DNA of 64,000 bases from Roseivirga misakiensis (GTDB taxonomy: Bacteria > Bacteroidota > Bacteroidia > Cytophagales > Cyclobacteriaceae), in contig NZ_MDGQ01000004.1 of NCBI RefSeq assembly GCF_001747105.1, forward strand, positions 62,001-126,000. Reading direction: 5' to 3'. This document shows, piece by piece, positions 1 through 64,000 of this stretch. Below the pieces are notes generated by a model that saw nothing but the letters and a program-made list of their open reading frames with translations, had not been told where the DNA came from and searched no databases. Positions within the stretch are counted from its first letter, which is position 1. The number at the start of each line of letters is the position of its first letter. A program made the translations under genes and the position numbers.

Positions 1-1762
1 TCCCAAAAAGCGCGAACAGAACATCGCCGTGTTTCAGATATCTGGAAGTATAAGGTTTTAAGGACTGAATAACATTGGTTAACCCTATCCCGATAAGGAT
101 AATGGCCGACACCCAATAACCGAAATATAGTACCCCGAAACCTAGGACTAAAGTGATTAAATGGAGTGAAAATCGGGATTTTTTGCCCTTAGGACTGAAA
201 CCTAATACCCAATAGGCAAGTGTTGGGAGAATAACTAGCGCCACAAGAATTGCCGCAATCAAGGCGAAGGTTTTTGTATATGCCAATGGAGCAAATAGCT
301 TCCCTTCGGCGGCCTGGAGCGTAAATACTGGAATGAAACTAATGATAGTTGTCAGTACAGCAGTAACGATGGCTGGGGCCACTTCCTTAGAGGCCTTTTG
401 AATAGTTTCGATTAGTTTTTGCCCAGGTAAATGTTTGATGTGTCGTGTTATGTTTTCCGTTAACACAATTCCGACATCAACCATCGTTCCGATCGCGATG
501 GCAATTCCGGATAGCGCCACAATGTTGGCATCAACTCCAAAATATCGCATGGCGATGAAACACATAAGCACTGCGATGGGCAACAGTGACGAAACTAAAA
601 TTGATGCTCTCAAATTAAGCAACATCACCAGTACCACTAAAACAGTGATGATCACCTCTAAGCTTAGGGCCTCTTCTAAGGTGCCAATCGTCTCTTTTAT
701 CAGTTGAGTTCGGTCGTAAAAAGGTACGATTGTAAGTTTCGATTGAGTACCATCGGCTAGGTATTTGGTAGGCATACCTAGACTTATTTCTTCGATTTTT
801 GCCTTAACGTTATCGATCACCTCTAACGGATTTGACCCATACCGTGCAACAACTACTCCCCCAACGGCTTCCGCACCTGACTTGTCTAATGCACCTCGTC
901 TGGATGCAGGCCCTAAGGCAACACGCGCCACATCTTTAATACGAATCGGTGTGTTATTATTCACACTGACCACAGAATTTTCGAGATCTTTTAAGCTTTC
1001 GACATAACCCAAACCTCGGACTAAGTATTCTACTTGATTAACCTCTAAGGTTTTTGCCCCGATGTCTTGGTTACTCTGTTTTACAGCTTTAATAACATCA
1101 GCCAAGCTCACATTATAGCCTTCCAATGCTGTTGGATCTACATCAACTTGGTATTCTTTAACAAAACCACCTACTGAGGCTACTTCCGAAACTCCAGATG
1201 CTGAAGCCAAAGCATAACGGACTGTATAATCTTGAACCGTTCTAATCTCTTGTGGGTCCCATCCCCCAGTCGGGTTTCCATCCTCATCGCGGCCCTCGAT
1301 GGTATACCAAAATATCTGCCCAAGCGCCGTAGCATCGGGCCCGAGTGATGGCTGCACACCTTCCGGTAAAAGGCCTTTGGGCAGCGCATTGAGTTTTTCG
1401 AGTATTCGACTTCTACTCCAATAAAATTCTACGTCATCATTAAAAATGACATAGATGGAGGAAAACCCGAAAATTGATGAGCTCCTAACCGTTTTTACTC
1501 CTGGCACACCTAAAAGTGATGTTGTGAGTGGGTAGGTAATTTGGTCTTCTATATCCTGTGGAGATTGGCCTTCCCATTTGGTAAAAACTATTTGTTGGTT
1601 TTCGCCAATATCTGGAATGGCATCCACCGCGACCGCATCTTTAGGCAAAGGCAAAACCCATTGAAAAGGGGCTGTTGCTAATCCCCAAACCACAATGAGC
1701 AGTGTAAGGATTAGTGTTATTAGCCTGTTCTCTAAGAAGAACTTTATAATACTATTGAGCAT
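1..1762 (-). CDS. CusA/CzcA family heavy-metal efflux RND permease (3' part missing)
   Basis: Inner-membrane proton-driven pump of a tripartite metal or cation efflux system. I read it from the complement: it starts at the ATG at 1762 (MLNSIIKFFLENRLITL) and stays open for 587 codons to the window edge, so the C-terminal half is outside. Family signs: N-terminal TM1, then the porter-domain stretch with IPDIGENQQIVFTKWEGQSP, and the TM4 segment IAIAIGTMVDVGIVLTEN, which matches the conserved Asp-containing TM4 of CusA/CzcA. Multidrug RND pumps of the AcrB type differ at these places. The HYC_CC_PP gene lies 147 bp upstream on the same strand, a pairing known from Bacteroidota metal-efflux loci. 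Metal specificity cannot be told from this fragment. Confidence 0.92.
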   Translation of the reverse strand, partial: MLNSIIKFFLENRLITLILTLLIVVWGLATAPFQWVLPLPKDAVAVDAIPDIGENQQIVFTKWEGQSPQDIEDQITYPLTTSLLGVPGVKTVRSSSIFGFSSIYVIFNDDVEFYWSRSRILEKLNALPKGLLPEGVQPSLGPDATALGQIFWYTIEGRDEDGNPTGGWDPQEIRTVQDYTVRYALASASGVSEVASVGGFVKEYQVDVDPTALEGYNVSLADVIKAVKQSNQDIGAKTLEVNQVEYLVRGLGYVESLKDLENSVVSVNNNTPIRIKDVARVALGPASRRGALDKSGAEAVGGVVVARYGSNPLEVIDNVKAKIEEISLGMPTKYLADGTQSKLTIVPFYDRTQLIKETIGTLEEALSLEVIITVLVVLVMLLNLRASILVSSLLPIAVLMCFIAMRYFGVDANIVALSGIAIAIGTMVDVGIVLTENITRHIKHLPGQKLIETIQKASKEVAPAIVTAVLTTIISFIPVFTLQAAEGKLFAPLAYTKTFALIAAILVALVILPTLAYWVLGFSPKGKKSRFSLHLITLVLGFGVLYFGYWVSAIILIGIGLTNVIQSLKPYTSRYLKHGDVLFALFG

Positions 1763-1909
1763 TGATTTTCATTTACAATCCGTTTTGAAAAATTATGTCT
1801 GATTGACGTATTCAGACCTTGAGGAACGTTTGGTTAGTAATTGAAAGAGCAGAAAACGCCCTTTCGATGATATCAAATCATCTGGCATTAAGCCGCCAAA
1901 ACGTTCAAA

Positions 1910-2320
1910 TTAGGATTGTAAATCTGAAGGAATCTTCAGGGAATGGTATAGAATAAAGAGATCAGGTAATTTGATGTCAGGTGGTCCAGTATTTTGGACT
2001 TCTACCTCAACGATCGAGGAGACGATCGGCATTACCATTTCGTTGAAAATCGCTTCATTAAGTAGGAAATACTTTGTGTCTGGAGCAGTTTTCGAAGTAG
2101 TTAATTGTTGATCATCTTCGACTTTTTTAAGTATTAGCTCATCATGACAGCACCCTTCCATTTCTTGGTGCATCTCTAAACTCATCCCACAATTCTTCTC
2201 TACTTTTTTGAATAGCGCTGTTTCTTTCACACGGCCCATACACAAGTGCTGACCGACCAATATGCCAGAAGAGGCTAGTAGGTAAATTGTTGAGAATAAT
2301 ATGATGACGAAGCGTTTCAA
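1910..2320 (-). CDS. HYC_CC_PP family small secreted protein, next to the metal pump
   Basis: A 136-residue protein with an N-terminal hydrophobic segment (residues 3-22) that reads as a signal peptide or anchor. The landmarks of the Bacteroidota HYC_CC_PP family are present in order: an H-x-C motif (QHLC near residue 25-27; Leu replaces the usual Tyr), a lone Cys, a CCHDE motif near 57-61 and a PP pair near 113. The His/Cys pairs could bind a metal ion; that is inference. It lies upstream of the CusA-like pump on the same strand with a 147-bp gap, so a role in metal handling or sensing is plausible but unproved. Both ends of the ORF are clear, with ATG at 2320 and TAA at 1910-1912. Confidence 0.75.
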   Translation of the reverse strand: MKRFVIILFSTIYLLASSGILVGQHLCMGRVKETALFKKVEKNCGMSLEMHQEMEGCCHDELILKKVEDDQQLTTSKTAPDTKYFLLNEAIFNEMVMPIVSSIVEVEVQNTGPPDIKLPDLFILYHSLKIPSDLQS

Positions 2321-2467
2321 CCCTCCAAATATACGAGAATATAACTTAAGTGTTCTGAAACGCCATTTACAGGCCTATTTACCGTTTAAAGAAAATTCAA
2401 TGATATTATTTGCAACAATATTGCACATGCACTAATATTGCATCTTGTTAAAAAACATATAACAATC

Positions 2468-3043
2468 ATGAATTTGCATAAAAGATTAACACTCAAAGTA
2501 TTAGCAATCTTTGCTATAGGTTTCGCAATCGTGTCGTGTGATAACGATGATCCAGAACCAGTGAATGAAGAAGAATTAATTACCACTGTAAACGTGACAT
2601 TCACGAACACTGCCAACGCTGCGGATGTTGTGACTGCAACTTTCCAAGATTTAGATGGACCAGGCGGAAATTCACCAGTGCAATCAAACCTCACGCTTTC
2701 TGCTAACAGTACGTATACTGTAGCTATCGAATTCCTAAACGAGCAAGAAACTCCAGCTGAGGATATTACTGAAGAGGTAGCTGAAGAAGACGATGAGCAC
2801 CAAGTATTTTATGTAGCCGCGTCAGGATTGAACTTTACTTACGCTTACACTGATCAGGATGGTGACGGCAACCCATTAGGTTTAGCTGGAACTGCAACTA
2901 CAGGTGCTGCAAGTACTGGTGGTTTAACCATCTCGCTTATTCATGAGCCAACAAAAACTGCTGCTGGCGTAAGTGATGGTGATCCAACTAATGCTGATGG
3001 TGAAACTGACGTAGAGGTTACATTCACAACAACAATACAATAA
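2468..3043 (+). CDS. Acidic lipoprotein of a Bacteroidota-specific family, function unknown
   Basis: I place the start at the ATG at 2468 (MNLHKRLTLK), because this gives a proper lipoprotein signal: a hydrophobic core and a lipobox with Cys24 (IVSC), followed by acidic residues. An in-frame ATG at 2438 would add ten residues before the signal. The mature 168 residues are rich in D, E and T, with a run like ETPAEDITEEVAEEDDEHQV and a Gly/Thr-rich stretch (GNPLGLAGTATTGAAS). I recognise this layout from many Bacteroidota proteins that are often filed as 'type 1 periplasmic binding fold superfamily', a label I do not consider informative. No enzyme motif is seen. It stands alone, 61 bp before the ABC genes. 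Confidence 0.75.
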   Translation: MNLHKRLTLKVLAIFAIGFAIVSCDNDDPEPVNEEELITTVNVTFTNTANAADVVTATFQDLDGPGGNSPVQSNLTLSANSTYTVAIEFLNEQETPAEDITEEVAEEDDEHQVFYVAASGLNFTYAYTDQDGDGNPLGLAGTATTGAASTGGLTISLIHEPTKTAAGVSDGDPTNADGETDVEVTFTTTIQ

Positions 3044-3104
3044 GCTAGTTCTAGGTTTCCCTAAGGAATCTTTCTTTTAGTTATTTCCGTATGTTAGCAT
3101 TTGT

Positions 3105-3734
3105 ATGCTAGCGTTAAAATCTTTCAGAAAATCCTTTGGAGACAATCTCGTTCTAGATATTCCTGAGCTTAATTTTGCCCCGGGTATCCATTGGGTAAAA
3201 GGTAAGAACGGATCAGGAAAATCTACATTATTTAACTGTCTTGCAGGACTATCTCCCTTTACTGGTGAGGTAGTCCTGAATGACGTTAACCTCCACAAAT
3301 CCCCTCAGGCATACAAATTAAGGCTAAACTATAGCCAGTCTGAGCCTACTTTCCCAGAGTTCCTTTCTGGAAGTGATCTATTAGACTACTTTGCCCAACT
3401 TAAGCAAGCGTTACCAGAACAGGTTAGTGAATTAAAGCAATCCTTGGGTATTTCAGATTACGCAGATCGACCTTCAGGCACCTATTCTAGTGGTATGCTA
3501 AAAAAAGTATCGCTTGCTATCGCTTTTCTTGGACAACCAGACTGGATCATTCTTGATGAACCGCTTATTACGCTTGATAAAGAAGCTCAGGACTTGATTG
3601 CTGAACTTATTTCAAACAATTCTCAAGCTGGCACTTCCTTCATTTTCGCCACGCATCAGGATTTCGAAAACACCAAAATCAAGGCAAACCATTCCTATGA
3701 AGTAAATAACAAGACCGTGTCTATTATTTCATGA
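3105..3734 (+). CDS. ABC transporter ATP-binding protein
   Basis: Cytoplasmic ATPase subunit of an ABC exporter. Motifs are in the usual order: Walker A GKNGSGKST (33-41), a short Q-loop region (NYSQSEPTF, 76-83), signature YSSGM (127-131; the canonical LSGGQ is degraded), Walker B WIILDEP (147-153) and switch His184. At 209 residues it is a minimal ABC domain with no C-terminal extension. Its last codons overlap the next gene by four bases (ATGA), so the two are translationally coupled and surely form one transporter. The substrate is unknown. An inverted repeat, TTAGCAT/ATGCTAG (about 3094-3111), lies across the start codon. Confidence 0.9.
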   Translation: MLALKSFRKSFGDNLVLDIPELNFAPGIHWVKGKNGSGKSTLFNCLAGLSPFTGEVVLNDVNLHKSPQAYKLRLNYSQSEPTFPEFLSGSDLLDYFAQLKQALPEQVSELKQSLGISDYADRPSGTYSSGMLKKVSLAIAFLGQPDWIILDEPLITLDKEAQDLIAELISNNSQAGTSFIFATHQDFENTKIKANHSYEVNNKTVSIIS

Positions 3735-4825
3735 AGGTGATCTACAAAGTTTTGATTCGAACCTTGGTTAAAGAATTCTACAAAGAGAATACTGGGTTTC
3801 TTTTACTCACCATTGGACTTGGATTCGGTTTCTTAAAAACACCAGAACACATCGCCATAGCTTCGGCACTAGCATTCAATCCAGTGTATTATTTAGTCGT
3901 ATTGGGGCTTTGGCTTTTCTACACTTTCAAGGCCTATCAGTTTTGCCAGAATGCCAAGCTAAAAACTGAGAACTGGATACTTACAGAGATTATTCTTGTG
4001 AGTCCTTTCAAAAGAAAATTGATCTCATTCTATTTACAATGTCTGATTTTAGCACCAATTCTCGGTTATAGTACATTCTTAACCATGCAGGCCGCTCATT
4101 TGGGCCAATTTAGCTCAGCTATTTTTGTGGGGCTTGGTAATCTCTCTTTGCTATTGATATCAGGCATAGTACTAGATAAAACCCTCGCAAAACCAACCGA
4201 CTTTAGCAGATCCATTACTTCGAATACTTGGACACGTTTTTTACCTAAGTCATATTCATTCTATTTCATACATCACCTTTTACATCGGCATGGTTTTCCA
4301 TTATTACTCACCAAAATCTTCGCTATCGGGCTAATCTTTGGCGCCACCGCTATTTTCAATGTTGAAGGTGTTGATTTAAGGTATCTGAGCTTGGGTATTC
4401 TGCTAACTTCTGCTTTCAATGCAAATTTGACTTTAAAGCATAAGCAGTTCGATGTAAACAACTTAAAACTGTTTAGGAATTTACCAGTGTCGAACCTGAG
4501 CATCTTCAGCAAAGATTACTTTAGCTATTTAATCATCGCTTTACCCGAAATCCTCGTGTTACTCGGTAATAATGTCGCAACGGTACCACTACTTCATTTG
4601 GTGAAACTATCGCTTTTGCTCCCTAGCCTACTTTTGCTTCACAAAGGCGTATCCATGATATATGGTAAGGATATGGAGCAATTCATGAGGTATGTATTCT
4701 TTTTGACCGCCATCCTATTCTTTGTAATACTTGGGTATACCGATTTATTGATAATTGAAATCATATCGATAACTATAAGTGCCATTATTTACCTTAAATA
4801 CTGGCACAAAGCGGAGGTAGACTAA
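3731..4825 (+). CDS. ABC transporter permease (ABC-2-like, multi-TM)
   Basis: A 364-residue integral membrane protein with roughly nine to ten hydrophobic segments spread over its length, and few charged residues outside short loops. It overlaps the ATPase gene by four bases (ATGA), which makes it the membrane partner. No periplasmic binding protein or membrane fusion protein is nearby, so a simple two-component exporter is likely. I do not recognise a named subfamily, and the substrate cannot be deduced. No terminator is obvious in the 80 bp after it. Confidence 0.8.
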   Translation: MKVIYKVLIRTLVKEFYKENTGFLLLTIGLGFGFLKTPEHIAIASALAFNPVYYLVVLGLWLFYTFKAYQFCQNAKLKTENWILTEIILVSPFKRKLISFYLQCLILAPILGYSTFLTMQAAHLGQFSSAIFVGLGNLSLLLISGIVLDKTLAKPTDFSRSITSNTWTRFLPKSYSFYFIHHLLHRHGFPLLLTKIFAIGLIFGATAIFNVEGVDLRYLSLGILLTSAFNANLTLKHKQFDVNNLKLFRNLPVSNLSIFSKDYFSYLIIALPEILVLLGNNVATVPLLHLVKLSLLLPSLLLLHKGVSMIYGKDMEQFMRYVFFLTAILFFVILGYTDLLIIEIISITISAIIYLKYWHKAEVD

Positions 4826-4905
4826 CGGACCGCCCATTTTCCACTAGCCAAAGACATCTTTAAAACTTAGGAGAAGTTTTCAGCGTACTGTAAGAAAAAA
4901 GTTAG

Positions 4906-5283
4906 ATGTCCGAAAACAAGCCACCACTCCTTTCACATTTTGCCGCCGTTTTCCCTGTAGAAAACGTAACCGACACTTTAGCTTGGTATGAAGAAAAATT
5001 GGGGTTTACCATCGACTTCAAATGGCAAAACCCTCCTACCTATGCAGTGATTAGCAGAGAAGAGATAAAAATTCATATCACAGAAAAGGACGATGACTAT
5101 AAGCCGTCCAAAGAACATACGGCCATTTATATTTTCGTTCACGATGTTGATGCACTTTTTGCTGAATTTAAAGCAGAGGGCTTGGTAAACGGGGAACTAC
5201 AAAACGCAGAATATGGTATGAGAGACTTTGATTTGATAGACTTAAATGGTTTTAAGCTAAGTTTTGGTCAATCTACTCACTAA
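4906..5283 (+). CDS. VOC (glyoxalase/bleomycin-resistance fold) family protein
   Basis: A single vicinal-oxygen-chelate domain of 125 residues. The typical opening is present: AAVFPVENVTDTLAWYEEKLGF (residues 13-34), then a beta strand with IKIHITE, and a second half with AIYIFVHDVDALFAEFKAEG and the closing DLIDLNGFKLSFGQ. In that last motif the usual metal-binding Glu (DPxGNxxEF type) is missing, so it may be a non-enzymatic or binding member. Two such domains or a dimer form one site in this fold. The gene stands alone and converges with the DUF72 gene, with a gap of only 12 bp. Confidence 0.8.
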   Translation: MSENKPPLLSHFAAVFPVENVTDTLAWYEEKLGFTIDFKWQNPPTYAVISREEIKIHITEKDDDYKPSKEHTAIYIFVHDVDALFAEFKAEGLVNGELQNAEYGMRDFDLIDLNGFKLSFGQSTH

Positions 5284-5295
5284 ACCTAGACCAGT

Positions 5296-6192
5296 TTAGA
5301 ACAAATCCTTCTGCCCTCCAAGTTGGTTTGGCACTGGCAAATCATAACCTAATTCCTCGTTAAGTCTATTGATGAAGTAAGCCGATAATAATGGTGATGC
5401 CTTCTCTAGATTTTGATGAACGAAGAAATAGATATTCTCAATACCTCCTGTTACGATCCATGATCTGATTCGATCGAACCAATCATCCAGCCGAGAATAA
5501 TCACTCTCATGATTGGCTCCCACATATCTGATGAAGGCAGAAGGCGTGGTCAAGCGCATGTGCAATAAATCCCTTCTACCCGCAGTATCGGTGATGATAT
5601 TAATAACATGATGTTTTTCCAGTAAGCTGTAAAACCGCTCTGAAACTTCGGGATCATTCAACCATTCCGTATGTCTCACCTCCACAGACAGCGGAATCCC
5701 TTTAGGAAAATTCTCGAGAAAGCGCTCAATTCGATCCCAGTTCTTAGGGGCAAAATTATTGTGCAGTTGAAGAAATACGACCCCCAGCTTATCACCAAAA
5801 CCAGCCAAGCTATGACAAAACTCATCGGTATATCTACCCACATCTTCGTTGAGCCGCTTTAAATGGCTAATCATACGGTTGACTTTAGGAAAGAACTTAA
5901 AGTCATCAGGAGTCTTTTTTCGCCAATTCTCGAATTGCTCTACCCCGTAGAAATTATAAAACGTGGCATTGAGCTCTATGCTGTTAAACTGAGTGGCATA
6001 ATAAGTCAGCTCATCTTTTGTCCCTCTCGGATAAAACCCTTTTAAATCTTGCCTATTCCATTTGGCACAGCCCACATAAATCTTTGGCTTGCCATCGTAG
6101 GGTGATTGCTTCAAAACTCGACTGGTAGACAAGTCATCAGGGGGTAAGGTAAAATCGACTAAAGATGGGTCTTCTACGCTGCCAAATTTCAT
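5296..6192 (-). CDS. DUF72 (YecE-like) family protein
   Basis: A 298-residue TIM-barrel-like DUF72 protein. Key stretches are the N-terminal IYVGCAKWNRQDLKGFYP (about 38-55), FNSIELNATFYNF (about 69-81), the barrel segment PLSVEVRHTEWL and the C-terminal NIYFFVHQNLEKASP. These are the conserved blocks of YecE-like proteins, whose biochemical function is still unknown. The gene is transcribed away from plsC. Its 5' region contains a strong hairpin with a U-tract (6231-6257), so it either follows a separate small RNA or is itself under leader control. Confidence 0.88.
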   Translation of the reverse strand: MKFGSVEDPSLVDFTLPPDDLSTSRVLKQSPYDGKPKIYVGCAKWNRQDLKGFYPRGTKDELTYYATQFNSIELNATFYNFYGVEQFENWRKKTPDDFKFFPKVNRMISHLKRLNEDVGRYTDEFCHSLAGFGDKLGVVFLQLHNNFAPKNWDRIERFLENFPKGIPLSVEVRHTEWLNDPEVSERFYSLLEKHHVINIITDTAGRRDLLHMRLTTPSAFIRYVGANHESDYSRLDDWFDRIRSWIVTGGIENIYFFVHQNLEKASPLLSAYFINRLNEELGYDLPVPNQLGGQKDLF

Positions 6193-6230
6193 ACCTTATT
6201 CAACTGGGTGGTGTGAGAAATGTTCTTACA

Positions 6231-6257
6231 AATAAAAAAGCCTCGACGGATCGAGGC
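6231..6257 (-). terminator. Rho-independent terminator in the divergent region
   Basis: A perfect 7-bp stem GCCTCGA/TCGAGGC (6240-6246 with 6251-6257) and a four-base loop, followed on the minus strand by TTTTTTATT (6231-6239). It lies upstream of the DUF72 start and downstream of no minus-strand protein gene, so it must end a short transcript that begins between here and about 6340. Confidence 0.75.
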
Positions 6258-6340
6258 TTGCAAGCAAAGAGTTAGGTTTCATCCTTTTTAATGATCGAAC
6301 TTAGGATGAGTCAGTCCGACCAGTTTTCATTAAATTCGAA
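6231..6340 (-). ncRNA. Candidate small RNA or transcription-attenuated leader
   Basis: On the minus strand a TAGATTTG box (6349 down to 6342, fits TAnnTTTG) is followed about 85 nt later by a classic terminator (6231-6257). The stretch between has a 6-bp pair TCATCC/GGATGA and a 10-bp palindrome GCTTGCAAGC just before the terminator stem. Two tiny ORFs occur (MKTGRTDSS and an 18-codon ORF running into the hairpin) but look unremarkable. It could be a free small RNA or an attenuator for DUF72. No good -33 element was found, which lowers confidence. Confidence 0.4.
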
Positions 6341-6401
6341 TCAAATCTAAAAAGCAGATTTACTTAAAAAAACATTTTTCGAGAATTCTTGGAAAAAGAT
6401 C

Positions 6402-7142
6402 GTGATAGGAAAACTCTTACAATATATCTACACTGGCTGGTGCGGCATTATGTTCGCCATACCCATGATTATTTTCAGTCCTTTCATGGTTATCCCTTTG
6501 TTGATTTCACGCAAACTTGAGGGAATCACTTTCTTCTTTATCCGATGCTGGGTTTACATGTTTAGTCTTACCACAGGCATTTGGTTTATAGGCCATAACA
6601 AGAAAACAGTTGATACTTCAAAGTCATTTATCTTTTTGATAAACCATACTTCATTTCTCGACGCTTGTGCAATTCCGGTAGCTATTCCTTCGAGTTTAGT
6701 GGGACTTGGTAAGAAGGAACTATCGAAGATTCCAGTTTTTGGTTGGGTTACAAGTAGGTTTGCTATCTGGGTAGATCGATCCAGTCCTGAAAGCAGGAAA
6801 GAAGGAATCAAACGAATGAAAGACCTGCTGAGTGGCGGCACTTCTGTATTAGTTGCGCCGGAAGGCACAAGAAATAATACTGACGAAATTTTATTACCCT
6901 TTCGGCATGGCCCGTTCCGCCTAGCTATTGAATCGAACATTAATATTATTCCAGTAATTATACATCGTGCTTCTAAACTGATGAGAAGAGGAAGTTTACT
7001 CTTAAAACCAGGCGTGGTGCATTCTTATGTTTTACCTGAAGTATCCGTACAAGGGCTTACGGAAGACGATGTAGAACGATTAGCAGATGATGTTTATAAA
7101 ATGATGAAAGATAAGATTGTCGCCCTCGATGAAAGCGCCTAA
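6402..7142 (+). CDS. 1-acyl-sn-glycerol-3-phosphate acyltransferase (PlsC family)
   Basis: Membrane enzyme that transfers an acyl chain to lysophosphatidic acid to make phosphatidic acid, or a relative that acylates another lipid. The LPLAT motifs are present: NHTSFLDA (81-88; His82 and Asp87 are the catalytic pair), the PVFGW/R region (111-130), APEGTRN (152-158) and the late PVI motif. Two hydrophobic stretches at the N-terminus (about 8-34 and 42-62) anchor it. The start is a GTG at 6402; no nearer ATG gives the full N-terminal helix. Bacteria of this group carry several such genes, so the exact substrate is open. Confidence 0.85.
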   Translation: MIGKLLQYIYTGWCGIMFAIPMIIFSPFMVIPLLISRKLEGITFFFIRCWVYMFSLTTGIWFIGHNKKTVDTSKSFIFLINHTSFLDACAIPVAIPSSLVGLGKKELSKIPVFGWVTSRFAIWVDRSSPESRKEGIKRMKDLLSGGTSVLVAPEGTRNNTDEILLPFRHGPFRLAIESNINIIPVIIHRASKLMRRGSLLLKPGVVHSYVLPEVSVQGLTEDDVERLADDVYKMMKDKIVALDESA

Positions 7143-7196
7143 TTTTGTTTGGCATTATTTTTTCAATAACCCTAGTACAACCAAACGATATAGCTT

Positions 7197-8345
7197 ATGA
7201 ACACGCTCTACAAAAATATATTATTAGGTGCATTAGCCCTTTGCGTAGCAGCATGTGCAACGGGTAAAAATGCCTTCGATAAGGGTAACTACAATACGGC
7301 ACTCGATCGTGCAGTAAAAAGGCTACAATCAAATCCAAACAATAAGAAAGCGCAAGATGTGCTGATTGATGGCTACAGTGTTGCCTCAGAATTCCACCTT
7401 AAAAGGATTCAACAATTTAAAAGAAGTCAAAACGACTTCAAATGGGAATCTATTTATCGAGAATACACCCAATTGAATAACTACTACAGAGATATTCAAA
7501 GGTGTCCTTCATGTATGAGCTTAGTATCACCAAAAGAATATTTTACTGAGCAGGAAGAAGCCGCTTCTAGTGCCGCCGAGGTGCAAGTGACGATAGGGAA
7601 AGAAAGCTTAGCGCTAAATACTATTGAGACTGCCCGGCAAGCTTATAGTCATTTTGAAATGGCTCTACGTTTTAACAATAACATAGTAGGTATTGATTCT
7701 TTATTGACACAAGCTAGACAGATCGGTACGGTGCGTGTTTTAATCGAGCCAATCCCTATTCATTCGCGAAACTTAAAGTTGACCAACGAATATTTAGAAA
7801 ATAAAATGTTCGAATACCTAGATGCTTACAGTAGAGATAGATTCGTTCAGTTTTTTAGCGCATTGGAATCGGAGCAAAGAGGTATTGAGCCAGATCACAT
7901 TTTATCGTTAGATTTTGACGATTTCGTTTTAGGACAAGCCGAAATCGTTTCGAAAACTGTTGAAATCAAAAGGGATAGCGTAGTGGTAGGTGAGTACACG
8001 GACAAAGACGGTAACAAATTTGATGTTTACAACACCGTCAAGGCAGATTTTACTTCTAACGAAAAAACTCTTTACTCTGCTGGAGTCCTGAACTTTGAGA
8101 TCAGAGATGCCTATACGAATAAGGTTCTGACACAGCGAAAGCTAAGAAGCGAAGACATTTGGCGACATTCTTGGGCTTCATTCAACGGAGATTCGAGAGC
8201 CCTAGATAAAGAGGAAATTCAAATGTCTAAACGTAAAGAACTTCCTCCTCCTGACCCACAGACGTTGTTTATCAGCTTCATTGACAGGGTTTACGGCCAA
8301 GTAGAGGGCAACATCAGACAATTCTATCGCAATACAGAATTATAA
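7197..8345 (+). CDS. Lipoprotein with TPR-like start, function unknown
   Basis: A 382-residue protein with a lipoprotein signal ending in VAAC (Cys20). The first part of the mature chain (about 25-60: FDKGNYNTALDRAVKRLQSNPNNKKAQDVL) is one TPR-like helix pair, with more helical sequence up to about 165 including an isolated CPSC pair (102-106 region). The second half is beta-rich (LSLDFDDFVLGQAEI, DSVVVGEYTDKDG) and ends with WRHSWASFNGD. It appears to be a conserved Cytophagales envelope protein, but I cannot name a family. It lies 54 bp behind plsC on the same strand and is closed by a terminator at 8351. Confidence 0.7.
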   Translation: MNTLYKNILLGALALCVAACATGKNAFDKGNYNTALDRAVKRLQSNPNNKKAQDVLIDGYSVASEFHLKRIQQFKRSQNDFKWESIYREYTQLNNYYRDIQRCPSCMSLVSPKEYFTEQEEAASSAAEVQVTIGKESLALNTIETARQAYSHFEMALRFNNNIVGIDSLLTQARQIGTVRVLIEPIPIHSRNLKLTNEYLENKMFEYLDAYSRDRFVQFFSALESEQRGIEPDHILSLDFDDFVLGQAEIVSKTVEIKRDSVVVGEYTDKDGNKFDVYNTVKADFTSNEKTLYSAGVLNFEIRDAYTNKVLTQRKLRSEDIWRHSWASFNGDSRALDKEEIQMSKRKELPPPDPQTLFISFIDRVYGQVEGNIRQFYRNTEL

Positions 8346-8350
8346 ATAAC

Positions 8351-8402
8351 AACCCTGAAGTATCTTTGCTTAGGCATCGTCACTTCAGGGTTTCTCTTTT
8401 TA
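8351..8402 (+). terminator. Terminator after the TPR-like lipoprotein gene
   Basis: A perfect 11-bp inverted repeat AACCCTGAAGT/ACTTCAGGGTT (8351-8361 with 8382-8392) with a 20-nt loop, then TCTCTTTTTATT. The stem is strong, but the loop is long and the U-tract is interrupted. Confidence 0.7.
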
Positions 8403-8445
8403 TTGCCCTTTTAGATTTTAGTATCTTTCTTAAAATCGTAGGCCA

Positions 8446-9441
8446 ATGAAAAAGCGATTCCTCGCCCTAAATATTCTCTTCTTTACAGTTGTGGGATGCT
8501 TGTCTCCTGAGAAGAAATCAGAAAATCAGCTCCCTGACGAACTGAAAGCCAATTGGACGGCAGCACCAAACATCGACGTAGATAAAATCAATAGTGATTT
8601 GGTCGATGGTAAAAAGACAATCGATGTTGGTATATATTTCCCTTCAAATTTTGACCAGAATTTTGAAAAGGTCACGCTAGATAAAATGATGGCTAGTTTT
8701 AAAGCGGCCAAGGAAATTTATGCGCCAACTGATGTGCAGCTCAACTTACTATGGGTGAAAACTGGCCCTATAAATCCAGACTACTTTTCGATCGAATCCA
8801 ACAAAGTACCCACGGTACCGAGAACCGAATATGCCAATATGTATGTGCATAGTAAAAGACACCCTTCGGTTCCAACACAAAGAACCCTTGACGCTTTCAA
8901 CCACATTATTGAACCCCACAAAGACAATTCAAGAACAATTTATCTTGTGGTGCTTCAAGAGGTCTTCTATCCTTTTTTGGCCGTTGCTGAGGGGAGAAAT
9001 TGGATGACTAAAGCCGTGAGAACAGGTGGTATGTCATTTCCAACCTATTCTTTCGTTAACACCCTGCCCAAGAGATTTCGTGGAGTGATGACGATTACCA
9101 ACTTAAGCCGACCTGACCGCCTAAGAAGTACCATAGCCCATGAAATAGGGCATAAAGCCATGAACGTAAGCCATGAATACATGGATACTGACCCAGAGAA
9201 CGAAATATTCGCCGAAGGTGGACTTATGCTTTATGGTGCTGGGGAGGAAATTCCATCAGGCGAAGCCGGTCGCTGGCATTTAGAAAGGCTTCACCTATCA
9301 CCTTTCATTTATCGATTAAACAGTGATGGGCAGAAAATATGGAACGAAGACTATCGTGAAGGTGGACATTATTACGACCCTATTTATGGAGATAAAGTGC
9401 GCTACTTCGATAGCAAACCTCCGATTAAAGAAGATTGGTAA
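8446..9441 (+). CDS. Putative zinc metallopeptidase lipoprotein
   Basis: A 331-residue lipoprotein (signal with VVGC, Cys18). Its most informative feature is HEIGHKAMNVSH at about 232-243: an HExxH zinc-peptidase site with a third His seven residues on. The spacing is HExxHx6H, one residue longer than the metzincin motif HExxHxxGxxH, so it is not a textbook metzincin. A downstream EIFAEGGLMLYG could provide a further acidic ligand. The rest (DVGIYFPSNFDQNFEKVTLDKM) looks like a beta/alpha domain typical of peptidases that act on wall or envelope proteins. The substrate is unknown. It stands alone between two spaced genes. Confidence 0.6.
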   Translation: MKKRFLALNILFFTVVGCLSPEKKSENQLPDELKANWTAAPNIDVDKINSDLVDGKKTIDVGIYFPSNFDQNFEKVTLDKMMASFKAAKEIYAPTDVQLNLLWVKTGPINPDYFSIESNKVPTVPRTEYANMYVHSKRHPSVPTQRTLDAFNHIIEPHKDNSRTIYLVVLQEVFYPFLAVAEGRNWMTKAVRTGGMSFPTYSFVNTLPKRFRGVMTITNLSRPDRLRSTIAHEIGHKAMNVSHEYMDTDPENEIFAEGGLMLYGAGEEIPSGEAGRWHLERLHLSPFIYRLNSDGQKIWNEDYREGGHYYDPIYGDKVRYFDSKPPIKEDW

Positions 9442-9506
9442 AACTGGGAGTTTCAAAAATTCAAATCAATTTCTGTTGCTGGCGAGTTAGATTACAAAAT
9501 TAGATC

Positions 9507-10271
9507 ATGACTACATCTCGCACAAAATTCTGGGCAATTGGCAATGCCCTTGTATTGGCACTCGTCATTTTTTGGAATTACTATGCCAACGCTCAGGGCA
9601 TCAATGAAAATTCTGTCGGTTCACTCAGCAATCGGTACGATAATTTCTTTACGCCATCGAGCTACGCATTTTCTATTTGGGGCTTGATTTACATCGCTTT
9701 ATTGATAAACGCCGTCTACCAACTACGCTCTGCTTTCGGTAAACCCGATCAAGCTTTTATCACAAAACTTAGTCCTATGCTCATTATCGCCAACCTAGCG
9801 AACGCCGCATGGATATGGTTGTGGCTAACAGAAAGAACCGCAGAAAGTGTATTGGCAATGCTTGTGATCTTAATTGCATTACTATCGGCCAGTCTTAGAC
9901 TTCAAATTGGAAGAGGAAGAGCGACAATGCCGGAAAAACGCTGTGTATGGTGGCCTACATCCTTATATGCGGGGTGGATTACAGTAGCCACTGTGGCCAA
10001 CATTTCTGCGTACCTAGCAAAAATAAATTGGCAAATTGGGTTTGGTGAAGTCAACTGGGCAGTAACAATGATTATTGTTGCTACAGGTATCTATAGCTTT
10101 GTTTTACAGAAAAGAAGAATGCTCACTTTTGCCTTAGTCGGCGCATGGGCAGTATTAGCAATATCCATTAAACAATGGGGCGCAGAACCCTTAATCCAGT
10201 GGGTTGCCTTAACCTGTGCCGTTGTTCTTGTGCTACAAGCACTATTGAAGAAATTTTCTTTAGCTCGCTAG
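9507..10271 (+). CDS. TspO/MBR-related tryptophan-rich membrane protein
   Basis: A 254-residue protein with about seven hydrophobic helices, longer than the five-helix TspO of about 160 residues. Trp-rich patches typical of this group occur: FTPSSYAFSIWGLIYIALL (residues 49-67), NAAWIWLWLTER (about 98-109) and VWWPTSLYAGWITVATVAN (about 146-164), which correspond to the PxxxFxxxW and W-x-x-L-Y signature segments of the TspO/MBR superfamily. Known members bind porphyrins or act in stress signalling, but this longer branch has no clear role. No operon partners. Confidence 0.75.
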   Translation: MTTSRTKFWAIGNALVLALVIFWNYYANAQGINENSVGSLSNRYDNFFTPSSYAFSIWGLIYIALLINAVYQLRSAFGKPDQAFITKLSPMLIIANLANAAWIWLWLTERTAESVLAMLVILIALLSASLRLQIGRGRATMPEKRCVWWPTSLYAGWITVATVANISAYLAKINWQIGFGEVNWAVTMIIVATGIYSFVLQKRRMLTFALVGAWAVLAISIKQWGAEPLIQWVALTCAVVLVLQALLKKFSLAR

Positions 10272-10358
10272 CCATTGGTTTGTAACTTTAGCTTGAAAAA
10301 GCGTTAGGATAACACGAGATTCTTACTCGTGATCGTCCAAGTTTCTAAACAAGTTTTG

Positions 10359-13157
10359 ATGAAAGCCAAAATTAGAATTCCCATCGTTGGAGCCCTACTG
10401 ATACTCTGTGCATGCTTCTTTATTTTTTCTGGAAATACTGTAGATGAGCGTGAAGCTTATGAGGCATTTCTTAAAAAAGAATATGCAAAGTTCAATACTA
10501 GCCATCCCACTACTGAAGACGAAGAAGAGCGTCCAGATCAACCTGATCATGCTTATTTTTTGAACCACATTCAGACCTTAGATCCAGCAATAGGACATGT
10601 GCCACTAGATGGACTAAATGAAGCCGCTGAGGAAGTACTATCGATTAGACGCAGTGCTAACCTAGGTATGAGTATCTCAGAGACTAATTCTGATTTAGAA
10701 TGGAACAATATTCCAGCAGATATTGCTGGCCGCGTGAGAGGCATAGTGATAGACCCTGTAAGACCGACAATCAATGATAGAGAAACTACCCGCCTTTGGG
10801 CTGGTTCTGTGACAGGTGGTTTATGGGTAAATGAAGATGCAGGCAATCCAGAATCTTCTTGGACGCCAGTAGATGGTCTTATGGCCAACCTTGGTGTCAG
10901 TGTAATACGCTTCGATCCTGACAACGATGATGCCATTTACGTTGGAACTGGAGAGTCTTATACAGCTGTGAATATTTATCGTGAATCATCTTCGGTCGGT
11001 AATGGTATTTGGCGATCGACAGATCACGGTGATACTTGGGAGCAACTACAATCTACTACTGACTTTCAGTATATCAACGACATTGAGATACGCATGGAAG
11101 GCGAAACCAAAGTAATTTATGCAGCCGTTGTGTCGGGGATTTATAAGGGAGCGACTTTCCAATCAACTCCTTCTGATGGGCTTTTTAGGTCTGTCGACAA
11201 CGGTGATACTTGGACACAAGTTTTACCAAATATCCCGAATACTGACACACCCTATTCCCCATCAGATATCGAAGTTGATGGCATCGGCAGAATGTTTGTC
11301 GGCACCATGCGCAACAACGATCTTTTAGGTGCTGGTGTCATTCTTCATTCTGATGACGGCCTAGAATGGACAGTATTTGATGAAATTACCGAAGCGACTT
11401 TCGATCCTGCTAACCAATACTACCCTGGTAGGGTAATTATAAAGTCCGCCCCATCCGACCCTAACAGAGTTTACGCCATGATTAGTGGAGGGTTAACTGA
11501 AACAAAAACGGGCTGGATAAGAGACGCCGGGAGTAACTCTATCATAATTCAGTCTTTTGATCAAGGTGATACTTGGACACAATTTGCCTTACCAGACCCA
11601 TCGCTCGGAACTTGGTCGAATATTACTTGGCATGCCGCTACGATAGCCGTAAACCCAACTGATCCGAATGACATCATAATAGGAGCTCTTAATGGTTTCA
11701 AATTGGAAAATGCTGATGGGGCATCAATTGTCAGCGGTCTAGACTGGATACCAACAAGTTTTTGGAATCCACCCAATGGTTCTAAGTATGTGCATGCCGA
11801 TCAGCATGATATAATCTATGACCCCGAAAGACCTGATACGCTTTTTGTATCTACTGACGGCGGTGTGTTTATGGGTACAAATGCACAGGGAGATACTCCT
11901 GTATTTAGTGAAATCAATAAAGATTTTAATACGCTTCAATACTATACACTGGATATTTCCGACCAAAGGGGTGAGGAGTTTCTAATGGCTGGTACACAAG
12001 ACAATAACACTACCCAGCTGTCTAACTCCGAAATAAGTTTTTTCCCTGGTGCTGGCGGTGATGGGGCTTACACTTTCATAGATAAGACCGAGCCAAACCT
12101 TGTGATTCATTCATCGCAGTACAATCGTTTCAATATAGTTTTTAATAGAAATGTGCCTTCTAATACGCGAACGATAGCTAACCGTAGCACAGGATTATTT
12201 ATTAATCCTGCGGACTACGATTCTGATAACAACTTACTTTATGCAAATAGAATTGGCATAGACATCAACAACAATGAGAATAATACAACACCTCTTTTAA
12301 GGGTTCGTGTTGGAAATCAGAGTATCACTGAAACAATACTCAACCTTGGCGTCGAAATCAATTCCCCTATTTCTACCATTAAAGTTTCGCCTTATTCCAC
12401 CTCTACAAGCTCAAACTTGTTTTTCGGAACTCAATCAGGCCGCCTTTACCGCGTATTGAATGGAGGTCAAAGTCCTTTGACGAGAGAACGAACTGGTGCC
12501 GATTTCCCGACTTCAAGTATTTCGAGCATAGATGTTGGACGCTCTGAATCAGAGTTACTAGTTACCTTTTCTAATTTTGGGGTCAACTCAGTTTGGTACT
12601 CTAGTGACGCTGGCGATACTTGGGTGTCAATCGAGGGCAACCTGCCAGATATGCCTATTAGACATGGTATTTTCAATCCACTTAATAGAGACCAAATCTA
12701 CTTGGCAACTGAATTAGGCATTTGGTTCTTGGATAGAACTGAAGGTGATGGCCTTACTTGGAGGCAAGAGCAAGTTGGTATTGGTGATATCAGAGTTGAT
12801 ATGATTAAAATCCGTAAAAGTGACGGCTGGTTTGTAGCTGCCACACACGGAAGGGGCATTTATGAAAGTCGAATCAATGTGGACGATTTCATTACGTCAA
12901 CACCAGAATTACCTGTTTTAGCAGTTGAAGCTTTTCCAAACCCTGCAACTGAAAGTTTGAGAGTTAGGCTCAACGAAAATTGGCAAGGAGAAACGAATAT
13001 TACCCTTACCGATCTTCAAGGGAGAGACTTTGTTCAGCAAAAATTCTCCTCCTCAGACCTCACTGTTGACGTTTCTACACTACCAAGAGGTGTGTATCTA
13101 CTCAGAGTTTGGTCCGATAGATTCAAAAGCACCACTAAAAGAATATTGCTACGGTAA
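10359..13157 (+). CDS. Secreted T9SS cargo with sortilin/BNR-type beta-propeller repeats
   Basis: A large secreted protein, 932 residues from the ATG at 10359; a GTG at 10329 would add ten residues ahead of the signal peptide. After a hydrophobic N-terminal segment (about 7-27) come repeated Asp-box-like units of the S-x-D-x-G-x-T-W type: STDHGDTWEQL, SVDNGDTWTQV, SFDQGDTWTQF, SSDAGDTWVSI. These fold as a beta-propeller of the sortilin/VPS10/BNR kind. The last ~75 residues (FPNPATESLRVRL ... LPRGVYLLRVWSD ... KRILLR) are a type A sorting domain of the type IX secretion system, so it is exported across the outer membrane and anchored or released. No catalytic residues are evident; binding or glycan/protein interaction is likely. 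Confidence 0.88.
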   Translation: MKAKIRIPIVGALLILCACFFIFSGNTVDEREAYEAFLKKEYAKFNTSHPTTEDEEERPDQPDHAYFLNHIQTLDPAIGHVPLDGLNEAAEEVLSIRRSANLGMSISETNSDLEWNNIPADIAGRVRGIVIDPVRPTINDRETTRLWAGSVTGGLWVNEDAGNPESSWTPVDGLMANLGVSVIRFDPDNDDAIYVGTGESYTAVNIYRESSSVGNGIWRSTDHGDTWEQLQSTTDFQYINDIEIRMEGETKVIYAAVVSGIYKGATFQSTPSDGLFRSVDNGDTWTQVLPNIPNTDTPYSPSDIEVDGIGRMFVGTMRNNDLLGAGVILHSDDGLEWTVFDEITEATFDPANQYYPGRVIIKSAPSDPNRVYAMISGGLTETKTGWIRDAGSNSIIIQSFDQGDTWTQFALPDPSLGTWSNITWHAATIAVNPTDPNDIIIGALNGFKLENADGASIVSGLDWIPTSFWNPPNGSKYVHADQHDIIYDPERPDTLFVSTDGGVFMGTNAQGDTPVFSEINKDFNTLQYYTLDISDQRGEEFLMAGTQDNNTTQLSNSEISFFPGAGGDGAYTFIDKTEPNLVIHSSQYNRFNIVFNRNVPSNTRTIANRSTGLFINPADYDSDNNLLYANRIGIDINNNENNTTPLLRVRVGNQSITETILNLGVEINSPISTIKVSPYSTSTSSNLFFGTQSGRLYRVLNGGQSPLTRERTGADFPTSSISSIDVGRSESELLVTFSNFGVNSVWYSSDAGDTWVSIEGNLPDMPIRHGIFNPLNRDQIYLATELGIWFLDRTEGDGLTWRQEQVGIGDIRVDMIKIRKSDGWFVAATHGRGIYESRINVDDFITSTPELPVLAVEAFPNPATESLRVRLNENWQGETNITLTDLQGRDFVQQKFSSSDLTVDVSTLPRGVYLLRVWSDRFKSTTKRILLR

Positions 13158-13188
13158 GCAGCAAAAAACATGATTTGAAAAGATGAGG

Positions 13189-13229
13189 TTTGCTTCACCA
13201 CGGCTTTTTTTAACCTGAAGTGAAGCAAA
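13189..13229. terminator. Possible terminator between convergent genes
   Basis: A perfect 10-bp inverted repeat TTTGCTTCAC/GTGAAGCAAA (13189-13198 with 13220-13229), with a 21-nt loop that itself contains a T-run. It lies between the stop of the T9SS cargo gene (+) and the stop of the cystathionine synthase gene (-), where a bidirectional terminator is expected. No clean U-tract follows either arm. Confidence 0.45.
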
Positions 13230-13250
13230 ACTTACCCAAAAAAACAACGA

Positions 13251-14627
13251 CTAGTTAGAAGTCATTGCTTTTAGAATATCGTGTTGGGTAATGATGTGTG
13301 GGTTTCTATTTTCATCCCTCACCATTACAGCCGGATTGTCCTTAGTTATCACAGAGGACAACACATCCAATGTATTATCCAAAGGAACAAACTGAAAAGG
13401 CTTATCCATCACTTCGGAAACTGGTTTTTCCTTAAGATCGGCATCACTAATCATTTGAGCCAACAGTTTAGAATCGATTAAGCTTCCCACGAAGTTGTCA
13501 CCATCGGTAACTGGCAATTGAGAAATACTGTTTGACGTCATAGTCTTAATCGCATCTGAAACAGTTGCCGTGTGTGGAATGGTGGTTAAAACACCGTTGC
13601 CAGCTTGGTTTGCCAATATATCTGCAGCGGTTTCAAAATCTCTTTCCTCTACAAATCCGCGGGCATTCATCCAATCATCATTGTAGATTTTACCTAGATA
13701 ACGGGTACCATGATCAGGTAGAATTACGACCATAACATCATCTTCCTTCAAGTTTTCTTTGGCCCACTCTAGTGCTCCTGCTACAGCAGAACCACAAGAC
13801 CAACCGCAGAACATCCCCTCTTCTCTGGCCAGCCTTCTCGTCATGATGGCCCCATCTTTATCAGTTACCTTCACAAAGTGATCGATCACGCTGAAGTCAA
13901 CATTTTTTGGTAAAATATCTTCACCTATGCCCTCAGTCAAATAAGGATAAATCTCCTTTTCGTCGAATTCTCCCGTCTCTTTATACTTCTTAAATACAGA
14001 CCCGTAAGTGTCTATGCCGACAGATACAATATCTGAGTTTTGTTCTTTCAAGTATTTCGATGTCCCGCACATTGATCCACCAGTACCCACGCCTGCTGCC
14101 CAATGTGTAATCTTTCCTTCGGTATCTCTCCAAATCTCAGGACCAGTAGTTTCATAGTGCGCTTGCGCGTTTGAAGTATTGTCGTATTGATTTGGGTAGT
14201 AAGAATTTGGAATGTCTTTATTGAGTTTGGAAGCAACAGAATAATAAGACCTTGGATCATCGGGCTCAACGTTCGTCGGGCAAACAATCACTTCAGCACC
14301 CACTGCTTTCAGAATGTCTATTTTCTCTTGGGATTGCTTATCAGCGAGCGTAAAAATACACTTATAGCCTTTCGCTATTGCGCCAAGAGCAAGTCCCATT
14401 CCTGTATTTCCAGAAGTACCTTCTATGATAGTTCCACCTGGCTTAAGATCACCGCGTTTTTCGGCGTCTTCAATCATCTTCAAAGCCATTCTATCCTTCA
14501 TTGAGTTACCTGGATTGAAGTACTCAACTTTTACTAAAATAGTGCCTGGAACACCCTTGTTTACTGAGTTAAGCTTGACAAGTGGCGTGTCTCCAATGGT
14601 TTGAATGATTGAATCGTAATAACGCAT
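13251..14627 (-). CDS. Cystathionine beta-synthase (PLP enzyme with two CBS domains)
   Basis: Condenses serine (or an activated serine) with homocysteine or sulfide, using PLP; cytoplasmic. The PLP Schiff-base lysine is Lys44 in NPGNSMKDRM, and the phosphate loop is EGTSGNTGMG (69-78). A second Gly-rich loop GVGTGGSMCGT lies at about 178-190. After the fold-II catalytic domain (about 1-330) come two CBS motifs (about 335-458), as in classical cystathionine beta-synthase, where they bind adenosyl ligands. A plain cysteine synthase would be about 310 residues and lack these. A TAGATTTG promoter element lies about 25 bp upstream. Its acyl donor and direction of flux are not decidable from sequence. 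Confidence 0.88.
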   Translation of the reverse strand: MRYYDSIIQTIGDTPLVKLNSVNKGVPGTILVKVEYFNPGNSMKDRMALKMIEDAEKRGDLKPGGTIIEGTSGNTGMGLALGAIAKGYKCIFTLADKQSQEKIDILKAVGAEVIVCPTNVEPDDPRSYYSVASKLNKDIPNSYYPNQYDNTSNAQAHYETTGPEIWRDTEGKITHWAAGVGTGGSMCGTSKYLKEQNSDIVSVGIDTYGSVFKKYKETGEFDEKEIYPYLTEGIGEDILPKNVDFSVIDHFVKVTDKDGAIMTRRLAREEGMFCGWSCGSAVAGALEWAKENLKEDDVMVVILPDHGTRYLGKIYNDDWMNARGFVEERDFETAADILANQAGNGVLTTIPHTATVSDAIKTMTSNSISQLPVTDGDNFVGSLIDSKLLAQMISDADLKEKPVSEVMDKPFQFVPLDNTLDVLSSVITKDNPAVMVRDENRNPHIITQHDILKAMTSN

Positions 14628-14650
14628 TTCCTTTTTCTTAATAGTTTCTG

Positions 14651-14658
14651 CAAATCTA
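14651..14658 (-). promoter_or_regulatory. -7 promoter element of the cystathionine synthase gene
   Basis: TAGATTTG on the minus strand fits the Bacteroidota -7 consensus TAnnTTTG and sits 24 nt before the start codon. No TTTG/TTG is found at the usual -33 distance, so only half of the promoter is supported. Confidence 0.45.
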
Positions 14659-14752
14659 GGAGTTTCTCAATCGTTTGCGCAGTACAAACCATCAAAAAAC
14701 CACTTCTTCATAAAAAGGTAATGGTCTCGAATAAGTAGCTCCAGTAAGCAAC

Positions 14753-14776
14753 GGTTAGAACATTACTGTTCTAATC
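14753..14776. repeat. Inverted repeat (stem-loop) behind the hydrolase gene
   Basis: GGTTAGAACA ttac TGTTCTAATC, a 10-bp stem (one G-U) with a 4-nt loop, placed 14 nt after the stop of the hydrolase gene on the minus strand. It lacks a U-tract, so it may be an RNA-stabilising 3' hairpin or an operator for the downstream cystathionine synthase gene. Confidence 0.5.
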
Positions 14777-14790
14777 TATAGTGAGAAGTT

Positions 14791-15765
14791 TTAATCCATT
14801 CTCAAAAAACCATCTACACGATCGGCATAGCGGTTTTTGAATTCAGGTTGTGTATAAATTTGGACATGATCAGCCCCTTTAAATAAGATTGGATACACAT
14901 GCATAAGACCATCAATTTCTGCTTCCAAAATTGGTGCTGGTGTTGTGGCATCGCCATCTCCATAAAGCACTAAAGCAGGTACTTTATTGTTGGACAACAG
15001 GTATGAAAACTTCATATTTTCACTCCAGCCATCGATAACTTTATCAAATCCTTTCCACGACTCTTTAAAGATAAAGTATGGGATACCCATGTCAGCACCG
15101 GCCAAACGCGCAGTTTCTCGAATATTACTCAATGGACTGGCCAAAATAAGTTTCGAAACTTGGATACCTTCTTTTTCTTGGAGTTCGACTAAATCTGGTC
15201 TATTAATAGCAGTAGCACTCGCCATAGCACCCATTGAAAAGCCCCACAAGACAAACTCATTTTGCTGGTAAGAGTCTTTGAGCATTTTCATGCTCGCGGT
15301 AATATCTTCCGCAAACTCATAACCCATCCCTGTTTTCGCTTCATCGGATTTACCAGAATTCCTCAAATCTGGGATAAAGACATTGTAAAGTGAGTCGAGC
15401 CCTTTGTCTTTGACAATTTCTAGGTATTTCATCGCCTTGAGTCTATTGGAAGTTCTGCCGTGACTGATGATAAGCGTTTTCGAGATTTCGGGCTTCGAAG
15501 CTGGAATATACCAGCCATTCAAATTGAGGCCATCATATAGTGTTTCGAAATCAATTTCCTCAAAATCAGGAAAGCCGTAATCGGCTGGGCCACGCGCATC
15601 ACCGATGGCATAATTGGCCAAATTGATCGAATCAGAGATCACATAGTCAAAAGTATGGCGGTCATAATCGGTAACCATACTGACGGTTTTAGGGATCACT
15701 AGGAAATAAAAGGCCAATACAATCACCACAATGATGACTGCGAGAATTTTAAGGAATTTCTTCAT
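14791..15765 (-). CDS. Membrane-anchored alpha/beta hydrolase
   Basis: A 324-residue protein with one N-terminal hydrophobic anchor (about 5-24: ILAVIIVVIVLAFYFLV) and then an alpha/beta-hydrolase domain. The nucleophile elbow is GFSMGA (Ser in WGFSMGAMAS, about 175-180), the oxyanion region is LIISHGRTSNR (about 97-107), the acid is probably Asp in LVLYGDGDATTP (about 268-279) and the catalytic His lies in GADHVQIY (about 296-303). It belongs to the serine aminopeptidase S33/lysophospholipase-like group; the substrate is unknown. It starts 6 bp after pyrB and could be cotranscribed as the third gene of pyrR-pyrB. Confidence 0.82.
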   Translation of the reverse strand: MKKFLKILAVIIVVIVLAFYFLVIPKTVSMVTDYDRHTFDYVISDSINLANYAIGDARGPADYGFPDFEEIDFETLYDGLNLNGWYIPASKPEISKTLIISHGRTSNRLKAMKYLEIVKDKGLDSLYNVFIPDLRNSGKSDEAKTGMGYEFAEDITASMKMLKDSYQQNEFVLWGFSMGAMASATAINRPDLVELQEKEGIQVSKLILASPLSNIRETARLAGADMGIPYFIFKESWKGFDKVIDGWSENMKFSYLLSNNKVPALVLYGDGDATTPAPILEAEIDGLMHVYPILFKGADHVQIYTQPEFKNRYADRVDGFLRMD

Positions 15766-15771
15766 GATTTT

Positions 15772-16698
15772 TTATTTAGATACCGAAGCCAATAGATAAA
15801 GTACGGCCATTCGCACTGCCACACCATTTTCTACCTGATCTAAGATAATCGCATTTTCTGAATCTGCCACATCACTGTTTAATTCTACACCCCTATTGAT
15901 CGGGCCGGGGTGCATAACAACGATCTCTTTATCTAAAGAATCGAGCAAAGCTTTGTTGACACCATAATAGAGAGAGTATTCTCTGAGCGATGGGAAATAT
16001 TTTATATGCTGGCGCTCTAATTGAATGCGCAGGATATTCGCCACGTCACACCACTGCAATGCTTTTTTGACGTCCAATTCTACTTTTACTCCCAAGGAAC
16101 TGATATATTTTGGCAGCAAGGTGTTTGGACCACAAACCATTACTTCTGCGCCCAACTTTTGGAGGGCAAAAATATTACTCAGTGCCACTCTTGAGTGAAG
16201 AATGTCTCCGATTATTGCTACTTTTTTTCCTGCCACATCGCCTAGTCTTTCACGGATCGAGTAAGTATCTAGAAGCGCTTGTGTCGGGTGTTCGTGTGTA
16301 CCGTCACCTGCGTTAACAATGTTGGCATCGATATGCTTTGAGAGGAAATGAGGTGCGCCAGGGCTTGCGTGTCGCATCACTACCATGTCCACCTTCATTG
16401 ATAAGATATTGTTGACAGTATCTAGAAGGGTTTCTCCTTTTTTAACTGAACTGTTGCTACTAGAGAAATTTACGATATCGGCCGAAAGCCTTTTCTCAGC
16501 GAGTTCAAAGCTTAATTTCGTTCTGGTTGAATTTTCAAAGAAGACATTGGCTATAGTGATGTCTCTAAGTGATGGTACTTTCTTAATCGGGCGATTAATT
16601 ACATCCTTAAACTCATCTGCAGTTTGGAAAATAAGCTGAATATCCTCTGGTGTTAGGTTCTTTATGCCGAGAAGATGCTTCGTACTCAACTGCTCCAT
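15772..16698 (-). CDS. pyrB: Aspartate carbamoyltransferase catalytic subunit
   Basis: Transfers the carbamoyl group of carbamoyl phosphate to aspartate, the first committed step of pyrimidine synthesis; cytoplasmic. The carbamoyl-phosphate signature FFENSTRTKLSFE lies at 53-65, and HPTQALLDTY (about 141-150) and the late HPGPINRGVE (about 264-273) are the other active-site blocks. At 308 residues it has normal length for a catalytic chain. The start ATG follows directly after the stop of pyrR (TAA then ATG), so both are translated from one mRNA. No pyrI regulatory subunit is next to it; control probably works through PyrR. Confidence 0.96.
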   Translation of the reverse strand: MEQLSTKHLLGIKNLTPEDIQLIFQTADEFKDVINRPIKKVPSLRDITIANVFFENSTRTKLSFELAEKRLSADIVNFSSSNSSVKKGETLLDTVNNILSMKVDMVVMRHASPGAPHFLSKHIDANIVNAGDGTHEHPTQALLDTYSIRERLGDVAGKKVAIIGDILHSRVALSNIFALQKLGAEVMVCGPNTLLPKYISSLGVKVELDVKKALQWCDVANILRIQLERQHIKYFPSLREYSLYYGVNKALLDSLDKEIVVMHPGPINRGVELNSDVADSENAIILDQVENGVAVRMAVLYLLASVSK

Positions 16699-17250
16699 TT
16701 ATCCTTCCTTATTTATTAGCCAAACATTGTCTTCATCCACCTTTTCGCCCTCATTTTTCCACTCCACCAATACTTTCTGGTTATCCAGTGTATTTACTTT
16801 CTTACCAATATAGTCTGGGAAAATTGGAACATGTTTAGCGTAATTTCTGACGACTAGTGCCAACAACTCAACTTTTTCTGGTCTGCCAAAAGCAGTCATG
16901 GCATCCAGTGCAGCTTTAACAGATCGGCCAGTGTAAAAAACATCATCAATCAGTATGACTTTCTTTCCTTCTATTAAGAAATCTATCTTGGTCGCATTTG
17001 CACGAACTGGACTGTCTCTTCTTCTGAAATCATCTCTGAAAAAAGTGGCGTCTAAGTAGCCTAAATTGATGTCTGTTCCGGTAAATGATTCTAGTCGCTC
17101 CTTTACCCTTTCAGCAAGAAAGATTCCTCTTGGCTGGAGGCCTAAAAGAACGGTATTCCCAAAATTCTGATGGTTTTCTATCAGTTGCTGACAGAGGCGG
17201 CCGATGGTGATGGCTAACTGTGGATGACCTAGTAAAAGCCTGTTTTGCAT
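16699..17250 (-). CDS. pyrR: Bifunctional pyr operon regulator/uracil phosphoribosyltransferase PyrR
   Basis: A phosphoribosyltransferase-fold protein of 183 residues from the ATG at 17250. The PRPP-binding loop VILIDDVFYTGRS lies at about 98-110. In Gram-positive bacteria PyrR binds pyr mRNA in response to UMP/UTP and also makes UMP from uracil; the same dual role is assumed here. An ATG four codons upstream (17262) is in frame, but it would overlap a TATATTTG promoter element (17267-17260), which favours the shorter form. pyrB follows without a gap. I saw no PyrR-type RNA hairpin in the very short leader. Confidence 0.9.
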   Translation of the reverse strand: MQNRLLLGHPQLAITIGRLCQQLIENHQNFGNTVLLGLQPRGIFLAERVKERLESFTGTDINLGYLDATFFRDDFRRRDSPVRANATKIDFLIEGKKVILIDDVFYTGRSVKAALDAMTAFGRPEKVELLALVVRNYAKHVPIFPDYIGKKVNTLDNQKVLVEWKNEGEKVDEDNVWLINKEG

Positions 17251-17259
17251 TTCAGGAAA

Positions 17260-17267
17260 CAAATATA
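17260..17267 (-). promoter_or_regulatory. -7 promoter element of pyrR-pyrB
   Basis: TATATTTG on the minus strand fits TAnnTTTG and lies 9 nt before the ATG at 17250, giving a very short leader. A clear -33 element is not seen. Confidence 0.45.
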
Positions 17268-17303
17268 GTAAAAGGAACTGGTCATAGAAATTAAGCTCCT
17301 TTT

Positions 17304-18896
17304 TTAATCATCATTTGTAGGTTCAAAGTCTGGACCCACAGTAATGGCGTTAATAAAAAACACTTTGCGAATATTTGGCTTTGTTTCATCAGAACGCACA
17401 TGTTGAAGCCCATATATGAGATATTTATTTCCATACCATCTAGAAATTCCGCGGTATAAGTCTCTTTCGAATTTCAACTTATCGTCATCGTAAATTAGCT
17501 CCAACTCGCTCTTATTACCTTCTTGGCTTTCTTTGTCATTAAGGTATTTTACCACCAACTCTTTGTCATGATAAAAAGCGTAAAAGCCTTTATTCTCATG
17601 CCATTGAAAAGCACCGAAATCCTCAAGGGCGCCGTCTACATTTTCTTCAATTTCAAAGCTACTATCCCATTGTACTTCACCTTTTTCGTCCAGCACAAGC
17701 GCAAAAGCATGTGTAAAATTAAAATCAGATCTTACACCACCTTGTACTGGAGTTGTTGGAATTCTACCCAATCCTTGCCCCTGAAAAGTTCCAATTCCTG
17801 TATTATTTAAGTCCGCAAACCTGCTAAATCGCGTTCGGTTTCTCCAGTAGTTATCTGTACTAACAGTCCATGGTTTGAAAAACTCTCCGGCCACGATTAG
17901 CTTTCCATCTTCTTCAATAATTTCTCTAAAAAGCGCATCTGTTTTATAACGCCATTCTCTATTGTTCTCTCGGGCACTTAGTGCCTTTTCCTTCAGCCTT
18001 GTCGCTCGTTTTTCACCAACGTGATCCAAGAAAGTCTCAAACTCACCGAAATAGTAATACTTCATGGTTTGCTTTCCAGTTCTGTCAACATGATTGACAT
18101 AAATACCTGATGGATATGTACCCGTTTTTATACTGTAAAGCCCTACGATCGTCTGGGTACGGTCAATGATAGATGATGATATTCCCGACAACAGCTGGTG
18201 ACCTTCCTCGGTTTCTAACTGGTAGTCTCGTACTGCATTTCCCTTGTAATCATAAGTATTGACCAAGATGGTTCGGTCCTTAGCATCATTTATTTCCGAG
18301 GCAACTACGTTGAAAGTAAGACTATCTCGGTTTATCCTTACTTCAAGCAAATCCGAGTTATTCTGATAGACATTCGGCAGTGTTCTCACATTTCCGCCAG
18401 CCAAATCATAGGCAAAAACAGCAGGTCTACTTTCTATATATCCACCGATGATTACTGTCTTTTTGATCACCTCAAATTCCTGAATGTCTAACTCTACAAT
18501 TTGCTTAGGTTCGTAAGAATCTACTTTTTTATTATCCAAGTCTAAGGTGACCAGTTTAATATATCGTTGACTATTTCGATTTTGAAACAGTAAGTATGCC
18601 ATACCATCTACATAGTGGTAACCTTTCAGGTAAAGCCTTCTAGAAACTTCGAAAAAGCCAGTCCAAGCTTCTTTTAAATTCTTGTCTAGGTATCTGTATT
18701 GAATATCAACGTTCTTTGCTGTACCCGGAGACATTGGTTGAACCAACAAAACACCCTTTTCTTCATTTGGAATTACAATGTGGTCTTGATTATTCCATTC
18801 ATGCGGAAATTCGTAGCGAGCGATATGACCCACTTGACCATTGACTGAAAAAATGGTGAGCAGGAATAGACAAGAAAGTAAAAGGCGTTTTATCAT
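17304..18896 (-). CDS. Secreted protein of unknown function
   Basis: A 530-residue protein with a clean N-terminal signal peptide (residues 1-20, MIKRLLLSCLFLLTIFSVNG). The remainder is beta-rich and reads like a string of blades, with repeated patterns such as KLVTLDLDNKKVDSYEPKQIV and TILVNTYDYKGNAVRDYQL, so a beta-propeller-like or TolB-like structure is plausible. No T9SS tail, metal site or catalytic motif is visible. Its ATG overlaps the end of the EVE-domain gene by four bases (ATGA), an odd pairing of a periplasmic and a cytoplasmic protein that probably only reflects co-transcription. No family is recognised. Confidence 0.7.
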   Translation of the reverse strand: MIKRLLLSCLFLLTIFSVNGQVGHIARYEFPHEWNNQDHIVIPNEEKGVLLVQPMSPGTAKNVDIQYRYLDKNLKEAWTGFFEVSRRLYLKGYHYVDGMAYLLFQNRNSQRYIKLVTLDLDNKKVDSYEPKQIVELDIQEFEVIKKTVIIGGYIESRPAVFAYDLAGGNVRTLPNVYQNNSDLLEVRINRDSLTFNVVASEINDAKDRTILVNTYDYKGNAVRDYQLETEEGHQLLSGISSSIIDRTQTIVGLYSIKTGTYPSGIYVNHVDRTGKQTMKYYYFGEFETFLDHVGEKRATRLKEKALSARENNREWRYKTDALFREIIEEDGKLIVAGEFFKPWTVSTDNYWRNRTRFSRFADLNNTGIGTFQGQGLGRIPTTPVQGGVRSDFNFTHAFALVLDEKGEVQWDSSFEIEENVDGALEDFGAFQWHENKGFYAFYHDKELVVKYLNDKESQEGNKSELELIYDDDKLKFERDLYRGISRWYGNKYLIYGLQHVRSDETKPNIRKVFFINAITVGPDFEPTNDD

Positions 18897-19300
18897 GACT
18901 CTGAAATGGCTAATATGATGTCGAATTCTTCTTTCTTCACAGGTTGAACCGATAACCTAGAATTGTTGACCAATACCATATCTGATAAACGGGCATCTGA
19001 TTTGACTTGTTCAAGTGTAACCGGGTTTTTAAGCTTGTTTTTAGGTACAAAGTCCACCACCACCCACCGATCGTCTTCCGTAGTTGGATCTTGATAAAAG
19101 TCGCTAACACATTCGGCAATCCCAACAATTGACTTCTCGTTCACGCTGTGATAAAAGAGGGCTAAGTCACCTGGTTTCATGGCCTTTATGTTATTTCTGG
19201 CTTGATAATTTCTGACGCCATCCCAATGGTCTTTACCAAGTTTTACCAAATCATCCCACGAATAGGTATTTGGTTCTGATTTTATTAGCCAGTAGTTCAT
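18893..19300 (-). CDS. EVE domain-containing protein (putative modified-base reader)
   Basis: A 135-residue single-domain protein of the EVE/PUA-like fold. Typical elements: the N-terminal MNYWLIKSEPNTYSWDDL (1-18), WDGVRNYQARNNIKAMKPGDLALFYHSVN (about 26-54) and the IVGIAECVSDFYQDPT strand. EVE proteins bind modified bases in DNA or RNA; related domains occur in restriction systems, but housekeeping single-domain versions like this are widespread and of uncertain role. It is the first gene of a two-gene unit with the secreted protein (4-bp overlap) and diverges from the PolX-like gene. Confidence 0.9.
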   Translation of the reverse strand: MNYWLIKSEPNTYSWDDLVKLGKDHWDGVRNYQARNNIKAMKPGDLALFYHSVNEKSIVGIAECVSDFYQDPTTEDDRWVVVDFVPKNKLKNPVTLEQVKSDARLSDMVLVNNSRLSVQPVKKEEFDIILAISES

Positions 19301-19395
19301 AAAGACTTATTTTTAACTTTGTAACCCTGAAGTTAACGAAACGATTAGGGGATTAAAAACCCACTAAATCACTTCTCAAATCAAATTATCAAATA

Positions 19396-21108
19396 TTGGA
19401 CAACGCTACAATACTTAAACAACTGAAACTGCAGGCTGCACTTATGGAGCTTCACGATGAAAACAGTTTTAAAATTCGTGGTTATCAAAATGCAGTATTC
19501 AATCTGGACAAAAGTGATATAGAACTTGCCACACTTAACCTTCAGGAACTTGAGCAACTAGATGGTGTAGGAAAAGGTATTGCGGCAACCATTTTTCAGA
19601 TTTCGACAACGGGTGTTTCAGAAGCGCTCTCTGAGTATTTAGCCTCTACACCAGAGGGCATTGTTGAGCTATTGGATATCAAAGGCATCGGTCCAAAAAA
19701 GATAAAAGTTCTATGGAGAGAATTAGGGATCGAAAGTGGCCATGAACTGAAAGAAGCCGCTAATGCTGGTTTGGTCGCCAAATTGAAAGGTTTTGGAGAT
19801 AAAACTCAACAGGTAATCATTGATGCCTTAGCGTTTAAAGAGGCTAATGCCAACAAGCTTCACTATGCGAATGCTGAGGCTTTGTTGGAAGAGGTTGTAG
19901 AGAAACTATCGGCAATTACTGACATTAAAGAAGTTAAGCCAATTGGTGGGCTAAGAAGAAACCTAGAGGTAATCGATCGCTTGGAAATACTTATCTCTGG
20001 CGATGATTTTGACGATATGGAAACCGCCATAAGTGATTTACCCGAATTCAAGCAGGATTTAAAAGCTAGCGGACCGATCACTTGGCGCGGTACATACAAA
20101 GAACATTTGGTACCATGTGAATTTACGTTTACCGATCCCAGTACATTTATTAAAGACCTTTTTCTACGCTCTGCAAGTGATCAACACCTCGGCACCGCGA
20201 TAGTAGATAAACAAACTTTAAGAGATATTGTAAACAGTGGCAACTTCGATACCGAACAGGCAATTTACGCTGCGGCGGGTATGGACTATGTTTTACCTGA
20301 GTTAAGAGAAGGAACCTTTGAAATAGAGGCGGCCAAAAAGGGTAATCTTCCGAAACTTGTGGAAATGACCGATTTAAAAGGCATTCTTCACAATCACTCT
20401 ACTTATAGCGACGGAAAACACAGCCTAGAACAAATGGCTACTTACTGCAAGGAGCTTGGCTATGAATATCTGGGGATTTGCGATCATAGTAAATCGGCAT
20501 TCTATGCTAATGGCCTCAACGAAAACCGAATTATAGAACAACATGCGGAGATCGATCGGCTGAATGAACAACTTGCTCCTTTCAAAATTCTCAAAGGAAT
20601 TGAATCAGATATCCTTTACGATGGCCAGCTTGACTATGAAGATGAAGTATTGGCCAGTTTTGATTTTATAGTCGCTTCTGTTCACTCCGTATTAAAAATG
20701 AATAAACAAAAAGCGACACAAAGGCTTTTAACAGCAATTGAAAATCCATATACCACAGTTTTGGGACACCCAACAGGTCGCTTGTTATTAAGAAGAGAAG
20801 GTTATCCGATTGACCACAAGGCCGTAATTGATCATTGCGCAAAGCACAATGTAGTCATTGAGATCAATGCCAACCCATGGCGTTTAGACCTTGATTGGCG
20901 TTGGGCAAATTATGCCTTAGAACAAGGTATTATGCTTTCGATTAACCCTGATGCTCACCAGATGTCTGGTTATCACCATATGAAATATGGCCTTTTAGTC
21001 GGCAGAAAAGGTGGTTTAACAGCCGAAATGACTTTCAATGCCCTTTCATTAGAAGAGATTACCGAACACTTTAAAAACAAAAAAGCACAAGCCACCGCGC
21101 ATGCCTAA
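19396..21108 (+). CDS. PolX-like protein: HhH plus PHP domains, degenerate polymerase site
   Basis: A 570-residue protein with the full domain order of bacterial PolX: an HhH/8-kDa region (1-150, with DGVGKGIAATI and KGIGPKKIKVL), a pol-beta-like nucleotidyltransferase region (150-310) and a C-terminal PHP phosphoesterase (325-560). The PHP metal ligands all look intact: H332, H334, D339, H364, E403, H430, H458, D519, H521. In the palm, however, the G-S and D-x-D motifs of active family X polymerases read GGLRR (184-188) and R195-L-E197, and the third Asp region reads EHLVPCEF. DNA synthesis is therefore unlikely, while 3'-5' exonuclease or phosphatase activity is plausible. The start is TTG at 19396. 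Confidence 0.88.
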   Translation: MDNATILKQLKLQAALMELHDENSFKIRGYQNAVFNLDKSDIELATLNLQELEQLDGVGKGIAATIFQISTTGVSEALSEYLASTPEGIVELLDIKGIGPKKIKVLWRELGIESGHELKEAANAGLVAKLKGFGDKTQQVIIDALAFKEANANKLHYANAEALLEEVVEKLSAITDIKEVKPIGGLRRNLEVIDRLEILISGDDFDDMETAISDLPEFKQDLKASGPITWRGTYKEHLVPCEFTFTDPSTFIKDLFLRSASDQHLGTAIVDKQTLRDIVNSGNFDTEQAIYAAAGMDYVLPELREGTFEIEAAKKGNLPKLVEMTDLKGILHNHSTYSDGKHSLEQMATYCKELGYEYLGICDHSKSAFYANGLNENRIIEQHAEIDRLNEQLAPFKILKGIESDILYDGQLDYEDEVLASFDFIVASVHSVLKMNKQKATQRLLTAIENPYTTVLGHPTGRLLLRREGYPIDHKAVIDHCAKHNVVIEINANPWRLDLDWRWANYALEQGIMLSINPDAHQMSGYHHMKYGLLVGRKGGLTAEMTFNALSLEEITEHFKNKKAQATAHA

Positions 21109-22114
21109 AAAAGTACTCATTATTCGGTTTTCGTCCATTGGAGATATTGTCCTCACTACTCCTGTGATTAGGGTGATTAAATCTCAACTGGATGATGTTG
21201 AAGTACACTACTGTACCAAAAAGCAATATCATAGTATTCTTGAGGCCAACCCGTATATTGATAAGTTTCACTTTCTAGGGGACGATCTAAATGAACTTGC
21301 TAAAGAATTAAAGGCTGAAAAATTCGATTTCGTTGTCGATTTACACAACAACCTTAGAACGAAAATTCTCAAGGCGAAACTGAGTACAAAAAGCGAGGCT
21401 TTCCCTAAGTTAAATTGGGAGAAATGGTTAGTAGTAAATTTTAAAATCAATAAGCTACCCAACATCCATATTGTCGATCGGTACTTGGAGGCTGCTAAAC
21501 CCTTAGGGGTAAAAAAGGATCTTTTGGGACTGGACTACTTTATTCCTGAAAAGGACGAGATTGAAGAAGACTGGCTACCAAAAACACATCAAAAGAGTTT
21601 TGTAGCATTTGCGATTGGCGGCCAACATGAAACTAAAAAACTCACGCTGGACCGTATGATCGAGTTGTGTGACAAAATCAACAAACCGATAATTCTACTC
21701 GGCGGCAAAGAAGATGCTGAAAATGGTGCTAAAATCGAAGCTTTCTTTGACCGAGCAGGTGAAACTGAGGAAAACCGTGAATCTATGGAGGCACTAGGTA
21801 AGAATGCCGAAATCTATAATGCTTGTGGTAAATTCAACATCAATCAGTCAGCCTCTATTATAAAAAAAGCGTCTTATGTTTTTACACATGATACTGGTAT
21901 GATGCACATAGCGGCGGCTATGAACAAAAACATATTCTCTATTTGGGGAAATACCATTCCAGAATTCGGCATGTACCCGTACCAAACCAAATTCACGCTT
22001 TTAGAAAACAAGAAGATTTCCTGTCGGCCATGTTCTAAAATTGGTTACGACAAATGTCCAAAAGGGCACTTTAAGTGTATGAATGATATCATTTTTGATT
22101 TTTGGCTGCCATGA
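21101..22114 (+). CDS. Glycosyltransferase family 9 (heptosyltransferase-like)
   Basis: A 337-residue GT-B enzyme of the ADP-heptose:LPS heptosyltransferase group. The N-terminal block KVLIIRFSSIGDIVLTTPVIR (4-24) is the family hallmark, and the C-terminal donor-binding part has FTHDTGMMHIAAAMNKNIFSIWGNT (about 262-286). It probably adds a sugar to the lipopolysaccharide core on the inner face of the membrane. A Cys cluster near the end (SCRPCSKIGYDKCPKGHFKCMNDI) is typical for Bacteroidota members. It overlaps the PolX-like gene by 8 bp and the next small gene by 4 bp, so the three form one transcription unit. Confidence 0.88.
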   Translation: MPKKVLIIRFSSIGDIVLTTPVIRVIKSQLDDVEVHYCTKKQYHSILEANPYIDKFHFLGDDLNELAKELKAEKFDFVVDLHNNLRTKILKAKLSTKSEAFPKLNWEKWLVVNFKINKLPNIHIVDRYLEAAKPLGVKKDLLGLDYFIPEKDEIEEDWLPKTHQKSFVAFAIGGQHETKKLTLDRMIELCDKINKPIILLGGKEDAENGAKIEAFFDRAGETEENRESMEALGKNAEIYNACGKFNINQSASIIKKASYVFTHDTGMMHIAAAMNKNIFSIWGNTIPEFGMYPYQTKFTLLENKKISCRPCSKIGYDKCPKGHFKCMNDIIFDFWLP

Positions 22115-22380
22115 AACATAAAAGACTCCAGCTGATATCTTTTATCTTACTTGTGCTATCTGCACTTACCGAATTAAGTGAGAGCCAGGGGTGGGTAGCT
22201 TATGAAAACCCAGACTTCGTTTTTGGGCTTTCTCTTGGTTTTATACTTGTATCACTCTCTTTTAACATTAAGGTGATAAGAGCGATGGGAATACCTGAAA
22301 AAGACCTAAAGCAAAGTCGAAGACTCGCTTTTATCACCGCCGTTTATGCCTTTCTTGTATTTGCCCTCGAGCTGTTTTAA
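22111..22380 (+). CDS. Small two- to three-TM membrane protein, unknown
   Basis: A protein of 89 residues starting at the ATG at 22111, which overlaps the stop of the glycosyltransferase gene (ATGA); an upstream TTG at 22102 is less likely. Hydrophobic segments lie at about 6-22, 33-52 and 70-88, with a charged stretch (IPEKDLKQSRR) between the last two. It is the last gene of the PolX-GT9 unit and meets the degenerate LytM gene head-on, with a 4-bp overlap of the two coding ends. No family is recognised. Confidence 0.65.
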   Translation: MKHKRLQLISFILLVLSALTELSESQGWVAYENPDFVFGLSLGFILVSLSFNIKVIRAMGIPEKDLKQSRRLAFITAVYAFLVFALELF

Positions 22381-23315
22381 CGTTTAGATTTTAAATACTT
22401 CTTTTTCTGTTTCCTAGTCATCTCTTGTGTGATCAGCTCATCATCGAACACAGCAGTATAAATTGAATTGCCTTGAAGTTCGGTTAGATTGTAGCGAAAA
22501 GTTTGAAACTTTGGGACTACGTATCCGATAGTATACCAATCATCTGAGTCCAGATTTTTATCGTACTTGTATTTCAGATATGAAATTGTCATTACAAAAT
22601 GTGGCCCAAGATCATAATTAGACCCAGCTACAATCGCTAATGGTGATCCAACAACAATATCATCACCCTCTTTTACAAAGCTTGATTTATTCTTAAACAA
22701 AGAGTAAGTGGCTATTGTACCATCACGATGTTCAATTTCGATATAATTACCTCTTTTATTATAGATCAAGCTATTTCCAGTAGCAGAATCATATTGCTCA
22801 ATTTCTTTAACAACCCCTGACCGAGAAGCATAAATGGTATCATTGAAAGAGGACATGAATGCAAGTCCATAAAGTTTGTCCGAAACGGTCTTTTCATCAA
22901 ATAACTCTTTAAGCTCGGTAAGTTCCTTGACCTCTACCGACTTGCCAGCCTTGATAGGTAATGCATATTTTATATTTCTAATTTTAGGATTTGCTTTAGC
23001 GGCATATATTGAATAATTGAAAGAAAAGTCCTTAAATGACTCCAGTCCTTCTCTTTGCAACTTAAATAGCATTCGCTTTCCATCGCCTACGTTAGCAGCA
23101 TATGGTAAACTAGTATTAGCTCTTAAACCTAATATTTTATTAAATGAGACCACTAAATGCTGATTTTCTCCAGTCGTATTATTACAATAGAAAACGTAGT
23201 CATCATTATCATCAATTACATAGTAAACATTAAAATTAAGGTGCTGTGCTTTACATGGAATTAAAAAAGAGAAGCAAAAAACTACCTGAAATACTAGTTT
23301 TAAAATGACCTTCAT
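22377..23315 (-). CDS. Degenerate LytM/M23-like secreted protein (paralogue A)
   Basis: A 312-residue secreted protein with signal peptide (1-23). The C-terminal part (about 145-250) follows the M23/LytM fold closely: YASRSGVVKEI, GNYIEIEHRDGTIATY, SSFVKEGDDIVVGSPLAIVAG, LGPHFVMTI. The zinc ligands are missing, however: the first HxxxD is replaced by LAFMSS, the YAHL motif by YSLF, and HLHF by PHFV. It should therefore lack endopeptidase activity and, like EnvC or NlpD, may activate or scaffold an amidase. The N-terminal half has a beta-rich segment shared with the adjacent paralogue. The very C-terminus is lysine-rich (MTRKQKKKYLKSKR). It lies 13 bp behind paralogue B. Confidence 0.82.
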   Translation of the reverse strand: MKVILKLVFQVVFCFSFLIPCKAQHLNFNVYYVIDDNDDYVFYCNNTTGENQHLVVSFNKILGLRANTSLPYAANVGDGKRMLFKLQREGLESFKDFSFNYSIYAAKANPKIRNIKYALPIKAGKSVEVKELTELKELFDEKTVSDKLYGLAFMSSFNDTIYASRSGVVKEIEQYDSATGNSLIYNKRGNYIEIEHRDGTIATYSLFKNKSSFVKEGDDIVVGSPLAIVAGSNYDLGPHFVMTISYLKYKYDKNLDSDDWYTIGYVVPKFQTFRYNLTELQGNSIYTAVFDDELITQEMTRKQKKKYLKSKR

Positions 23316-23327
23316 ATACTAAACCGA

Positions 23328-24269
23328 TTAACGTTTAGATTTTAAGTATTTCTTTTTCTGTTTCCTAGACATGTCTTGAGTAATTAAATCATCATTCAGT
23401 ACGGCTGTATAGGTATAGTTGCCTTGAAGCTCCCTAACTCCCTCTTTCGCTGTACTAAACTTTGGTTTGATGTAATGGTAGGAGTACCACTCATTAGATT
23501 TGAGTGCTTTAGAGTAAGTAAATTTCAAATAGCGTATACTCAACCTAAAATTTGGTCCCATTTGATAGTTCTCACCTGTAAGCAAAGCTAAAGGCGCCCC
23601 TGCCAAAACCTCATCTCCTTCTTCAACCATGGCTGATTTGCTTTTAAAAATATCATAACTGGCAATGGTTCCATCAGCATGTTTTATGGTCAAGTAGTTT
23701 TTGGTTTTGGAAAAAACCACATTTTGCCCCTCAGTATCTTGATCTTGAACTATCTCTTGAACCATGCCACCACGAACAGCGCGAATAGTATCGCCTTCGT
23801 TTCCAGTAAAAGCCAAACCGTAATAAATATTTTCAGCAGATGCACCACCAAAAGAAAGTCTCGCATCAGTTAATTTCTTCACGGAAACAGTTTTGCCGGG
23901 ATCTACTGGCAAAACATAATCTACCTTCTTGATTTTTGGATTAGCAACCCCAGGGTGCGTGTAATATTCAAACTGGAAAGTAGCACCACTTGTCAGCTCA
24001 TCTCTTTTCATTCTCAAGAGCTTACTCCTGCCAGGCCCAATATTTACTGCTGGCGGGTTAGCTAAGGAAGAAGTATAACCAACCAAATCAGTAAAAATGA
24101 CCACAACATGCCGATCTTCTCCCGTCGGGTTATTGGCATAGATAATATAGTCTTCTGGATTATTTCTATCCTGCTCTCGAGTCAATCTTACTCTGGGTTG
24201 AGCATTGATCGTGTTGTGACCAAAAGTGATAATAAGACTTAGGGCGACGATTTTAAAAAGTATTCTCAT
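23328..24269 (-). CDS. Degenerate LytM/M23-like secreted protein (paralogue B)
   Basis: A 313-residue protein when started at the ATG at 24269, which gives a normal signal peptide (MRILFKIVALSLIITFGHNTINAQ region); the longer reading from 24293 puts eight residues before it. It matches its downstream neighbour block by block: YALP/YVLPVDPGKTVSVKKLT, YYGLAFTGNEGDTIRAVRGG, NYLTIKHADGTIASYDIF, MVEEGDEVLAGAPLALLTG, MGPNFRLSIRYLKF, and the same end MSRKQKKKYLKSKR. All zinc-ligand positions of M23 peptidases are replaced. The pair clearly arose by tandem duplication, and both copies have lost the catalytic site in the same way. Confidence 0.82.
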   Translation of the reverse strand: MRILFKIVALSLIITFGHNTINAQPRVRLTREQDRNNPEDYIIYANNPTGEDRHVVVIFTDLVGYTSSLANPPAVNIGPGRSKLLRMKRDELTSGATFQFEYYTHPGVANPKIKKVDYVLPVDPGKTVSVKKLTDARLSFGGASAENIYYGLAFTGNEGDTIRAVRGGMVQEIVQDQDTEGQNVVFSKTKNYLTIKHADGTIASYDIFKSKSAMVEEGDEVLAGAPLALLTGENYQMGPNFRLSIRYLKFTYSKALKSNEWYSYHYIKPKFSTAKEGVRELQGNYTYTAVLNDDLITQDMSRKQKKKYLKSKR

Positions 24270-24317
24270 TGTAGATGCTGTAAAAACATCCAATCTACAT
24301 AAACAGCGGTAAAAGAC

Positions 24318-24347
24318 AATATTTAATAATAATATTTATTAAATATT
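24318..24347. repeat. Perfect AT-only inverted repeat after argH
   Basis: AATATTTAATAA, a 6-nt spacer, and TTATTAAATATT: 12-bp arms made only of A and T, overlapping the argH stop codon. It sits between argH and the LytM pair on the same strand. It could be a weak terminator, an mRNA 3' hairpin or a protein-binding site; the sequence alone does not decide. Confidence 0.6.
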
Positions 24348-25680
24348 ACGATGAGACTAACTGCTTTATCCTAGTATTCCATACAGCAAAGTTGAATTGT
24401 TCAACCACCGTTTCCTTCAAGCTTTGAATCTCGTCTAAGTTCAATTGTCCAATACTACCTTCATGGGAGTGATTCACGAGTTTTTGAGGGTTGAATTCTC
24501 CTTTTTCAATCGCAAGGCCCACTTGTTTGTAAGCGTCTCGAAATGGCACACCGCTCAACACCAACTTATTCGTTTCCTCTACGCTGAAGAGATATTTGTA
24601 TTTGTCCTTATCAACTAGGCCAGTACTGATAACTACTTTTTGAAGCATAAAATCGCACATAAATAAGCAGTCTTTCAAATCCTGAATTGCCGGAAAAAGG
24701 ACTTCCTTAATCAGTTGCATTTCTCTATGGTACCCGACGGGTAAATTCGCAGTTAACAAAGCAATATCATTGGGGAGCGCTTGAATTCGATTACACTTAC
24801 CCCGCATTAATTCAAATACGTCTGGGTTTTTCTTATGAGGCATAATACTCGACCCCGTTGTCAGCTCATCTGGAAAGGAAAGAAAACCAAAGTCTTGCCC
24901 CATATACAAACAGACATCCATGGCAAATTTAGAAAGCGAACCAGCGACTGCCGCCATACCAGTAGCTAAAGACTTTTCGGCTTTTCCGCGCCCCATCATG
25001 GCATAAACCACGTTATAATTCAAATCTTCGAAGCCTAATAAATCTGTTGTCAAACGACGGTTTAATGGGAATGATGATCCGTAACCCGCCCCAGAACCCA
25101 GCGGGTTTTTATTGACGATTTTATAGGCAGCATGAAGCACGTGTAAGTCATCGACCAAGCTTTCGGCATAGGCGCCAAACCAAAGGCCGAAAGAAGATGG
25201 CATAGCTACTTGCATATGGGTATACCCAGGCATTAAAGTTTCCTTATGCCGATCGCTCAGCAAAAGTAAACGATCAAAAAGTGTCGAAACTCCATGGGTT
25301 ATTTCTTGGATTTCCTGCCGCATAAATAGCTTCAGATCAACTAAAACTTGATCGTTTCGTGACCTGCCACTATGGATCTTCTTGCCCACATCACCTAAAC
25401 GATCGGTCAGCAAAAGCTCGATTTGAGAATGTATATCTTCAACACCAGACTGAATTTCAAAATCACCGTCCGCTATATCTTGATAAATGGACTTCAATTC
25501 TTTATGAATCAGTGCTTTCTCTTGTTGCTCTAATAAACCAATCGAAGCCAACATTTCGGTGTGTGCCAATGAGCCTAGCACATCATAAGGCGCCAATTGA
25601 ATATCAAATTCCAAGTCTCGACCGACGGTATAGCGTTCTACAATTTCAGAGACATTTGTTTCTTTTTGCCAGAGTTTCAT
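24346..25680 (-). CDS. argH: Argininosuccinate lyase
   Basis: Last enzyme of arginine synthesis: splits argininosuccinate into arginine and fumarate. A 444-residue member of the fumarase/aspartase superfamily. The superfamily signature GSSIMPHKKNPD lies at about 279-290, and the substrate-binding blocks SGRSRNDQV (about 103-111) and TPGYTHMQ-like PGYTHMQVAMPS (about 150-161) are present. It is the last gene of the arg operon, 42 bp behind the deacetylase gene, and an AT-only palindrome follows its stop. Confidence 0.96.
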   Translation of the reverse strand: MKLWQKETNVSEIVERYTVGRDLEFDIQLAPYDVLGSLAHTEMLASIGLLEQQEKALIHKELKSIYQDIADGDFEIQSGVEDIHSQIELLLTDRLGDVGKKIHSGRSRNDQVLVDLKLFMRQEIQEITHGVSTLFDRLLLLSDRHKETLMPGYTHMQVAMPSSFGLWFGAYAESLVDDLHVLHAAYKIVNKNPLGSGAGYGSSFPLNRRLTTDLLGFEDLNYNVVYAMMGRGKAEKSLATGMAAVAGSLSKFAMDVCLYMGQDFGFLSFPDELTTGSSIMPHKKNPDVFELMRGKCNRIQALPNDIALLTANLPVGYHREMQLIKEVLFPAIQDLKDCLFMCDFMLQKVVISTGLVDKDKYKYLFSVEETNKLVLSGVPFRDAYKQVGLAIEKGEFNPQKLVNHSHEGSIGQLNLDEIQSLKETVVEQFNFAVWNTRIKQLVSS

Positions 25681-25722
25681 AACGATTTTTCAATGGTTTA
25701 ATCAGTTTGCGATCGGTAGGTT

Positions 25723-26784
25723 CTAAAGTAGTTTGTCCAGAATTTTAATGTAGTCTTTAATTCCGTTTTCAATTTCAGACAAGTAAATATATTCATCAGC
25801 GGTGTGCGATCTTGCCGAGTCGCCAGGCCCCAGTTTCAAAGACGGAAAGGGCATTAAAGCTTGATCGGAAAGTGTAGGCGATCCATAAGTTTGTTTGCCC
25901 AGTTCAAGACCCGCTTTTACAATGGGATGATTCTTTGGAATACCAGATGGATTTAGCCGAGTGGACCTTGGTTTTACAGTGCTACTTACGTTTTCCTCAA
26001 TGATTTTGAGCGTTTCTAGGTTAGACAAAATATCCGTAGTCCGAACATCCACCACAAATTTGCATTCATCAGGTACTACATTGTGCTGTTTTCCTGCTTC
26101 TATGACCGTAACGCTCATTTTAATAGGCCCCAGAGTCTCAGATATCTCCTCAAATTCATGAGTTTTAAACCAATCAATATCTTCAATGGCCTTGTAAATT
26201 GCATTTTTTCCTTCATTTCTGGCGGCATGCCCTGATTTTCCCTTGGCCACACAGTCCAACACCATCAACCCCTTTTCAGCAATGGCCAAATTCATTTGTG
26301 TGGGTTCTCCAACTATCGCAAAATCAATCGCTGGTAAATGGGGCACAAGATTTTCTATACCTCCTTTTCCTGAGATTTCTTCCTCCGCTGAGGCGGCTAA
26401 AATCAGATTGTAAGCCAAATTCGGTTTGGCATAATAATTCAAGAAGGTGGCTATTAAAGAAACCAAACAGCCTCCTGCATCATTACTTCCTAAACCGTAT
26501 AACTTTTCGTCTTCTATTTTCGCGTCAAAGGGGTCATTTGTATACCCACTGTTGGGCTTCACTGTATCGTGATGCGAGTTGAGTAAAATGGTCGGTTTAT
26601 TGGGGTCAAAATTTAAATTCTTGGCCCATATGTTGTTTCCAACTCTATCAACTGCAACTGCTTTCTTGCTCAAGAAATCACTAATAATATCAGCAGTTTG
26701 ATCTTCTTCTTTACTAAAAGACGGTGTTTTAATAAGTGCTTTCAGTAGGTCAACTGCCTCGATCGTTAATGCATCCATTGCCAT
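25723..26784 (-). CDS. M20 deacylase of arginine synthesis (N-acyl-citrulline deacylase type)
   Basis: A zinc M20 hydrolase of 353 residues. The metal-binding motifs are SHHDTVKP (about 68-75), GLGSNDAGGC (about 93-102) and SAEEEISG with the catalytic Glu pair (about 131-138), with a dimerisation domain between about 165 and 270. Because the operon carries ArgF' rather than an ornithine carbamoyltransferase, the expected substrate is N-acetyl- or N-succinyl-citrulline, giving free citrulline for ArgG, not acetylornithine. The start is the ATG at 26784, overlapping the argB stop by one base (TGATG); the ORF can be read from a TTG one codon earlier. Confidence 0.88.
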   Translation of the reverse strand: MAMDALTIEAVDLLKALIKTPSFSKEEDQTADIISDFLSKKAVAVDRVGNNIWAKNLNFDPNKPTILLNSHHDTVKPNSGYTNDPFDAKIEDEKLYGLGSNDAGGCLVSLIATFLNYYAKPNLAYNLILAASAEEEISGKGGIENLVPHLPAIDFAIVGEPTQMNLAIAEKGLMVLDCVAKGKSGHAARNEGKNAIYKAIEDIDWFKTHEFEEISETLGPIKMSVTVIEAGKQHNVVPDECKFVVDVRTTDILSNLETLKIIEENVSSTVKPRSTRLNPSGIPKNHPIVKAGLELGKQTYGSPTLSDQALMPFPSLKLGPGDSARSHTADEYIYLSEIENGIKDYIKILDKLL

Positions 26785-27572
26785 CAATTTATGGTGATTT
26801 TAGTTCCTAATTCACCAAGTAACAAGGCTTTTAGCGACTGAAATGAACCGATTTTAACTTGGTGAACTCCACCTTCAAGTGCATTGAAGGCATTGTCTAG
26901 TTTCGGGATCATCCCTGCATGAATTGTACCCTCACTTTTCAGCTTATCGTACCGATCTCTGTATAAAACCTTAATAACTATTTTCTTTCCAAAGTCTTCC
27001 AAAACGCCGTTTTGTTCAAAGCAGTAAATCAAATTTACTCGGTAGTTTTCAGCCATAGCCACGCCTAAGATACTCGCAATAGTATCAGCATTTGTATTAA
27101 GTAAATTACCCTGCTTGTCATGGGTCAATGGGCAAAAAACCGGTGTCAATTCGGCTTCAATCAACTTAGACAAAGTGGATACGCCAACATCCTCCTTTGT
27201 CACATCTCCTACAAAACCATAATCCACTTGTGAAACGGGTCTTTTGACCGCCGACATTACATTGGCGTCTGCACCCGTCAATCCTATGGCATTTTCTGAT
27301 CTTGCTTGCAGTTGGGCTACAATATTTTTATTGACCAAACCACCATAAACCATGATCACTAGTTCTAAAGTTGGTGCATCCGTAATTCTTCGTCCATCAA
27401 TGAGTTTAGGGGTTATTCCCAATCGCTCTCCAAAATCGGATGCCACTTTACCTCCACCGTGAACTAGTATTTTCGGGCTAGGTACATCGGTAAAAGCATC
27501 CAGAAAAGATGCAAGGGCTTCGTGGTCATCAATCACCTTACCCCCGACTTTGACTATTGTTAACTCCTTCAT
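26784..27572 (-). CDS. argB: N-acylglutamate kinase
   Basis: Phosphorylates N-acetyl-glutamate (or N-succinyl-glutamate) in arginine synthesis. A 262-residue amino-acid kinase with the N-terminal phosphate loop IVKVGGKVIDD (about 5-15), the VHGGGKVASD block (about 37-46) and GLTGADANVMSA (about 97-108). It is on the short side of the family and lacks the N-terminal helix used by arginine-sensitive hexameric NAGKs, so direct feedback inhibition may be absent; that is inference. It overlaps argF' by 4 bp. Confidence 0.93.
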   Translation of the reverse strand: MKELTIVKVGGKVIDDHEALASFLDAFTDVPSPKILVHGGGKVASDFGERLGITPKLIDGRRITDAPTLELVIMVYGGLVNKNIVAQLQARSENAIGLTGADANVMSAVKRPVSQVDYGFVGDVTKEDVGVSTLSKLIEAELTPVFCPLTHDKQGNLLNTNADTIASILGVAMAENYRVNLIYCFEQNGVLEDFGKKIVIKVLYRDRYDKLKSEGTIHAGMIPKLDNAFNALEGGVHQVKIGSFQSLKALLLGELGTKITIN

Positions 27573-28510
27573 TTTAAAAGTTCGTTTAAAATGGACTGCG
27601 CTGCATAAACTCGGTTCTCAGCTTGTTCTAAATGAATGGCATTTTTGCTATCGAGTACTTCATCCTTAATCACCAAACCTCTTCTCACTGGCAAACAGTG
27701 CATTACCTTGGCATTATTCGTAAGTGACAATTGTTTTTGACCGAAAGTCCATTTTTCATCCTGAGATAATACTTGGCCGTAATGCTCATAAGATGACCAG
27801 TTTTTAACATAGACAAAATCTGCACCTTCCAAAGCCTCAGCTTGATCATGAAAAACCGAAACTCCATTGCTAAATTCAGGTGCCAGATCATAACCTGCTG
27901 GGTTAGCAATAGAAAAATCTACGTCTGCTTGGATCATCCATTCAGCAAATGAGTTTGGCACCGCTTGAGGCAAGGCTTTCACGTGAGGTGCCCAGGTCAG
28001 AACCACCTTTGGTTTATGCGAATGGGGCCATTGTTCTTGAATGGTCATCAAGTCCGCTAAGCTTTGTAAAGGATGTCTTGTGCCACTTTCCAAACTCACT
28101 ACCGGAATACCTGCGTATTTGATGAAAGACTGAAGGAGTATTTCAGCATAGTCCTCTGACCGATCGGTCAAACCGGGAAAAGTTCTAACACCTAGAATAT
28201 CAAAATATCTGCCCATCACCGCCGCGGCTTCTCGAATATGTTCTGCCTTATCGCCATTCATGACTACGCCATCATTGAATTCTAAGGCCCAACCATCCTT
28301 ACCAATGTCCAATACAATAGCCTCAGCCCCTAAATTCTGGGCAGCAACTTGTGTACTTAACCTTGTTCTAAGACTCGGATTCAAAAAAACTAAGCCCACT
28401 TTTTTCCCTTTTCCGAGCTCGGATTGGAACGGATTATTTTTGAATAAAATAGCCTGTTCGACTAACTGATCAACGTTTTGGACATCTGCTATGCTCGTAA
28501 AATGCTTCAT
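27569..28510 (-). CDS. argF': N-acyl-ornithine carbamoyltransferase (ArgF')
   Basis: A 313-residue transcarbamylase. The carbamoyl-phosphate loop FLNPSLRTRLS lies at 42-52 and HPLQSLADLMTI at about 146-157, and the late motif HCLPVRRGLVI is typical for the AOTC/SOTC group (ornithine enzymes have HCLP-x-H). It carbamoylates N-acetyl- or N-succinyl-ornithine. The specificity-determining spot in the GDKxEH segment holds Ala89. From memory, the Bacteroides succinyl enzyme has Pro there and the Xanthomonas acetyl enzyme Glu, so the substrate of this protein is not settled by that residue. 4-bp overlaps on both sides. Confidence 0.92.
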   Translation of the reverse strand: MKHFTSIADVQNVDQLVEQAILFKNNPFQSELGKGKKVGLVFLNPSLRTRLSTQVAAQNLGAEAIVLDIGKDGWALEFNDGVVMNGDKAEHIREAAAVMGRYFDILGVRTFPGLTDRSEDYAEILLQSFIKYAGIPVVSLESGTRHPLQSLADLMTIQEQWPHSHKPKVVLTWAPHVKALPQAVPNSFAEWMIQADVDFSIANPAGYDLAPEFSNGVSVFHDQAEALEGADFVYVKNWSSYEHYGQVLSQDEKWTFGQKQLSLTNNAKVMHCLPVRRGLVIKDEVLDSKNAIHLEQAENRVYAAQSILNELLK

Positions 28511-29628
28511 AATTCTTTCTTTAAAGCATCAAAAAACTGATCTAGTTCTTCCTGTGTTACGGCTAAAGAAGGCAGTAAACGAAGAGTTTGTTTGTCTGCG
28601 GCAGAACCAGTAAAAATGTGATGCTCAAAAAGCAGCTTTTTTCTAAGTTCAGCTACAGGAAAGTCGAAAGCTGCACCGACCATTAAGCCTTTTCCACGAA
28701 TTTCCTTGACAGCATTGATATCCCCTAATTGCTCAACTATATATGCTCCCATTTCTGTGGCATTTTTCATTAGCCCCTCTTCGGCAAGTACCTCAAGCAC
28801 CGACAACCCTGCTGCGCAGGCCAGATGGTTACCTCCGAAAGTAGTCCCTAACATACCATGCCATGGCTCTAGTTTAGGGTTAATCAGCACACTCGCCACT
28901 GGAAACCCATTACCCATACCCTTTGCTAGGGTGATAATATCTGGTCTAATATTAGCGTATTGATGGGCGAAAAACTTACCTGTTCTTCCCGCCCCAGATT
29001 GTACTTCATCCAGAATAAAAACTGCATCGTGTTGCTCGCATAAGTCCTGAGCTTTTTGAAGGAATTGACTCGTTGCTTCAAAAAGCCCCGCCACCCCCTG
29101 AATTGGTTCGATGATAAAACCAGCCACCTCGTCGTTAAAGGCTAATTCAAGTGCCTCACAATCATTTAATGGTACAAATTCTACTTCGTGATCGGCATTA
29201 TATGGCGCAATAATTTTCGGGTTGTGAGTAGCAGCCACTGCACCAGAAGTTCGCCCATGAAAAGCATTTTCCACGGCAATAATTTTCTTTCTCCCCGTGT
29301 GAAAGGAAGCCAGTTTCAAAGCATTCTCGTTGGCCTCAGCTCCAGTGCTGCATAGAAATAAGTTATAGTCATAGTAGCCCGAAATCTGGCCTAGTTTCAA
29401 GGCCAATTCACCTTGCAAACTGTTCTGAACTGCATTGGAGTAAAAACCGATTTTGTTAAGCTGCTCGGTGACGTTTTTAACATAGGTCGGATGACTATGA
29501 CCTATTGATATTACGGCATGACCACCATATAAATCCAGATATTCGGCTCCATTTTTATCCCAAAGTTTAGATCCCAGCGCTTTGACGGGTTCTATCGGGT
29601 AAAGTGGGTATACATCAAACATTTCCAT
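28507..29628 (-). CDS. argD: N-acylornithine aminotransferase
   Basis: PLP class-III aminotransferase of 373 residues that makes N-acylornithine from the semialdehyde. The PLP-binding segments are CSTGAEANENALKLA (about 92-106), FHGRTSGAVAATHNP (about 123-137), the Asp of FILDEVQSGAGRTG (about 199-212) and the lysine of TLAKGMGNGFPVA (about 233-245). It ends with the typical C-terminal domain LLPSLAVTQEELDQF. It overlaps argF' by 4 bp and touches argC by one base, so it is translated from the same mRNA. Confidence 0.94.
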   Translation of the reverse strand: MEMFDVYPLYPIEPVKALGSKLWDKNGAEYLDLYGGHAVISIGHSHPTYVKNVTEQLNKIGFYSNAVQNSLQGELALKLGQISGYYDYNLFLCSTGAEANENALKLASFHTGRKKIIAVENAFHGRTSGAVAATHNPKIIAPYNADHEVEFVPLNDCEALELAFNDEVAGFIIEPIQGVAGLFEATSQFLQKAQDLCEQHDAVFILDEVQSGAGRTGKFFAHQYANIRPDIITLAKGMGNGFPVASVLINPKLEPWHGMLGTTFGGNHLACAAGLSVLEVLAEEGLMKNATEMGAYIVEQLGDINAVKEIRGKGLMVGAAFDFPVAELRKKLLFEHHIFTGSAADKQTLRLLPSLAVTQEELDQFFDALKKEL

Positions 29629-30581
29629 CAGAAAGCCCCTCCTTTTAATTTCAGCCCAGTAGTCTCTTCCAAACCAAACATCAAATTCATGTTTTGAACA
29701 GCTTGGCCAGACGCTCCTTTCAACAAATTATCAATTACCGACTGGATCATTAAATATCCGTTGTGCATGGTTAGGTTAACGAAACATTTGTTGGTGTTGA
29801 CAACTTGTTTGACATCTAAAGGTCGCTCGCTCACGCTAACAAATGGATGATCTTGATAGTACTCTTTATATACTCTGATCGCTTCTGCCAATGGCCACTC
29901 GCAGTACTGATAAGCGGTGACAAGGATTCCTCGCGTAAAATTTCCACGATAAGGAATGAAATTTAATGGCTGATCGAACCAAGGTTGATATTGCATCAAA
30001 CTCTTCGTCACTTCTGCCATATGCTGATGGTTGAAAGCTTTGTAAGTAGATACATTACTATCTCGCCAGCTAAAATGAGTCGTTTGAGACGGCTGAAAAC
30101 CCGCTCCTGTCGATCCTGTGATTCCCGAAATATGAACTTCTTTCAAGGCCCCATTATGGGCTAGAGGAAGCAGCGCCAATTGAATTGCCGTAGCGAAACA
30201 ACCTGGGTTCGCGACATAATTTGCGGATTGAATCGACTCTTTATTTAATTCAGGTAGGCCATAAACCTTGTCATTATCTAATCGGAAATCCTGGCTCAAA
30301 TCTATCACTTTGACGTGAGCTGGTATTGAATGCTGACTTATGAATTCTGAGGATGCACCATGCCCCATACAGAGAAAAAGAACATCTATTTGAAAATTTA
30401 AATCAGCGGAGAAAGTCAATTCTATCTCTCCAAGAAGATCAGGGTGCACAGTATGAAGCTTTTCACCCGCTTGGCTTCTGCTTTGAACAAAAATGATTTC
30501 TACTGACGGATGATTGAGCAGCAATCGAACAAGTTCTCCACCAGTATAGCCTGCCCCTCCTATTATTCCTACTTTAATCAT
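29628..30581 (-). CDS. argC: N-acyl-gamma-glutamyl-phosphate reductase
   Basis: Reduces N-acylglutamyl phosphate to the semialdehyde with NADPH. A 317-residue protein with a Rossmann start VGIIGGAGYTGGELVRLL (3-20) and the catalytic cysteine in the block NPGCFATAIQLALLPL (about 127-142). The GITGSTGAGFQPSQTTHFSWR segment (about 152-172) is the usual substrate loop. It overlaps argG by 4 bp. Confidence 0.95.
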   Translation of the reverse strand: MIKVGIIGGAGYTGGELVRLLLNHPSVEIIFVQSRSQAGEKLHTVHPDLLGEIELTFSADLNFQIDVLFLCMGHGASSEFISQHSIPAHVKVIDLSQDFRLDNDKVYGLPELNKESIQSANYVANPGCFATAIQLALLPLAHNGALKEVHISGITGSTGAGFQPSQTTHFSWRDSNVSTYKAFNHQHMAEVTKSLMQYQPWFDQPLNFIPYRGNFTRGILVTAYQYCEWPLAEAIRVYKEYYQDHPFVSVSERPLDVKQVVNTNKCFVNLTMHNGYLMIQSVIDNLLKGASGQAVQNMNLMFGLEETTGLKLKGGAF

Positions 30582-31774
30582 GAGTCTCCATTTACTTGGT
30601 GATAAATCGCATTTTGATTACCAAAGATTTTGGCAAACCCTTTGACATCATCTCCCGACCATGTCTTGTTCATTTCACCATAGTGACCAAACTTAGCGGA
30701 CATTAAATCGTGATCAGATTCTATTCCATTTACTTGATAGCGATAAGGTAAAAGGGTCATAAATACTTTCCCTGTGACATTCTGCTGTGTGCTATCCATC
30801 ATAGCCTCCATGTCGCGCATTACTGGATCCATAAATTGGCCTTCGTGAAGCCAGTTGCCGTAGAAAGCAGCGATTTGGTCTTTCCAATAAATCTGCCACT
30901 TGGTTAACACGTGTTTTTCTAAAGCTTGATGAGCTTTTATAGTGAGCAACGCCGCCGCCGCTTCAAAACCAACGCGTCCTTTTATACCAATGATAGTATC
31001 TCCTACATGGATATCTCGGCCTATTCCAAAAGGTCCAGCGAGGGTTTCTAAGTATTGGATAGCCTCATGTGATTTGTCAAAACGCTTCTCATTCACTGTT
31101 TTTAGTTCCCCATTTTCAAAGCCAAGCGTTAGCTCCTCGGCTTTGTCTTTGGTGACTTGGGTCGGAAAAGCACTTTCTGGCAAGTATCCATTCGACGTTA
31201 AAGTTTCCTTTCCGCCAACTGACGTACCCCACAACCCTTTATTGATAGAGTAAGCAGCTTTTTCAAAGTCCATCTCCACACCTTTCGTTTTAAGATATGC
31301 TATTTCCTCCTCTCTGGATAGCTGTAAATCACGGATGGGCGTGATGATTTCGGCTTCAGGTAGAAAGCTTTGAAAAATCATGTCAAAACGAACCTGATCA
31401 TTTCCTGCACCGGTACTACCATGCGCTATATAATCGGCATTCAGAGATTTTGCATGTTTGGCAATGGCGATCGCTTGACTTACCCTTTCGGCACTTACAG
31501 ACAGTGGGTAGGTGCTGTTCTTTAAGATATTCCCATAAATCAAGTATTTAACTACACTTTGATAGTAATTCTCAGTCTCTTCAACCGTAGTATGACTTTT
31601 TACTCCCAGTTCGTAGGCTCTTTTCTCCACTTCTACCAATTCATCTTTTGTGAAGCCACCTGTGTTGACCAATACGGAATGAACTTCTAGACCTTTGTCG
31701 TCTTTTAGATATTTTACGCAGTAGGATGTATCTAGTCCGCCACTATAGGCCAATACGACTTTCTTATTTTCCAT
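30578..31774 (-). CDS. argG: Argininosuccinate synthase
   Basis: Joins citrulline and aspartate using ATP. The ATP-pyrophosphatase loop is VVLAYSGGLDTSYCVKYL (6-23), followed by the HGSTGAGNDQVRFD block (about 117-130) and the SINKGLWGTSVGG segment (about 187-199). 398 residues, normal for the family. The start overlaps the end of the GNAT gene by 11 bp, so ribosomes can pass directly from the acetyltransferase gene to argG. Confidence 0.96.
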   Translation of the reverse strand: MENKKVVLAYSGGLDTSYCVKYLKDDKGLEVHSVLVNTGGFTKDELVEVEKRAYELGVKSHTTVEETENYYQSVVKYLIYGNILKNSTYPLSVSAERVSQAIAIAKHAKSLNADYIAHGSTGAGNDQVRFDMIFQSFLPEAEIITPIRDLQLSREEEIAYLKTKGVEMDFEKAAYSINKGLWGTSVGGKETLTSNGYLPESAFPTQVTKDKAEELTLGFENGELKTVNEKRFDKSHEAIQYLETLAGPFGIGRDIHVGDTIIGIKGRVGFEAAAALLTIKAHQALEKHVLTKWQIYWKDQIAAFYGNWLHEGQFMDPVMRDMEAMMDSTQQNVTGKVFMTLLPYRYQVNGIESDHDLMSAKFGHYGEMNKTWSGDDVKGFAKIFGNQNAIYHQVNGDS

Positions 31775-32441
31775 TTTTATTCTTTTTTGCTTCTCGTTTG
31801 AGTAAGACTGTTTTCTTAAATTTTAACCAGCGTTCAAAGAGCTTTAAATCTTTATCTAACTCTCTACCCTTCCATTGGGTGCGCTTCGGTTTTTGATCTT
31901 TTTCCCATGCAGGGTTGTACAACATCGCTGTGCAAATGCAGTTTTGCCGCTTCTTGGCTGTAAGAATATCAAAATTGATACAGCTTTGGCAACCCTTCCA
32001 GAACTCTTCATCTTGAGTTAACTCTCCGTAAACGACGGGCTTATAACCTAGTTCTGAGTTAATCTTCAAAACAGCTGCTCCTGTTGTTAAGCCGAAAATT
32101 TTGGCCTTAGGATACTTTTTCCCCGATAGCTTGAAAGTGGCTTCCTTGATTTTTTTCGCCAGACCCGCCCCTCGAAACTTTTGAGATACGATTAGGCCTG
32201 AATTGGCAACAAATTGACCGTGGCTCCAAACTTCGATGTAACAGAAACCTGCCCATTCGCCGCTTTTTGTAGTCGCTATAATGGCTTTGCCTTCCTCGAT
32301 CTTCTTAGATACATATTCAGGCGTTCGTTTCGCGATACCCGTACCACGTACTTTGGCCGAATCAGCGATCTCTTGTACGATCTCTTGGGCATAGCCTACA
32401 TCCGATAATTCGGCTGCTCTAATGATGAATTGTTTTTTCAT
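31764..32441 (-). CDS. GNAT N-acetyltransferase, probable first enzyme of arginine synthesis
   Basis: A 225-residue GNAT-fold protein when started at the ATG at 32441 (MKKQFIIRAAELSDV); an in-frame ATG at 32483 would add 14 residues. The acetyl-CoA loop is VSQKFRGAGLAKKIKEAT (the R-G-x-G-L-A form, about 90-108 of the shorter protein). C-terminal extension is basic and Cys-containing (CQSCINFD, NCICTAML). The cluster contains no argJ or classical argA, and this gene heads the operon with an 11-bp overlap into argG. So it most likely makes N-acetyl- (or N-succinyl-) glutamate. The assignment rests on context, not on a specific motif. Confidence 0.75.
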   Translation of the reverse strand: MKKQFIIRAAELSDVGYAQEIVQEIADSAKVRGTGIAKRTPEYVSKKIEEGKAIIATTKSGEWAGFCYIEVWSHGQFVANSGLIVSQKFRGAGLAKKIKEATFKLSGKKYPKAKIFGLTTGAAVLKINSELGYKPVVYGELTQDEEFWKGCQSCINFDILTAKKRQNCICTAMLYNPAWEKDQKPKRTQWKGRELDKDLKLFERWLKFKKTVLLKREAKKNKNGK

Positions 32442-32571
32442 TTTAGAATAATCACCATTCAAAATATTCGGCTGAAAAGTCATGCCAATACTTTGACTTT
32501 AGTTGTTAATTATGAGTAATAAATACGATCTGGGGAATTGATGACCACCACATAGGCGGTCGAAATGATAT

Positions 32572-32586
32572 AGGCGCTTAGCGCCT
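32572..32586. promoter_or_regulatory. Stem-loop at the stop codon of the arginine leader ORF
   Basis: AGGCGC TTA GCGCCT: six perfect base pairs with the TAA stop of the leader ORF (minus strand) in the loop. The same AGGCG arm could instead pair with CGCCT of a second hairpin at 32543-32561 (7-bp stem with one G-U). The two structures are thus mutually exclusive options that a stalled ribosome could choose between. No U-tract follows either one. Confidence 0.5.
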
Positions 32587-32673
32587 CCTGTTCCTTGCCC
32601 TAAGTACAATAGCTTCCATGGCTACTTGAGATAGCGCTAGGGTTGGGTAATATGTAGAAGCTGCTGCTTGCAT
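32578..32673 (-). CDS. Arginine leader peptide (31 aa), candidate attenuator of the arg operon
   Basis: A 31-codon ORF (MQAAASTYYPTLALSQ followed by 15 more residues) on the minus strand. Its last seven codons read R-A-R-N-R-R-R, so five of seven specify arginine, just before a TAA stop that lies in the loop of a 6-bp hairpin. It begins 16 nt after a promoter (TTTG-N19-TTCCTTTG, 32720-32690) and ends 137 bp before the GNAT start of the arginine operon. Short leader ORFs rich in the end-product amino acid are the hallmark of ribosome-mediated attenuation (known for his, trp, thr and leu operons). No Rho-independent terminator follows, so the mechanism, if real, must be Rho-dependent or translational. 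Confidence 0.55.
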   Translation of the reverse strand: MQAAASTYYPTLALSQVAMEAIVLRARNRRR

Positions 32674-32689
32674 TTCCTTATTGAGACAA

Positions 32690-32720
32690 CAAAGGAAGTG
32701 AAAAGTTTATAAATGGCAAA
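32690..32720 (-). promoter_or_regulatory. Promoter of the arginine leader and operon
   Basis: On the minus strand a TTTG (32720-32717) is followed after 19 nt by TTCCTTTG (32697-32690). This is one mismatch away from the Bacteroidota -7 box TAnnTTTG at ideal spacing. The leader ATG is 16 nt downstream. It is the only good promoter candidate in the 347-nt region between the PD40 gene and the operon. Confidence 0.55.
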
Positions 32721-32830
32721 CTTGAGGATTAGAATCAGTCGTTTTTTAAACGATCCACCCGACTATTACCTTCTAACTGTCAAGTTGAAAACAGTAAGAA
32801 TCGACTATACAGAACTTTAACTAATTGGTT

Positions 32831-33937
32831 TTATCCCCCAATCCACTCGGCTACGAATAGGTTAGTATCTCTACCACCGCCGTTATTTCTATTGGATGAG
32901 AATACAATATGCTTACCGTCATTCGAGAAAACTGGGAAAGCATCGAAGGTTTCGTCTCTGGTGATTCGGGTTAACCCAGTGCCATCAATGTTGATCATAT
33001 AGAGATTGAAAGGGAATCCTCTTGTCGCCGTGTGATTTGAAGCGAAGATAATTTTCTCACCAGATGGATGGAAAAATGGTGCCCAGTTGGCTTGCCCTAA
33101 ATCTGTCAATTTTCTTAAATCAGAACCGTCGGCATTACAGATATAGAGCTCCATATCTGTAGGCATCACCAAACCTTCTTTCAACAAGTCTTGATATACC
33201 TTTATGTCCTCATCAGTCTTTGGTCTAGAAGACCTGAAGATTAATTTAGAACCATCAGGAGAGAAAAAAGCGCCTCCATCATAGCCAAGTTCATTGGTAA
33301 TTTGCTTAACGTCAGAACCATCTACATTCATTGTGAATAATTCTAGATCGCCAGTTCTCATGGAAGTAAAGACGATTTTATCACCTTGCGGAGATACAGT
33401 AGCTTCCGCGTCATAACCTTCATTTGTGGTCAATTGGTCGATGATATTACCGTCTAAGTCGGCAGTGAAAATATCGTAATCGGGATAAATCGGCCATACA
33501 TACTTACCATCTTCTCGACGTTCAGGAACAGCAGGGCAGTTTTTATCACCCAAATGAGTAGATCCATAAACAATGGTCTTGTTATCGGCCAAAAAGTAAG
33601 AACATGTTGTTCTGCCTAAGCCTGTGCTTACCATTTGCGGTTTATTATTCTTTAAATCATCATTTCTCCAATCGGTGATAAACATTTGATCACACCCTAC
33701 ACCCCACTCTGCGTAGTCCGACTGAAATACCAAGTGCTTATCATCGAAGCTCCAATAAGCCTCTGCATTATTTCCACCAAACGTCAACTGTTTTATGTTT
33801 TTTAGGTATTTCATTTCTTCAGGGTGAAGCAACAATGAATCCTGTTTAGACCTAGGTTCGACTACATTCGTCTCTTCCGTTTTTTGCGCCCCACAACCGA
33901 AAACCAAAAGGATGAGAAAAACTGATATATATCGCAT
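32831..33937 (-). CDS. Lipoprotein with TolB-like PD40 beta-propeller
   Basis: A 368-residue lipoprotein (lipobox VFGC, Cys15). The mature part consists of PD40/WD40-like blades recognised by repeated [F/I]-x-S-x-R/D-G motifs: EAYWSFDDKHLVFQSD, EATVSPQGDKIVFTSMRTGD, GAFFSPDGSKLIFRSSR, APFFHPSGEKIIFASNH, FPVFSNDGKHIVFSSNR. Such propellers occur in TolB and in periplasmic binding proteins; this one has no attached peptidase or OmpA domain. It diverges from the M28 peptidase gene, with 68 bp between the starts. Role unknown, probably protein or glycan binding at the envelope. Confidence 0.85.
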   Translation of the reverse strand: MRYISVFLILLVFGCGAQKTEETNVVEPRSKQDSLLLHPEEMKYLKNIKQLTFGGNNAEAYWSFDDKHLVFQSDYAEWGVGCDQMFITDWRNDDLKNNKPQMVSTGLGRTTCSYFLADNKTIVYGSTHLGDKNCPAVPERREDGKYVWPIYPDYDIFTADLDGNIIDQLTTNEGYDAEATVSPQGDKIVFTSMRTGDLELFTMNVDGSDVKQITNELGYDGGAFFSPDGSKLIFRSSRPKTDEDIKVYQDLLKEGLVMPTDMELYICNADGSDLRKLTDLGQANWAPFFHPSGEKIIFASNHTATRGFPFNLYMINIDGTGLTRITRDETFDAFPVFSNDGKHIVFSSNRNNGGGRDTNLFVAEWIGG

Positions 33938-33981
33938 TGAATTAATGATTCGTTGAATAATGGCGCGAAGATAAGGATTAT

Positions 33982-33989
33982 TATCTTTG
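33982..33989 (+). promoter_or_regulatory. -7 promoter element of the M28 peptidase gene
   Basis: TATCTTTG fits TAnnTTTG exactly and ends 16 nt before the ATG at 34006, giving a leader of about ten nucleotides. A TTG at 33953 is somewhat too far away (26 nt) for the ideal -33 position. Confidence 0.5.
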
Positions 33990-34005
33990 TGCTAAAGTTT
34001 CAAAT

Positions 34006-35250
34006 ATGAAGAATCTCCTTCCTTTTCTCGCCATTTTGACCATTACGTTTTGTGCCATCTCATGCACAGATTTTACGACTGATCGTGAGATTGTAGCTGG
34101 CCTTACGGAAGACATAAATTTCCTAGCCGATGATGCCTTGGAGGGTAGAGCGATTGGTACTGCCGGTGAAGTAAAAGCCGCTAATTATATCGCAAAGGCT
34201 TTTGAAGAAATTGGTCTGGATCCTAAAGGTACCGATGGTTATTTACAACCGTTTACCGTGAAAAAGGCAACTAATCCGCATGAGCAAGCAGTGATTGGTT
34301 CGACGGGTGACGGTGTTACAGGTCATAATGTGGCAGGGTTTATTGATAATAGTGCTGCTTTTACCATTGTCATAGGTGCCCATTTCGATCACTTGGGATA
34401 TGGAGAAGAGGGTTCTCTTTTTAGAGGAGAGCCTGCTATTCATAATGGTGCGGATGACAATGCCAGTGGCACAGCCGCTGTTATAGAGTTGGCTAAGATC
34501 CTGAAAGCGAAACGGAGTAACTACAATTTCTTGTTTTTGGCTTTTTCAGGAGAAGAAAACGGATTATGGGGATCGAACTACTTCTCTAAAAATTCTACTG
34601 TAAGCCTGGACAGCATTAACTACATGATCAATATGGACATGGTCGGTAGGATGAATGAGGAAAAAACCTTAGCGATTAACGGCACAGGAACAAGCCCTGC
34701 CTGGACTGAAGTTTTGGATAAAGTCAATACGGATAGCTTAAAATTAGTTACTTCAGAATCTGGAGTTGGCCCATCAGATCATACCTCATTTTACCTACAA
34801 GATGTACCCGTGTTACATTTCTTTACTGGGCAACATGAAGACTATCACAAACCAACCGATGATGCCGATAAAATTAATTACAAAGGCCTGACTTTCGTGA
34901 TTCGCTATATAGAACGCTTAATTGATGCGCTTGATGACAACGACAAACTTGCCTTCACAAAGACACAAGATAGCTCAGGTGACTCGCCAAGGTTTACCGT
35001 ATCGCTTGGAGTAGTACCTGATTACCTTTATGACGGATCAGGCATGAGAATCGATGGTGTGACTGACGGTAAGCCTGCCGCTGAAGCTGGCATGAAAAAA
35101 GGAGATATTGTGGTAAAACTAGGTGACTCGACTATTGTAGATATGATGAGCTACATGCGCGCTTTAAGTGGCTTTGCATCCGGTCAACAGACTGTAGTGG
35201 AATACAAAAGAGGCGACGAGCTCAAAGCGGCAGAAATAAAATTTAAATGA
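34006..35250 (+). CDS. M28 family zinc aminopeptidase with C-terminal PDZ domain, lipoprotein
   Basis: A 414-residue envelope lipoprotein (lipobox AISC, Cys20). Metal ligands of the M28 fold are visible: H126 and D128 in AHFDHLG, D150/D151 in GADDNASG, the catalytic E183/E184 in SGEEN, D211 in NMDMVGR, and a late His in YHKPTDDADKIN. The last ~85 residues (GMRIDGVTDGKPAAEAGMKKGDIVVKLG) form a PDZ domain that may recognise substrate ends. The aminopeptidase probably trims peptides in the periplasm. The gene overlaps the potassium-channel gene by four bases (ATGA), an unusual partner. Confidence 0.92.
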   Translation: MKNLLPFLAILTITFCAISCTDFTTDREIVAGLTEDINFLADDALEGRAIGTAGEVKAANYIAKAFEEIGLDPKGTDGYLQPFTVKKATNPHEQAVIGSTGDGVTGHNVAGFIDNSAAFTIVIGAHFDHLGYGEEGSLFRGEPAIHNGADDNASGTAAVIELAKILKAKRSNYNFLFLAFSGEENGLWGSNYFSKNSTVSLDSINYMINMDMVGRMNEEKTLAINGTGTSPAWTEVLDKVNTDSLKLVTSESGVGPSDHTSFYLQDVPVLHFFTGQHEDYHKPTDDADKINYKGLTFVIRYIERLIDALDDNDKLAFTKTQDSSGDSPRFTVSLGVVPDYLYDGSGMRIDGVTDGKPAAEAGMKKGDIVVKLGDSTIVDMMSYMRALSGFASGQQTVVEYKRGDELKAAEIKFK

Positions 35251-35561
35251 TATTTATCCGCACCTTACTGCTCTTTTTAAAGGACCGCGAATACAGAGGT
35301 TTGCTTATGGCTTCCGCCTTTATCGTGACTGTAGGTACAGTGGTATATCATTATGTTGAGGGCTGGAACTGGCTAGACTCGCTTTACTTTTCAGTGATCG
35401 CCTTAACGACTATCGGCTTCGGAGATTTTGCTCCCCAAACAGACCTCGGAAAGGCGTTTACTATTGTTTATATCATCGTTGGGGTAGGATTGATACTAGC
35501 TTTTATCAATACAGTCTACCTTCATTTTAGCCGTTTCCGATCAAATAACGACGAAAAATAA
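35247..35561 (+). CDS. Small two-TM potassium channel
   Basis: A 104-residue KcsA-like channel subunit: TM1 at about 19-36, the pore helix with the selectivity filter TTIGFGD (54-60) and TM2 at about 69-92. No RCK/TrkA gating domain is attached, so gating must come from elsewhere, or the channel is leaky or pH-gated. The filter is GFGD rather than GYGD; GFG filters are known among functional K+ channels. Its start overlaps the stop of the M28 peptidase gene by 4 bp. A TetR operator cluster begins 40 bp after its end. Confidence 0.87.
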   Translation: MIFIRTLLLFLKDREYRGLLMASAFIVTVGTVVYHYVEGWNWLDSLYFSVIALTTIGFGDFAPQTDLGKAFTIVYIIVGVGLILAFINTVYLHFSRFRSNNDEK

Positions 35562-35601
35562 ATTTTTCTCAATCTTTTTAGTCAGCATTGAACTCTTTTT
35601 T

Positions 35602-35650
35602 AGAATGAACGTTCTATTATTGAAATTATAATTCTGGAACAATCATTCTA
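35602..35650. promoter_or_regulatory. Putative TetR operators before the SDR gene
   Basis: Site 1 (about 35602-35620) holds the palindromic core GAACGTTC inside AATGAACGTTCTATT. Site 2 (35631-35650) reads ATTCTGGAACAATCATTCTA, whose reverse complement matches site 1 at TAGAATGA..GTTC. A third copy, ATTCTGGAACGTTCA, lies at 36422-36436 in front of the tetR gene. Three related sites around one SDR-TetR pair suggest that the TetR protein controls both genes. Confidence 0.6.
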
Positions 35651-35661
35651 AAAACAAAATA

Positions 35662-36414
35662 ATGACAAAATTAAACAACAAAGTAGCCGTAATCACGGGC
35701 GGAAGTACAGGCATAGGTCTAGCAACAGCTAAAACATTCCTTGCCGAAGGTGCAAAAGTGGTCATCACTGGAAGAACACAAGAAACACTTGACGCGGCAG
35801 TGGCGGAAGTCAACAATGACAACCTAACTGCGATTCAATCAGATACTTCCAAATTAGATGAAATCGATACACTAGCAGCCCAGGTAAAAGAACAGTTTGG
35901 TACTATCGATATTCTTTTTGCTAATGCAGGTATCGCTTGGTTTGCTCCTATAGATCAAGTGGATGAAGCTTTCTTCGATGCACACTTTAATACAAATGTT
36001 AAAGGACTATTTTTCACAATCCAAAAACTACTCCCAATCTTCAATGATGGCGGATCAATCGTGTTAAACGCTTCTGCCGTGGTGCATAAAGGCTTTGAAA
36101 ACGGAAGTGTTTACTCTGCTACAAAGGGTGCTGTGAGAAATTTAGCTCGTACAATTTCGACAGACTTGGCACCAAGAAACATCCGTGTGAATGTAGTAAG
36201 CCCTGGACCTATCGAAACACCGATTTATGGAAAGATGGGAATGTCTGAGGAGCAATTAGCTGGTATGGCTGAAGGCTTTGCAGCAATGGTACCGATGAAA
36301 AGATTTGGTGCTTCTGATGAAGTAGCTAAAGCTGTGCTTTTCTTAGCGTCAGATGACTCATCTTATGTTTTAGGGGAAGAAATATTAGTTGATGGCGGGA
36401 TAGCAACGATCTAA
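35662..36414 (+). CDS. SDR family oxidoreductase
   Basis: Classical short-chain dehydrogenase/reductase of 250 residues. The nucleotide-binding Gly motif is GGSTGIG (13-19), the structural NAG is at 88-90, and the catalytic triad is Ser138, Tyr151 and Lys155 (YSATK). Arg38 after beta-2 (TGR) favours NADP(H). The substrate is unknown. It is flanked by GAACGTTC operator copies and followed by a TetR gene, so it is probably induced by the ligand of that regulator, such as a reactive carbonyl or quinone. Confidence 0.92.
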   Translation: MTKLNNKVAVITGGSTGIGLATAKTFLAEGAKVVITGRTQETLDAAVAEVNNDNLTAIQSDTSKLDEIDTLAAQVKEQFGTIDILFANAGIAWFAPIDQVDEAFFDAHFNTNVKGLFFTIQKLLPIFNDGGSIVLNASAVVHKGFENGSVYSATKGAVRNLARTISTDLAPRNIRVNVVSPGPIETPIYGKMGMSEEQLAGMAEGFAAMVPMKRFGASDEVAKAVLFLASDDSSYVLGEEILVDGGIATI

Positions 36415-36421
36415 GTTGCTA

Positions 36422-36436
36422 ATTCTGGAACGTTCA
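36422..36436. promoter_or_regulatory. Putative TetR operator before tetR
   Basis: ATTCTGGAACGTTCA shares ATTCTGGAAC and TCA with the site at 35631 and the full palindromic core GAACGTTC with the site at 35607. It lies 7 nt after the SDR stop and 77 nt before the TetR start, as expected for autoregulation. Confidence 0.55.
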
Positions 36437-36450
36437 GTTAAATTTAAAAT

Positions 36451-36495
36451 GAAATGGTTGTCTTGGCATGAAGCATTAGTCGAGATAACCATTTC
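36451..36495. repeat. Stem-loop in front of tetR
   Basis: GAAATGGTTGTCT (36451-36463) pairs with AGATAACCATTTC (36483-36495) over 13 bp with a single G-U; the loop is 19 nt. It lies 17 nt upstream of the tetR ATG. Without a U-tract it is either an mRNA hairpin in the tetR leader or the end of the SDR transcript. Confidence 0.55.
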
Positions 36496-36512
36496 TAAAA
36501 GAAATTGAGACC

Positions 36513-37094
36513 ATGGCTAGGACCAAAAATTTTGTTGAAAGTGAAGCGCTAGATAAAGCACTTGACCTGTTTTGGCAAAAGGGTTTTCATGCTACTTCTA
36601 TCCAAGACTTGGTGAACCATTTGGGCATAAATCGCGCTAGCATTTATGATACTTGGGGCGACAAACATGGTCTTTATCTAGAAACACTTAAGCAATACCG
36701 AAGACATTCTTCAGGTCAATTTCTCGAGAAGTTACGCTCTCAAAAAACGGCTAAAGAAATCGTCCGAGACTTCTTGACTGATATAGTTGAAGACTCTTCT
36801 CAAGACGAGCTTAAGCGTGGTTGTTATTTGTCAAATTCCGCTACAGAACTTGCCTACTGTGATGAAAATGTAAACCATATGTTTACTGACAATCGCATGA
36901 AAATGGAAGCTGTTTTGAATGAGTTGATCAAAGAAGGGCAAGAAGCCGGAGAGTTTTCGACCAAACATAGTAGTGAATCATTCGCACGATTTATTTTCAA
37001 TACCGCTGGGGGGCTTCGGCTTTTGGCCAAAGGCGAAATTTCTAAAGAAGAAATGGCCGATGTGGTAGATGTCGCAATTTCTGCCCTAAACTGA
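36513..37094 (+). CDS. TetR family transcriptional regulator
   Basis: A 193-residue regulator. The N-terminal HTH reads ALDLFWQKGFHATSIQDLVNHLGINRASIYDTWGDKHGLY (about 14-53), the AcrR/TetR pattern. The ligand-binding C-terminal domain contains GCYLSN at about 108-113, a Cys-containing stretch common in the YxaF/LmrA-related TetR_C group. Its gene follows the SDR gene on the same strand, and GAACGTTC sites lie before both. Autoregulation together with control of the SDR gene is inferred from these sites. Confidence 0.9.
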   Translation: MARTKNFVESEALDKALDLFWQKGFHATSIQDLVNHLGINRASIYDTWGDKHGLYLETLKQYRRHSSGQFLEKLRSQKTAKEIVRDFLTDIVEDSSQDELKRGCYLSNSATELAYCDENVNHMFTDNRMKMEAVLNELIKEGQEAGEFSTKHSSESFARFIFNTAGGLRLLAKGEISKEEMADVVDVAISALN

Positions 37095-37156
37095 GTTATT
37101 TTAGGAACCAATTCTTTACTTTTTGCTTTATTAGGGCAACAAAAATTTAGTGCGAT

Positions 37157-38122
37157 TTGAAATACGATGTTGTAATCATAGGTGGCGGGCCAATTGGGCT
37201 GAATTGTGCAATTGAAGCCAAAAAGGCAAATCTTAGCTACATCATTCTGGAGAAAGGAGTATTGGTTAATTCGCTCTACAATTTTCCAACCAACATGACC
37301 TTCTTTTCCACCTCTAATCTCTTAGAAATTGGAGATGTACCTTTTATCGCCCATGGGGATAAACCTACGCGGAGAGAGTCTTTGGAGTATTTTCGAAGAG
37401 TTCAAGAAAGCTGGGACCTACAAGTTAGCCTCTATACCGAGGTGACTGGTATGACTTCGAGCGACGATGGTTATTTGATTCAAACAACAAAAGGCGTATT
37501 TGAGGGCAAAAATGTTGTGGTCGCGACTGGCTTTTATGATACACCGCGAATGCTAGATATACCTGGTGAAGACTTACCGAAAGTTAAACACTATTATGAC
37601 GACCCTCATCCATATGTTGATCAGAAAGTGGTGGTTATAGGAGCGGCCAACTCTGCTTGTGATGTAGCTCTGGAAACCTATTATAAGGGTGCCGAAGTGA
37701 CCATGGTAATTCGAGAGTCAGAGATATATCCAAAAGTCAAATATTGGATTCGCCCTAATATAGAAAACCGCATTAAAGCCGGTGAAATTAAAGCATACTT
37801 CAATAGTACCGTGGAAGAAATAAAGGCCACTGAAGTTATAATAAATACACCTGAAGGACGGATTACTTTACCCAATGATTTTGTCCTATCGATGACTGGT
37901 TATAAACCTAACTATACCCTTTTTGATAGGCTAGGATTACATATTTCCGATGATGGTCATAAAACCCCAATTCACGATGAAAAAACTCTTGAGACACCTC
38001 TGAAGGGAGTTTACGTGGCAGGGGTAATCAACGCAGGCTTACAAACTAGCAAGTTATTTATAGAGAATACGAGACAGCATTCGGCGACTATAATGGAGTC
38101 AATCTTAAAATCAATGCACTAG
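37157..38122 (+). CDS. ypdA: YpdA family bacillithiol-disulfide reductase
   Basis: A 321-residue FAD/NADPH flavoprotein. The FAD loop is VVIIGGGPIGLNCAIEA (5-21) and the NADPH loop VVVIGAANSACDVALETYYKGAEVT (about 158-182), where thioredoxin reductases would carry a CxxC pair that is missing here. The block YNFPTNMTFFSTSNLLEIG (about 41-59) is diagnostic for YpdA, the enzyme that reduces oxidised bacillithiol. This implies that the organism makes bacillithiol, as many Bacteroidota do. Start is TTG at 37157, two residues before the conserved Y-D-V-V strand. No bsh genes are in the window. Confidence 0.88.
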   Translation: MKYDVVIIGGGPIGLNCAIEAKKANLSYIILEKGVLVNSLYNFPTNMTFFSTSNLLEIGDVPFIAHGDKPTRRESLEYFRRVQESWDLQVSLYTEVTGMTSSDDGYLIQTTKGVFEGKNVVVATGFYDTPRMLDIPGEDLPKVKHYYDDPHPYVDQKVVVIGAANSACDVALETYYKGAEVTMVIRESEIYPKVKYWIRPNIENRIKAGEIKAYFNSTVEEIKATEVIINTPEGRITLPNDFVLSMTGYKPNYTLFDRLGLHISDDGHKTPIHDEKTLETPLKGVYVAGVINAGLQTSKLFIENTRQHSATIMESILKSMH

Positions 38123-38176
38123 CGCTAAGATGGCTTAATTTTTGAGTCAAATCGGGCTCAACTGAAGTTATCACTT

Positions 38177-38464
38177 GTGCTACTTAAGCTCTCCTTACTC
38201 TTTTACCGCAAAATGTATGGCCTATTTCTACCCATGCATCTAATCCTATACTATTATCGGTTTGGAGAAGCAATAGAACTCTCGTTTGGAATCGTCTTGG
38301 TGATAAAAGCGGTACAATTCCTTTCGATAGGTTTGTATTATGAATACCTGGGTGCGAAAAAGCTTACTTTTTACAAAAATGTCGGCGTTTCGCCCAAATC
38401 CATCTTCTGTGTCACTTTTCTGATCGATTTTATACCCACACTACCCACCTTAAACCTATTCTAA
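38177..38464 (+). CDS. Small membrane protein coupled to an ABC ATPase gene
   Basis: A 95-residue protein starting with GTG at 38177. It has hydrophobic stretches at about 14-28, 33-56 and 76-92 and several Tyr/Phe residues, so it is probably a membrane protein with two or three helices. Its TAA stop is followed directly by the ATG of the ABC ATPase gene, so translation is coupled. It is far too small for a normal ABC permease half, which makes it an unusual partner: a regulatory subunit or microprotein is possible. No known family. Confidence 0.6.
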   Translation: MLLKLSLLFYRKMYGLFLPMHLILYYYRFGEAIELSFGIVLVIKAVQFLSIGLYYEYLGAKKLTFYKNVGVSPKSIFCVTFLIDFIPTLPTLNLF

Positions 38465-39109
38465 ATGAAATTAGAAGTTGATGGAGTATTTTTTGAGGTT
38501 AATGGGAAGACAATTTTATCTGACATCTATCTAGACCTTAAAGTAGGCGAAGTTGTCGGGTTACTGGGTAGAAATGGTTCAGGTAAAACAACTCTTTTTG
38601 ACTTAATCTTTGGTGCCAGAAAAGCCGATGACATGTCAGTGAGAATAGATGGTAGACCTTACAAAAAACCATTTAAAAACCAACTGCTGCAATACTTACC
38701 CCAATACGGCTACCTTCCTAATTTCTTAACAATCTCTTCGGCATTCGAATTTATGGGGATCACATATAAAGCGATAGAAGGCCTCTCTGATTGTTCCCCG
38801 AAAACGAAAATCGGTCATTTATCTTTCGGTCAGAAGAGACTCGTTGAAATTCAGTTACTGCTTGAATCAAAATCGACGTTTGTCCTACTCGATGAACCAT
38901 TTTCAGGGTTGTCGCCTTTGAGCATAGAAATAATAAGTGCCAAAATCGAGTCGGAAAAAGACAAAAAGGGCATCTTCATTACAGACCATATGTATGGCGA
39001 AATCCTCTCGATAAGCGATAGGCTGATGGTGATGGAATCTGGAACTTTGAAACAGATTGAAAAAGATCCTACAGCGCTTGAATTTGCTGGTTACTTATCA
39101 TCAACTTAA
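38465..39109 (+). CDS. Stand-alone ABC ATPase
   Basis: A 214-residue ATP-binding cassette. Walker A is GRNGSGKTT (35-43), the Q-loop is in LPQYGYLPN (about 78-86), the signature LSFGQ (about 119-123), Walker B FVLLDEPFSGL (about 139-149) and the switch His in ITDHMYGE. It looks like the LptB/LivF type of cassette. The only gene next to it is the 95-residue membrane protein, with no permease nearby. Its membrane partner must be encoded elsewhere, or the small protein serves as such. Confidence 0.88.
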   Translation: MKLEVDGVFFEVNGKTILSDIYLDLKVGEVVGLLGRNGSGKTTLFDLIFGARKADDMSVRIDGRPYKKPFKNQLLQYLPQYGYLPNFLTISSAFEFMGITYKAIEGLSDCSPKTKIGHLSFGQKRLVEIQLLLESKSTFVLLDEPFSGLSPLSIEIISAKIESEKDKKGIFITDHMYGEILSISDRLMVMESGTLKQIEKDPTALEFAGYLSST

Positions 39110-39143
39110 TTAGATGCAGGTCGGGCGGCTAGTATCTTTAAAC

Positions 39144-39722
39144 TCAAGCGATCCATTTAATATTGCAACCCATACTAGGTACCTGTGGCGCAGAAACAGG
39201 ATTTCCTGATAATATTTCGTCCAAGGCCATTCTCATATCCTTGCCGGTGATCGGCTTTCCATTCCCTGGTCTAGCATCGTCTAATTGGCCTCGATAAACA
39301 CAATTCAAGTCTCCCTCGAAAATATAGAAATCGGGCGTACAAGCTGCATCGTAGGCCTTTGCCACTGCCTGGCTTTCATCATATAGATAGGGAAAACCAT
39401 AACCTACCCTTTTGGCCTCAATTTTCATCAGGTCTGGCGCATCTTGAGGGTAGTTGACTACATCGTTTGAGCTTATGGCAATGAAAGTAACCCCTTGCTT
39501 TTCATAATCACGGGCTAAAGCCACGATCCCCTCGTCTACATGCTTTACAAAAGGACAGTGATTACAAATAAACATAATCACGGTAGCCTTATCGGATTTC
39601 AATTGATCTAAGCTTAGTGTTTTTCCAGAGATCGTATCAGGTAACTGAAAACTAGGAGCCTTTGTGCCGAGAGGCATCATATTGGAGAGCGTTCTTGCCA
39701 TATCAATTCTATGCTGAGTCAA
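39144..39722 (-). CDS. Thioredoxin-fold peroxiredoxin/thiol-disulfide protein
   Basis: A 192-residue single thioredoxin-fold protein of the AhpC/TSA-like group. The active motif is CNHC in FICNHCPFVKHVDEG (53-56 for the Cys pair), a CxxC found in the Bacteroidota/proteobacterial 'thioredoxin family protein' branch; the following AISSNDVVNYPQDAPD is also typical. No signal peptide is seen. It probably reduces disulfides or peroxides in the cytoplasm. It converges with the ABC ATPase gene. The ORF starts with ATG at 39722; a second ATG at 39701 is possible. Confidence 0.85.
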   Translation of the reverse strand: MTQHRIDMARTLSNMMPLGTKAPSFQLPDTISGKTLSLDQLKSDKATVIMFICNHCPFVKHVDEGIVALARDYEKQGVTFIAISSNDVVNYPQDAPDLMKIEAKRVGYGFPYLYDESQAVAKAYDAACTPDFYIFEGDLNCVYRGQLDDARPGNGKPITGKDMRMALDEILSGNPVSAPQVPSMGCNIKWIA

Positions 39723-39890
39723 GTAAAGATGGCTGGCAAATCATAAAAGACAAAGAAGAACGTCTAAAAACGGCAATAAATCGAAGCTTCTCGACTTTAA
39801 CATCCTTTAACAAATCCACCCACAAGTTTTTGTACGGCATGCACATCTAACAAGGCAAAACAGAAATTAAAAATCATAAAAATTAAAGTC

Positions 39891-40424
39891 ATGAAAACTC
39901 AAAAGTTAAAAAGATACGGTTTTGCATTAGCGACATTATTATTCCTAGGTACTACGGCACAGGCCCAAAGATTTCAGTCTAACGATAGACCTGAGCATCC
40001 TCCGCAAGAAATGGTCAAAGGACAAAAGCCTGGTAAGGGACAAGAGCAGGGACATAAAGGCCCGAAAATTCCTAACCTGACGGAGGAGCAAAAGGAGCAA
40101 CTACATTCATTTCGATTAGAAAGCGAAAAAACCTCTTTACCAATTAGAAATGAGGTGGCAGAAAAGGAAGCCAGACTAAAAACCTTAGTCACAGCCGAAT
40201 CTTACAATGAAAAGGCGGTAAATAAAGTGATCGAAGAGATTAGCGAGCTTAAAACCAGTCTAATGAAGTTGAAAGTTGCCGAAGGTCAGAAAGTAAAGAG
40301 CATTCTTACAGAAGAGCAGTTGGTCATTTTTAATAATCAAATAGCTGAAGGTCCTAAACAAGGGAAGGGAAAAGATGCTGGTCAGAAAGGTGGAGCACGC
40401 AGAGGACCAAACCATGGTAGATAA
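39891..40424 (+). CDS. Spy/CpxP-like periplasmic protein
   Basis: A 177-residue secreted protein with signal peptide (1-25, cut after AQA). The core is two LTxEQ-type segments typical of Spy/CpxP/ZraP proteins: NLTEEQKEQLHSFRLESEK (about 62-80) and SILTEEQLVIFNNQ (about 139-152). They flank a long helical hairpin with KLKxLxxAESYNEKAVNKVIEEI. Both ends are low-complexity, rich in K, G, Q and H. Such proteins act as periplasmic chaperones or metal sensors under envelope stress. It has its own terminator but sits directly before the ECF sigma gene. Confidence 0.8.
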   Translation: MKTQKLKRYGFALATLLFLGTTAQAQRFQSNDRPEHPPQEMVKGQKPGKGQEQGHKGPKIPNLTEEQKEQLHSFRLESEKTSLPIRNEVAEKEARLKTLVTAESYNEKAVNKVIEEISELKTSLMKLKVAEGQKVKSILTEEQLVIFNNQIAEGPKQGKGKDAGQKGGARRGPNHGR

Positions 40425-40465
40425 CAGTCACATTTCCGAATAGTCATACAATCAATTACATTAGA

Positions 40466-40497
40466 GTAGCCTCATTTGGAGGCTACCCTTTTTTATT
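40466..40497 (+). terminator. Terminator between the Spy-like gene and the sigma gene
   Basis: GTAGCCTC (40466-40473) pairs with GAGGCTAC (40479-40486) over eight bases with a 5-nt loop, followed by CCTTTTTTATTT. Strong Rho-independent signal. The sigma gene therefore needs its own promoter or read-through. Confidence 0.85.
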
Positions 40498-40509
40498 TCA
40501 CAAGCAACA

Positions 40510-41091
40510 TTGTCTGATCAAGATCTAATTCTAGCACTACAACAAAGATCCGAAAATGCATTTCGGACTTTAGTCGGTCAATATCAGGATCGGGTATATA
40601 ATACTTGTCTAGGACTGTTGCAGAATGCTGAAGAAGCTGAGGAAGCCGCACAGGACGTATTTATAGAAGTTTATAAATCTGTGCCCAAATTTCGTGGTGA
40701 TGCAAAGCTTTCCACATGGATTTATCGGATTGCTACTACAAAATCACTTGAGGTCATCAGGAAACGTAAAACACAAAAGAGATTTGCGTTTTTACAATCA
40801 CTTACCGGTGGGGATCAAGATTATGAGAACACAAAAAGTGCGACTTTTAATCATCCAGGAGTAATTCTCGAAAATAAAGAACACGCCGAAACCTTATTTA
40901 AGGCGATCAAAGAATTACCAGATAGTCAGCGCATAGCTTTCACCTTACACAAAGTAGAAGGTCTTCCTTATCAAGAAATTGCTGAGGTATTAGAAACAAG
41001 TGTTTCGTCAGTAGAATCACTCATGTTTAGGGCTAGAAAAAATTTACAGAAGAAACTTAAAAGCTATTACGAAAAAAATTTGATGACTTAG
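40510..41091 (+). CDS. ECF RNA polymerase sigma factor
   Basis: A 193-residue extracytoplasmic-function sigma factor, starting with TTG at 40510 (SDQDLILALQQR). Region 2 spans about 20-88 with the core-binding AEEAAQDVFIEVYKSVPKFRGDAKLSTWIYRIATTKSLEVIRKRK. Region 4 spans about 130-182 with the HTH LPYQEIAEVLETSVSSVESLMFRARKNLQKKL. It is followed by a one-TM protein and a CpxP-like sensor, so it should respond to envelope or metal stress. Confidence 0.95.
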   Translation: MSDQDLILALQQRSENAFRTLVGQYQDRVYNTCLGLLQNAEEAEEAAQDVFIEVYKSVPKFRGDAKLSTWIYRIATTKSLEVIRKRKTQKRFAFLQSLTGGDQDYENTKSATFNHPGVILENKEHAETLFKAIKELPDSQRIAFTLHKVEGLPYQEIAEVLETSVSSVESLMFRARKNLQKKLKSYYEKNLMT

Positions 41092-41138
41092 CGCAAGTTA
41101 AATCATTGAAAGGCATCTAATTTCAAAGAAACCAAGAT

Positions 41139-41471
41139 ATGAAATCAGAAAAAGACATAGAGGAAAAAATAAATTTGACATTAAATAGTCTTGAGGGGTT
41201 GGGTAAAGCAGAGGCAAGTCCGTTTTTCTATAGCAAGCTGGAAGCAAGGATGCAAGACGAGCTAACTTCTTCTATTGGCAGGTTTGCTTTTATTGGAAAC
41301 CTTAGAATGAGCGTGGCTGTGCTCGGTCTGATTCTGATTTTAAATTTTGCGAGCTTATTTTTACTCAGCAGTTCAAGTCAGGATACCTTTGAAGGAGAAT
41401 CAGATATATCACTTGTATCTCAGGATTATTTTTCTGGTTCTGATGACTACGATTATCTAAATAGCTACTAA
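41139..41471 (+). CDS. One-TM protein, putative anti-sigma factor
   Basis: A 110-residue protein with a soluble N-terminal part (1-50; SPFFYSKLEARMQDE is a pattern seen in Bacteroidota anti-sigma-like proteins), a single transmembrane helix at about 56-76 (MSVAVLGLILILNFASLFLLS) and a short acidic periplasmic tail (EGESDISLVSQDYFSGSDDYDYLNSY). Position between ECF sigma and a CpxP-like sensor matches CnrY in the CnrYXH system. No zinc-binding anti-sigma motif is present, so the call relies on size, topology and context. Confidence 0.65.
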   Translation: MKSEKDIEEKINLTLNSLEGLGKAEASPFFYSKLEARMQDELTSSIGRFAFIGNLRMSVAVLGLILILNFASLFLLSSSSQDTFEGESDISLVSQDYFSGSDDYDYLNSY

Positions 41472-41472
41472 G

Positions 41473-42000
41473 ATGAATCGCTTGAAAACAAATAAATATA
41501 TAGGCGGGGTAGTCATAGCATTAGCTATTTTAAACGTCGTTTTGTTATCATTTCTTTGGGTAGGGCATCAAGAGATTCAAAAAACCAGACCAGAAAATGG
41601 GCTGAAAGTCTTAGAAGAGCGACTCAATTTAACTGACGAACAAAAGGAACAAGTAAAAAGCCTCCGTGATGTTCATTTTGAAGAAATTCAAAAATTCAGA
41701 AGAGCTTCTCAAGAAGCCAGACAAGAACTCCATAACCTTTGGGGATCTGACCACTCGCAGGATAAGGTTGACGTACTGACAAAACGCTTAGGCGAATTGC
41801 AAGTATCCCAAGAAAAAGCTACCTACGATCACTTTGCTCAAATAAGAGCACTCTGTTCACCCGAACAACAAGCAACTTTTGATAAACTAATCAAAGATGT
41901 GTTGCGACAGGGTAGTCAGGGCGGTCCACGGAATGGCCAGAGGCCTTTTCCAAATGATCGAGGTCGAGGAGGCCCACCTCCGCCAAGAGACGGACGATAG
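41473..42000 (+). CDS. Membrane-anchored CnrX/CpxP-like periplasmic sensor
   Basis: A 175-residue protein with one N-terminal anchor (about 8-30) and a periplasmic helical domain. The LTDEQKEQVKSLRDVHFEEIQKFR block (about 52-75) and CSPEQQATFDKLIKD (about 133-147) are the two LTxxQ-like segments of the CpxP/Spy/CnrX fold. A Gly/Pro/Arg-rich tail (FPNDRGRGGPPPPRDGR) ends the protein. It begins one base after the one-TM protein and so belongs to the same operon. Likely role: sensing misfolded protein or metal and tuning the anti-sigma factor. Confidence 0.8.
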   Translation: MNRLKTNKYIGGVVIALAILNVVLLSFLWVGHQEIQKTRPENGLKVLEERLNLTDEQKEQVKSLRDVHFEEIQKFRRASQEARQELHNLWGSDHSQDKVDVLTKRLGELQVSQEKATYDHFAQIRALCSPEQQATFDKLIKDVLRQGSQGGPRNGQRPFPNDRGRGGPPPPRDGR

Positions 42001-42052
42001 ACGCTAATCGGTATTTCCATAGCCAGTTTGCAAAAACTAAAAATCACAGGTT

Positions 42053-43204
42053 ATGAAGAAGTACATATTTTTATTGAGCGTAGCGCTTATTGTTTTTAGC
42101 TGCGACAACTCTGATGAAATCACAGAAATTGAAGAAGATATTAACCAAGATATCTCAGATGTAGTAGATCTACCCAGCACATTTTTTAACTACGCCAATC
42201 CAGATTTGCCAAATCATTTCACTAATGGAGAAGTTAGAGGAATTGATAATACTCCAAACGACAATCCAGTAACAGATGAGGGAGCAACTCTTGGAAGAGT
42301 TCTCTTTTACGACAAATTGCTTTCAGCGAATAACACCATCGCGTGTGCCTCCTGCCATTTACAGGAAAACGGATTTTCAGATCCTGATGCCTTTAGCACC
42401 GGTTTTGAAGGTGGCTTAACTGGCAGAAACTCTATGGGGCTGGCTAATGCAAGATATTATGATAATGGAAGATTTTTCTGGGATGAAAGAGCTAGCTCAT
42501 TAGAAGAACAAGTCTTAATGCCAATCCAAGATCAGGTGGAAATGGGCCTAACGCTCAACGAACTTGTGAGCAGAATTCAAGAGGCAGACTATTATCAACC
42601 GCTTTTTCAAGAGGCTTTCGGCACGACTGAAGTTACTACCGATAGGATCGCATCCGCCATGGCACAATTCGTCCGGTCGATGGTTTCTTTTGAAGCCAGA
42701 TATGACGAGGGGCTAATTGCTGCAAATGGAAACGAAAACGCGGATTTTGGTAATTTCTCTGAGCTTGAAAACTTGGGTAAACGGCTATTTTTTAGTGCAA
42801 GAACTCAGTGTTCCAATTGTCATGAAACTGCAACTTTTAGTGGAGATGCGGCGAGAAATAATGGACTTGACGCTACGCTTACTGACTTAGGTGTAGGTGG
42901 CGACAACGGCAATAATAATGATAATGGAAAGTTCAAGGTAAACTCTTTAAGAAACATTGCCGTCACAGGGCCATTCATGCACGATGGACGATTTGGTACA
43001 CTCCGAGAAGTTGTAGAATTCTACAACAACGGCATTCAAAATAGTCCCAACCTTGACAGAAGGTTAAGAGGAAATAACGGTACGCCACGCAGGATGAACC
43101 TAAATGGTCAGGAGATAGACGCTTTGATTGCTTTTTTGAATACACTTACTGATAATTCCTTCCTATCAGATGACAAGTTCAGCAATCCATTCGTTAATCA
43201 GTAA
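42053..43204 (+). CDS. Di-heme cytochrome c peroxidase (MauG/CcpA family), lipoprotein
   Basis: A 383-residue lipoprotein (VFSC, Cys17). Two c-type heme motifs are present: CASCH (98-102) and CSNCH (253-257). The family blocks LGRVLFYDKLLSANNTIACASCH (about 80-102) and HDGRFGTLREVVEFYNNG (about 311-328) fit bacterial di-heme peroxidases, which reduce hydrogen peroxide in the periplasm. Members of the MauG branch can oxidise other substrates. It follows the CnrX-like gene by 53 bp on the same strand and may belong to the stress regulon of the upstream sigma factor. Confidence 0.92.
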   Translation: MKKYIFLLSVALIVFSCDNSDEITEIEEDINQDISDVVDLPSTFFNYANPDLPNHFTNGEVRGIDNTPNDNPVTDEGATLGRVLFYDKLLSANNTIACASCHLQENGFSDPDAFSTGFEGGLTGRNSMGLANARYYDNGRFFWDERASSLEEQVLMPIQDQVEMGLTLNELVSRIQEADYYQPLFQEAFGTTEVTTDRIASAMAQFVRSMVSFEARYDEGLIAANGNENADFGNFSELENLGKRLFFSARTQCSNCHETATFSGDAARNNGLDATLTDLGVGGDNGNNNDNGKFKVNSLRNIAVTGPFMHDGRFGTLREVVEFYNNGIQNSPNLDRRLRGNNGTPRRMNLNGQEIDALIAFLNTLTDNSFLSDDKFSNPFVNQ

Positions 43205-43242
43205 AAGCATTGTAGTTCATATACTATATATTTTGGTTGAAG

Positions 43243-43270
43243 AAAAGGAGTTCATACGGGACTCCTTTTT
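43243..43270 (+). terminator. Terminator after the di-heme peroxidase gene
   Basis: AAAAGGAGT (43243-43251) pairs with ACTCCTTTT (43261-43269), loop of 9 nt, and the right arm runs into a five-T stretch (TTTTTGC). Confidence 0.7.
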
Positions 43271-43294
43271 GCATTTATATGCTATCTTATAATT

Positions 43295-44440
43295 GTGTTA
43301 AAGTCACAAGATTTTCAAACGCTTAAGTCGCTGAGGTTGGCATTACATCAGCATCCTGAACTTTCTGGTCAGGAAAAACACACCAGCGAAACGATCTTAA
43401 ATTTTCTAAACAGCTATAGTCCATCGGAAGTATTGACTAATCTGGGTGGTTATGGTCTAGCGGCAATTTGGGAAGGGAGTGAAGATGGACCAACCGTTTT
43501 AATCAGGGCAGAATTAGATGCCTTACCGATTCAAGAGTCTAACTCATTTGCACATCGATCGACAAAAAAAGATGTATCGCATAAATGCGGTCATGATGGC
43601 CATATGGCGATCCTATGCGGTCTTGCTATGCAATTTCAAGCATCACCTTTATCAAAAGGACGCATGGTATTACTCTTTCAACCGGCCGAAGAAACTGGAC
43701 AAGGTGCAAAAGCAGTGATAGCCGATGAAAAATTTAGAAATATCAACCCAGACTTTGCTTTTGCACTGCACAATCTTCCCAAGCACGATATGGGCACAGT
43801 TTATTGTAAAAATGGCTCCTTCTGTGCGGCGTCTACTGGGTTAAAAATCGTTTATCAAGGAAAAACAGCCCACGCAAGTCAACCCGAAACAGGTAATAAT
43901 CCAGCTGTGGCTGCCGCTCAATTGGTCCATTGCTTGGAGCGCATCATTGAAACAAATGATTTTACCAAAAAGACCTTAATCACCCTCACTCATGCCCAAA
44001 TAGGAGAAAAAAGTTTTGGGGTTTCGGCGGGTCGTGCGGAGACTTGGCTCACTTTGCGAGCTTTCGAAAAGCACGATTTCGATTTATTGCTCACCCTGGT
44101 TACACGAGAAGCCGAACTGATTGGGAAACGGTATGGGCTTGATGTATCATTGAGCCATCATGAGTCCTTTGAAGTCACCGAAAATGATTATCAAAGTGTC
44201 GAAATGGTTAAAAAGGCAGCTTTGAATCTCGCCATTCGTTATGTTGAGATGACAGAGCCGAACCCTTGGTCGGAAGACTTTGGATGCTACCTCCAAAACT
44301 GCCAAGGCGCGATATTTGGGCTGGGTTCTGGTCACGAAACACCAGATTTACATAATCCTGATTATGATTTCCCTGATGAGTTAATCGAACAGGGTGTTCG
44401 CATGTTCTGGCAATTACTAAATGATATTACTTCAACTTGA
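43295..44440 (+). CDS. M20 amidohydrolase (N-acyl-amino-acid hydrolase type)
   Basis: A 381-residue cytoplasmic M20D enzyme. The metal and catalytic residues follow the family: HKCGHDGHMA (about 96-105), QPAEETGQGAKAV (about 130-142, with the catalytic Glu pair) and ALHNLPKHDMG (about 162-172), plus a late GLGSGHETPDLHNPDYDFPD. Relatives cleave N-acetyl or hippurate-type amides. The dimerisation domain lies at about 180-300. Start is GTG at 43295. It converges with clpC, and the terminator lies between them. Confidence 0.9.
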   Translation: MLKSQDFQTLKSLRLALHQHPELSGQEKHTSETILNFLNSYSPSEVLTNLGGYGLAAIWEGSEDGPTVLIRAELDALPIQESNSFAHRSTKKDVSHKCGHDGHMAILCGLAMQFQASPLSKGRMVLLFQPAEETGQGAKAVIADEKFRNINPDFAFALHNLPKHDMGTVYCKNGSFCAASTGLKIVYQGKTAHASQPETGNNPAVAAAQLVHCLERIIETNDFTKKTLITLTHAQIGEKSFGVSAGRAETWLTLRAFEKHDFDLLLTLVTREAELIGKRYGLDVSLSHHESFEVTENDYQSVEMVKKAALNLAIRYVEMTEPNPWSEDFGCYLQNCQGAIFGLGSGHETPDLHNPDYDFPDELIEQGVRMFWQLLNDITST

Positions 44441-44451
44441 TCAGTCTGGCT

Positions 44452-44488
44452 AAAACAAAAAAGCCGTACCCAAAATGGATACGGCTTT
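44452..44488 (-). terminator. Terminator of clpC (convergent region)
   Basis: AAGCCGTA (44461-44468) pairs with TACGGCTT (44480-44487); after one C-A mismatch three more pairs close an AAA loop. On the minus strand a TTTTTTGTTTT tract follows (44450-44460). It serves clpC and may also stop the M20 gene from the other side. Confidence 0.85.
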
Positions 44489-44508
44489 AGTATACTATAT
44501 GTAATCAT

Positions 44509-47073
44509 CTACTTATCTGTAGAATCTTCTTCCTTCTTCTTTTTAGAACCTCTTTTCTTTTTCACTTTTAGCGTCAGTTGATCTGACTTTCCATCGTGAT
44601 CAGCATTCAAGGTATCTCCTTCATTGATATCTCCCTTCAGAATTTCTTCAGCGATCTGGTCTTCCAGATATTTCTGAATTGCTCTGTTCAATGGTCTTGC
44701 CCCGTATTGCGGGTCAAAGCCTTTGTCGGACAAGAAATCTTTGGCTTTATCGGTCAAAGTAACTTTATAGCCCATTGCCTCCACGCGATCAAGAAGCTTA
44801 CCAAGTGAAATGTCAATAATTTTATGGATATCTTCTCTTCCTAACGAGTTGAAAATAATCACATCATCTAAACGATTTAGGAATTCAGGGCTGAAAGTCT
44901 TCTTTAAAGCCTTCTGAATTGTATCCTTCATCATTTGTTCTTCACCGTCGCGCTTAGTTTGCGTACTGAATCCGATACCTGAACCGAAATCTTTCAAGTC
45001 ACGTACCCCGATGTTCGAAGTCATGATAATGATCGTATTTCTAAAGTCAACTCTTCTACCCAAACCATCGGTTAGGATACCATCATCCAATACCTGTAAC
45101 AAAATATTGAATACATCTGGGTGAGCCTTCTCAATCTCATCTAGTAATACGACAGAATAAGGCTTTCTTCTTACTTTTTCGGTGAGCTGACCGCCTTCTT
45201 CATAACCTACATATCCCGGAGGCGCTCCTACCAATCTCGATACAGAGAATTTCTCCATATACTCACTCATATCAATTCTCACAAGAGAATCTTCTTTATC
45301 GAATAGATAGGTTGAAAGCACTTTGGCTAATTCTGTTTTCCCGACACCAGTTGGCCCAAGGAAAACGAATGTTCCAATTGGTTTTGCTGGATCTTTTAAC
45401 CCAACTCGTGTTCTTTGAATCGCCTTAGTCAATTTGGCAATGGCTTCATCCTGACCGATTACTCTACCATTTAGTTGCTCACCCATGCCAACAAGTTTGG
45501 CTTGTTCTTTTTGTGCGACACGCTTCGTAGGAATCCCAGTCATCATTGCAATTACCTCTGCCACGTTATCTTCGTCAACAGTATATCGCTTCAGCTTACT
45601 TTCCTCTTCCCACTTAGCCTTGGCAGTACTCAATTGATCTATCAGCTTTTTCTCACTGTCTCTTAACTGAGCTGCTTCTTCATACTTTTGGCTTTTCACC
45701 ACACGATTCTTCTCTTTCTTGATATCCTCGATGGCCTCTTCCAGCTTAACAATTTCGTCTGGAACGTGGATATTGTTGATATGAACTCTAGCTCCCGCCT
45801 CATCCAAAACATCGATCGCCTTGTCTGGTAAAAATCGATCAGAAATGTATCGATCAGAAAGTTTCACACAGGACTCAATGGCGTCAGCAGTATAGCTTAC
45901 GTGGTGGTGTTCCTCGTACTTTTCCTTAATATTTTCAAGAATTTGAACGGTTTCCTCTGGTGTAGTCGGATCGACCATTACCTGCTGGAACCTTCTCGCT
46001 AAAGCACCATCCTTTTCGATATACTGTCTGTATTCATCCAAAGTAGTCGCACCAATACATTGAATTTCGCCCCTAGCTAGTGCTGGTTTGAACATATTTG
46101 AAGCATCGAGTGACCCTGATGCGCCACCAGCACCTACAATGGTGTGAAGCTCGTCAATAAAGAGAATAACTTCTGGCGATTTCTCAAGTTCATTCATGAC
46201 CGCTTTCATGCGCTCCTCGAACTGACCTCTATACTTAGTACCAGCTACTAAAGAAGCTAAATCAAGCGTCACTACTCTTTTTCCAAAAAGGACACGAGAT
46301 ACTTTCTTTTGGATAATGCGTAAAGCCAAACCTTCAGCAATTGCACTTTTACCCACACCTGGTTCACCGATTAGGATTGGGTTATTCTTTTTACGACGTG
46401 AAAGAATTTGTCCAACACGCTCAATTTCTTTTTCTCGTCCAACGATCGGGTCGAGTTTACCATCCTCAGCATATTTAGTCAGGTCTCTACCGAAATTATC
46501 TAAAACAGGTGTTCTAGATTTCTCTCCACCTTTGCCTGAAGGCCTATCCGATCCCCCGCCTGAGCCGCCACTACTTCCAAACATTTTAGAAGAATCACCT
46601 TCTGGATCATCTGTATCTGAAGAGGCTAATGGGTTGTCAGTCTGGTATTCTAGCATTTCTTTTACTACTTCATAGTTTACGTCAAATTTCTCGAGAATCT
46701 GTGTGGCAATATTATCCTCATCCCTCAAAATGGAGAGTAATAAGTGCTCAGTTCCAATCAATTGACTTTTAAAAATTTTTGCTTCTAAATAGGTGATTTT
46801 TAGCACCTTTTCAGATTGTCTGGTTAAAGGAATATTGGCCAAGTTCTTCACATTGTGATTAGCCGTTCCTTTTGTTGCGCGTTCTATTGCTTCTCTAAGT
46901 TCTTCTAAAGAAGTACCTAGTTTTTTTAGGATGCTTACAGCAACACCTTCTCCTTCACGAATCATCCCTAGTAAAAGATGTTCGGTCCCGATGTAGTCAT
47001 GCCCCAAACGAAGGGCTTCTTCCCTACTTAATGAGATAACTTCCTTTACTCTATTTGAAAATTTTGCTTCCAT
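44509..47073 (-). CDS. clpC: ATP-dependent Clp protease ATP-binding subunit ClpC
   Basis: A 854-residue AAA+ unfoldase that feeds proteins to ClpP. Two Clp_N repeats (1-145), a Gly/Ser-rich linker (about 160-185), the first AAA module with Walker A GEPGVGKS (about 243-250), a UVR-type middle domain (KYEEAAQLRDSEKKL) and the second AAA module with Walker A GPTGVGKT (about 585-592), arginine fingers and the D2 small domain. The UVR middle segment distinguishes ClpC from ClpA and ClpB. A lysine-rich tail (KKKRGSKKKKEEDS) ends it. No mcsAB or ctsR genes are near, so adaptor use differs from Bacillus. Confidence 0.96.
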   Translation of the reverse strand: MEAKFSNRVKEVISLSREEALRLGHDYIGTEHLLLGMIREGEGVAVSILKKLGTSLEELREAIERATKGTANHNVKNLANIPLTRQSEKVLKITYLEAKIFKSQLIGTEHLLLSILRDEDNIATQILEKFDVNYEVVKEMLEYQTDNPLASSDTDDPEGDSSKMFGSSGGSGGGSDRPSGKGGEKSRTPVLDNFGRDLTKYAEDGKLDPIVGREKEIERVGQILSRRKKNNPILIGEPGVGKSAIAEGLALRIIQKKVSRVLFGKRVVTLDLASLVAGTKYRGQFEERMKAVMNELEKSPEVILFIDELHTIVGAGGASGSLDASNMFKPALARGEIQCIGATTLDEYRQYIEKDGALARRFQQVMVDPTTPEETVQILENIKEKYEEHHHVSYTADAIESCVKLSDRYISDRFLPDKAIDVLDEAGARVHINNIHVPDEIVKLEEAIEDIKKEKNRVVKSQKYEEAAQLRDSEKKLIDQLSTAKAKWEEESKLKRYTVDEDNVAEVIAMMTGIPTKRVAQKEQAKLVGMGEQLNGRVIGQDEAIAKLTKAIQRTRVGLKDPAKPIGTFVFLGPTGVGKTELAKVLSTYLFDKEDSLVRIDMSEYMEKFSVSRLVGAPPGYVGYEEGGQLTEKVRRKPYSVVLLDEIEKAHPDVFNILLQVLDDGILTDGLGRRVDFRNTIIIMTSNIGVRDLKDFGSGIGFSTQTKRDGEEQMMKDTIQKALKKTFSPEFLNRLDDVIIFNSLGREDIHKIIDISLGKLLDRVEAMGYKVTLTDKAKDFLSDKGFDPQYGARPLNRAIQKYLEDQIAEEILKGDINEGDTLNADHDGKSDQLTLKVKKKRGSKKKKEEDSTDK

Positions 47074-47169
47074 TTATTGCCTTTCTCAGTGACCCAAATT
47101 AAGCATTAAGCCACAATTTCAATATAACAAGATTATATCTTATGATCTACTAGAAACGTAATCAAAAAC

Positions 47170-47805
47170 CTATTTGTTCACTAATCCAGCACCTGACTGA
47201 TATAAAATATCCAATGCGTCGGGGCCAGTACAAAACAGCAAATCTAAGATGCTCACGTTGGGTACAAAGTCTTTGCCAAAGATCTGATGGTAAGGTTCTG
47301 GCCGAAACCATGCCAAGGTGTCCAGTGATTTTTTAGGATGGATGAGCGATCTCATGTCCATAATGTCATCTGAAGGCGATTTCTGGTACATATCAGTCTT
47401 CACAATCTCTACCTTTGTTCTCAGTAGTTTAAGACATAATGTCAGGAGCGTCTGATTAAAGTCAAAGAGCCTTTCGGGTGTCCTTTCGAACTCATCCTTG
47501 ATATACTCTCCGTAAAAATCAAAAAACGGTGCTTTTCCATAAGCCGATTGAATAGCACGCCAGTGATTGTTCATCCACTTTTGCTTGTAGTCTATAGCCA
47601 AATCTGTAATTAAGATTTTTCGCCCACCGTGATGAACCGGTATACTTAGCGACTGGACTTTATTTGCCCCGACGATATGGCATCTATTTCTATAAGACTG
47701 CTTTTCAAAATGCTCTTGGGTTTCTAGAAAAACGACATCTGCCCGAACTATTAGGGAGAAATAAGCAATTGAAGGAAGGTACTGTGATTCTATTAATACT
47801 TTCAT
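47170..47805 (-). CDS. WbqC family protein
   Basis: A 211-residue protein of the WbqC-like family, whose members occur in O-antigen clusters and beside other genes; its biochemical activity is not established. Family blocks are VLIESQYLPSIAYFSLIVRAD (3-23), the RNRCHIVGANKVQSLSIPV strand (about 37-56) and NHWRAIQSAYGKAPFFDFY (about 76-94). The start is the ATG at 47805, which shares one base with the stop of the Sua5 gene (TGATG), so the two are cotranslated; a TTG one codon earlier is also in frame. Confidence 0.88.
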   Translation of the reverse strand: MKVLIESQYLPSIAYFSLIVRADVVFLETQEHFEKQSYRNRCHIVGANKVQSLSIPVHHGGRKILITDLAIDYKQKWMNNHWRAIQSAYGKAPFFDFYGEYIKDEFERTPERLFDFNQTLLTLCLKLLRTKVEIVKTDMYQKSPSDDIMDMRSLIHPKKSLDTLAWFRPEPYHQIFGKDFVPNVSILDLLFCTGPDALDILYQSGAGLVNK

Positions 47806-48428
47806 CAAAGCAAATCATCAAAGTCGCCCAACCCAGACCGAACGAGTTCAAGTTCATCATGAGAACAATCGACAACGGTAGACCCGACGTTGCCACCGTA
47901 GCCACCATCAATCACAACATCCACCAAGTTGCGATACTTTTCAAAGATCAATTCTGGGTCGGTTGAATACTCCAGCACTTCATCCTCATCATGAATAGAG
48001 GTTGTGATGATAGGATTGCCCAAATGCCTGACGATCTCTCGGGGAATATTATTATCGGGCACACGAATACCCACGGTTTTCTTTTTAGCATTCAGCACTT
48101 TTGGCACTTTATTACTGGCGTTCAATATAAATGTGAATGGACCTGGCAAAACCTTTTTCATCACCTTAAATATTGGAGTGCTCAATCTTTTCGTGTAAGC
48201 TGAAATTTCGCTTAAGTCGTAGCAGATAAATGATAAAGCCTGTGGTTTGGTGTTTTTGATTTGACAGACTCTTTGAACAGCCTTCACATTACCAAAATCG
48301 CATCCAATTCCATAGACAGTATCGGTGGGGTAAATGATCACACCACCCGACCGCAATACATCGACGATCTTATCTATTTTATCGATCTCAGGATTTTCCT
48401 CGTAAAGCTTGATGAATTCTGCTTCCAT
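47805..48428 (-). CDS. tsaC: L-threonylcarbamoyladenylate synthase (Sua5/YrdC/YwlC)
   Basis: A 207-residue YrdC-domain enzyme that makes threonylcarbamoyl-AMP for the t6A modification at tRNA position 37. The main blocks are [20 protein letters not shown] (about 28-47), [15 protein letters not shown] (about 62-76), [15 protein letters not shown] (about 96-110) and [16 protein letters not shown] (about 119-134). It lacks the C-terminal Sua5 domain, like TsaC. It is divergent to mltG, 51 bp apart, and cotranslated with the WbqC gene. Confidence 0.92.
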
Positions 48429-48464
48429 GACAATGACTAGACATCGAAGTTATGACAAATTGAC

Positions 48465-48472
48465 TATTTTTG
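48465..48472 (+). promoter_or_regulatory. -7 promoter element directly before mltG
   Basis: TATTTTTG matches TAnnTTTG and ends only 7 nt before the mltG ATG. Transcription would start at or within a base or two of the start codon, so mltG mRNA may be leaderless. No -33 TTTG is seen at ideal distance. Confidence 0.5.
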
Positions 48473-48479
48473 TGCCCTT

Positions 48480-49514
48480 ATGCAGAAAAGAAAGCGTTTT
48501 ATGATCGGTTTGGTGATCTTCTCGGTGATCCTCACCTCCTTCTCGTTCTACTTCTATCAAGTATTCTACGGCAGTAATATTCTGAGAGAAGGATCGGCGA
48601 CGGCGATCTTAATTGACAATGACGATACCTTCGATTCGCTTCGCAATAAAGCATACGATCGTAAAATAGTAGACGATATTTTATCCTTTAGTTTCGTATC
48701 GAAAGTTTTAGGTTATCAAGACAACATAAAGCCTGGTTTATACCTTTTTGAACCCGAAATGACAAACCTAGCCATCGTTCGTAGACTGAGAGCTGGTGAT
48801 CAGATACCGATTGACCTCACTTTTAACAACATTCGCTTTAAAGAACAGCTTGCCGATAAAATTGCGGAAAGTACCGGAATCAATAGATCGGAATTCTTAT
48901 CGCTATTGAATAATGAGGCATATATCAATGAGCTAGGGTTTACCAAAGAGACGATCATGGCCATGTTCATCCCTAACACTTATGAGGTTTACTGGACCAT
49001 ATCAGCAAAAGGTCTTTTTTCTCGAATGCAAAAGGAGTTCGAGAAATTCTGGAATGCCGATAGAAAAGCGAAAGCTGAAGCTTTGGGGCTGACACCAGTA
49101 GAGGTGTCGACTTTAGCAGCTATTGTTCAAGACGAGTGCTCTATTCAAAGTGAAAGCCCTAAAATAGCAGGACTTTACGTAAACAGAATCAAGGAAAATA
49201 TGCTCCTACAGGCTGACCCGACGGTTAAATTTGCGCTAGGAGATTTTACTATCCAACGTGTATTGACTGCCGATACTAGAATTGATAGCCCATACAACAC
49301 TTATAAGTATCGAGGACTTCCTCCTGGGCCGATTAACTTACCAACCATCAAGTCCTTGGATGCGGTTCTGAATTACGAAAAGCATGACTATCTTTATATG
49401 TGTGCCAAAGAGGATTTCTCTGGTTATCACCGTTTTGCTAAAACGTTGACAGAACACAATAGAAACGCACGTCTTTTTCAACAAGAGATGAATAGAAGAA
49501 AGATATATCGCTAA
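48480..49514 (+). CDS. mltG: Endolytic murein transglycosylase MltG
   Basis: A 344-residue inner-membrane enzyme that cuts nascent glycan strands and so sets glycan length. One N-terminal TM helix (about 8-27), a LysM-like region (about 35-150) and the YceG catalytic domain, with the block AAIVQDECSIQSESPKIAGLYVNRI (about 219-243, holding the conserved Glu of the second E position), LQADPTVKFALGD and the RGLPPGPINLP loop (about 280-290). The nucleophile motif reads VQDE instead of the VEKE seen in E. coli, as in other Bacteroidota. Divergent from tsaC; followed by a thioesterase gene after 2 bp. Confidence 0.93.
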   Translation: MQKRKRFMIGLVIFSVILTSFSFYFYQVFYGSNILREGSATAILIDNDDTFDSLRNKAYDRKIVDDILSFSFVSKVLGYQDNIKPGLYLFEPEMTNLAIVRRLRAGDQIPIDLTFNNIRFKEQLADKIAESTGINRSEFLSLLNNEAYINELGFTKETIMAMFIPNTYEVYWTISAKGLFSRMQKEFEKFWNADRKAKAEALGLTPVEVSTLAAIVQDECSIQSESPKIAGLYVNRIKENMLLQADPTVKFALGDFTIQRVLTADTRIDSPYNTYKYRGLPPGPINLPTIKSLDAVLNYEKHDYLYMCAKEDFSGYHRFAKTLTEHNRNARLFQQEMNRRKIYR

Positions 49515-49516
49515 CT

Positions 49517-49924
49517 ATGTATAGTGCCTCTACCCAAATTAGGGTAAGATATGCCGAAACTGACCAAATGTCTTATGTATACTATGGCAACTATGCCATG
49601 TACTATGAGGTGGGCAGGGTTGAAGCGTTGCGCCAATTGGGGTTTGAGTATAAAAGGTTAGAAGAACAAGGGGTCATGATGCCTGTTCATGACCTTGAAT
49701 GTAAATACCTAGCGCCCGCCAAATACGATGAGCTACTGACTGTGAAGGTCATCATCAAAGAGTTACCAAAAGTCAGAATGATCTTTGAGTATGAAGTCAG
49801 CAATGAAGTGGGCGAATTGGTAAACCGCGGTAAAACAACGTTGGTTTTTATTAACATGGAAACGAACCGTCCGTGTAGAGCTCCAGAGGAATTAACTGAT
49901 GTCTTAATGCCTTATTTCAAATGA
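49517..49924 (+). CDS. Acyl-CoA thioesterase of the YbgC/4HBT family
   Basis: A 135-residue hot-dog-fold protein. The N-terminal motif RVRYAETDQMSYVYYGNYAMYYEVGRVEALR (about 8-38) contains the catalytic Asp (D17 in AETDQM), as in YbgC and related 4-hydroxybenzoyl-CoA thioesterases. The Tol-Pal associated YbgC is one possibility, but no tol genes are in the window. It starts 2 bp after mltG and its stop overlaps the brkB gene by four bases, so the three genes form one operon of envelope-related functions. Confidence 0.9.
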   Translation: MYSASTQIRVRYAETDQMSYVYYGNYAMYYEVGRVEALRQLGFEYKRLEEQGVMMPVHDLECKYLAPAKYDELLTVKVIIKELPKVRMIFEYEVSNEVGELVNRGKTTLVFINMETNRPCRAPEELTDVLMPYFK

Positions 49925-50868
49925 AACGGAAATTTCTAGCACTCATACTAGAAAACCCGCTTTACTTAAAGCTAGTAGACCTTTTACAACATATAAAAGT
50001 TGGGAAAGCCAAGGTTGGTCTATACGACGCTATAATGATTTTTATACAGAAGCTGAGTAACGATAGGTTATTAGCCCGAGCCAATGGCGTGGCGTTTAGT
50101 TTTACTATGGCCATATTTCCAGCTATTATATTCTTATTTACCTTAACGCCTTACATACAGAATTTCTTCCCAGACGTCACAAATGATGAAATCATTGGTT
50201 TTCTGGAAAACATACTACCCGAAAACTTATACGCTGCTGCCGATTCTACAATTCATGACATTATCAATAAACAACGTGGTGGATTACTCTCCTTTGGTTT
50301 TGTGCTAACGTTGATTTTATCTACCAATGGCATGAATTCGCTCATGAGTGCCTTCAATGCCAGCTATAAGACCAAAGAAACGCGTGGTTTTTTAAAAATG
50401 AGATTTATTGCCACTGTTCTAATATTCATTTTAGCCTTATCGGTTTTAATCTCTGTAGGCTTACTAGTGGTTGGTCAACAGCTTCTTGAAAGCAACAGTG
50501 CAAGGGAGCTCATTCAGGAGAAAATTTCGATTGATATACTGATCGTTCTCCGATTTCTGGCCTTATATATTGTCTTTCAAGTAGCTATTTCGAGCATCTA
50601 TTACTTAGCGCCAGCCGTACATAAAAGGTGGCACTTTATGAGTGTTGGTTCAGTTTTTTCAACCTTCGCCATTATCATCGCTTTTTTCGGTTTCTCCTTC
50701 TATATCAACAATTTTGGTACTTATAACCGCCTTTACGGATCTATTGGAGTACTATTGGTATTAATGGTGCTGTTGTTTATAATTTCCCTAATTCTATTGG
50801 TGGGATTCGAAATGAATGCGGCTTTCGACAAAGCGAAAACGAAAAAATTAGAGATAGAAAAAATTTAA
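49921..50868 (+). CDS. YihY/BrkB family inner-membrane protein
   Basis: A 315-residue membrane protein with about six hydrophobic segments. The family block DRLLARANGVAFSFTMAIFPAIIFLFTLTPYIQ (about 48-80) and GLLSFGFVLTLILSTNGMNSLMSAFNASYKTKETRG (about 120-155) match the YihY/BrkB pattern (RAxGVAFxFxMAxxPxIxFLF). Members were once annotated as ribonuclease BN; the true role is likely transport or envelope integrity. It overlaps the thioesterase gene by 4 bp and is followed by tRNA genes 69 bp downstream. Confidence 0.9.
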   Translation: MKRKFLALILENPLYLKLVDLLQHIKVGKAKVGLYDAIMIFIQKLSNDRLLARANGVAFSFTMAIFPAIIFLFTLTPYIQNFFPDVTNDEIIGFLENILPENLYAAADSTIHDIINKQRGGLLSFGFVLTLILSTNGMNSLMSAFNASYKTKETRGFLKMRFIATVLIFILALSVLISVGLLVVGQQLLESNSARELIQEKISIDILIVLRFLALYIVFQVAISSIYYLAPAVHKRWHFMSVGSVFSTFAIIIAFFGFSFYINNFGTYNRLYGSIGVLLVLMVLLFIISLILLVGFEMNAAFDKAKTKKLEIEKI

Positions 50869-50882
50869 TTGAGCCCTACGGC

Positions 50883-50912
50883 TTGCACAAAAAAAAAGTC
50901 CCATTATCTTTG
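50883..50912 (+). promoter_or_regulatory. Promoter of the tRNA-Ser/tRNA-Glu operon
   Basis: TTG (50883-50885) and, 19 nt later, TATCTTTG (50905-50912): both elements of the Bacteroidota consensus at ideal spacing, 25 nt before the first base of tRNA-Ser. Confidence 0.8.
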
Positions 50913-50937
50913 CAGACCCAAACGGAAGATCACACAC

Positions 50938-51022
50938 AGAGGCGTGGCAGAGTGGTCGAATGCGGTGGTCTTGAAAACCATTGTACCGCGAGGTACCGGG
51001 GGTTCGAATCCCTCCGCCTCTG
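50938..51022 (+). tRNA. tRNA-Ser (anticodon TGA)
   Basis: An 85-nt class II tRNA. The acceptor arms AGAGGCG (50938-50944) and CGCCTCT (51015-51021) pair over 7 bp with G as discriminator. The anticodon loop CTTGAAA gives UGA (decodes UCA and relatives). The long variable arm TACCGCGAGGTA is typical for serine tRNAs, and the T-loop GGTTCGAATCC is canonical. CCA is not encoded. Confidence 0.97.
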
Positions 51023-51034
51023 CATATAAAGAAT

Positions 51035-51106
51035 GGTCCGTTCGTCTAGGGGTTAGGACGCCAGGTTTTCATCCTGGTAACAGGGGTTCGATTCCCCTAC
51101 GGACTA
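51035..51106 (+). tRNA. tRNA-Glu (anticodon TTC)
   Basis: A 72-nt tRNA. Acceptor GGTCCGT/ACGGACT (one G-U) with discriminator A at 51106, D-loop CTAGGGGTTAGGA, anticodon arm CCAGG TTTTCAT CCTGG giving UUC for Glu, T-arm CAGGGGTTCGATTCCCCTA. It lies 12 nt after tRNA-Ser. Its last ten bases form the start of the first unit of the downstream 124-bp repeat array. Confidence 0.97.
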
Positions 51107-51645
51107 CTTTAAGGAGCTCAGCTTAATGCTGAGCTTTTTTTATGTCCTATGGGGGCTTACACTACAGGCTGGCCCTTCGCTATATTCTTCCGCTGGAAGA
51201 ATCTTTAACGCTTAGTCCTCCTACGGACTACTTTAAGGAGCTCAGCTTAATGCTGAGCTTTTTTTATGTCCTATGGGGGCTTACACTACAGGCTGGCCCT
51301 TCGCTATATTCTTCCGCTGGAAGAATCTTTAACGCTTAGTCCTCCTACGGACTACTTTAAGGAGCTCAGCTTTATGCTGAGCTTTTTTTTGTGCCCTAGG
51401 GGGCTTACCCTCCAGGCTGGCCCTTCGCTATATTCTTCCGCTGGAAGAATCTTTAACGCTTAGTCCTCCTACGGACTACTTTAAATGAGCTCAGCTTAAT
51501 GCTGAGCTTTTTTTATGTCCTATGGGGGCTTACACTACAGGCTGGCCCTTCGCTATATTCTTCCGCTGGAAGAATCTTTAACGCTTAGTCCTCCTACGGA
51601 CTACTTTAAATGAGCTCAGCTTAATGCTGAGCTTTTTTTATGCCC
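51097..51645 (+). repeat. Tandem 124-bp repeat array beginning inside tRNA-Glu
   Basis: About 4.4 tandem units start at 51097, 51221, 51345, 51469 and 51594 (periods 124, 124, 124, 125). Each begins with the final ten bases of tRNA-Glu (CTACGGACTA, 51097-51106), then CTTTAA, the terminator AGCTCAGC-TTAAT-GCTGAGCT plus seven T, and a spacer holding a perfect 8-bp hairpin ATTCTTCC-GCT-GGAAGAAT and the sequence TAGTCC, which can pair with GGACTA of the next unit. Units are nearly identical except unit 3 (several changes) and units 4 and 5 (AAATGAGC instead of AAGGAGC). Unit 5 stops after the terminator. The layout equals that of rtT repeats at E. coli tyrT. Confidence 0.92.
51115..51141 (+). terminator. 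Terminator of the tRNA operon (first of five copies)
   Basis: AGCTCAGC (51115-51122), loop TTAAT, GCTGAGCT (51128-51135), then TTTTTT. Repeated with the array at 51239-51265, 51363-51389 (loop TTTAT), 51488-51514 and 51613-51639, so transcription of the tRNA operon meets up to five terminators in series. Confidence 0.9.
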
Positions 51646-51677
51646 TTAGCGAAAAAACATTTAAGAGTAAAAAGTAA

Positions 51678-51716
51678 ATGCTCCACCTACACCCAAAAAG
51701 GAAGTAAATGGAGCAT
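51678..51716 (-). terminator. Possible terminator of the TlpA-like gene
   Basis: ATGCTCCA (51678-51685) pairs with TGGAGCAT (51709-51716), with a 23-nt loop; on the minus strand TTTACTTTTTACTC follows. It lies 30 nt after the stop of the TlpA-like gene. Weak because of the long loop. Confidence 0.5.
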
Positions 51717-51745
51717 CATTAGTAAATAAATATCCGTTGAAAGAT

Positions 51746-52906
51746 CTATTGTTTCTCGCTATAAATCGTCTTGAGCTTATTCAGAAGTGCTTCCCCCTTT
51801 AAGTTCTTCTCGATTACTTTCCCACTCGGGTCAACCAAAAAGTTTGTTGGGATAAGGAGTACATTATAATCTGTCGATGTTTGCTGAACATTATTATCTA
51901 TTACATCTTTCCAGATGATACCGTCCTTCTTTGAAGCTTTGGCCCAAGGCTCTTTATTGACATCTGTTGACACACTTATAATTTCAAACCCCTTCTTACT
52001 ATAATCTTTATAGATAGGGACTAAATTTCTGTTCTCGACTCTGCACGGCCCGCACCAACTAGCCCAAAAATCTATAAGAACATATTGGCCTTTAAAATCA
52101 GACAGTTTGACCTTATCACCTGCCAAACTTGTTAACTCAAAGTCAGGTGCTATTTTACCTATTTTGACTTGATTTGCATTAATCCTAGCTTCTATAGACT
52201 TGGCTAACGGAAGTTTTTTCAAACCCTCATCAATTACCTGAAAGTATTTCGCAACTTCTCTAGGCTTCATCAAAGGCATAGCATTGCGTAAGCTTACCAA
52301 GCTGTAATAGTCAGATGGGTTTTCTTCTAGTAATTTCAATGCAATTTCATGAGGCTTCCAATTCACTTTTTGCACTTCAGCTGTGATTGAATCAAATTCT
52401 GCTGATTTTGGATCTCTCTGATATGCTTCCAGCTGTTTTGCTAATAATACATCTGCTTCTCTATAGAATGGTTCTACCATATCCATATGGTCTCTATACT
52501 GACGCAGTACCGGACCACCCTCTATTTTGCTGTATTTCACTTCACCTTTTTCGCCAATTATTTCAATGTCTTTATCCTCTATATAGAAGACTGTAAATTC
52601 ATTTTGGTGAAGTTCAACTTCCAGATTTTCAATGTAAAGCCCTACTAAAAGCGTATCTCTTGTATTTGTAGTAATACTAAATTTTTCATTTTTGAAAACG
52701 GCCGTCGCCAAGACCTTACCCGTTGAACCATGGGCTAGGGTCACTTTCGTGTTATCCGCAAAACCTTTGATAGTACCTTTAATGGTTATCTCTTTTGCTT
52801 GATCGTTTGAGGAAGACAGGCGGCCTTCAACGATAACACCTTGACCATACGATATTGAGATTAACGAAAAGATTAAAGCAATGAATATGAATAACTTCTT
52901 TTTCAT
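51746..52906 (-). CDS. TlpA-family thiol-disulfide oxidoreductase with DUF4369-like N-terminus
   Basis: A 386-residue periplasmic protein with signal peptide (1-21). The N-terminal part (about 40-125) is a beta-rich DUF4369-like domain (ITIKGTIKGFADNTKVTL). A helical linker follows, then a thioredoxin domain (about 250-386) with the active site WASWCGPCR (WCGPC at 284-288) and the cis-Pro in LIPTNFLVDPSG. It is likely to reduce disulfides, for instance during cytochrome c maturation or in repair of secreted proteins; many Bacteroidota encode several. No operon partner is close. Confidence 0.9.
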   Translation of the reverse strand: MKKKLFIFIALIFSLISISYGQGVIVEGRLSSSNDQAKEITIKGTIKGFADNTKVTLAHGSTGKVLATAVFKNEKFSITTNTRDTLLVGLYIENLEVELHQNEFTVFYIEDKDIEIIGEKGEVKYSKIEGGPVLRQYRDHMDMVEPFYREADVLLAKQLEAYQRDPKSAEFDSITAEVQKVNWKPHEIALKLLEENPSDYYSLVSLRNAMPLMKPREVAKYFQVIDEGLKKLPLAKSIEARINANQVKIGKIAPDFELTSLAGDKVKLSDFKGQYVLIDFWASWCGPCRVENRNLVPIYKDYSKKGFEIISVSTDVNKEPWAKASKKDGIIWKDVIDNNVQQTSTDYNVLLIPTNFLVDPSGKVIEKNLKGEALLNKLKTIYSEKQ

Positions 52907-52964
52907 GATCGTCTTTTTATTGGAATTGTTTGAACAAATTTTGAATGGTGATTTGAAGAAGAAA

Positions 52965-55577
52965 TCACTCGTGTCTTAATGCATGTACAGGATTTCTGTT
53001 AGCGGCATTATAGGATTGGCCGATTACTGTTAAAACTGCCAGCATCATTGCCACAGAACCTGCCCCTACAAAGAGCCACCAAGTGAGTGGTGTTCTATTG
53101 GCAAAGTTTGAGAGCCATTCTACCATGGCATACCAAGAAATAGGCAGTGCAATTAAAAATGCTAGAGATACCCACTTTATGAAATTACCACTGAGAAGCC
53201 TCATTATCTGAAAAGTACTGGCGCCCGTAACCTTTCTGATACCAATTTCCTTTGTGCGCTTTTGGGTATCGTAAATCGCAAAAGTAAAAAGGCCGATAGA
53301 ACTAAGAATTATGGCAACTACAGTGAATAACAAGAAGATTTGAGATTGCTTTTTTTCATAGTTGTAATGATTGTTGATGGTATCGTCTAGAATGGTATAA
53401 GAGAAAAACTTTCCTGGATATAAATCCTGAAATACGGACGTTATCTCTTGGGTAGTTTTCTCAAAATTCAACTCATTAATCTTAAAGGTGAATTCCGCTG
53501 ATGATTCGCCTCCATCAAGCCATAAAACCAAAGGTTCGATTTTTCTGGATAGATGTTCGTAATGAAAGTCTTTCACCACACCAATGATCTCCCATGGTTC
53601 ATTTTGACCACTCAGTGGACCAGATCCGTTGAGCCGAGCACCATTAACGCTTTCAATTCCCCAGTATTTCATAGCCGCTTCGTTTACTACCACCCTTTTA
53701 GTCATATAATTATCTAGAGAATCGGTAAAGAATCTACCCTCTACTAATTCTATCCCAAGTGTATTTACCAAGCCAGCATCTACATGTAGCATGCTTATCT
53801 GCTCAAATTCAAATTCACTATTCGCTAATTTCCAGAGATAGTCATTGATCTCTTTGTTCATCGGTAGCCTTGATTGAGTAAAGCTTTCTATACCTGGTAT
53901 TGCTGACAATTGGTCCTTGAAGCTCTCATACTTTTGTTCTTGACTTTGAAGCCTTTTACTAAAATCCTCGTGGTCGCCTTGGAATACAACCAGATCAAAG
54001 ACCTTGGCGCTAATCACATTTGAAGAATCAAACCCAAGCTCTTTGTTTTGCATGAACTTGAACTGTTTAAATACCACTCCAGTGGCCATTATCAAAATGA
54101 TAGATAGTGTGTACTGTATAGTTGTGAGTATTTTGCCCGAATAGACTTTTTTAGATTGGATTGTTCCATCAATCAGACTTTTATTCGATTGAAAGCTCCT
54201 TGGCCGAAGTAAGGAAAGGATTGAAGCGATCAAGATGAAAATGATACAGCCAAGCGCGATTATTCCAAGTTCTTCATACCATCGAAAATGCAGCGTGAGA
54301 TTAAGGAAAGAAGAGTATTTTTTCGCTACCAGCTCAAAGAGTCCAAAAGTTATGAGGGTACTCGCCAAGAAATAGATAAATCTGGATGTAGCAACCTCTA
54401 AATAGTTATCTACTTTTCTGGCACCATGAATCTGCTTGATTGCATTCGACTTACCCTGCGACAACAAGAAAGTCATTTGCATGTTTGTGAAGTTGAGACA
54501 ACTGATAATCAGTATAATACCAGCCACCAACAACATGACTTGGATGTAAAACAAGTCACCTGTTTTTGAGAATAGGATATAATTCAATGGCTGTTCAAAG
54601 TAGTTATCACTAAATGCCGCTACTGAAAAATTATATCTCCTTAACTGACGGTTACCCTCCTTAATTTCTTTCAGTTTATCATTAAAATCGGCTTTGTCGA
54701 ATGTGTTATTGGTCAAAAGCATGTTGATACCGCCAATGGCCCAAAGTTCTTGCGAATGTCTTGGAATTACATAGTCAAAATTGATCGTACTATTAGAAGG
54801 AATATCCTCCATAATGGCGGCTACTTGATATAGCCCATACTGCCCCACTTTTACAGGTTTACCAATGGGGTCAACATCATTAAAAATTTTCGTGGCAAAT
54901 GAGGCTGTGAGAATAATATCGGTAGGATTCTGCAAAGGTTTATATTCATCTCCAACCTGTAGTTTAAAATCAAATATTTCAAAAAACACACTGTCGGTAA
55001 CAATGCCTACAGTTCGATAGTCAACATTATCATATTCAATAGCCGTACGTTCTGGACGAATAGAAATTATGGTTGTGGTTTTTTCTATTTCAGGAAATTG
55101 ACTGTAGTCTACATTCAAGAATTCTGCTAGATCAAATGGCCGTAAATTATCATTGGCACTTTGCTGAATAACAGGCATATAGATCTTATCGTAGTTGGAG
55201 TGAAACTGATCCGTAGTAAGTTCAGACTCAACCCATAAAAAAATCATGAAGCTACTGAGCACACCTAAAACCAAACTAGTCAAGCTGGCCAGCGTAATCA
55301 GTGTATTCTTTCTTAATAATCGGCTGCTGTATTTATAATGCATCCCTAACGAACTGAAAGGCATTTTCTGACTTGAGTTTAGTGACCTTACAATCCCTGG
55401 CCTGAATAATAGAAGTATATCCATATTCAGTTTTCGCTTAGCGTATCGTTCATTACGTCGCTCCGATCGGGCTGCATATCGCTCAAATAGATCTCCCTCA
55501 ATATCATCTACATATTCAGGATCGCAGAACCACCTGAAGAATTTGAGCAATCTGGAAGTTGGGTTAGTATCTTTCAC
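52965..55577 (-). CDS. FtsX/MacB-like permease with permease-prefix domain
   Basis: An 870-residue membrane protein. The first ~75 residues form the 'permease prefix' domain (LLKFFRWFCDPEYVDDIEGDLFERY), then comes TM1 (about 98-120), a large periplasmic MacB-type domain (about 125-340), three TMs (about 345-460), a second periplasmic domain (about 505-735) and three more TMs near 750-860 with the FtsX motif RTKEIGIRKVTGAS. Such proteins carry two FtsX cores in one chain and work with a separate ABC ATPase, absent here. It lies 9 bp behind a PadR gene, the standard pairing in Cytophagales. Likely role: export or repair of the envelope in response to a ligand or antimicrobial. Confidence 0.9.
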   Translation of the reverse strand: MKDTNPTSRLLKFFRWFCDPEYVDDIEGDLFERYAARSERRNERYAKRKLNMDILLLFRPGIVRSLNSSQKMPFSSLGMHYKYSSRLLRKNTLITLASLTSLVLGVLSSFMIFLWVESELTTDQFHSNYDKIYMPVIQQSANDNLRPFDLAEFLNVDYSQFPEIEKTTTIISIRPERTAIEYDNVDYRTVGIVTDSVFFEIFDFKLQVGDEYKPLQNPTDIILTASFATKIFNDVDPIGKPVKVGQYGLYQVAAIMEDIPSNSTINFDYVIPRHSQELWAIGGINMLLTNNTFDKADFNDKLKEIKEGNRQLRRYNFSVAAFSDNYFEQPLNYILFSKTGDLFYIQVMLLVAGIILIISCLNFTNMQMTFLLSQGKSNAIKQIHGARKVDNYLEVATSRFIYFLASTLITFGLFELVAKKYSSFLNLTLHFRWYEELGIIALGCIIFILIASILSLLRPRSFQSNKSLIDGTIQSKKVYSGKILTTIQYTLSIILIMATGVVFKQFKFMQNKELGFDSSNVISAKVFDLVVFQGDHEDFSKRLQSQEQKYESFKDQLSAIPGIESFTQSRLPMNKEINDYLWKLANSEFEFEQISMLHVDAGLVNTLGIELVEGRFFTDSLDNYMTKRVVVNEAAMKYWGIESVNGARLNGSGPLSGQNEPWEIIGVVKDFHYEHLSRKIEPLVLWLDGGESSAEFTFKINELNFEKTTQEITSVFQDLYPGKFFSYTILDDTINNHYNYEKKQSQIFLLFTVVAIILSSIGLFTFAIYDTQKRTKEIGIRKVTGASTFQIMRLLSGNFIKWVSLAFLIALPISWYAMVEWLSNFANRTPLTWWLFVGAGSVAMMLAVLTVIGQSYNAANRNPVHALRHE

Positions 55578-55586
55578 CTTTTCGCC

Positions 55587-55925
55587 TTATTTCCCAACAT
55601 ATTGAAGCGCGACATCAGGGATAGCATCCCATAGCTGCATCCTTTGTTCCCTTGTTTGTCTAATGGTATTTTTACCAAGGTGAGTTACCGAATAGTACCG
55701 CTTCTTTCGACCACCTCTTACTGCGGAACTTTCTCCAAGTTCAGATTGTAAATAGCCCTTTTTCTCTAGGCGCTTTAATACTACCTGCAATGCTCCAAGG
55801 CTTACTCCTCTTTCAAGCCTTTTTTCTATTTCCTCAATAATCGAAAACCCATAAGCGTTTCCGTGCAGGATAGCGACCGTCAGCATGACGATTTCTTCGA
55901 ATTCTCCTAAGTGATGTTTTCCCAT
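55587..55925 (-). CDS. PadR family transcriptional regulator
   Basis: A 112-residue winged-helix protein: LGEFEEIVMLTVAILHGNAYGFSIIEEIEKRL (about 5-36), GVSLGALQVVLKRLEKKGYL (about 40-59) and the wing RKKRYYSVTHLGKNTIR (about 73-89). PadR repressors of this small type are autoregulated and respond to aromatic or amphipathic ligands. It is the first gene of a two-gene unit with the prefix-permease. The 287-bp region upstream contains an ATGT-N17-ACAT pair (55945-55969) that could be its operator. Confidence 0.9.
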   Translation of the reverse strand: MGKHHLGEFEEIVMLTVAILHGNAYGFSIIEEIEKRLERGVSLGALQVVLKRLEKKGYLQSELGESSAVRGGRKKRYYSVTHLGKNTIRQTREQRMQLWDAIPDVALQYVGK

Positions 55926-56212
55926 AATTTTCTTTATACCTTAAATGTAGTTTAAATAGTTTCAAACATGCAAGACTTTTCTACCTTATTTGTAGTATTA
56001 ATCGAAAAATGTCGAATTTAGGGCTTAATAAAGGCTAACATCAACCAAGAATTTTGTTCGAATACGATCGAATGGCTGACCGCAAGCGTTCAGAATTCAA
56101 TTGATTTGGACATGTTATTTATTATAAACCGTTACTGAAGGCGCTCAATGAAGATTTACTATTTTGGTACTTTGTTTGAATAAGAGCAACAAGCGTTGGC
56201 AAAAATCTTTAC
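55926..56212. other. Divergent region between padR and the second permease gene
   Basis: 287 bp without a gene. It must contain the promoters of both padR (-) and the permease at 56213 (+). The only structured element is the spaced ATGT/ACAT pair at 55945-55969, similar in outline to PadR boxes (which are normally ATGTA-N8-TACAT) but with longer spacing. Very short ORFs occur and look random. Confidence 0.4.
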
Positions 56213-58573
56213 ATGCTTAAGAACTACTTCAAAATTGCATTTCGGAACCTAGTCAAAAGAAAAGTCACCACTTTTGTAAACCTTGTTGGCCTGGGCATCG
56301 GCATTACGCTTACAATTCTCCTTATTCTCTACGCTAACTACGAACTGGAGTACGACACTTTCCATAAATCACCAGAAAATACTTATCGGCTTTTAAGAAC
56401 CGAAGACCTCGGAGACAATAGTCAAATTGTGGCCAAGACAAATCCAAGAATTATGCTTTCTGTAAAGGAGGAGTTTTCTGAGATTGTAAATACCACGCTC
56501 ATTTTTAAGCATTGGGATATTCCGTTACTCGGTGATGTTGATAATGGTTTCTATGAGGAAGATTTCATTTTTGCAGACTCGTCCTTTTTCGATGTCTTCG
56601 GGTACGAATTAATAATGGGTGATGTAGAAACCGCCTTGGTTGAACCAAACTCAATCATTCTGACGGAAACTATGGCCGAAAAGTACTTTGGTGCAGAAAA
56701 CCCAATTGGTCGAACCATCAGATACCAGCTCCAATATAGTTTAAAGGTTACTGGTGTGGTAAAAGATAAAGGTAAGATTGGCTCGCATTTCGACTTTGAC
56801 TTTTTGGCCTCTATGCCGACTTTACGGCAGGTGATGAACTATAGCATACTCAGCGGTAGCTACAATGGTTTCTACAGTTATATACAACTCCTACCCGGTA
56901 CGGATATCAATACATTTAACCAGAAATATCAGCTTTGGCTTGCAGATCGATTCCCTGATGAAAGAATAGACTTTCAACCACTCCTAGATATCCATTTACA
57001 TTCATCCGCAATTTCTGAAATAGAACCCCAAAGCGATATCCTTTTTGTTCGGGTCGTATTGATTATTGCGATCGTCGTGATCATTTTAGCCACTATAAAC
57101 TATATAAACTCTGCTGTTTCAACCTCTATTGAGCGATTAAAGGAAATGGGAGTCAGGATGGTTTCGGGAGCTTTTGGCCCTCAAATACACCTGCAGTTTA
57201 TCTTTGAATCTATTCTTACAATCGGTATTGCCATTATTGCGGCCTTTTTCGCACTGTATTTTCTTATTCGGCCTTTCAACGAATTACTCGAAACCAACTT
57301 GGTCTTGGACCCATTCAGTCAATGGGATGTTTGGCTAATAATTGCAGGACTTATCCTTACCACTGCCATTATTTCTGGAATTGCGCCTGCAGTCGTTATT
57401 CTTAGAATGAAACTTACCGATGTATTGCTCAATGTAGTTACGATCGGCAAAATTGGGTACCTAAGAAAAGGACTCATGGTGTTTCAATTCGTAATCTCCG
57501 TTATCCTGATCGTCGGTGCCTTTACCATTAACAGGCAAGCAGCTTATGTAAAAACAAAAGACCTTGGCTTTGATCGTGAAGGCGTAATGGTGATCCCTAT
57601 CCGCGATATGGGAATTCATACTCGTTTCGAAAGTTTTAAAGACAAAGCACTTTCAGTAGCTGGTGTAACCTCAGTTTCTAGGGGGAATTCAATTCCAGGA
57701 AGACCGTATGGTTCCGAGTATTACAGACCCGATCCTGCGAGTCCTGACTCCATATTGATGAATATTGCCGAAATAGGTGATGATTACTTTGAAACACTTG
57801 GCATTAGACTCTTAACGGGAATTGAATTTGAGTTTTTGAAAAGTACCGATATCAAGCCGATAGTTGTCAATCAAACCGTTATTTCAGCCTTTGAGCTAGA
57901 CAACCCAACTGACGCGCTGGGAAGAAACATCTTTAATATGGGTAAAAAGTATACGATCGTTGGCGTGGTTCAGGACTTTAATTACGAAACACTTCACAAC
58001 CGTATTCAACCACTCGTTATTCACCCAGGAGAAGCTATGGAAGATTTTATGGTTGTTCGCTACGCAGGATCAATCGCCGAAAATGTTTCTAGTCGGATAG
58101 CCGATTATTGGTATCTAAACTCTTATGAACAGCCATTTCGACAATCCAGCCTTACAGAAGATATGGCCACCTTATATAAGGGAGAAAAAGTCTGGGGCGA
58201 TATTGGAAATATTTCTATGCTGGCCTCCATCGTGATCGGTGCACTGGGCGTTTTTGGCCTTGTTTCATTGGTAGTTCAAAAAAGGTTCAAGGAAATGGGG
58301 CTGAGAAAAGTATTTGGTGCCTCACACCAAAATATTATCGGCATTATCTACAGTGAATTCTTTTCTATTCTTGGCCTGACTTTACTGGTGTCAGTACCCA
58401 GTGGATATTACCTCTCGCAGTTATGGTTGCAAGATTTTGCCTACCGAATCAATGTACCCGTAGATGCCTTCGTTTTTGCCTTGGCCCTACTTGCTTCTGT
58501 GACTTGCCTAGCAGTTTTATTCCATACTTTACGGGCACTTTCTAAAAACCCGATCAATGCTTTGAGCGATTAA
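56213..58573 (+). CDS. FtsX/MacB-like ABC permease
   Basis: A 786-residue membrane protein starting with MLKNYFKIAFRNLVKRKVTTFVNLVGLGIGITL. It has TM1 (about 20-42), a MacB periplasmic domain (about 45-270), three TMs (about 280-400), a second core with TM (about 422-442), a second periplasmic domain and the C-terminal three TMs with the FtsX motif RFKEMGLRKVFGAS (about 695-708). The duplication of the FtsX core in one chain is common in Bacteroidota. No ATPase is beside it; it is divergent from the padR/permease pair and shares their architecture, except that the prefix domain is missing. Confidence 0.9.
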   Translation: MLKNYFKIAFRNLVKRKVTTFVNLVGLGIGITLTILLILYANYELEYDTFHKSPENTYRLLRTEDLGDNSQIVAKTNPRIMLSVKEEFSEIVNTTLIFKHWDIPLLGDVDNGFYEEDFIFADSSFFDVFGYELIMGDVETALVEPNSIILTETMAEKYFGAENPIGRTIRYQLQYSLKVTGVVKDKGKIGSHFDFDFLASMPTLRQVMNYSILSGSYNGFYSYIQLLPGTDINTFNQKYQLWLADRFPDERIDFQPLLDIHLHSSAISEIEPQSDILFVRVVLIIAIVVIILATINYINSAVSTSIERLKEMGVRMVSGAFGPQIHLQFIFESILTIGIAIIAAFFALYFLIRPFNELLETNLVLDPFSQWDVWLIIAGLILTTAIISGIAPAVVILRMKLTDVLLNVVTIGKIGYLRKGLMVFQFVISVILIVGAFTINRQAAYVKTKDLGFDREGVMVIPIRDMGIHTRFESFKDKALSVAGVTSVSRGNSIPGRPYGSEYYRPDPASPDSILMNIAEIGDDYFETLGIRLLTGIEFEFLKSTDIKPIVVNQTVISAFELDNPTDALGRNIFNMGKKYTIVGVVQDFNYETLHNRIQPLVIHPGEAMEDFMVVRYAGSIAENVSSRIADYWYLNSYEQPFRQSSLTEDMATLYKGEKVWGDIGNISMLASIVIGALGVFGLVSLVVQKRFKEMGLRKVFGASHQNIIGIIYSEFFSILGLTLLVSVPSGYYLSQLWLQDFAYRINVPVDAFVFALALLASVTCLAVLFHTLRALSKNPINALSD

Positions 58574-58765
58574 AGTAGGGTTTAAATCAATCCAAGCGTA
58601 CTATTTACGTCAGAGGTATAAGTCACTAATTTTCTTTTTGAATTTTTAAGTTTTTTTAGCCTAATGCCTTGGATAATGCAATCGATTGCATAATTTTGCG
58701 TCAGACGAAACGAAAGAATAAGACTGACAGTTTTTTAAACGTTAGATTTTCAAAGTAATAAAGTA
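58574..58765. other. Region between the permease gene and the 52-aa gene
   Basis: 192 bp without a protein gene. It holds the promoter of the small gene (58669-58698) and a perfect palindrome. The permease gene has no obvious terminator here. Confidence 0.5.
58669..58698 (+). promoter_or_regulatory. Promoter with embedded palindrome, before the 52-aa gene
   Basis: TTGG (58669-58672) is followed after 18 nt by TAATTTTG (58691-58698), a full match to TAnnTTTG. Between them lies the perfect 14-bp palindrome TGCAATCGATTGCA (58677-58690), abutting the -7 box. A bound protein there would block transcription, so it reads as an operator. Confidence 0.7.
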
Positions 58766-58924
58766 ATGGAGGAGTTAAAGACAGCTCGTGTATCGAATGA
58801 ATCTGCTAAAGAGGTTAAAACGCATTCGAGCATTGGCAGCAATTCACACGGTTCCCGGAATTTCAATCACCAGCGCGTTTCAGTGAGAGATATTATAGAG
58901 AACCATTACCGTAAAGGTAAGTAG
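58766..58924 (+). CDS. 52-residue protein, unknown
   Basis: A small gene too short for usual gene calling. Start ATG at 58766, stop TAG at 58922-58924. The protein has a Lys/Glu-rich start (MEELKTARVSNESAKEVKTH), a Ser/Gly/His/Asn-rich middle (SSIGSNSHGSRNFNHQR) and a basic end (VSVRDIIENHYRKGK). No signal peptide or TM, so it should be a soluble, basic cytoplasmic protein. Reality is supported by the promoter (TTG-N18-TAATTTTG), an operator-like palindrome and a strong terminator 3 bp after the stop. Homology is unknown to me. Confidence 0.65.
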   Translation: MEELKTARVSNESAKEVKTHSSIGSNSHGSRNFNHQRVSVRDIIENHYRKGK

Positions 58925-58927
58925 GAG

Positions 58928-58954
58928 AACGCCCCGCAAGGGGCGTTTTTTTTT
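58928..58954 (+). terminator. Strong terminator of the 52-aa gene
   Basis: AACGCCCC (58928-58935), loop GCAA (a stable tetraloop), GGGGCGTT (58940-58947) and seven more T. It is one of the best terminators in the window. Confidence 0.92.
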
Positions 58955-58974
58955 GCTCTCCACATTATGTGTGC

Positions 58975-59994
58975 TTAATGGTGTCTCTTCGCGCTGACAA
59001 GACCAGTATTCTCTTTCCAGGTTTTTCCATTATCCCATGACCAATGGGCACTCCATTCGAAACTATCTTCGGTCTTTGTTTTAAATACTATCTTCTGTAA
59101 GATCATATTTCCATTCATATCAGTGGTTTCCATTTGCCCTTCCAAATGTCCTACACCAACAAATTTTGCTGTCATTAACCATGTAGCGGATCTTGGTTGA
59201 TTTATTGGAATGTAAGTCATATGCCATTCCTTATTAACCACATCATATCCTCTGATCGCTGGCCCGTTAGTAGTTCCTGCATAAGAAAGCGGTGTACCAA
59301 GAAAGTCATCTTCAACACCGTAGCCATCATAACCGTAAGCGATAGTCCAGTCTCCTGTAAAAGCTGATTTATTCACGCCTGCTGTGTCCAACCACCAACT
59401 TGCATTGGCATCCCACCGCCCTAAGAAAGGAACCCAGTCTAAATTCTCCATTCTAGCCATTGGGTTTAAACCTGGGGGTAACCCATCGTACATTTCTCCA
59501 AACCTCACGCGGCTCTCCCAAAACTTGTTAGCACGGGTCAGAACTGCTTCTTGATCCCCAGCCTCGAATATTTGTTTAAAGTCTTGCCTAGGACTCTTCG
59601 CAAAAAAGTAGAGCTTACCATTTATTATTTTGAAATTCTGAGGATCGGATTTAAGCCGAGTAGGCGGAAAACCACCTGCCTCATCTATACCCATGATGTA
59701 CGTACACCAACCACCGAATGCTGGCAAGTATTTTTCAGGGTCTTTTTCGAAAACAGCTTGATTAGCTTCAGTCGTAAATTGATAAACAACCTCCTTATAT
59801 ATAGACTGAAAGGATTTAGAACCAGCGACCGCCTTGTCATCCGAATGGTAGGCAACTACATCATTTCCAGACGCGGCTAGATTATTTTCATCGATATTAT
59901 AATACCAACGAGGACCTGATTGTGCATTCAACAACATTGTTGAAGCGTAAAATACGAACAGAAGTATGATTGAAGATTTAAGAATTCGTTTCAT
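58975..59994 (-). CDS. YHS-domain secreted protein with DUF1579-like C-terminus
   Basis: A 339-residue protein started at the ATG at 59994 (a TTG at 60009 is in frame), with a signal peptide (about 1-25). Residues about 33-100 form a YHS domain: GNDVVAYHSDDKAVAGSKSFQSIYKEVVYQF ... FEKDPEKYLPAFGGWCTYIMG, a fold that may bind copper or other metals via Cys and His. The part from about 165 on, with FLGRWDANASWWLDTAG, looks like the beta-barrel DUF1579 type often found with secreted small-molecule binding. It is transcribed behind the AraC gene with a gap of 76 bp, so it may be its target. Confidence 0.8.
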   Translation of the reverse strand: MKRILKSSIILLFVFYASTMLLNAQSGPRWYYNIDENNLAASGNDVVAYHSDDKAVAGSKSFQSIYKEVVYQFTTEANQAVFEKDPEKYLPAFGGWCTYIMGIDEAGGFPPTRLKSDPQNFKIINGKLYFFAKSPRQDFKQIFEAGDQEAVLTRANKFWESRVRFGEMYDGLPPGLNPMARMENLDWVPFLGRWDANASWWLDTAGVNKSAFTGDWTIAYGYDGYGVEDDFLGTPLSYAGTTNGPAIRGYDVVNKEWHMTYIPINQPRSATWLMTAKFVGVGHLEGQMETTDMNGNMILQKIVFKTKTEDSFEWSAHWSWDNGKTWKENTGLVSAKRHH

Positions 59995-60070
59995 CAGTTT
60001 TTTCGTCAATTATACTGATGTCAATTCCTAAAAAAGGCCTTCAGGCGAGCCTATGGGTAAACTATGATCA

Positions 60071-61171
60071 TTATTTACTTAATAAAGCGTTTGTCGCCCC
60101 CATATTCGAGGCAAAATATTGACTGGGTGTTTGACCCTTTGACTTCTTAAATGCCTTATTAAAATTTGCCTTAGTATTAAATCCAACTTCTGTGGCAATT
60201 CCAATGAATGTAAGGTGACCAAAGTCATCGCTTTCTACGCGTCTTATAAATTCGTTGATCCGATATTCATTTACCCACTCTGCGAAACCTTTGTTAAAGG
60301 CTCTGTTAATCACTTCACTCAATTGAGTTTTGTTGAGGTTTACTTCTTTACCCAATTTCTCAAGGGTCAGAGTAGAGTCTAAAAAGAACGCTTCTTCTTT
60401 CATGGCGCTTTCCAGTTTATACGACCATTTATTTAACTCAACATCGGTAAGACTAGACTTTGAATATTTTGTTTCCAATAGCGGCTTACTAAAAACTGTG
60501 GTGCTGGTAAGGGCTTGGTAAGATATTGCTATCGCGCCTGATGACAGTAAGAGAAAAGCTATCTGATAACCGTAATTCGTTATCCAATAATATTCTGGCC
60601 AAAACGTAGCAACTAAAAATGTAGCTAACCAGCAGAAAATTATAATGGCATTAAACACCAAAACGGTTTTTAAAATACCATATGAATCCTTTTTCGCGCT
60701 CCTGTTCATCCATGCTTTAAATGCAAAAACCAAGTAGGCGACGCTACTTAATATACTCACTACATAGAAGAGCGTGTAAAAAGAATTATTCACTCCACTT
60801 CCTTCCAATTCTATAACCTCTGCTGCAGTGAAAGGAAGTACTTTTAAACTATAGCGGATTAAAAATAATACAGCAGGTAAAAAATGGAGCCAATAATACC
60901 TGTGATCGATTCTGAGCTTTAAAGCAGACCTGACAAATCCATAGAAAATCGGTCCAAATAATAGAATGGTAACGTCGCTCAATAATAACCATTTGACCCA
61001 TTCCGAATAGAATGCGGGGGAGTACCCTAATCGCAATACTAAGCCAACGGAAATAAGCAAAAGCAACGATAGCAAGAAACCGTGTTCCCTTCTATACTTC
61101 TTGATCAGTACAATACTCAAGAGCAAAGACTGTGTTAAGCCAATAAGGAGCGTTATAGAAAACCAGTTCAA
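60071..61171 (-). CDS. AraC family regulator with N-terminal membrane domain
   Basis: A 366-residue protein. The N-terminal ~225 residues contain about seven TM helices. The C-terminal part (about 235-360) carries the AraC DNA-binding domain with two HTHs: TLEKLGKEVNLNKTQLSEVINRAFNKGFAEWVNEYRINEF (about 265-305) and FIGIATEVGFNTKANFNKAFKKSKGQTPSQYF (about 318-350). This membrane-bound layout is common in Bacteroidota and implies sensing at or in the membrane. Upstream is the NTF2-like gene (14 bp gap) on the same strand, downstream the YHS gene. Confidence 0.92.
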   Translation of the reverse strand: MNWFSITLLIGLTQSLLLSIVLIKKYRREHGFLLSLLLLISVGLVLRLGYSPAFYSEWVKWLLLSDVTILLFGPIFYGFVRSALKLRIDHRYYWLHFLPAVLFLIRYSLKVLPFTAAEVIELEGSGVNNSFYTLFYVVSILSSVAYLVFAFKAWMNRSAKKDSYGILKTVLVFNAIIIFCWLATFLVATFWPEYYWITNYGYQIAFLLLSSGAIAISYQALTSTTVFSKPLLETKYSKSSLTDVELNKWSYKLESAMKEEAFFLDSTLTLEKLGKEVNLNKTQLSEVINRAFNKGFAEWVNEYRINEFIRRVESDDFGHLTFIGIATEVGFNTKANFNKAFKKSKGQTPSQYFASNMGATNALLSK

Positions 61172-61184
61172 TTTCAGGTGTCTT

Positions 61185-61652
61185 TTATCCTCCTACACAG
61201 TTTTCCTTTCGGTTGGTGTCCACTAGGTGAAAAACCTTCCACCCTTGCTCGGTTCTGAAAAGTTGAAAAATATTAACTCCACAATGAGAGAACTTCTCGC
61301 CAAGATAGAACTTAAAGGGAACCCAAGCCGATGCCATATCACCATCAATTTGAATCGGCCCAAACACAATGCGTTCATCCCAGACTAGGTCATGCGGTGT
61401 TCCTACTGCTTTTAAGAAATTCTTAAAGTCATTGTTGACGACTCGAGAACCATTTGGGGATACTTTCTGAACTCTTTGAAAAATGACTTTATCGGTAAAA
61501 ACAGAATGCACCATTGCGCTATCTCCCGCCCGCATGCCGTCGAACATGGTCATAATGGCCTTTTTGATATCGGCTGCATCGTCTTGAGCTTGTGCCTTAA
61601 AACTAAAAAAGAAGAGCCCAATTAGGGCTCCGATTAAGATTCTATTCTTCAT
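61185..61652 (-). CDS. Secreted NTF2-like (SnoaL/DUF4440-type) protein
   Basis: A 155-residue protein from the ATG at 61652, with a signal peptide (about 1-23, cut after AQA). The mature part is one NTF2-like cone: DIKKAIMTMFDGMRAGDSAMVHSVFTDKVIFQRV (about 28-61), then WDERIVFGPIQIDGDMASAWVPFKFYLGEKFSHCGVNIFQLFRTEQGWKVFHLVDTNRKE. Members of this fold bind small ligands or act as isomerases or lactonases. An ATG six codons upstream (61670) is in frame but would lengthen the signal peptide. It is cotranscribed with the AraC gene. Confidence 0.85.
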   Translation of the reverse strand: MKNRILIGALIGLFFFSFKAQAQDDAADIKKAIMTMFDGMRAGDSAMVHSVFTDKVIFQRVQKVSPNGSRVVNNDFKNFLKAVGTPHDLVWDERIVFGPIQIDGDMASAWVPFKFYLGEKFSHCGVNIFQLFRTEQGWKVFHLVDTNRKENCVGG

Positions 61653-61717
61653 GATCAAAGCTTTATACACTCAAAGCTAAAATTAATCAGATAACTATTC
61701 TTGTCTATTCTGGCTAT

Positions 61718-62425
61718 TTATCTAGCTCGACGAACTTGACCACCAGTATTTGAACGCACATCTGCGCGAGGTCTTCCTCTATAACTTACTGTTCCGCCTG
61801 TATTAGCATTAGCCCTCAAACGGTCAGTTGCATTTACTCTTACGTCTGCTCCCGTGTTAGCCTTAGCATACACTTCTTCAGCTTCTACATCATAAGCGTA
61901 AATTGTTCCACCGGTCGATGCTTTGGCTTCTACTTCTTGTGCCTCTCCTGTGATTTCTACTCTTCCAGAAGTACTCGCACTAATATTCAAGTAAGTCACT
62001 TCTGCTTTAACCTCCACGCTGCCCGAAGTACTGGTTTGAATCGTCAATTCTTTCCCTTTAATCATATCTTCAAATATGACCTCAGCACTAGTAGATGCTG
62101 CAATTTCCTCTATCTCTTCAGTGTAAGTAAGATATGCCTTGATGATACGGCGGTTATTTCTTCTAGAATAACTATTTCGTCTCAGTTGAACTATCAAACG
62201 ATCGCCGCGCACTTCTGTAATAACACGGTCGAGATCAATTCTATCTACATCGAGTTCGATGCTATTGGTATTTCCTTTTTTGGCAATTAGCTCAATGCCT
62301 TCCGTTACTTTTATTTCTGTAAACCTCCTGAGGTCCCGAGTTTCTTTGTCTTGGGCAAAGCCGAGCGTCGCTATAAAAAATAAGATTAGTGTGATTTGAG
62401 TTTTGAAGTTGTTTTTCATATCCAT
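61718..62425 (-). CDS. Head-GIN-domain (DUF2807) secreted protein
   Basis: A 235-residue protein with signal peptide (about 1-24). The mature chain is a DUF2807/head-GIN beta-solenoid: RRFTEIKVTEGIELIAKKGNTNSIELD (about 33-59), then short repeated strands with S/T/N-G turns such as STSAEVIFEDM, STSGSVEVKAEV, STSGRVEITGEA, STGGTIYAYDV, NTGADVRVNAT, NTGGTVSYRG and NTGGQVR. Such proteins are anchored outside the inner membrane and may be adhesins or envelope stabilisers. It is located 66 bp before the NTF2-like gene on the same strand. Confidence 0.88.
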   Translation of the reverse strand: MDMKNNFKTQITLILFFIATLGFAQDKETRDLRRFTEIKVTEGIELIAKKGNTNSIELDVDRIDLDRVITEVRGDRLIVQLRRNSYSRRNNRRIIKAYLTYTEEIEEIAASTSAEVIFEDMIKGKELTIQTSTSGSVEVKAEVTYLNISASTSGRVEITGEAQEVEAKASTGGTIYAYDVEAEEVYAKANTGADVRVNATDRLRANANTGGTVSYRGRPRADVRSNTGGQVRRAR

Positions 62426-62476
62426 GACCTTTTAATATTACCAATAGACATCAAATTTTTCGATTGGGTTGCATCA

Positions 62477-62509
62477 ACAAAAAAAGACCGCCATTGAATG
62501 ACGGTCTTT
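62477..62509 (-). terminator. Terminator of the crp/fnr-like gene
   Basis: AAAGACCG (62483-62490) pairs with CGGTCTTT (62502-62509); one C-A mismatch, then three more pairs and a TGA loop. On the minus strand a TTTTTGTTG tract follows. Same layout as the clpC terminator. Confidence 0.8.
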
Positions 62510-62530
62510 CTAAAGATTATTTTTTTAATT

Positions 62531-63214
62531 CTAAGCTGCTAAAGCTCCAATATTCGGAATTGTAATTAAGCTACGGCTATAAAGAATCGTTCCTTCCTCT
62601 TTCAACTCATTAATCAACGTGGTAACCGTTTGTCTGGAAGAACTTATTAGACTAGCAATCTCATTGTGAGTCAGGTAATTTTTAATCACCAAACCATCAT
62701 CGGCAGGTTTACCTTCTTTGTGTGCCCAGTCCACTAGGAAACTCTTCAATCTTGCTTTTACATCCTTAAATACAAGGTTAGCATATCGATGCTCTAATTT
62801 TCTAAGCTTCTCTCCCATTTTTTTAGAGAAAGAAAGGGCAAGACTTGGATGTTTTTCCATCAGCTTTTCAAATTCTTCCATCGTAAACGTGCAAAGGATA
62901 ACTTCGCTAGAGAGAATTTCAGCAAATTCTTGGCTCGGTAGCATTGATGTGATTGGAATTTCTCCAAAAAGATCGCCCGTAAGGATAATGTCTTTGATCA
63001 TTTCATTTCCAAGTCCATCTACTTCACTAATCTTAATCTTTCCGTTGATCAGGAAGTAAAGTCTCTTAGACTCATCATTCGCAAAATGAATCGTTTGACT
63101 CTTTTTCATTCTCACAAAACGTGAGATTGAACATAAATCGTGAATTTGTTCTTTACTGAGGTTGGCAAAGAGATCATAGTTTCTCAAGTACCAGTATTTT
63201 ATTTCTTTCTGCAT
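62531..63214 (-). CDS. Crp/Fnr family transcriptional regulator
   Basis: A 227-residue regulator. The cyclic-nucleotide-binding domain (about 20-135) has FLINGKIKISEVDGLGNEMIKDIILTGDLFGEIPITSM, close to the Crp cAMP-pocket pattern but with the usual Arg/Ser contacts of cAMP unclear. No Fnr-type Cys cluster, so no Fe-S sensing is expected. The HTH is THNEIASLISSSRQTVTTLINELKEEGTI (about 179-207). It is the second gene after the LysE-type exporter with a gap of 3 bp, so the two are coexpressed. Confidence 0.93.
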   Translation of the reverse strand: MQKEIKYWYLRNYDLFANLSKEQIHDLCSISRFVRMKKSQTIHFANDESKRLYFLINGKIKISEVDGLGNEMIKDIILTGDLFGEIPITSMLPSQEFAEILSSEVILCTFTMEEFEKLMEKHPSLALSFSKKMGEKLRKLEHRYANLVFKDVKARLKSFLVDWAHKEGKPADDGLVIKNYLTHNEIASLISSSRQTVTTLINELKEEGTILYSRSLITIPNIGALAA

Positions 63215-63217
63215 GAA

Positions 63218-63841
63218 TCATAAGTTTATTACCAATTGAATCAGTGCCATGGCGATTAATATTCCGCCTAACACCTTATTATAGTTTTTCGTCAACTTTT
63301 TGAAGATGAAATCCCGATTCCTGGTAGTAAGCTCGGCGACAAGCCACTGCAGTAGAAATGCGCCAAGTGCCGTTCCAACAACGAAAGCCACTTGAGCAGG
63401 TATTGTATTATTTTCTAAAATAGAATTGCTTCTAAGAAACGTAATGATGAAAAGCCAATAAGGATAAAGTTGTGGGTTGAGCAATCCGAAAGTGGCGCCT
63501 AACCAGAGTTCTTTTCCTTGTTTGTCTAATTTACTATTCTGTTTTGTTGAGGCCTTTTGTCGAAACAAATAGACCCCGAAAATAAGCAGGATTCCAACTG
63601 TCAAATACTTGAGATAGTCGTCGAGTCCTTCGTACTGTGAAATAAAATTTGAACTGCCAATGGCTAATCCACAATACAATAACTCGGGTAAACTACCACC
63701 AAGACCAAAAATGATGGCTGCTTTCTTATTCTTATGAAGTGCCGTATGGATAGTCCCCATATTTACCGGCCCTAATTGCAATGATGCCACAAAACTGATG
63801 ACTGTAGCGACTGTTAGCGCTTCAATTACTGTCCAAATCAT
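63218..63841 (-). CDS. LysE/RhtB family amino-acid exporter
   Basis: A 207-residue inner-membrane protein with six helices. The N-terminal LysE block FVASLQLGPVNMGTIHTALHKNKKAAIIFGLGGSLPELLYC (about 18-58) has the conserved GPVN and the Gly-rich helix, and the NPQLYPYWLFIITFL segment (about 121-135) matches helix 4. The substrate class (amino acid or derivative) is inferred from the family. Its ATG overlaps the stop of the preceding gene (ATGA), and the Crp/Fnr gene follows after 3 bp. Confidence 0.9.
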   Translation of the reverse strand: MIWTVIEALTVATVISFVASLQLGPVNMGTIHTALHKNKKAAIIFGLGGSLPELLYCGLAIGSSNFISQYEGLDDYLKYLTVGILLIFGVYLFRQKASTKQNSKLDKQGKELWLGATFGLLNPQLYPYWLFIITFLRSNSILENNTIPAQVAFVVGTALGAFLLQWLVAELTTRNRDFIFKKLTKNYNKVLGGILIAMALIQLVINL

Positions 63842-64000
63842 TTGGCAGAAGCGGTTTTAGTAGCACTTAACTCATTTTGTGATATTTCATCTGATGAAAA
63901 ATGAGTTCTTAGCAGTCTGAACATTTCCCAAAAAGGCGTGACTTTGGCCCCTTGCTTCATATTTTCGATGCTCACTAAACATGAAGTTTTCATGCTTAGC
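63838..64000 (-). CDS. C-terminal end of an unknown protein (or short ORF)
   Basis: An open frame from the window edge to the TGA at 63838-63840, overlapping the LysE start (ATGA). The last ~50 residues include MKQGAKVTPFWEMFRLLRT and end ELSATKTASAK. An ATG at 63993 would allow a 51-residue protein, but a longer gene entering from outside is as likely. No family recognised. Confidence 0.55.
   Translation of the reverse strand, partial: LSMKTSCLVSIENMKQGAKVTPFWEMFRLLRTHFSSDEISQNELSATKTASAK

What the first reader, a model, noticed from the sequence alone, without database searches (positions are those of the whole stretch)
32543..32720. Arginine-rich leader peptide before a complete arginine operon
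Seen: a 31-codon ORF (32578-32673, -) whose last seven codons are Arg-Ala-Arg-Asn-Arg-Arg-Arg. The TAA stop lies in the loop of a 6-bp hairpin, with a second hairpin (32543-32561) that can compete for the same arm. A Bacteroidota-type promoter precedes it (TTTG-N19-TTCCTTTG), and the arginine operon follows on the same strand. Established: end-product-rich leader ORFs mark ribosome-mediated attenuation (his, trp, thr, leu operons). Inference: arginine shortage stalls the ribosome on the Arg run and switches the RNA structure. No U-tract terminator is visible, so control must be Rho-dependent or translational. Arginine-specific peptide attenuation has not, to my knowledge, been shown in Bacteroidota.
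Basis: partly seen in the sequence, partly recalled or inferred. Interest (0 to 1): 0.75.

Follow-up and report, generated by a model that had tools for sequence, protein, structure and literature searches.

The report
Arginine-sensing leader peptide switch
In front of a marine bacterium's arginine-making genes lies a tiny arginine-rich gene followed by two RNA hairpins, and similar arrangements recur in front of the same genes in many related bacteria that lack the usual arginine repressor, so it is most likely how they sense an arginine shortage.

Summary
The 31-codon ORF (32578-32673, -) ends Arg-Ala-Arg-Asn-Arg-Arg-Arg, its stop codon is the loop of a 6-bp hairpin (P1), and a GNAT-argGCDF'BEH operon follows. 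Outside the family 28 of 44 loci pass.

New: a second hairpin (P2, 32543-32561) with a UAYGN loop and covarying stem (strict scan: 78 of 130 loci); a P1-P2 gap of about 12 nt; the same layout behind a His leader before hisG in the own genus. ArgR and this operon type coincide in only 2 of 198 phylum genomes, both doubtful.

Not supported: competing hairpins; in the folding model P2 mostly forms with or without a stalled ribosome. No U-tract terminator is visible.

Best reading: ribosome-mediated attenuation on arginyl-tRNA; transcription ends near or after P2, perhaps by Rho. Sensing is well supported by comparison; the output step is inferred, without expression data.

The parts
32690..32720 (-). 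promoter-like boxes TTTG (32717-32720) - N19 - TTCCTTTG (32690-32697)
   Evidence: read; TTCCTTTG identical in 10 of 12 aligned sequences; consensus type recalled, start not mapped
32578..32673 (-). leader ORF, 31 codons, last seven R A R N R R R (AGG GCA AGG AAC AGG AGG CGC), stop TAA
   Evidence: Arg-rich short ORFs at this place in 110 of 130 family loci
32650..32655 (-). ACATAT motif inside the leader; ACATA[TG]C recurs in relatives; role unknown
   Evidence: ACATA[TG]C in 28 of 76 leader regions against 1.1 (maximum 4) in mononucleotide shuffles; this window has the shorter ACATAT
32572..32586 (-). hairpin P1, AGGCGC-TAA-GCGCCT, holds the last two Arg codons; stop codon is the loop
   Evidence: stem of at least 5 bp in 71 of 76 loci against 25.2 (maximum 32) in shuffles
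32562..32571 (-). linker between P1 and P2, 10 nt here; median 12 nt in 76 loci
   Evidence: 71 of 76 loci have 8-15 nt against 19.4 (maximum 27) in shuffles
32543..32561 (-). hairpin P2, 7 bp, pentaloop TATGT (family consensus UAYGN)
32505..32542 (-). G-poor, pyrimidine-rich tract behind P2 (ATCAATTCCCC...), possible Rho loading or termination region
   Evidence: G 3-7% at +10 to +34 behind P2 in 104 loci; AATTCCC also behind P2 of the own his leader; function inferred
31764..32441 (-). GNAT-type N-acetyltransferase, first gene of the operon, candidate N-acetylglutamate synthase (ORF also open from 32483)
   Evidence: weak family match, below cut-off; role recalled from operon context
30578..31774 (-). 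argG, argininosuccinate synthase
29628..30581 (-). argC
   Evidence: above cut-off
28507..29628 (-). argD
27569..28510 (-). N-acetylornithine carbamoyltransferase (argF')
   Evidence: above cut-off
26784..27572 (-). argB
   Evidence: above cut-off
25723..26787 (-). ArgE/DapE-family deacylase
   Evidence: below cut-off
24346..25680 (-). argH
   Evidence: above cut-off

Best explanation
A ribosome-mediated attenuator of the arginine operon that reads arginyl-tRNA charging, in this group mostly through AGG codons at the end of a short leader ORF. Supported by comparison: the Arg-codon leader, P1 holding the last Arg codon with the stop in it or shortly behind it, a linker of about 12 nt and P2 with a UAYGN loop recur in front of the operon in lineages without ArgR. 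Inferred: with enough arginine the ribosome finishes the leader and leaves, P1 folds behind RNA polymerase (its distance to P2 matches that of pause hairpins) and transcription ends near P2 or in the G-poor tract behind it, perhaps with Rho. When arginine is short, a ribosome stalled on the later Arg codons keeps P1 open and polymerase runs on into the operon. The direction of the switch is inferred from the need to induce a biosynthetic operon on starvation.
For: Arg-rich leaders in 110 of 130 family loci against 13.9 in shuffles and in 28 of 44 loci outside the family against 5.5. AGG is 279 of 442 leader Arg codons against 167 of 1393 in the GNAT genes. Peptide sequence diverges while Arg codons stay. 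P1 in 71 of 76, linker 8-15 nt in 71 of 76, both far above shuffles. P2 stem covaries. ArgR nearly absent from the family and nearly exclusive with this operon type. A His leader with the same layout precedes hisG in the own genus. A ribosome on the last Arg codon or the stop abolishes P1 in the model. Precedents for Arg-codon sensing and for Rho after full leader translation: speF orf34 and mgtL (PMC6386406, passages), rbfL (PMC13009471, passages); pause hairpins sit 11-12 nt from the RNA 3' end (PMC12288461, passages).
Against: No expression, 3'-end or ribosome data. No U-tract terminator, and no mutually exclusive structure was found: P2 forms in most modelled states. A ribosome on the first Arg codon leaves much of P1 (3.2 of 4.7 local pairs). 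20 of 130 family loci and 16 of 44 outside loci miss the 3-Arg test; three of the ten closest named loci have only 2 Arg. The strict P2 scan fails in 52 of 130 loci, including the RRPRPARFARI subgroup.
Confidence: 0.75

Rival explanations
1. Same sensing, but the output is translational: ribosome position on the leader changes folding around the start of the GNAT gene, or terminating ribosomes re-initiate there.
For: No terminator is visible; hairpins near the gene start can be read in some relatives; speF and rbfL are partly or wholly translational.
Against: Distance from P2 to the gene match varies from 35 to 176 nt and some genus members carry extra sequence between P2 and the gene; no structure at the gene start was found conserved, though I ran no dedicated test for one.
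Confidence: 0.2
2. P2 is itself an unusual intrinsic terminator with a degenerate U-tract, and Rho is not needed.
For: His leaders of some genomes (L135, L136, L142, L346-L348) have a hairpin followed by a U-run at the corresponding place; some arg P2 hairpins are followed by 5-6 T (for example L105, L120).
Against: T is only 33% and 24% in the first two five-base bins behind P2 over 104 loci; other hairpins in this window do have U-runs; P2 is not switched by the ribosome in the model.
Confidence: 0.2
3. The conserved thing is an RNA structure only (P1 and P2, for RNA stability, pausing or a binding factor); the Arg codons are a by-product because P1 and purine-rich AGG repeats happen to encode Arg.
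For: AGG lies in or beside the P1 5' arm in 69 of 76 loci, which forces some Arg; P2 loop is conserved on its own.
Against: Arg excess reaches beyond P1 (last 14 codons); the RRPRPARFARI subgroup uses CGA and CGC as well; leaders before hisG are His-rich instead in 28 of 30 family loci; the genes behind make arginine.
Confidence: 0.05

Closest known systems
Ribosome-mediated transcription attenuators of his, trp, leu, thr operons (recalled)
   Same: short leader ORF rich in codons of the end product, stop codon within a hairpin, operon of the same pathway behind
   Different: no canonical U-tract terminator and no terminator/antiterminator pair found; arginine as the sensed amino acid; two hairpins that coexist
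speF orf34 of Salmonella and mgtL (PMC6386406, passages only)
   Same: leader with AGG and other rare Arg codons (speF); no intrinsic terminator, Rho involved; for mgtL full translation promotes Rho termination
   Different: other phylum and genes; in speF translation of the leader counters Rho and mRNA decay is part of the control; no UAYGN hairpin described in the passages seen
rbfL of Staphylococcus aureus (PMC13009471, passages only)
   Same: leader peptide that senses arginine shortage through AGA/AGG codons
   Different: acts by blocking the next gene's ribosome binding site and controls a biofilm regulator, not arginine synthesis
Leader-peptide attenuators reported in Flavobacterium psychrophilum (PMC9723704, section 19 and passages)
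   Same: same phylum; clues for leader peptides before amino-acid operons, conserved 5' elements before hisG and pheA
   Different: arginine not named in what I read; supplement not read
Bacteroid-trp RNA, Rfam RF01692 (PMC2864571, table row seen)
   Same: cis-regulatory RNA candidate of Bacteroidetes; that it carries a Trp leader ORF is recalled
   Different: no match in 0 of 60 family genomes nor at this locus
Fungal arginine attenuator peptide (recalled)
   Same: arginine-linked upstream ORF
   Different: there a conserved peptide stalls with arginine in excess; here the peptide diverges and Arg codons are kept

Membership tests
ribosome-mediated attenuator (his/trp type) | leader ORF with a run of codons for the end product, before the matching operon | tested here: met
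ribosome-mediated attenuator (his/trp type) | leader conserved in relatives above chance | tested here: met
   110 of 130 against 13.9 in shuffles; 28 of 44 against 5.5
ribosome-mediated attenuator (his/trp type) | intrinsic terminator with U-tract | tested here: not met
   none behind P2 here; T not enriched behind P2 over 104 loci
ribosome-mediated attenuator (his/trp type) | mutually exclusive terminator and antiterminator | tested here: inconclusive
   P2 forms in most modelled ribosome states; only P1 is ribosome-sensitive; long-range options not excluded
ribosome-mediated attenuator (his/trp type) | induction by starvation for the amino acid | not testable with these tools
   no expression data
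Rho-dependent leader attenuator (mgtL, speF type) | C-rich, G-poor unstructured tract downstream | tested here: inconclusive
   G 3-7% and T up to 50% at +10 to +34, C 31-35% at +0 to +9; could also be an ordinary 5' UTR
Rho-dependent leader attenuator (mgtL, speF type) | termination relieved when Rho is inhibited | not testable with these tools
   bench test
ArgR regulation | ArgR gene in the genome | tested here: not met
   no PF01316 match in the own genome; 2 of 148 family genomes, in ORFs of 304 and 489 codons
Bacteroid-trp RNA RF01692 | match to the Rfam model | tested here: not met
   no match in 31700-33900 at E up to 5; 0 of 60 family genomes, strict filters
any other Rfam riboswitch or leader family | match to an Rfam model | tested here: not met
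   none; whole window: two tRNAs only; 7 relatives: one chance-level lncRNA match below gathering score

The most novel reading that the evidence does not exclude
A modular attenuation cassette of this part of the Bacteroidota: one RNA chassis (pause hairpin over the stop codon, gap of about 12 nt, UAYGN hairpin, G-poor tract) serves both the arg and the his operon of the genus with only the sensor codons exchanged. It ends transcription without an intrinsic terminator, through polymerase pausing with Rho or with a factor that reads the UAYGN loop, and leader peptides take the place of ArgR in the lineages that carry the GNAT-type arginine operon.
Probability: 0.3. Interest if true: 0.8.

Novelty: new variant of a known kind. 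Interest (0 to 1): 0.62.

Why it matters
Control of arginine synthesis in bacteria is usually told as a story of ArgR (recalled). Here lineages of Bacteroidota with the GNAT-type operon lack ArgR and carry an arginine leader instead, which would explain how they control the pathway. The tight P1-P2 spacing and the conserved P2 loop, shared with a his leader of the same genus, give a defined RNA module with which attenuation without a canonical terminator can be tested directly.

Tried and rejected
Competing P1/P2 hairpins: P1's 5' arm could pair with P2's 5' arm in this window (AGGCG with CGCCU), but reading the relatives the option does not recur, and the model has both hairpins together. Pairing of the leader's ACATA motif with the P2 loop fits TATGT loops (this window and some relatives) but not the commoner TACGT, so it was not adopted. 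A helix ACATAGC with GCTATG inside the leader is clear in most of the LRRFRNSFRA-type leaders but not in the others.

P2 as an element of many operons: model R1 gave 27 hits at E up to 10 in 19 genomes; by my reading 11 are arg leaders (11 of the 13 own-genus genomes), 2 his leaders and 14 neither. E-values of the arg and his sites are weak (0.07 to 8.2) and the own P2 is part of the model, so their meaning rests on position. A pattern search in the own genome gave 6 hits against 6 for the reversed control, only the arg and his sites fitting. The strict P2 was in 0 of 30 hisG upstream regions of other genera and relatives; R1 and reading found it before hisG only in the own genus.

Limits of the controls: searches use dinucleotide shuffles; searches use mononucleotide shuffles; one search used stretches chosen for pairing; none corrects for kinship. 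The his-leader script missed at least one His leader (L135, seen).

Literature: searches listed no arginine leader peptide of Bacteroidota; most subscription papers are not held and the supplement of PMC9723704 was not read. PMC4833913, PMC8632094 and PMC4997734 were seen in passages only and gave no closer match; PMC4997734 mentions a carA leader peptide of Pseudomonas aeruginosa.

Full report
Setting. The window lies in a genome of 4,449,419 bases in 5 contigs. Its closest named relatives by the GNAT protein are Roseivirga, so the own genus is probably Roseivirga, in the Cytophagales (ranks from record titles and recall). The operon on the minus strand reads GNAT, argG, argC, argD, N-acetylornithine carbamoyltransferase, argB, ArgE-like deacylase, argH.

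Observation. In an alignment of 12 sequences (own, 10 named loci, one unnamed genus member) the leader start, the AGGCG-stop hairpin and the second hairpin line up, and TTCCTTTG is identical in 10 of 12.

Is the leader real? The GNAT protein was found in 135 of 148 family genomes. I took the upstream region of 130 of these 135: 30 loci and 100 of the other 105; 5 were not fetched and second matches in three genomes were dropped. An ORF of at least 12 aa with at least 3 Arg in its last 14 codons, within 330 to 30 nt before the match, is present in 110 of 130, against a mean of 13.9 (maximum 17) in 20 rounds of dinucleotide shuffles and 34 of 130 on the other strand; with at least 4 Arg, 72 against 2.8 and 8. 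Outside the family 28 of 44 loci pass, against 5.5 (maximum 10) in shuffles and 12 antisense; these 44 are the best-scoring non-family loci returned by the order and phylum searches, not a random draw. Of the 10 closest named loci (L193-L202) 7 pass the 3-Arg test, the other three ending in a leader with 2 Arg by my reading, and all 10 show the P2 hairpin.

Codons. The leaders use AGG for 279 of 442 Arg codons in their last 14 codons, the GNAT genes for 167 of 1393. In the 76 leaders with a strict P2 it is 206 of 257 against 111 of 811; in 17 leaders of the RRPRPARFARI kind CGA is favoured, 27 of 82 against 20 of 228. Peptide endings differ between subgroups while Arg codons stay.

P1. In the 76 leaders with a strict P2 and at least 2 Arg, the best hairpin between the last nine codons and P2 has a stem of at least 5 bp and score of at least 11 in 71 (25.2 in shuffles, maximum 32), has AGG in or beside its 5' arm in 69, encloses the stop codon in 35, and ends 8-15 nt before P2 in 71 (19.4 in shuffles, maximum 27), median 12. 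The stop codon lies 4-20 nt before P2 in 73 of 76 (in the other three, 45-53 nt, the scan probably chose another ORF), so the RNA spacing is tighter than the coding one.

P2. A strict scan found P2 behind a short ORF in 78 of 130 loci; bulged or variant versions are visible by eye in others, and the RRPRPARFARI kind lacks it. Anchored only on YAYG 8-36 nt after the stop (104 of 130 loci; such a tetranucleotide is common by chance), the first seven flanking pairs form in 64-92% of loci, against 38-66% when partners are permuted; the eighth does not differ. On 55 stretches chosen for pairing, 91.6% of cells pair and the covariation score is 1.03, against 0.25 shuffled and at most 0.21 slid. Behind P2, G is 3-7% between +10 and +34.

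What changes with the ribosome? With a ribosome mask on the RNA (76 leaders), P1-local pairs fall from 4.7 (free) to 3.2 (A site on the first Arg codon), 0.1 (last Arg codon) and 0 (stop), while P2 has mean probability 0.77, 0.84, 0.86 and 0.59. The ribosome-sensitive element is thus P1, not P2. [quoted passage not shown] the P1-P2 gap has this size, hence the proposal that P1 is a pause hairpin with polymerase held at the foot of P2. That is inference.

ArgR. PF01316 matches 2 of 148 family genomes, in ORFs of 304 and 489 codons, and not the own genome. In a phylum sample 73 of 198 genomes have an ArgR match, 83 of 198 the GNAT gene, 44 neither and 2 both: one with five identical partial matches in 127-codon ORFs, one with a weak match in a 312-codon ORF (Fisher p 4e-20, not corrected for kinship).

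A shared chassis. R1, a model of P2 alone, hits the own genome three times at E up to 10: the arg leader, a site inside a long ORF, and a site behind a short ORF ending HHFHHLG directly before hisG. That his leader has ACATATCGC near its start, a hairpin over its stop, a linker, a P2 with loop UACGC and AATTCCC behind it; the arg leader has ACATAT, P1, linker, P2 and AATTCCCC. Two more genus members show P2 between a His leader and hisG (G448; G057). In 30 hisG loci of the wider family none has the strict P2; 28 have a His-rich leader by script, 21 of these with the stop inside a hairpin and 5 with a U-run behind.

Conclusion. Arginine sensing by a leader peptide is well supported by comparison; how the signal reaches the operon is not settled. 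In logic it works like the his/trp attenuators; in lacking a visible intrinsic terminator it is closer to the Rho-linked mgtL and speF leaders (passages of PMC6386406). No Rfam family matches it. I rate it a new variant of a known kind.

Noticed in passing
window 51096-51646: Tandem array, 4.4 copies of a 124-bp unit directly behind tRNA-Glu (51035-51107); each unit repeats the tRNA 3' end (CCTACGGACTA) and a terminator-like hairpin.
   Followed up: partly
own genome contig C5 471517-471537 (L340), and L342, L339: His-rich leader with the same hairpin layout before hisG in the own genus.
   Followed up: partly
[quoted passage not shown]
   Followed up: no
L193, L194, L196, L197 between P2 and the gene: Extra sequence with GTCATT...GAAGCAATCTC-like stretches, perhaps a dispersed repeat, inserted between P2 and the GNAT gene.
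   Followed up: no
Pedobacter loci such as L208, L213-L215, L293, L294: A well conserved leader-like ORF ending SRQNFTPRI with only 2 Arg ends about 100 nt before the GNAT match.
   Followed up: no
L176, L180, and family hisG loci such as L141: The ACATATC motif also occurs between the leader stop and the next hairpin; its role is unexplained.
   Followed up: no
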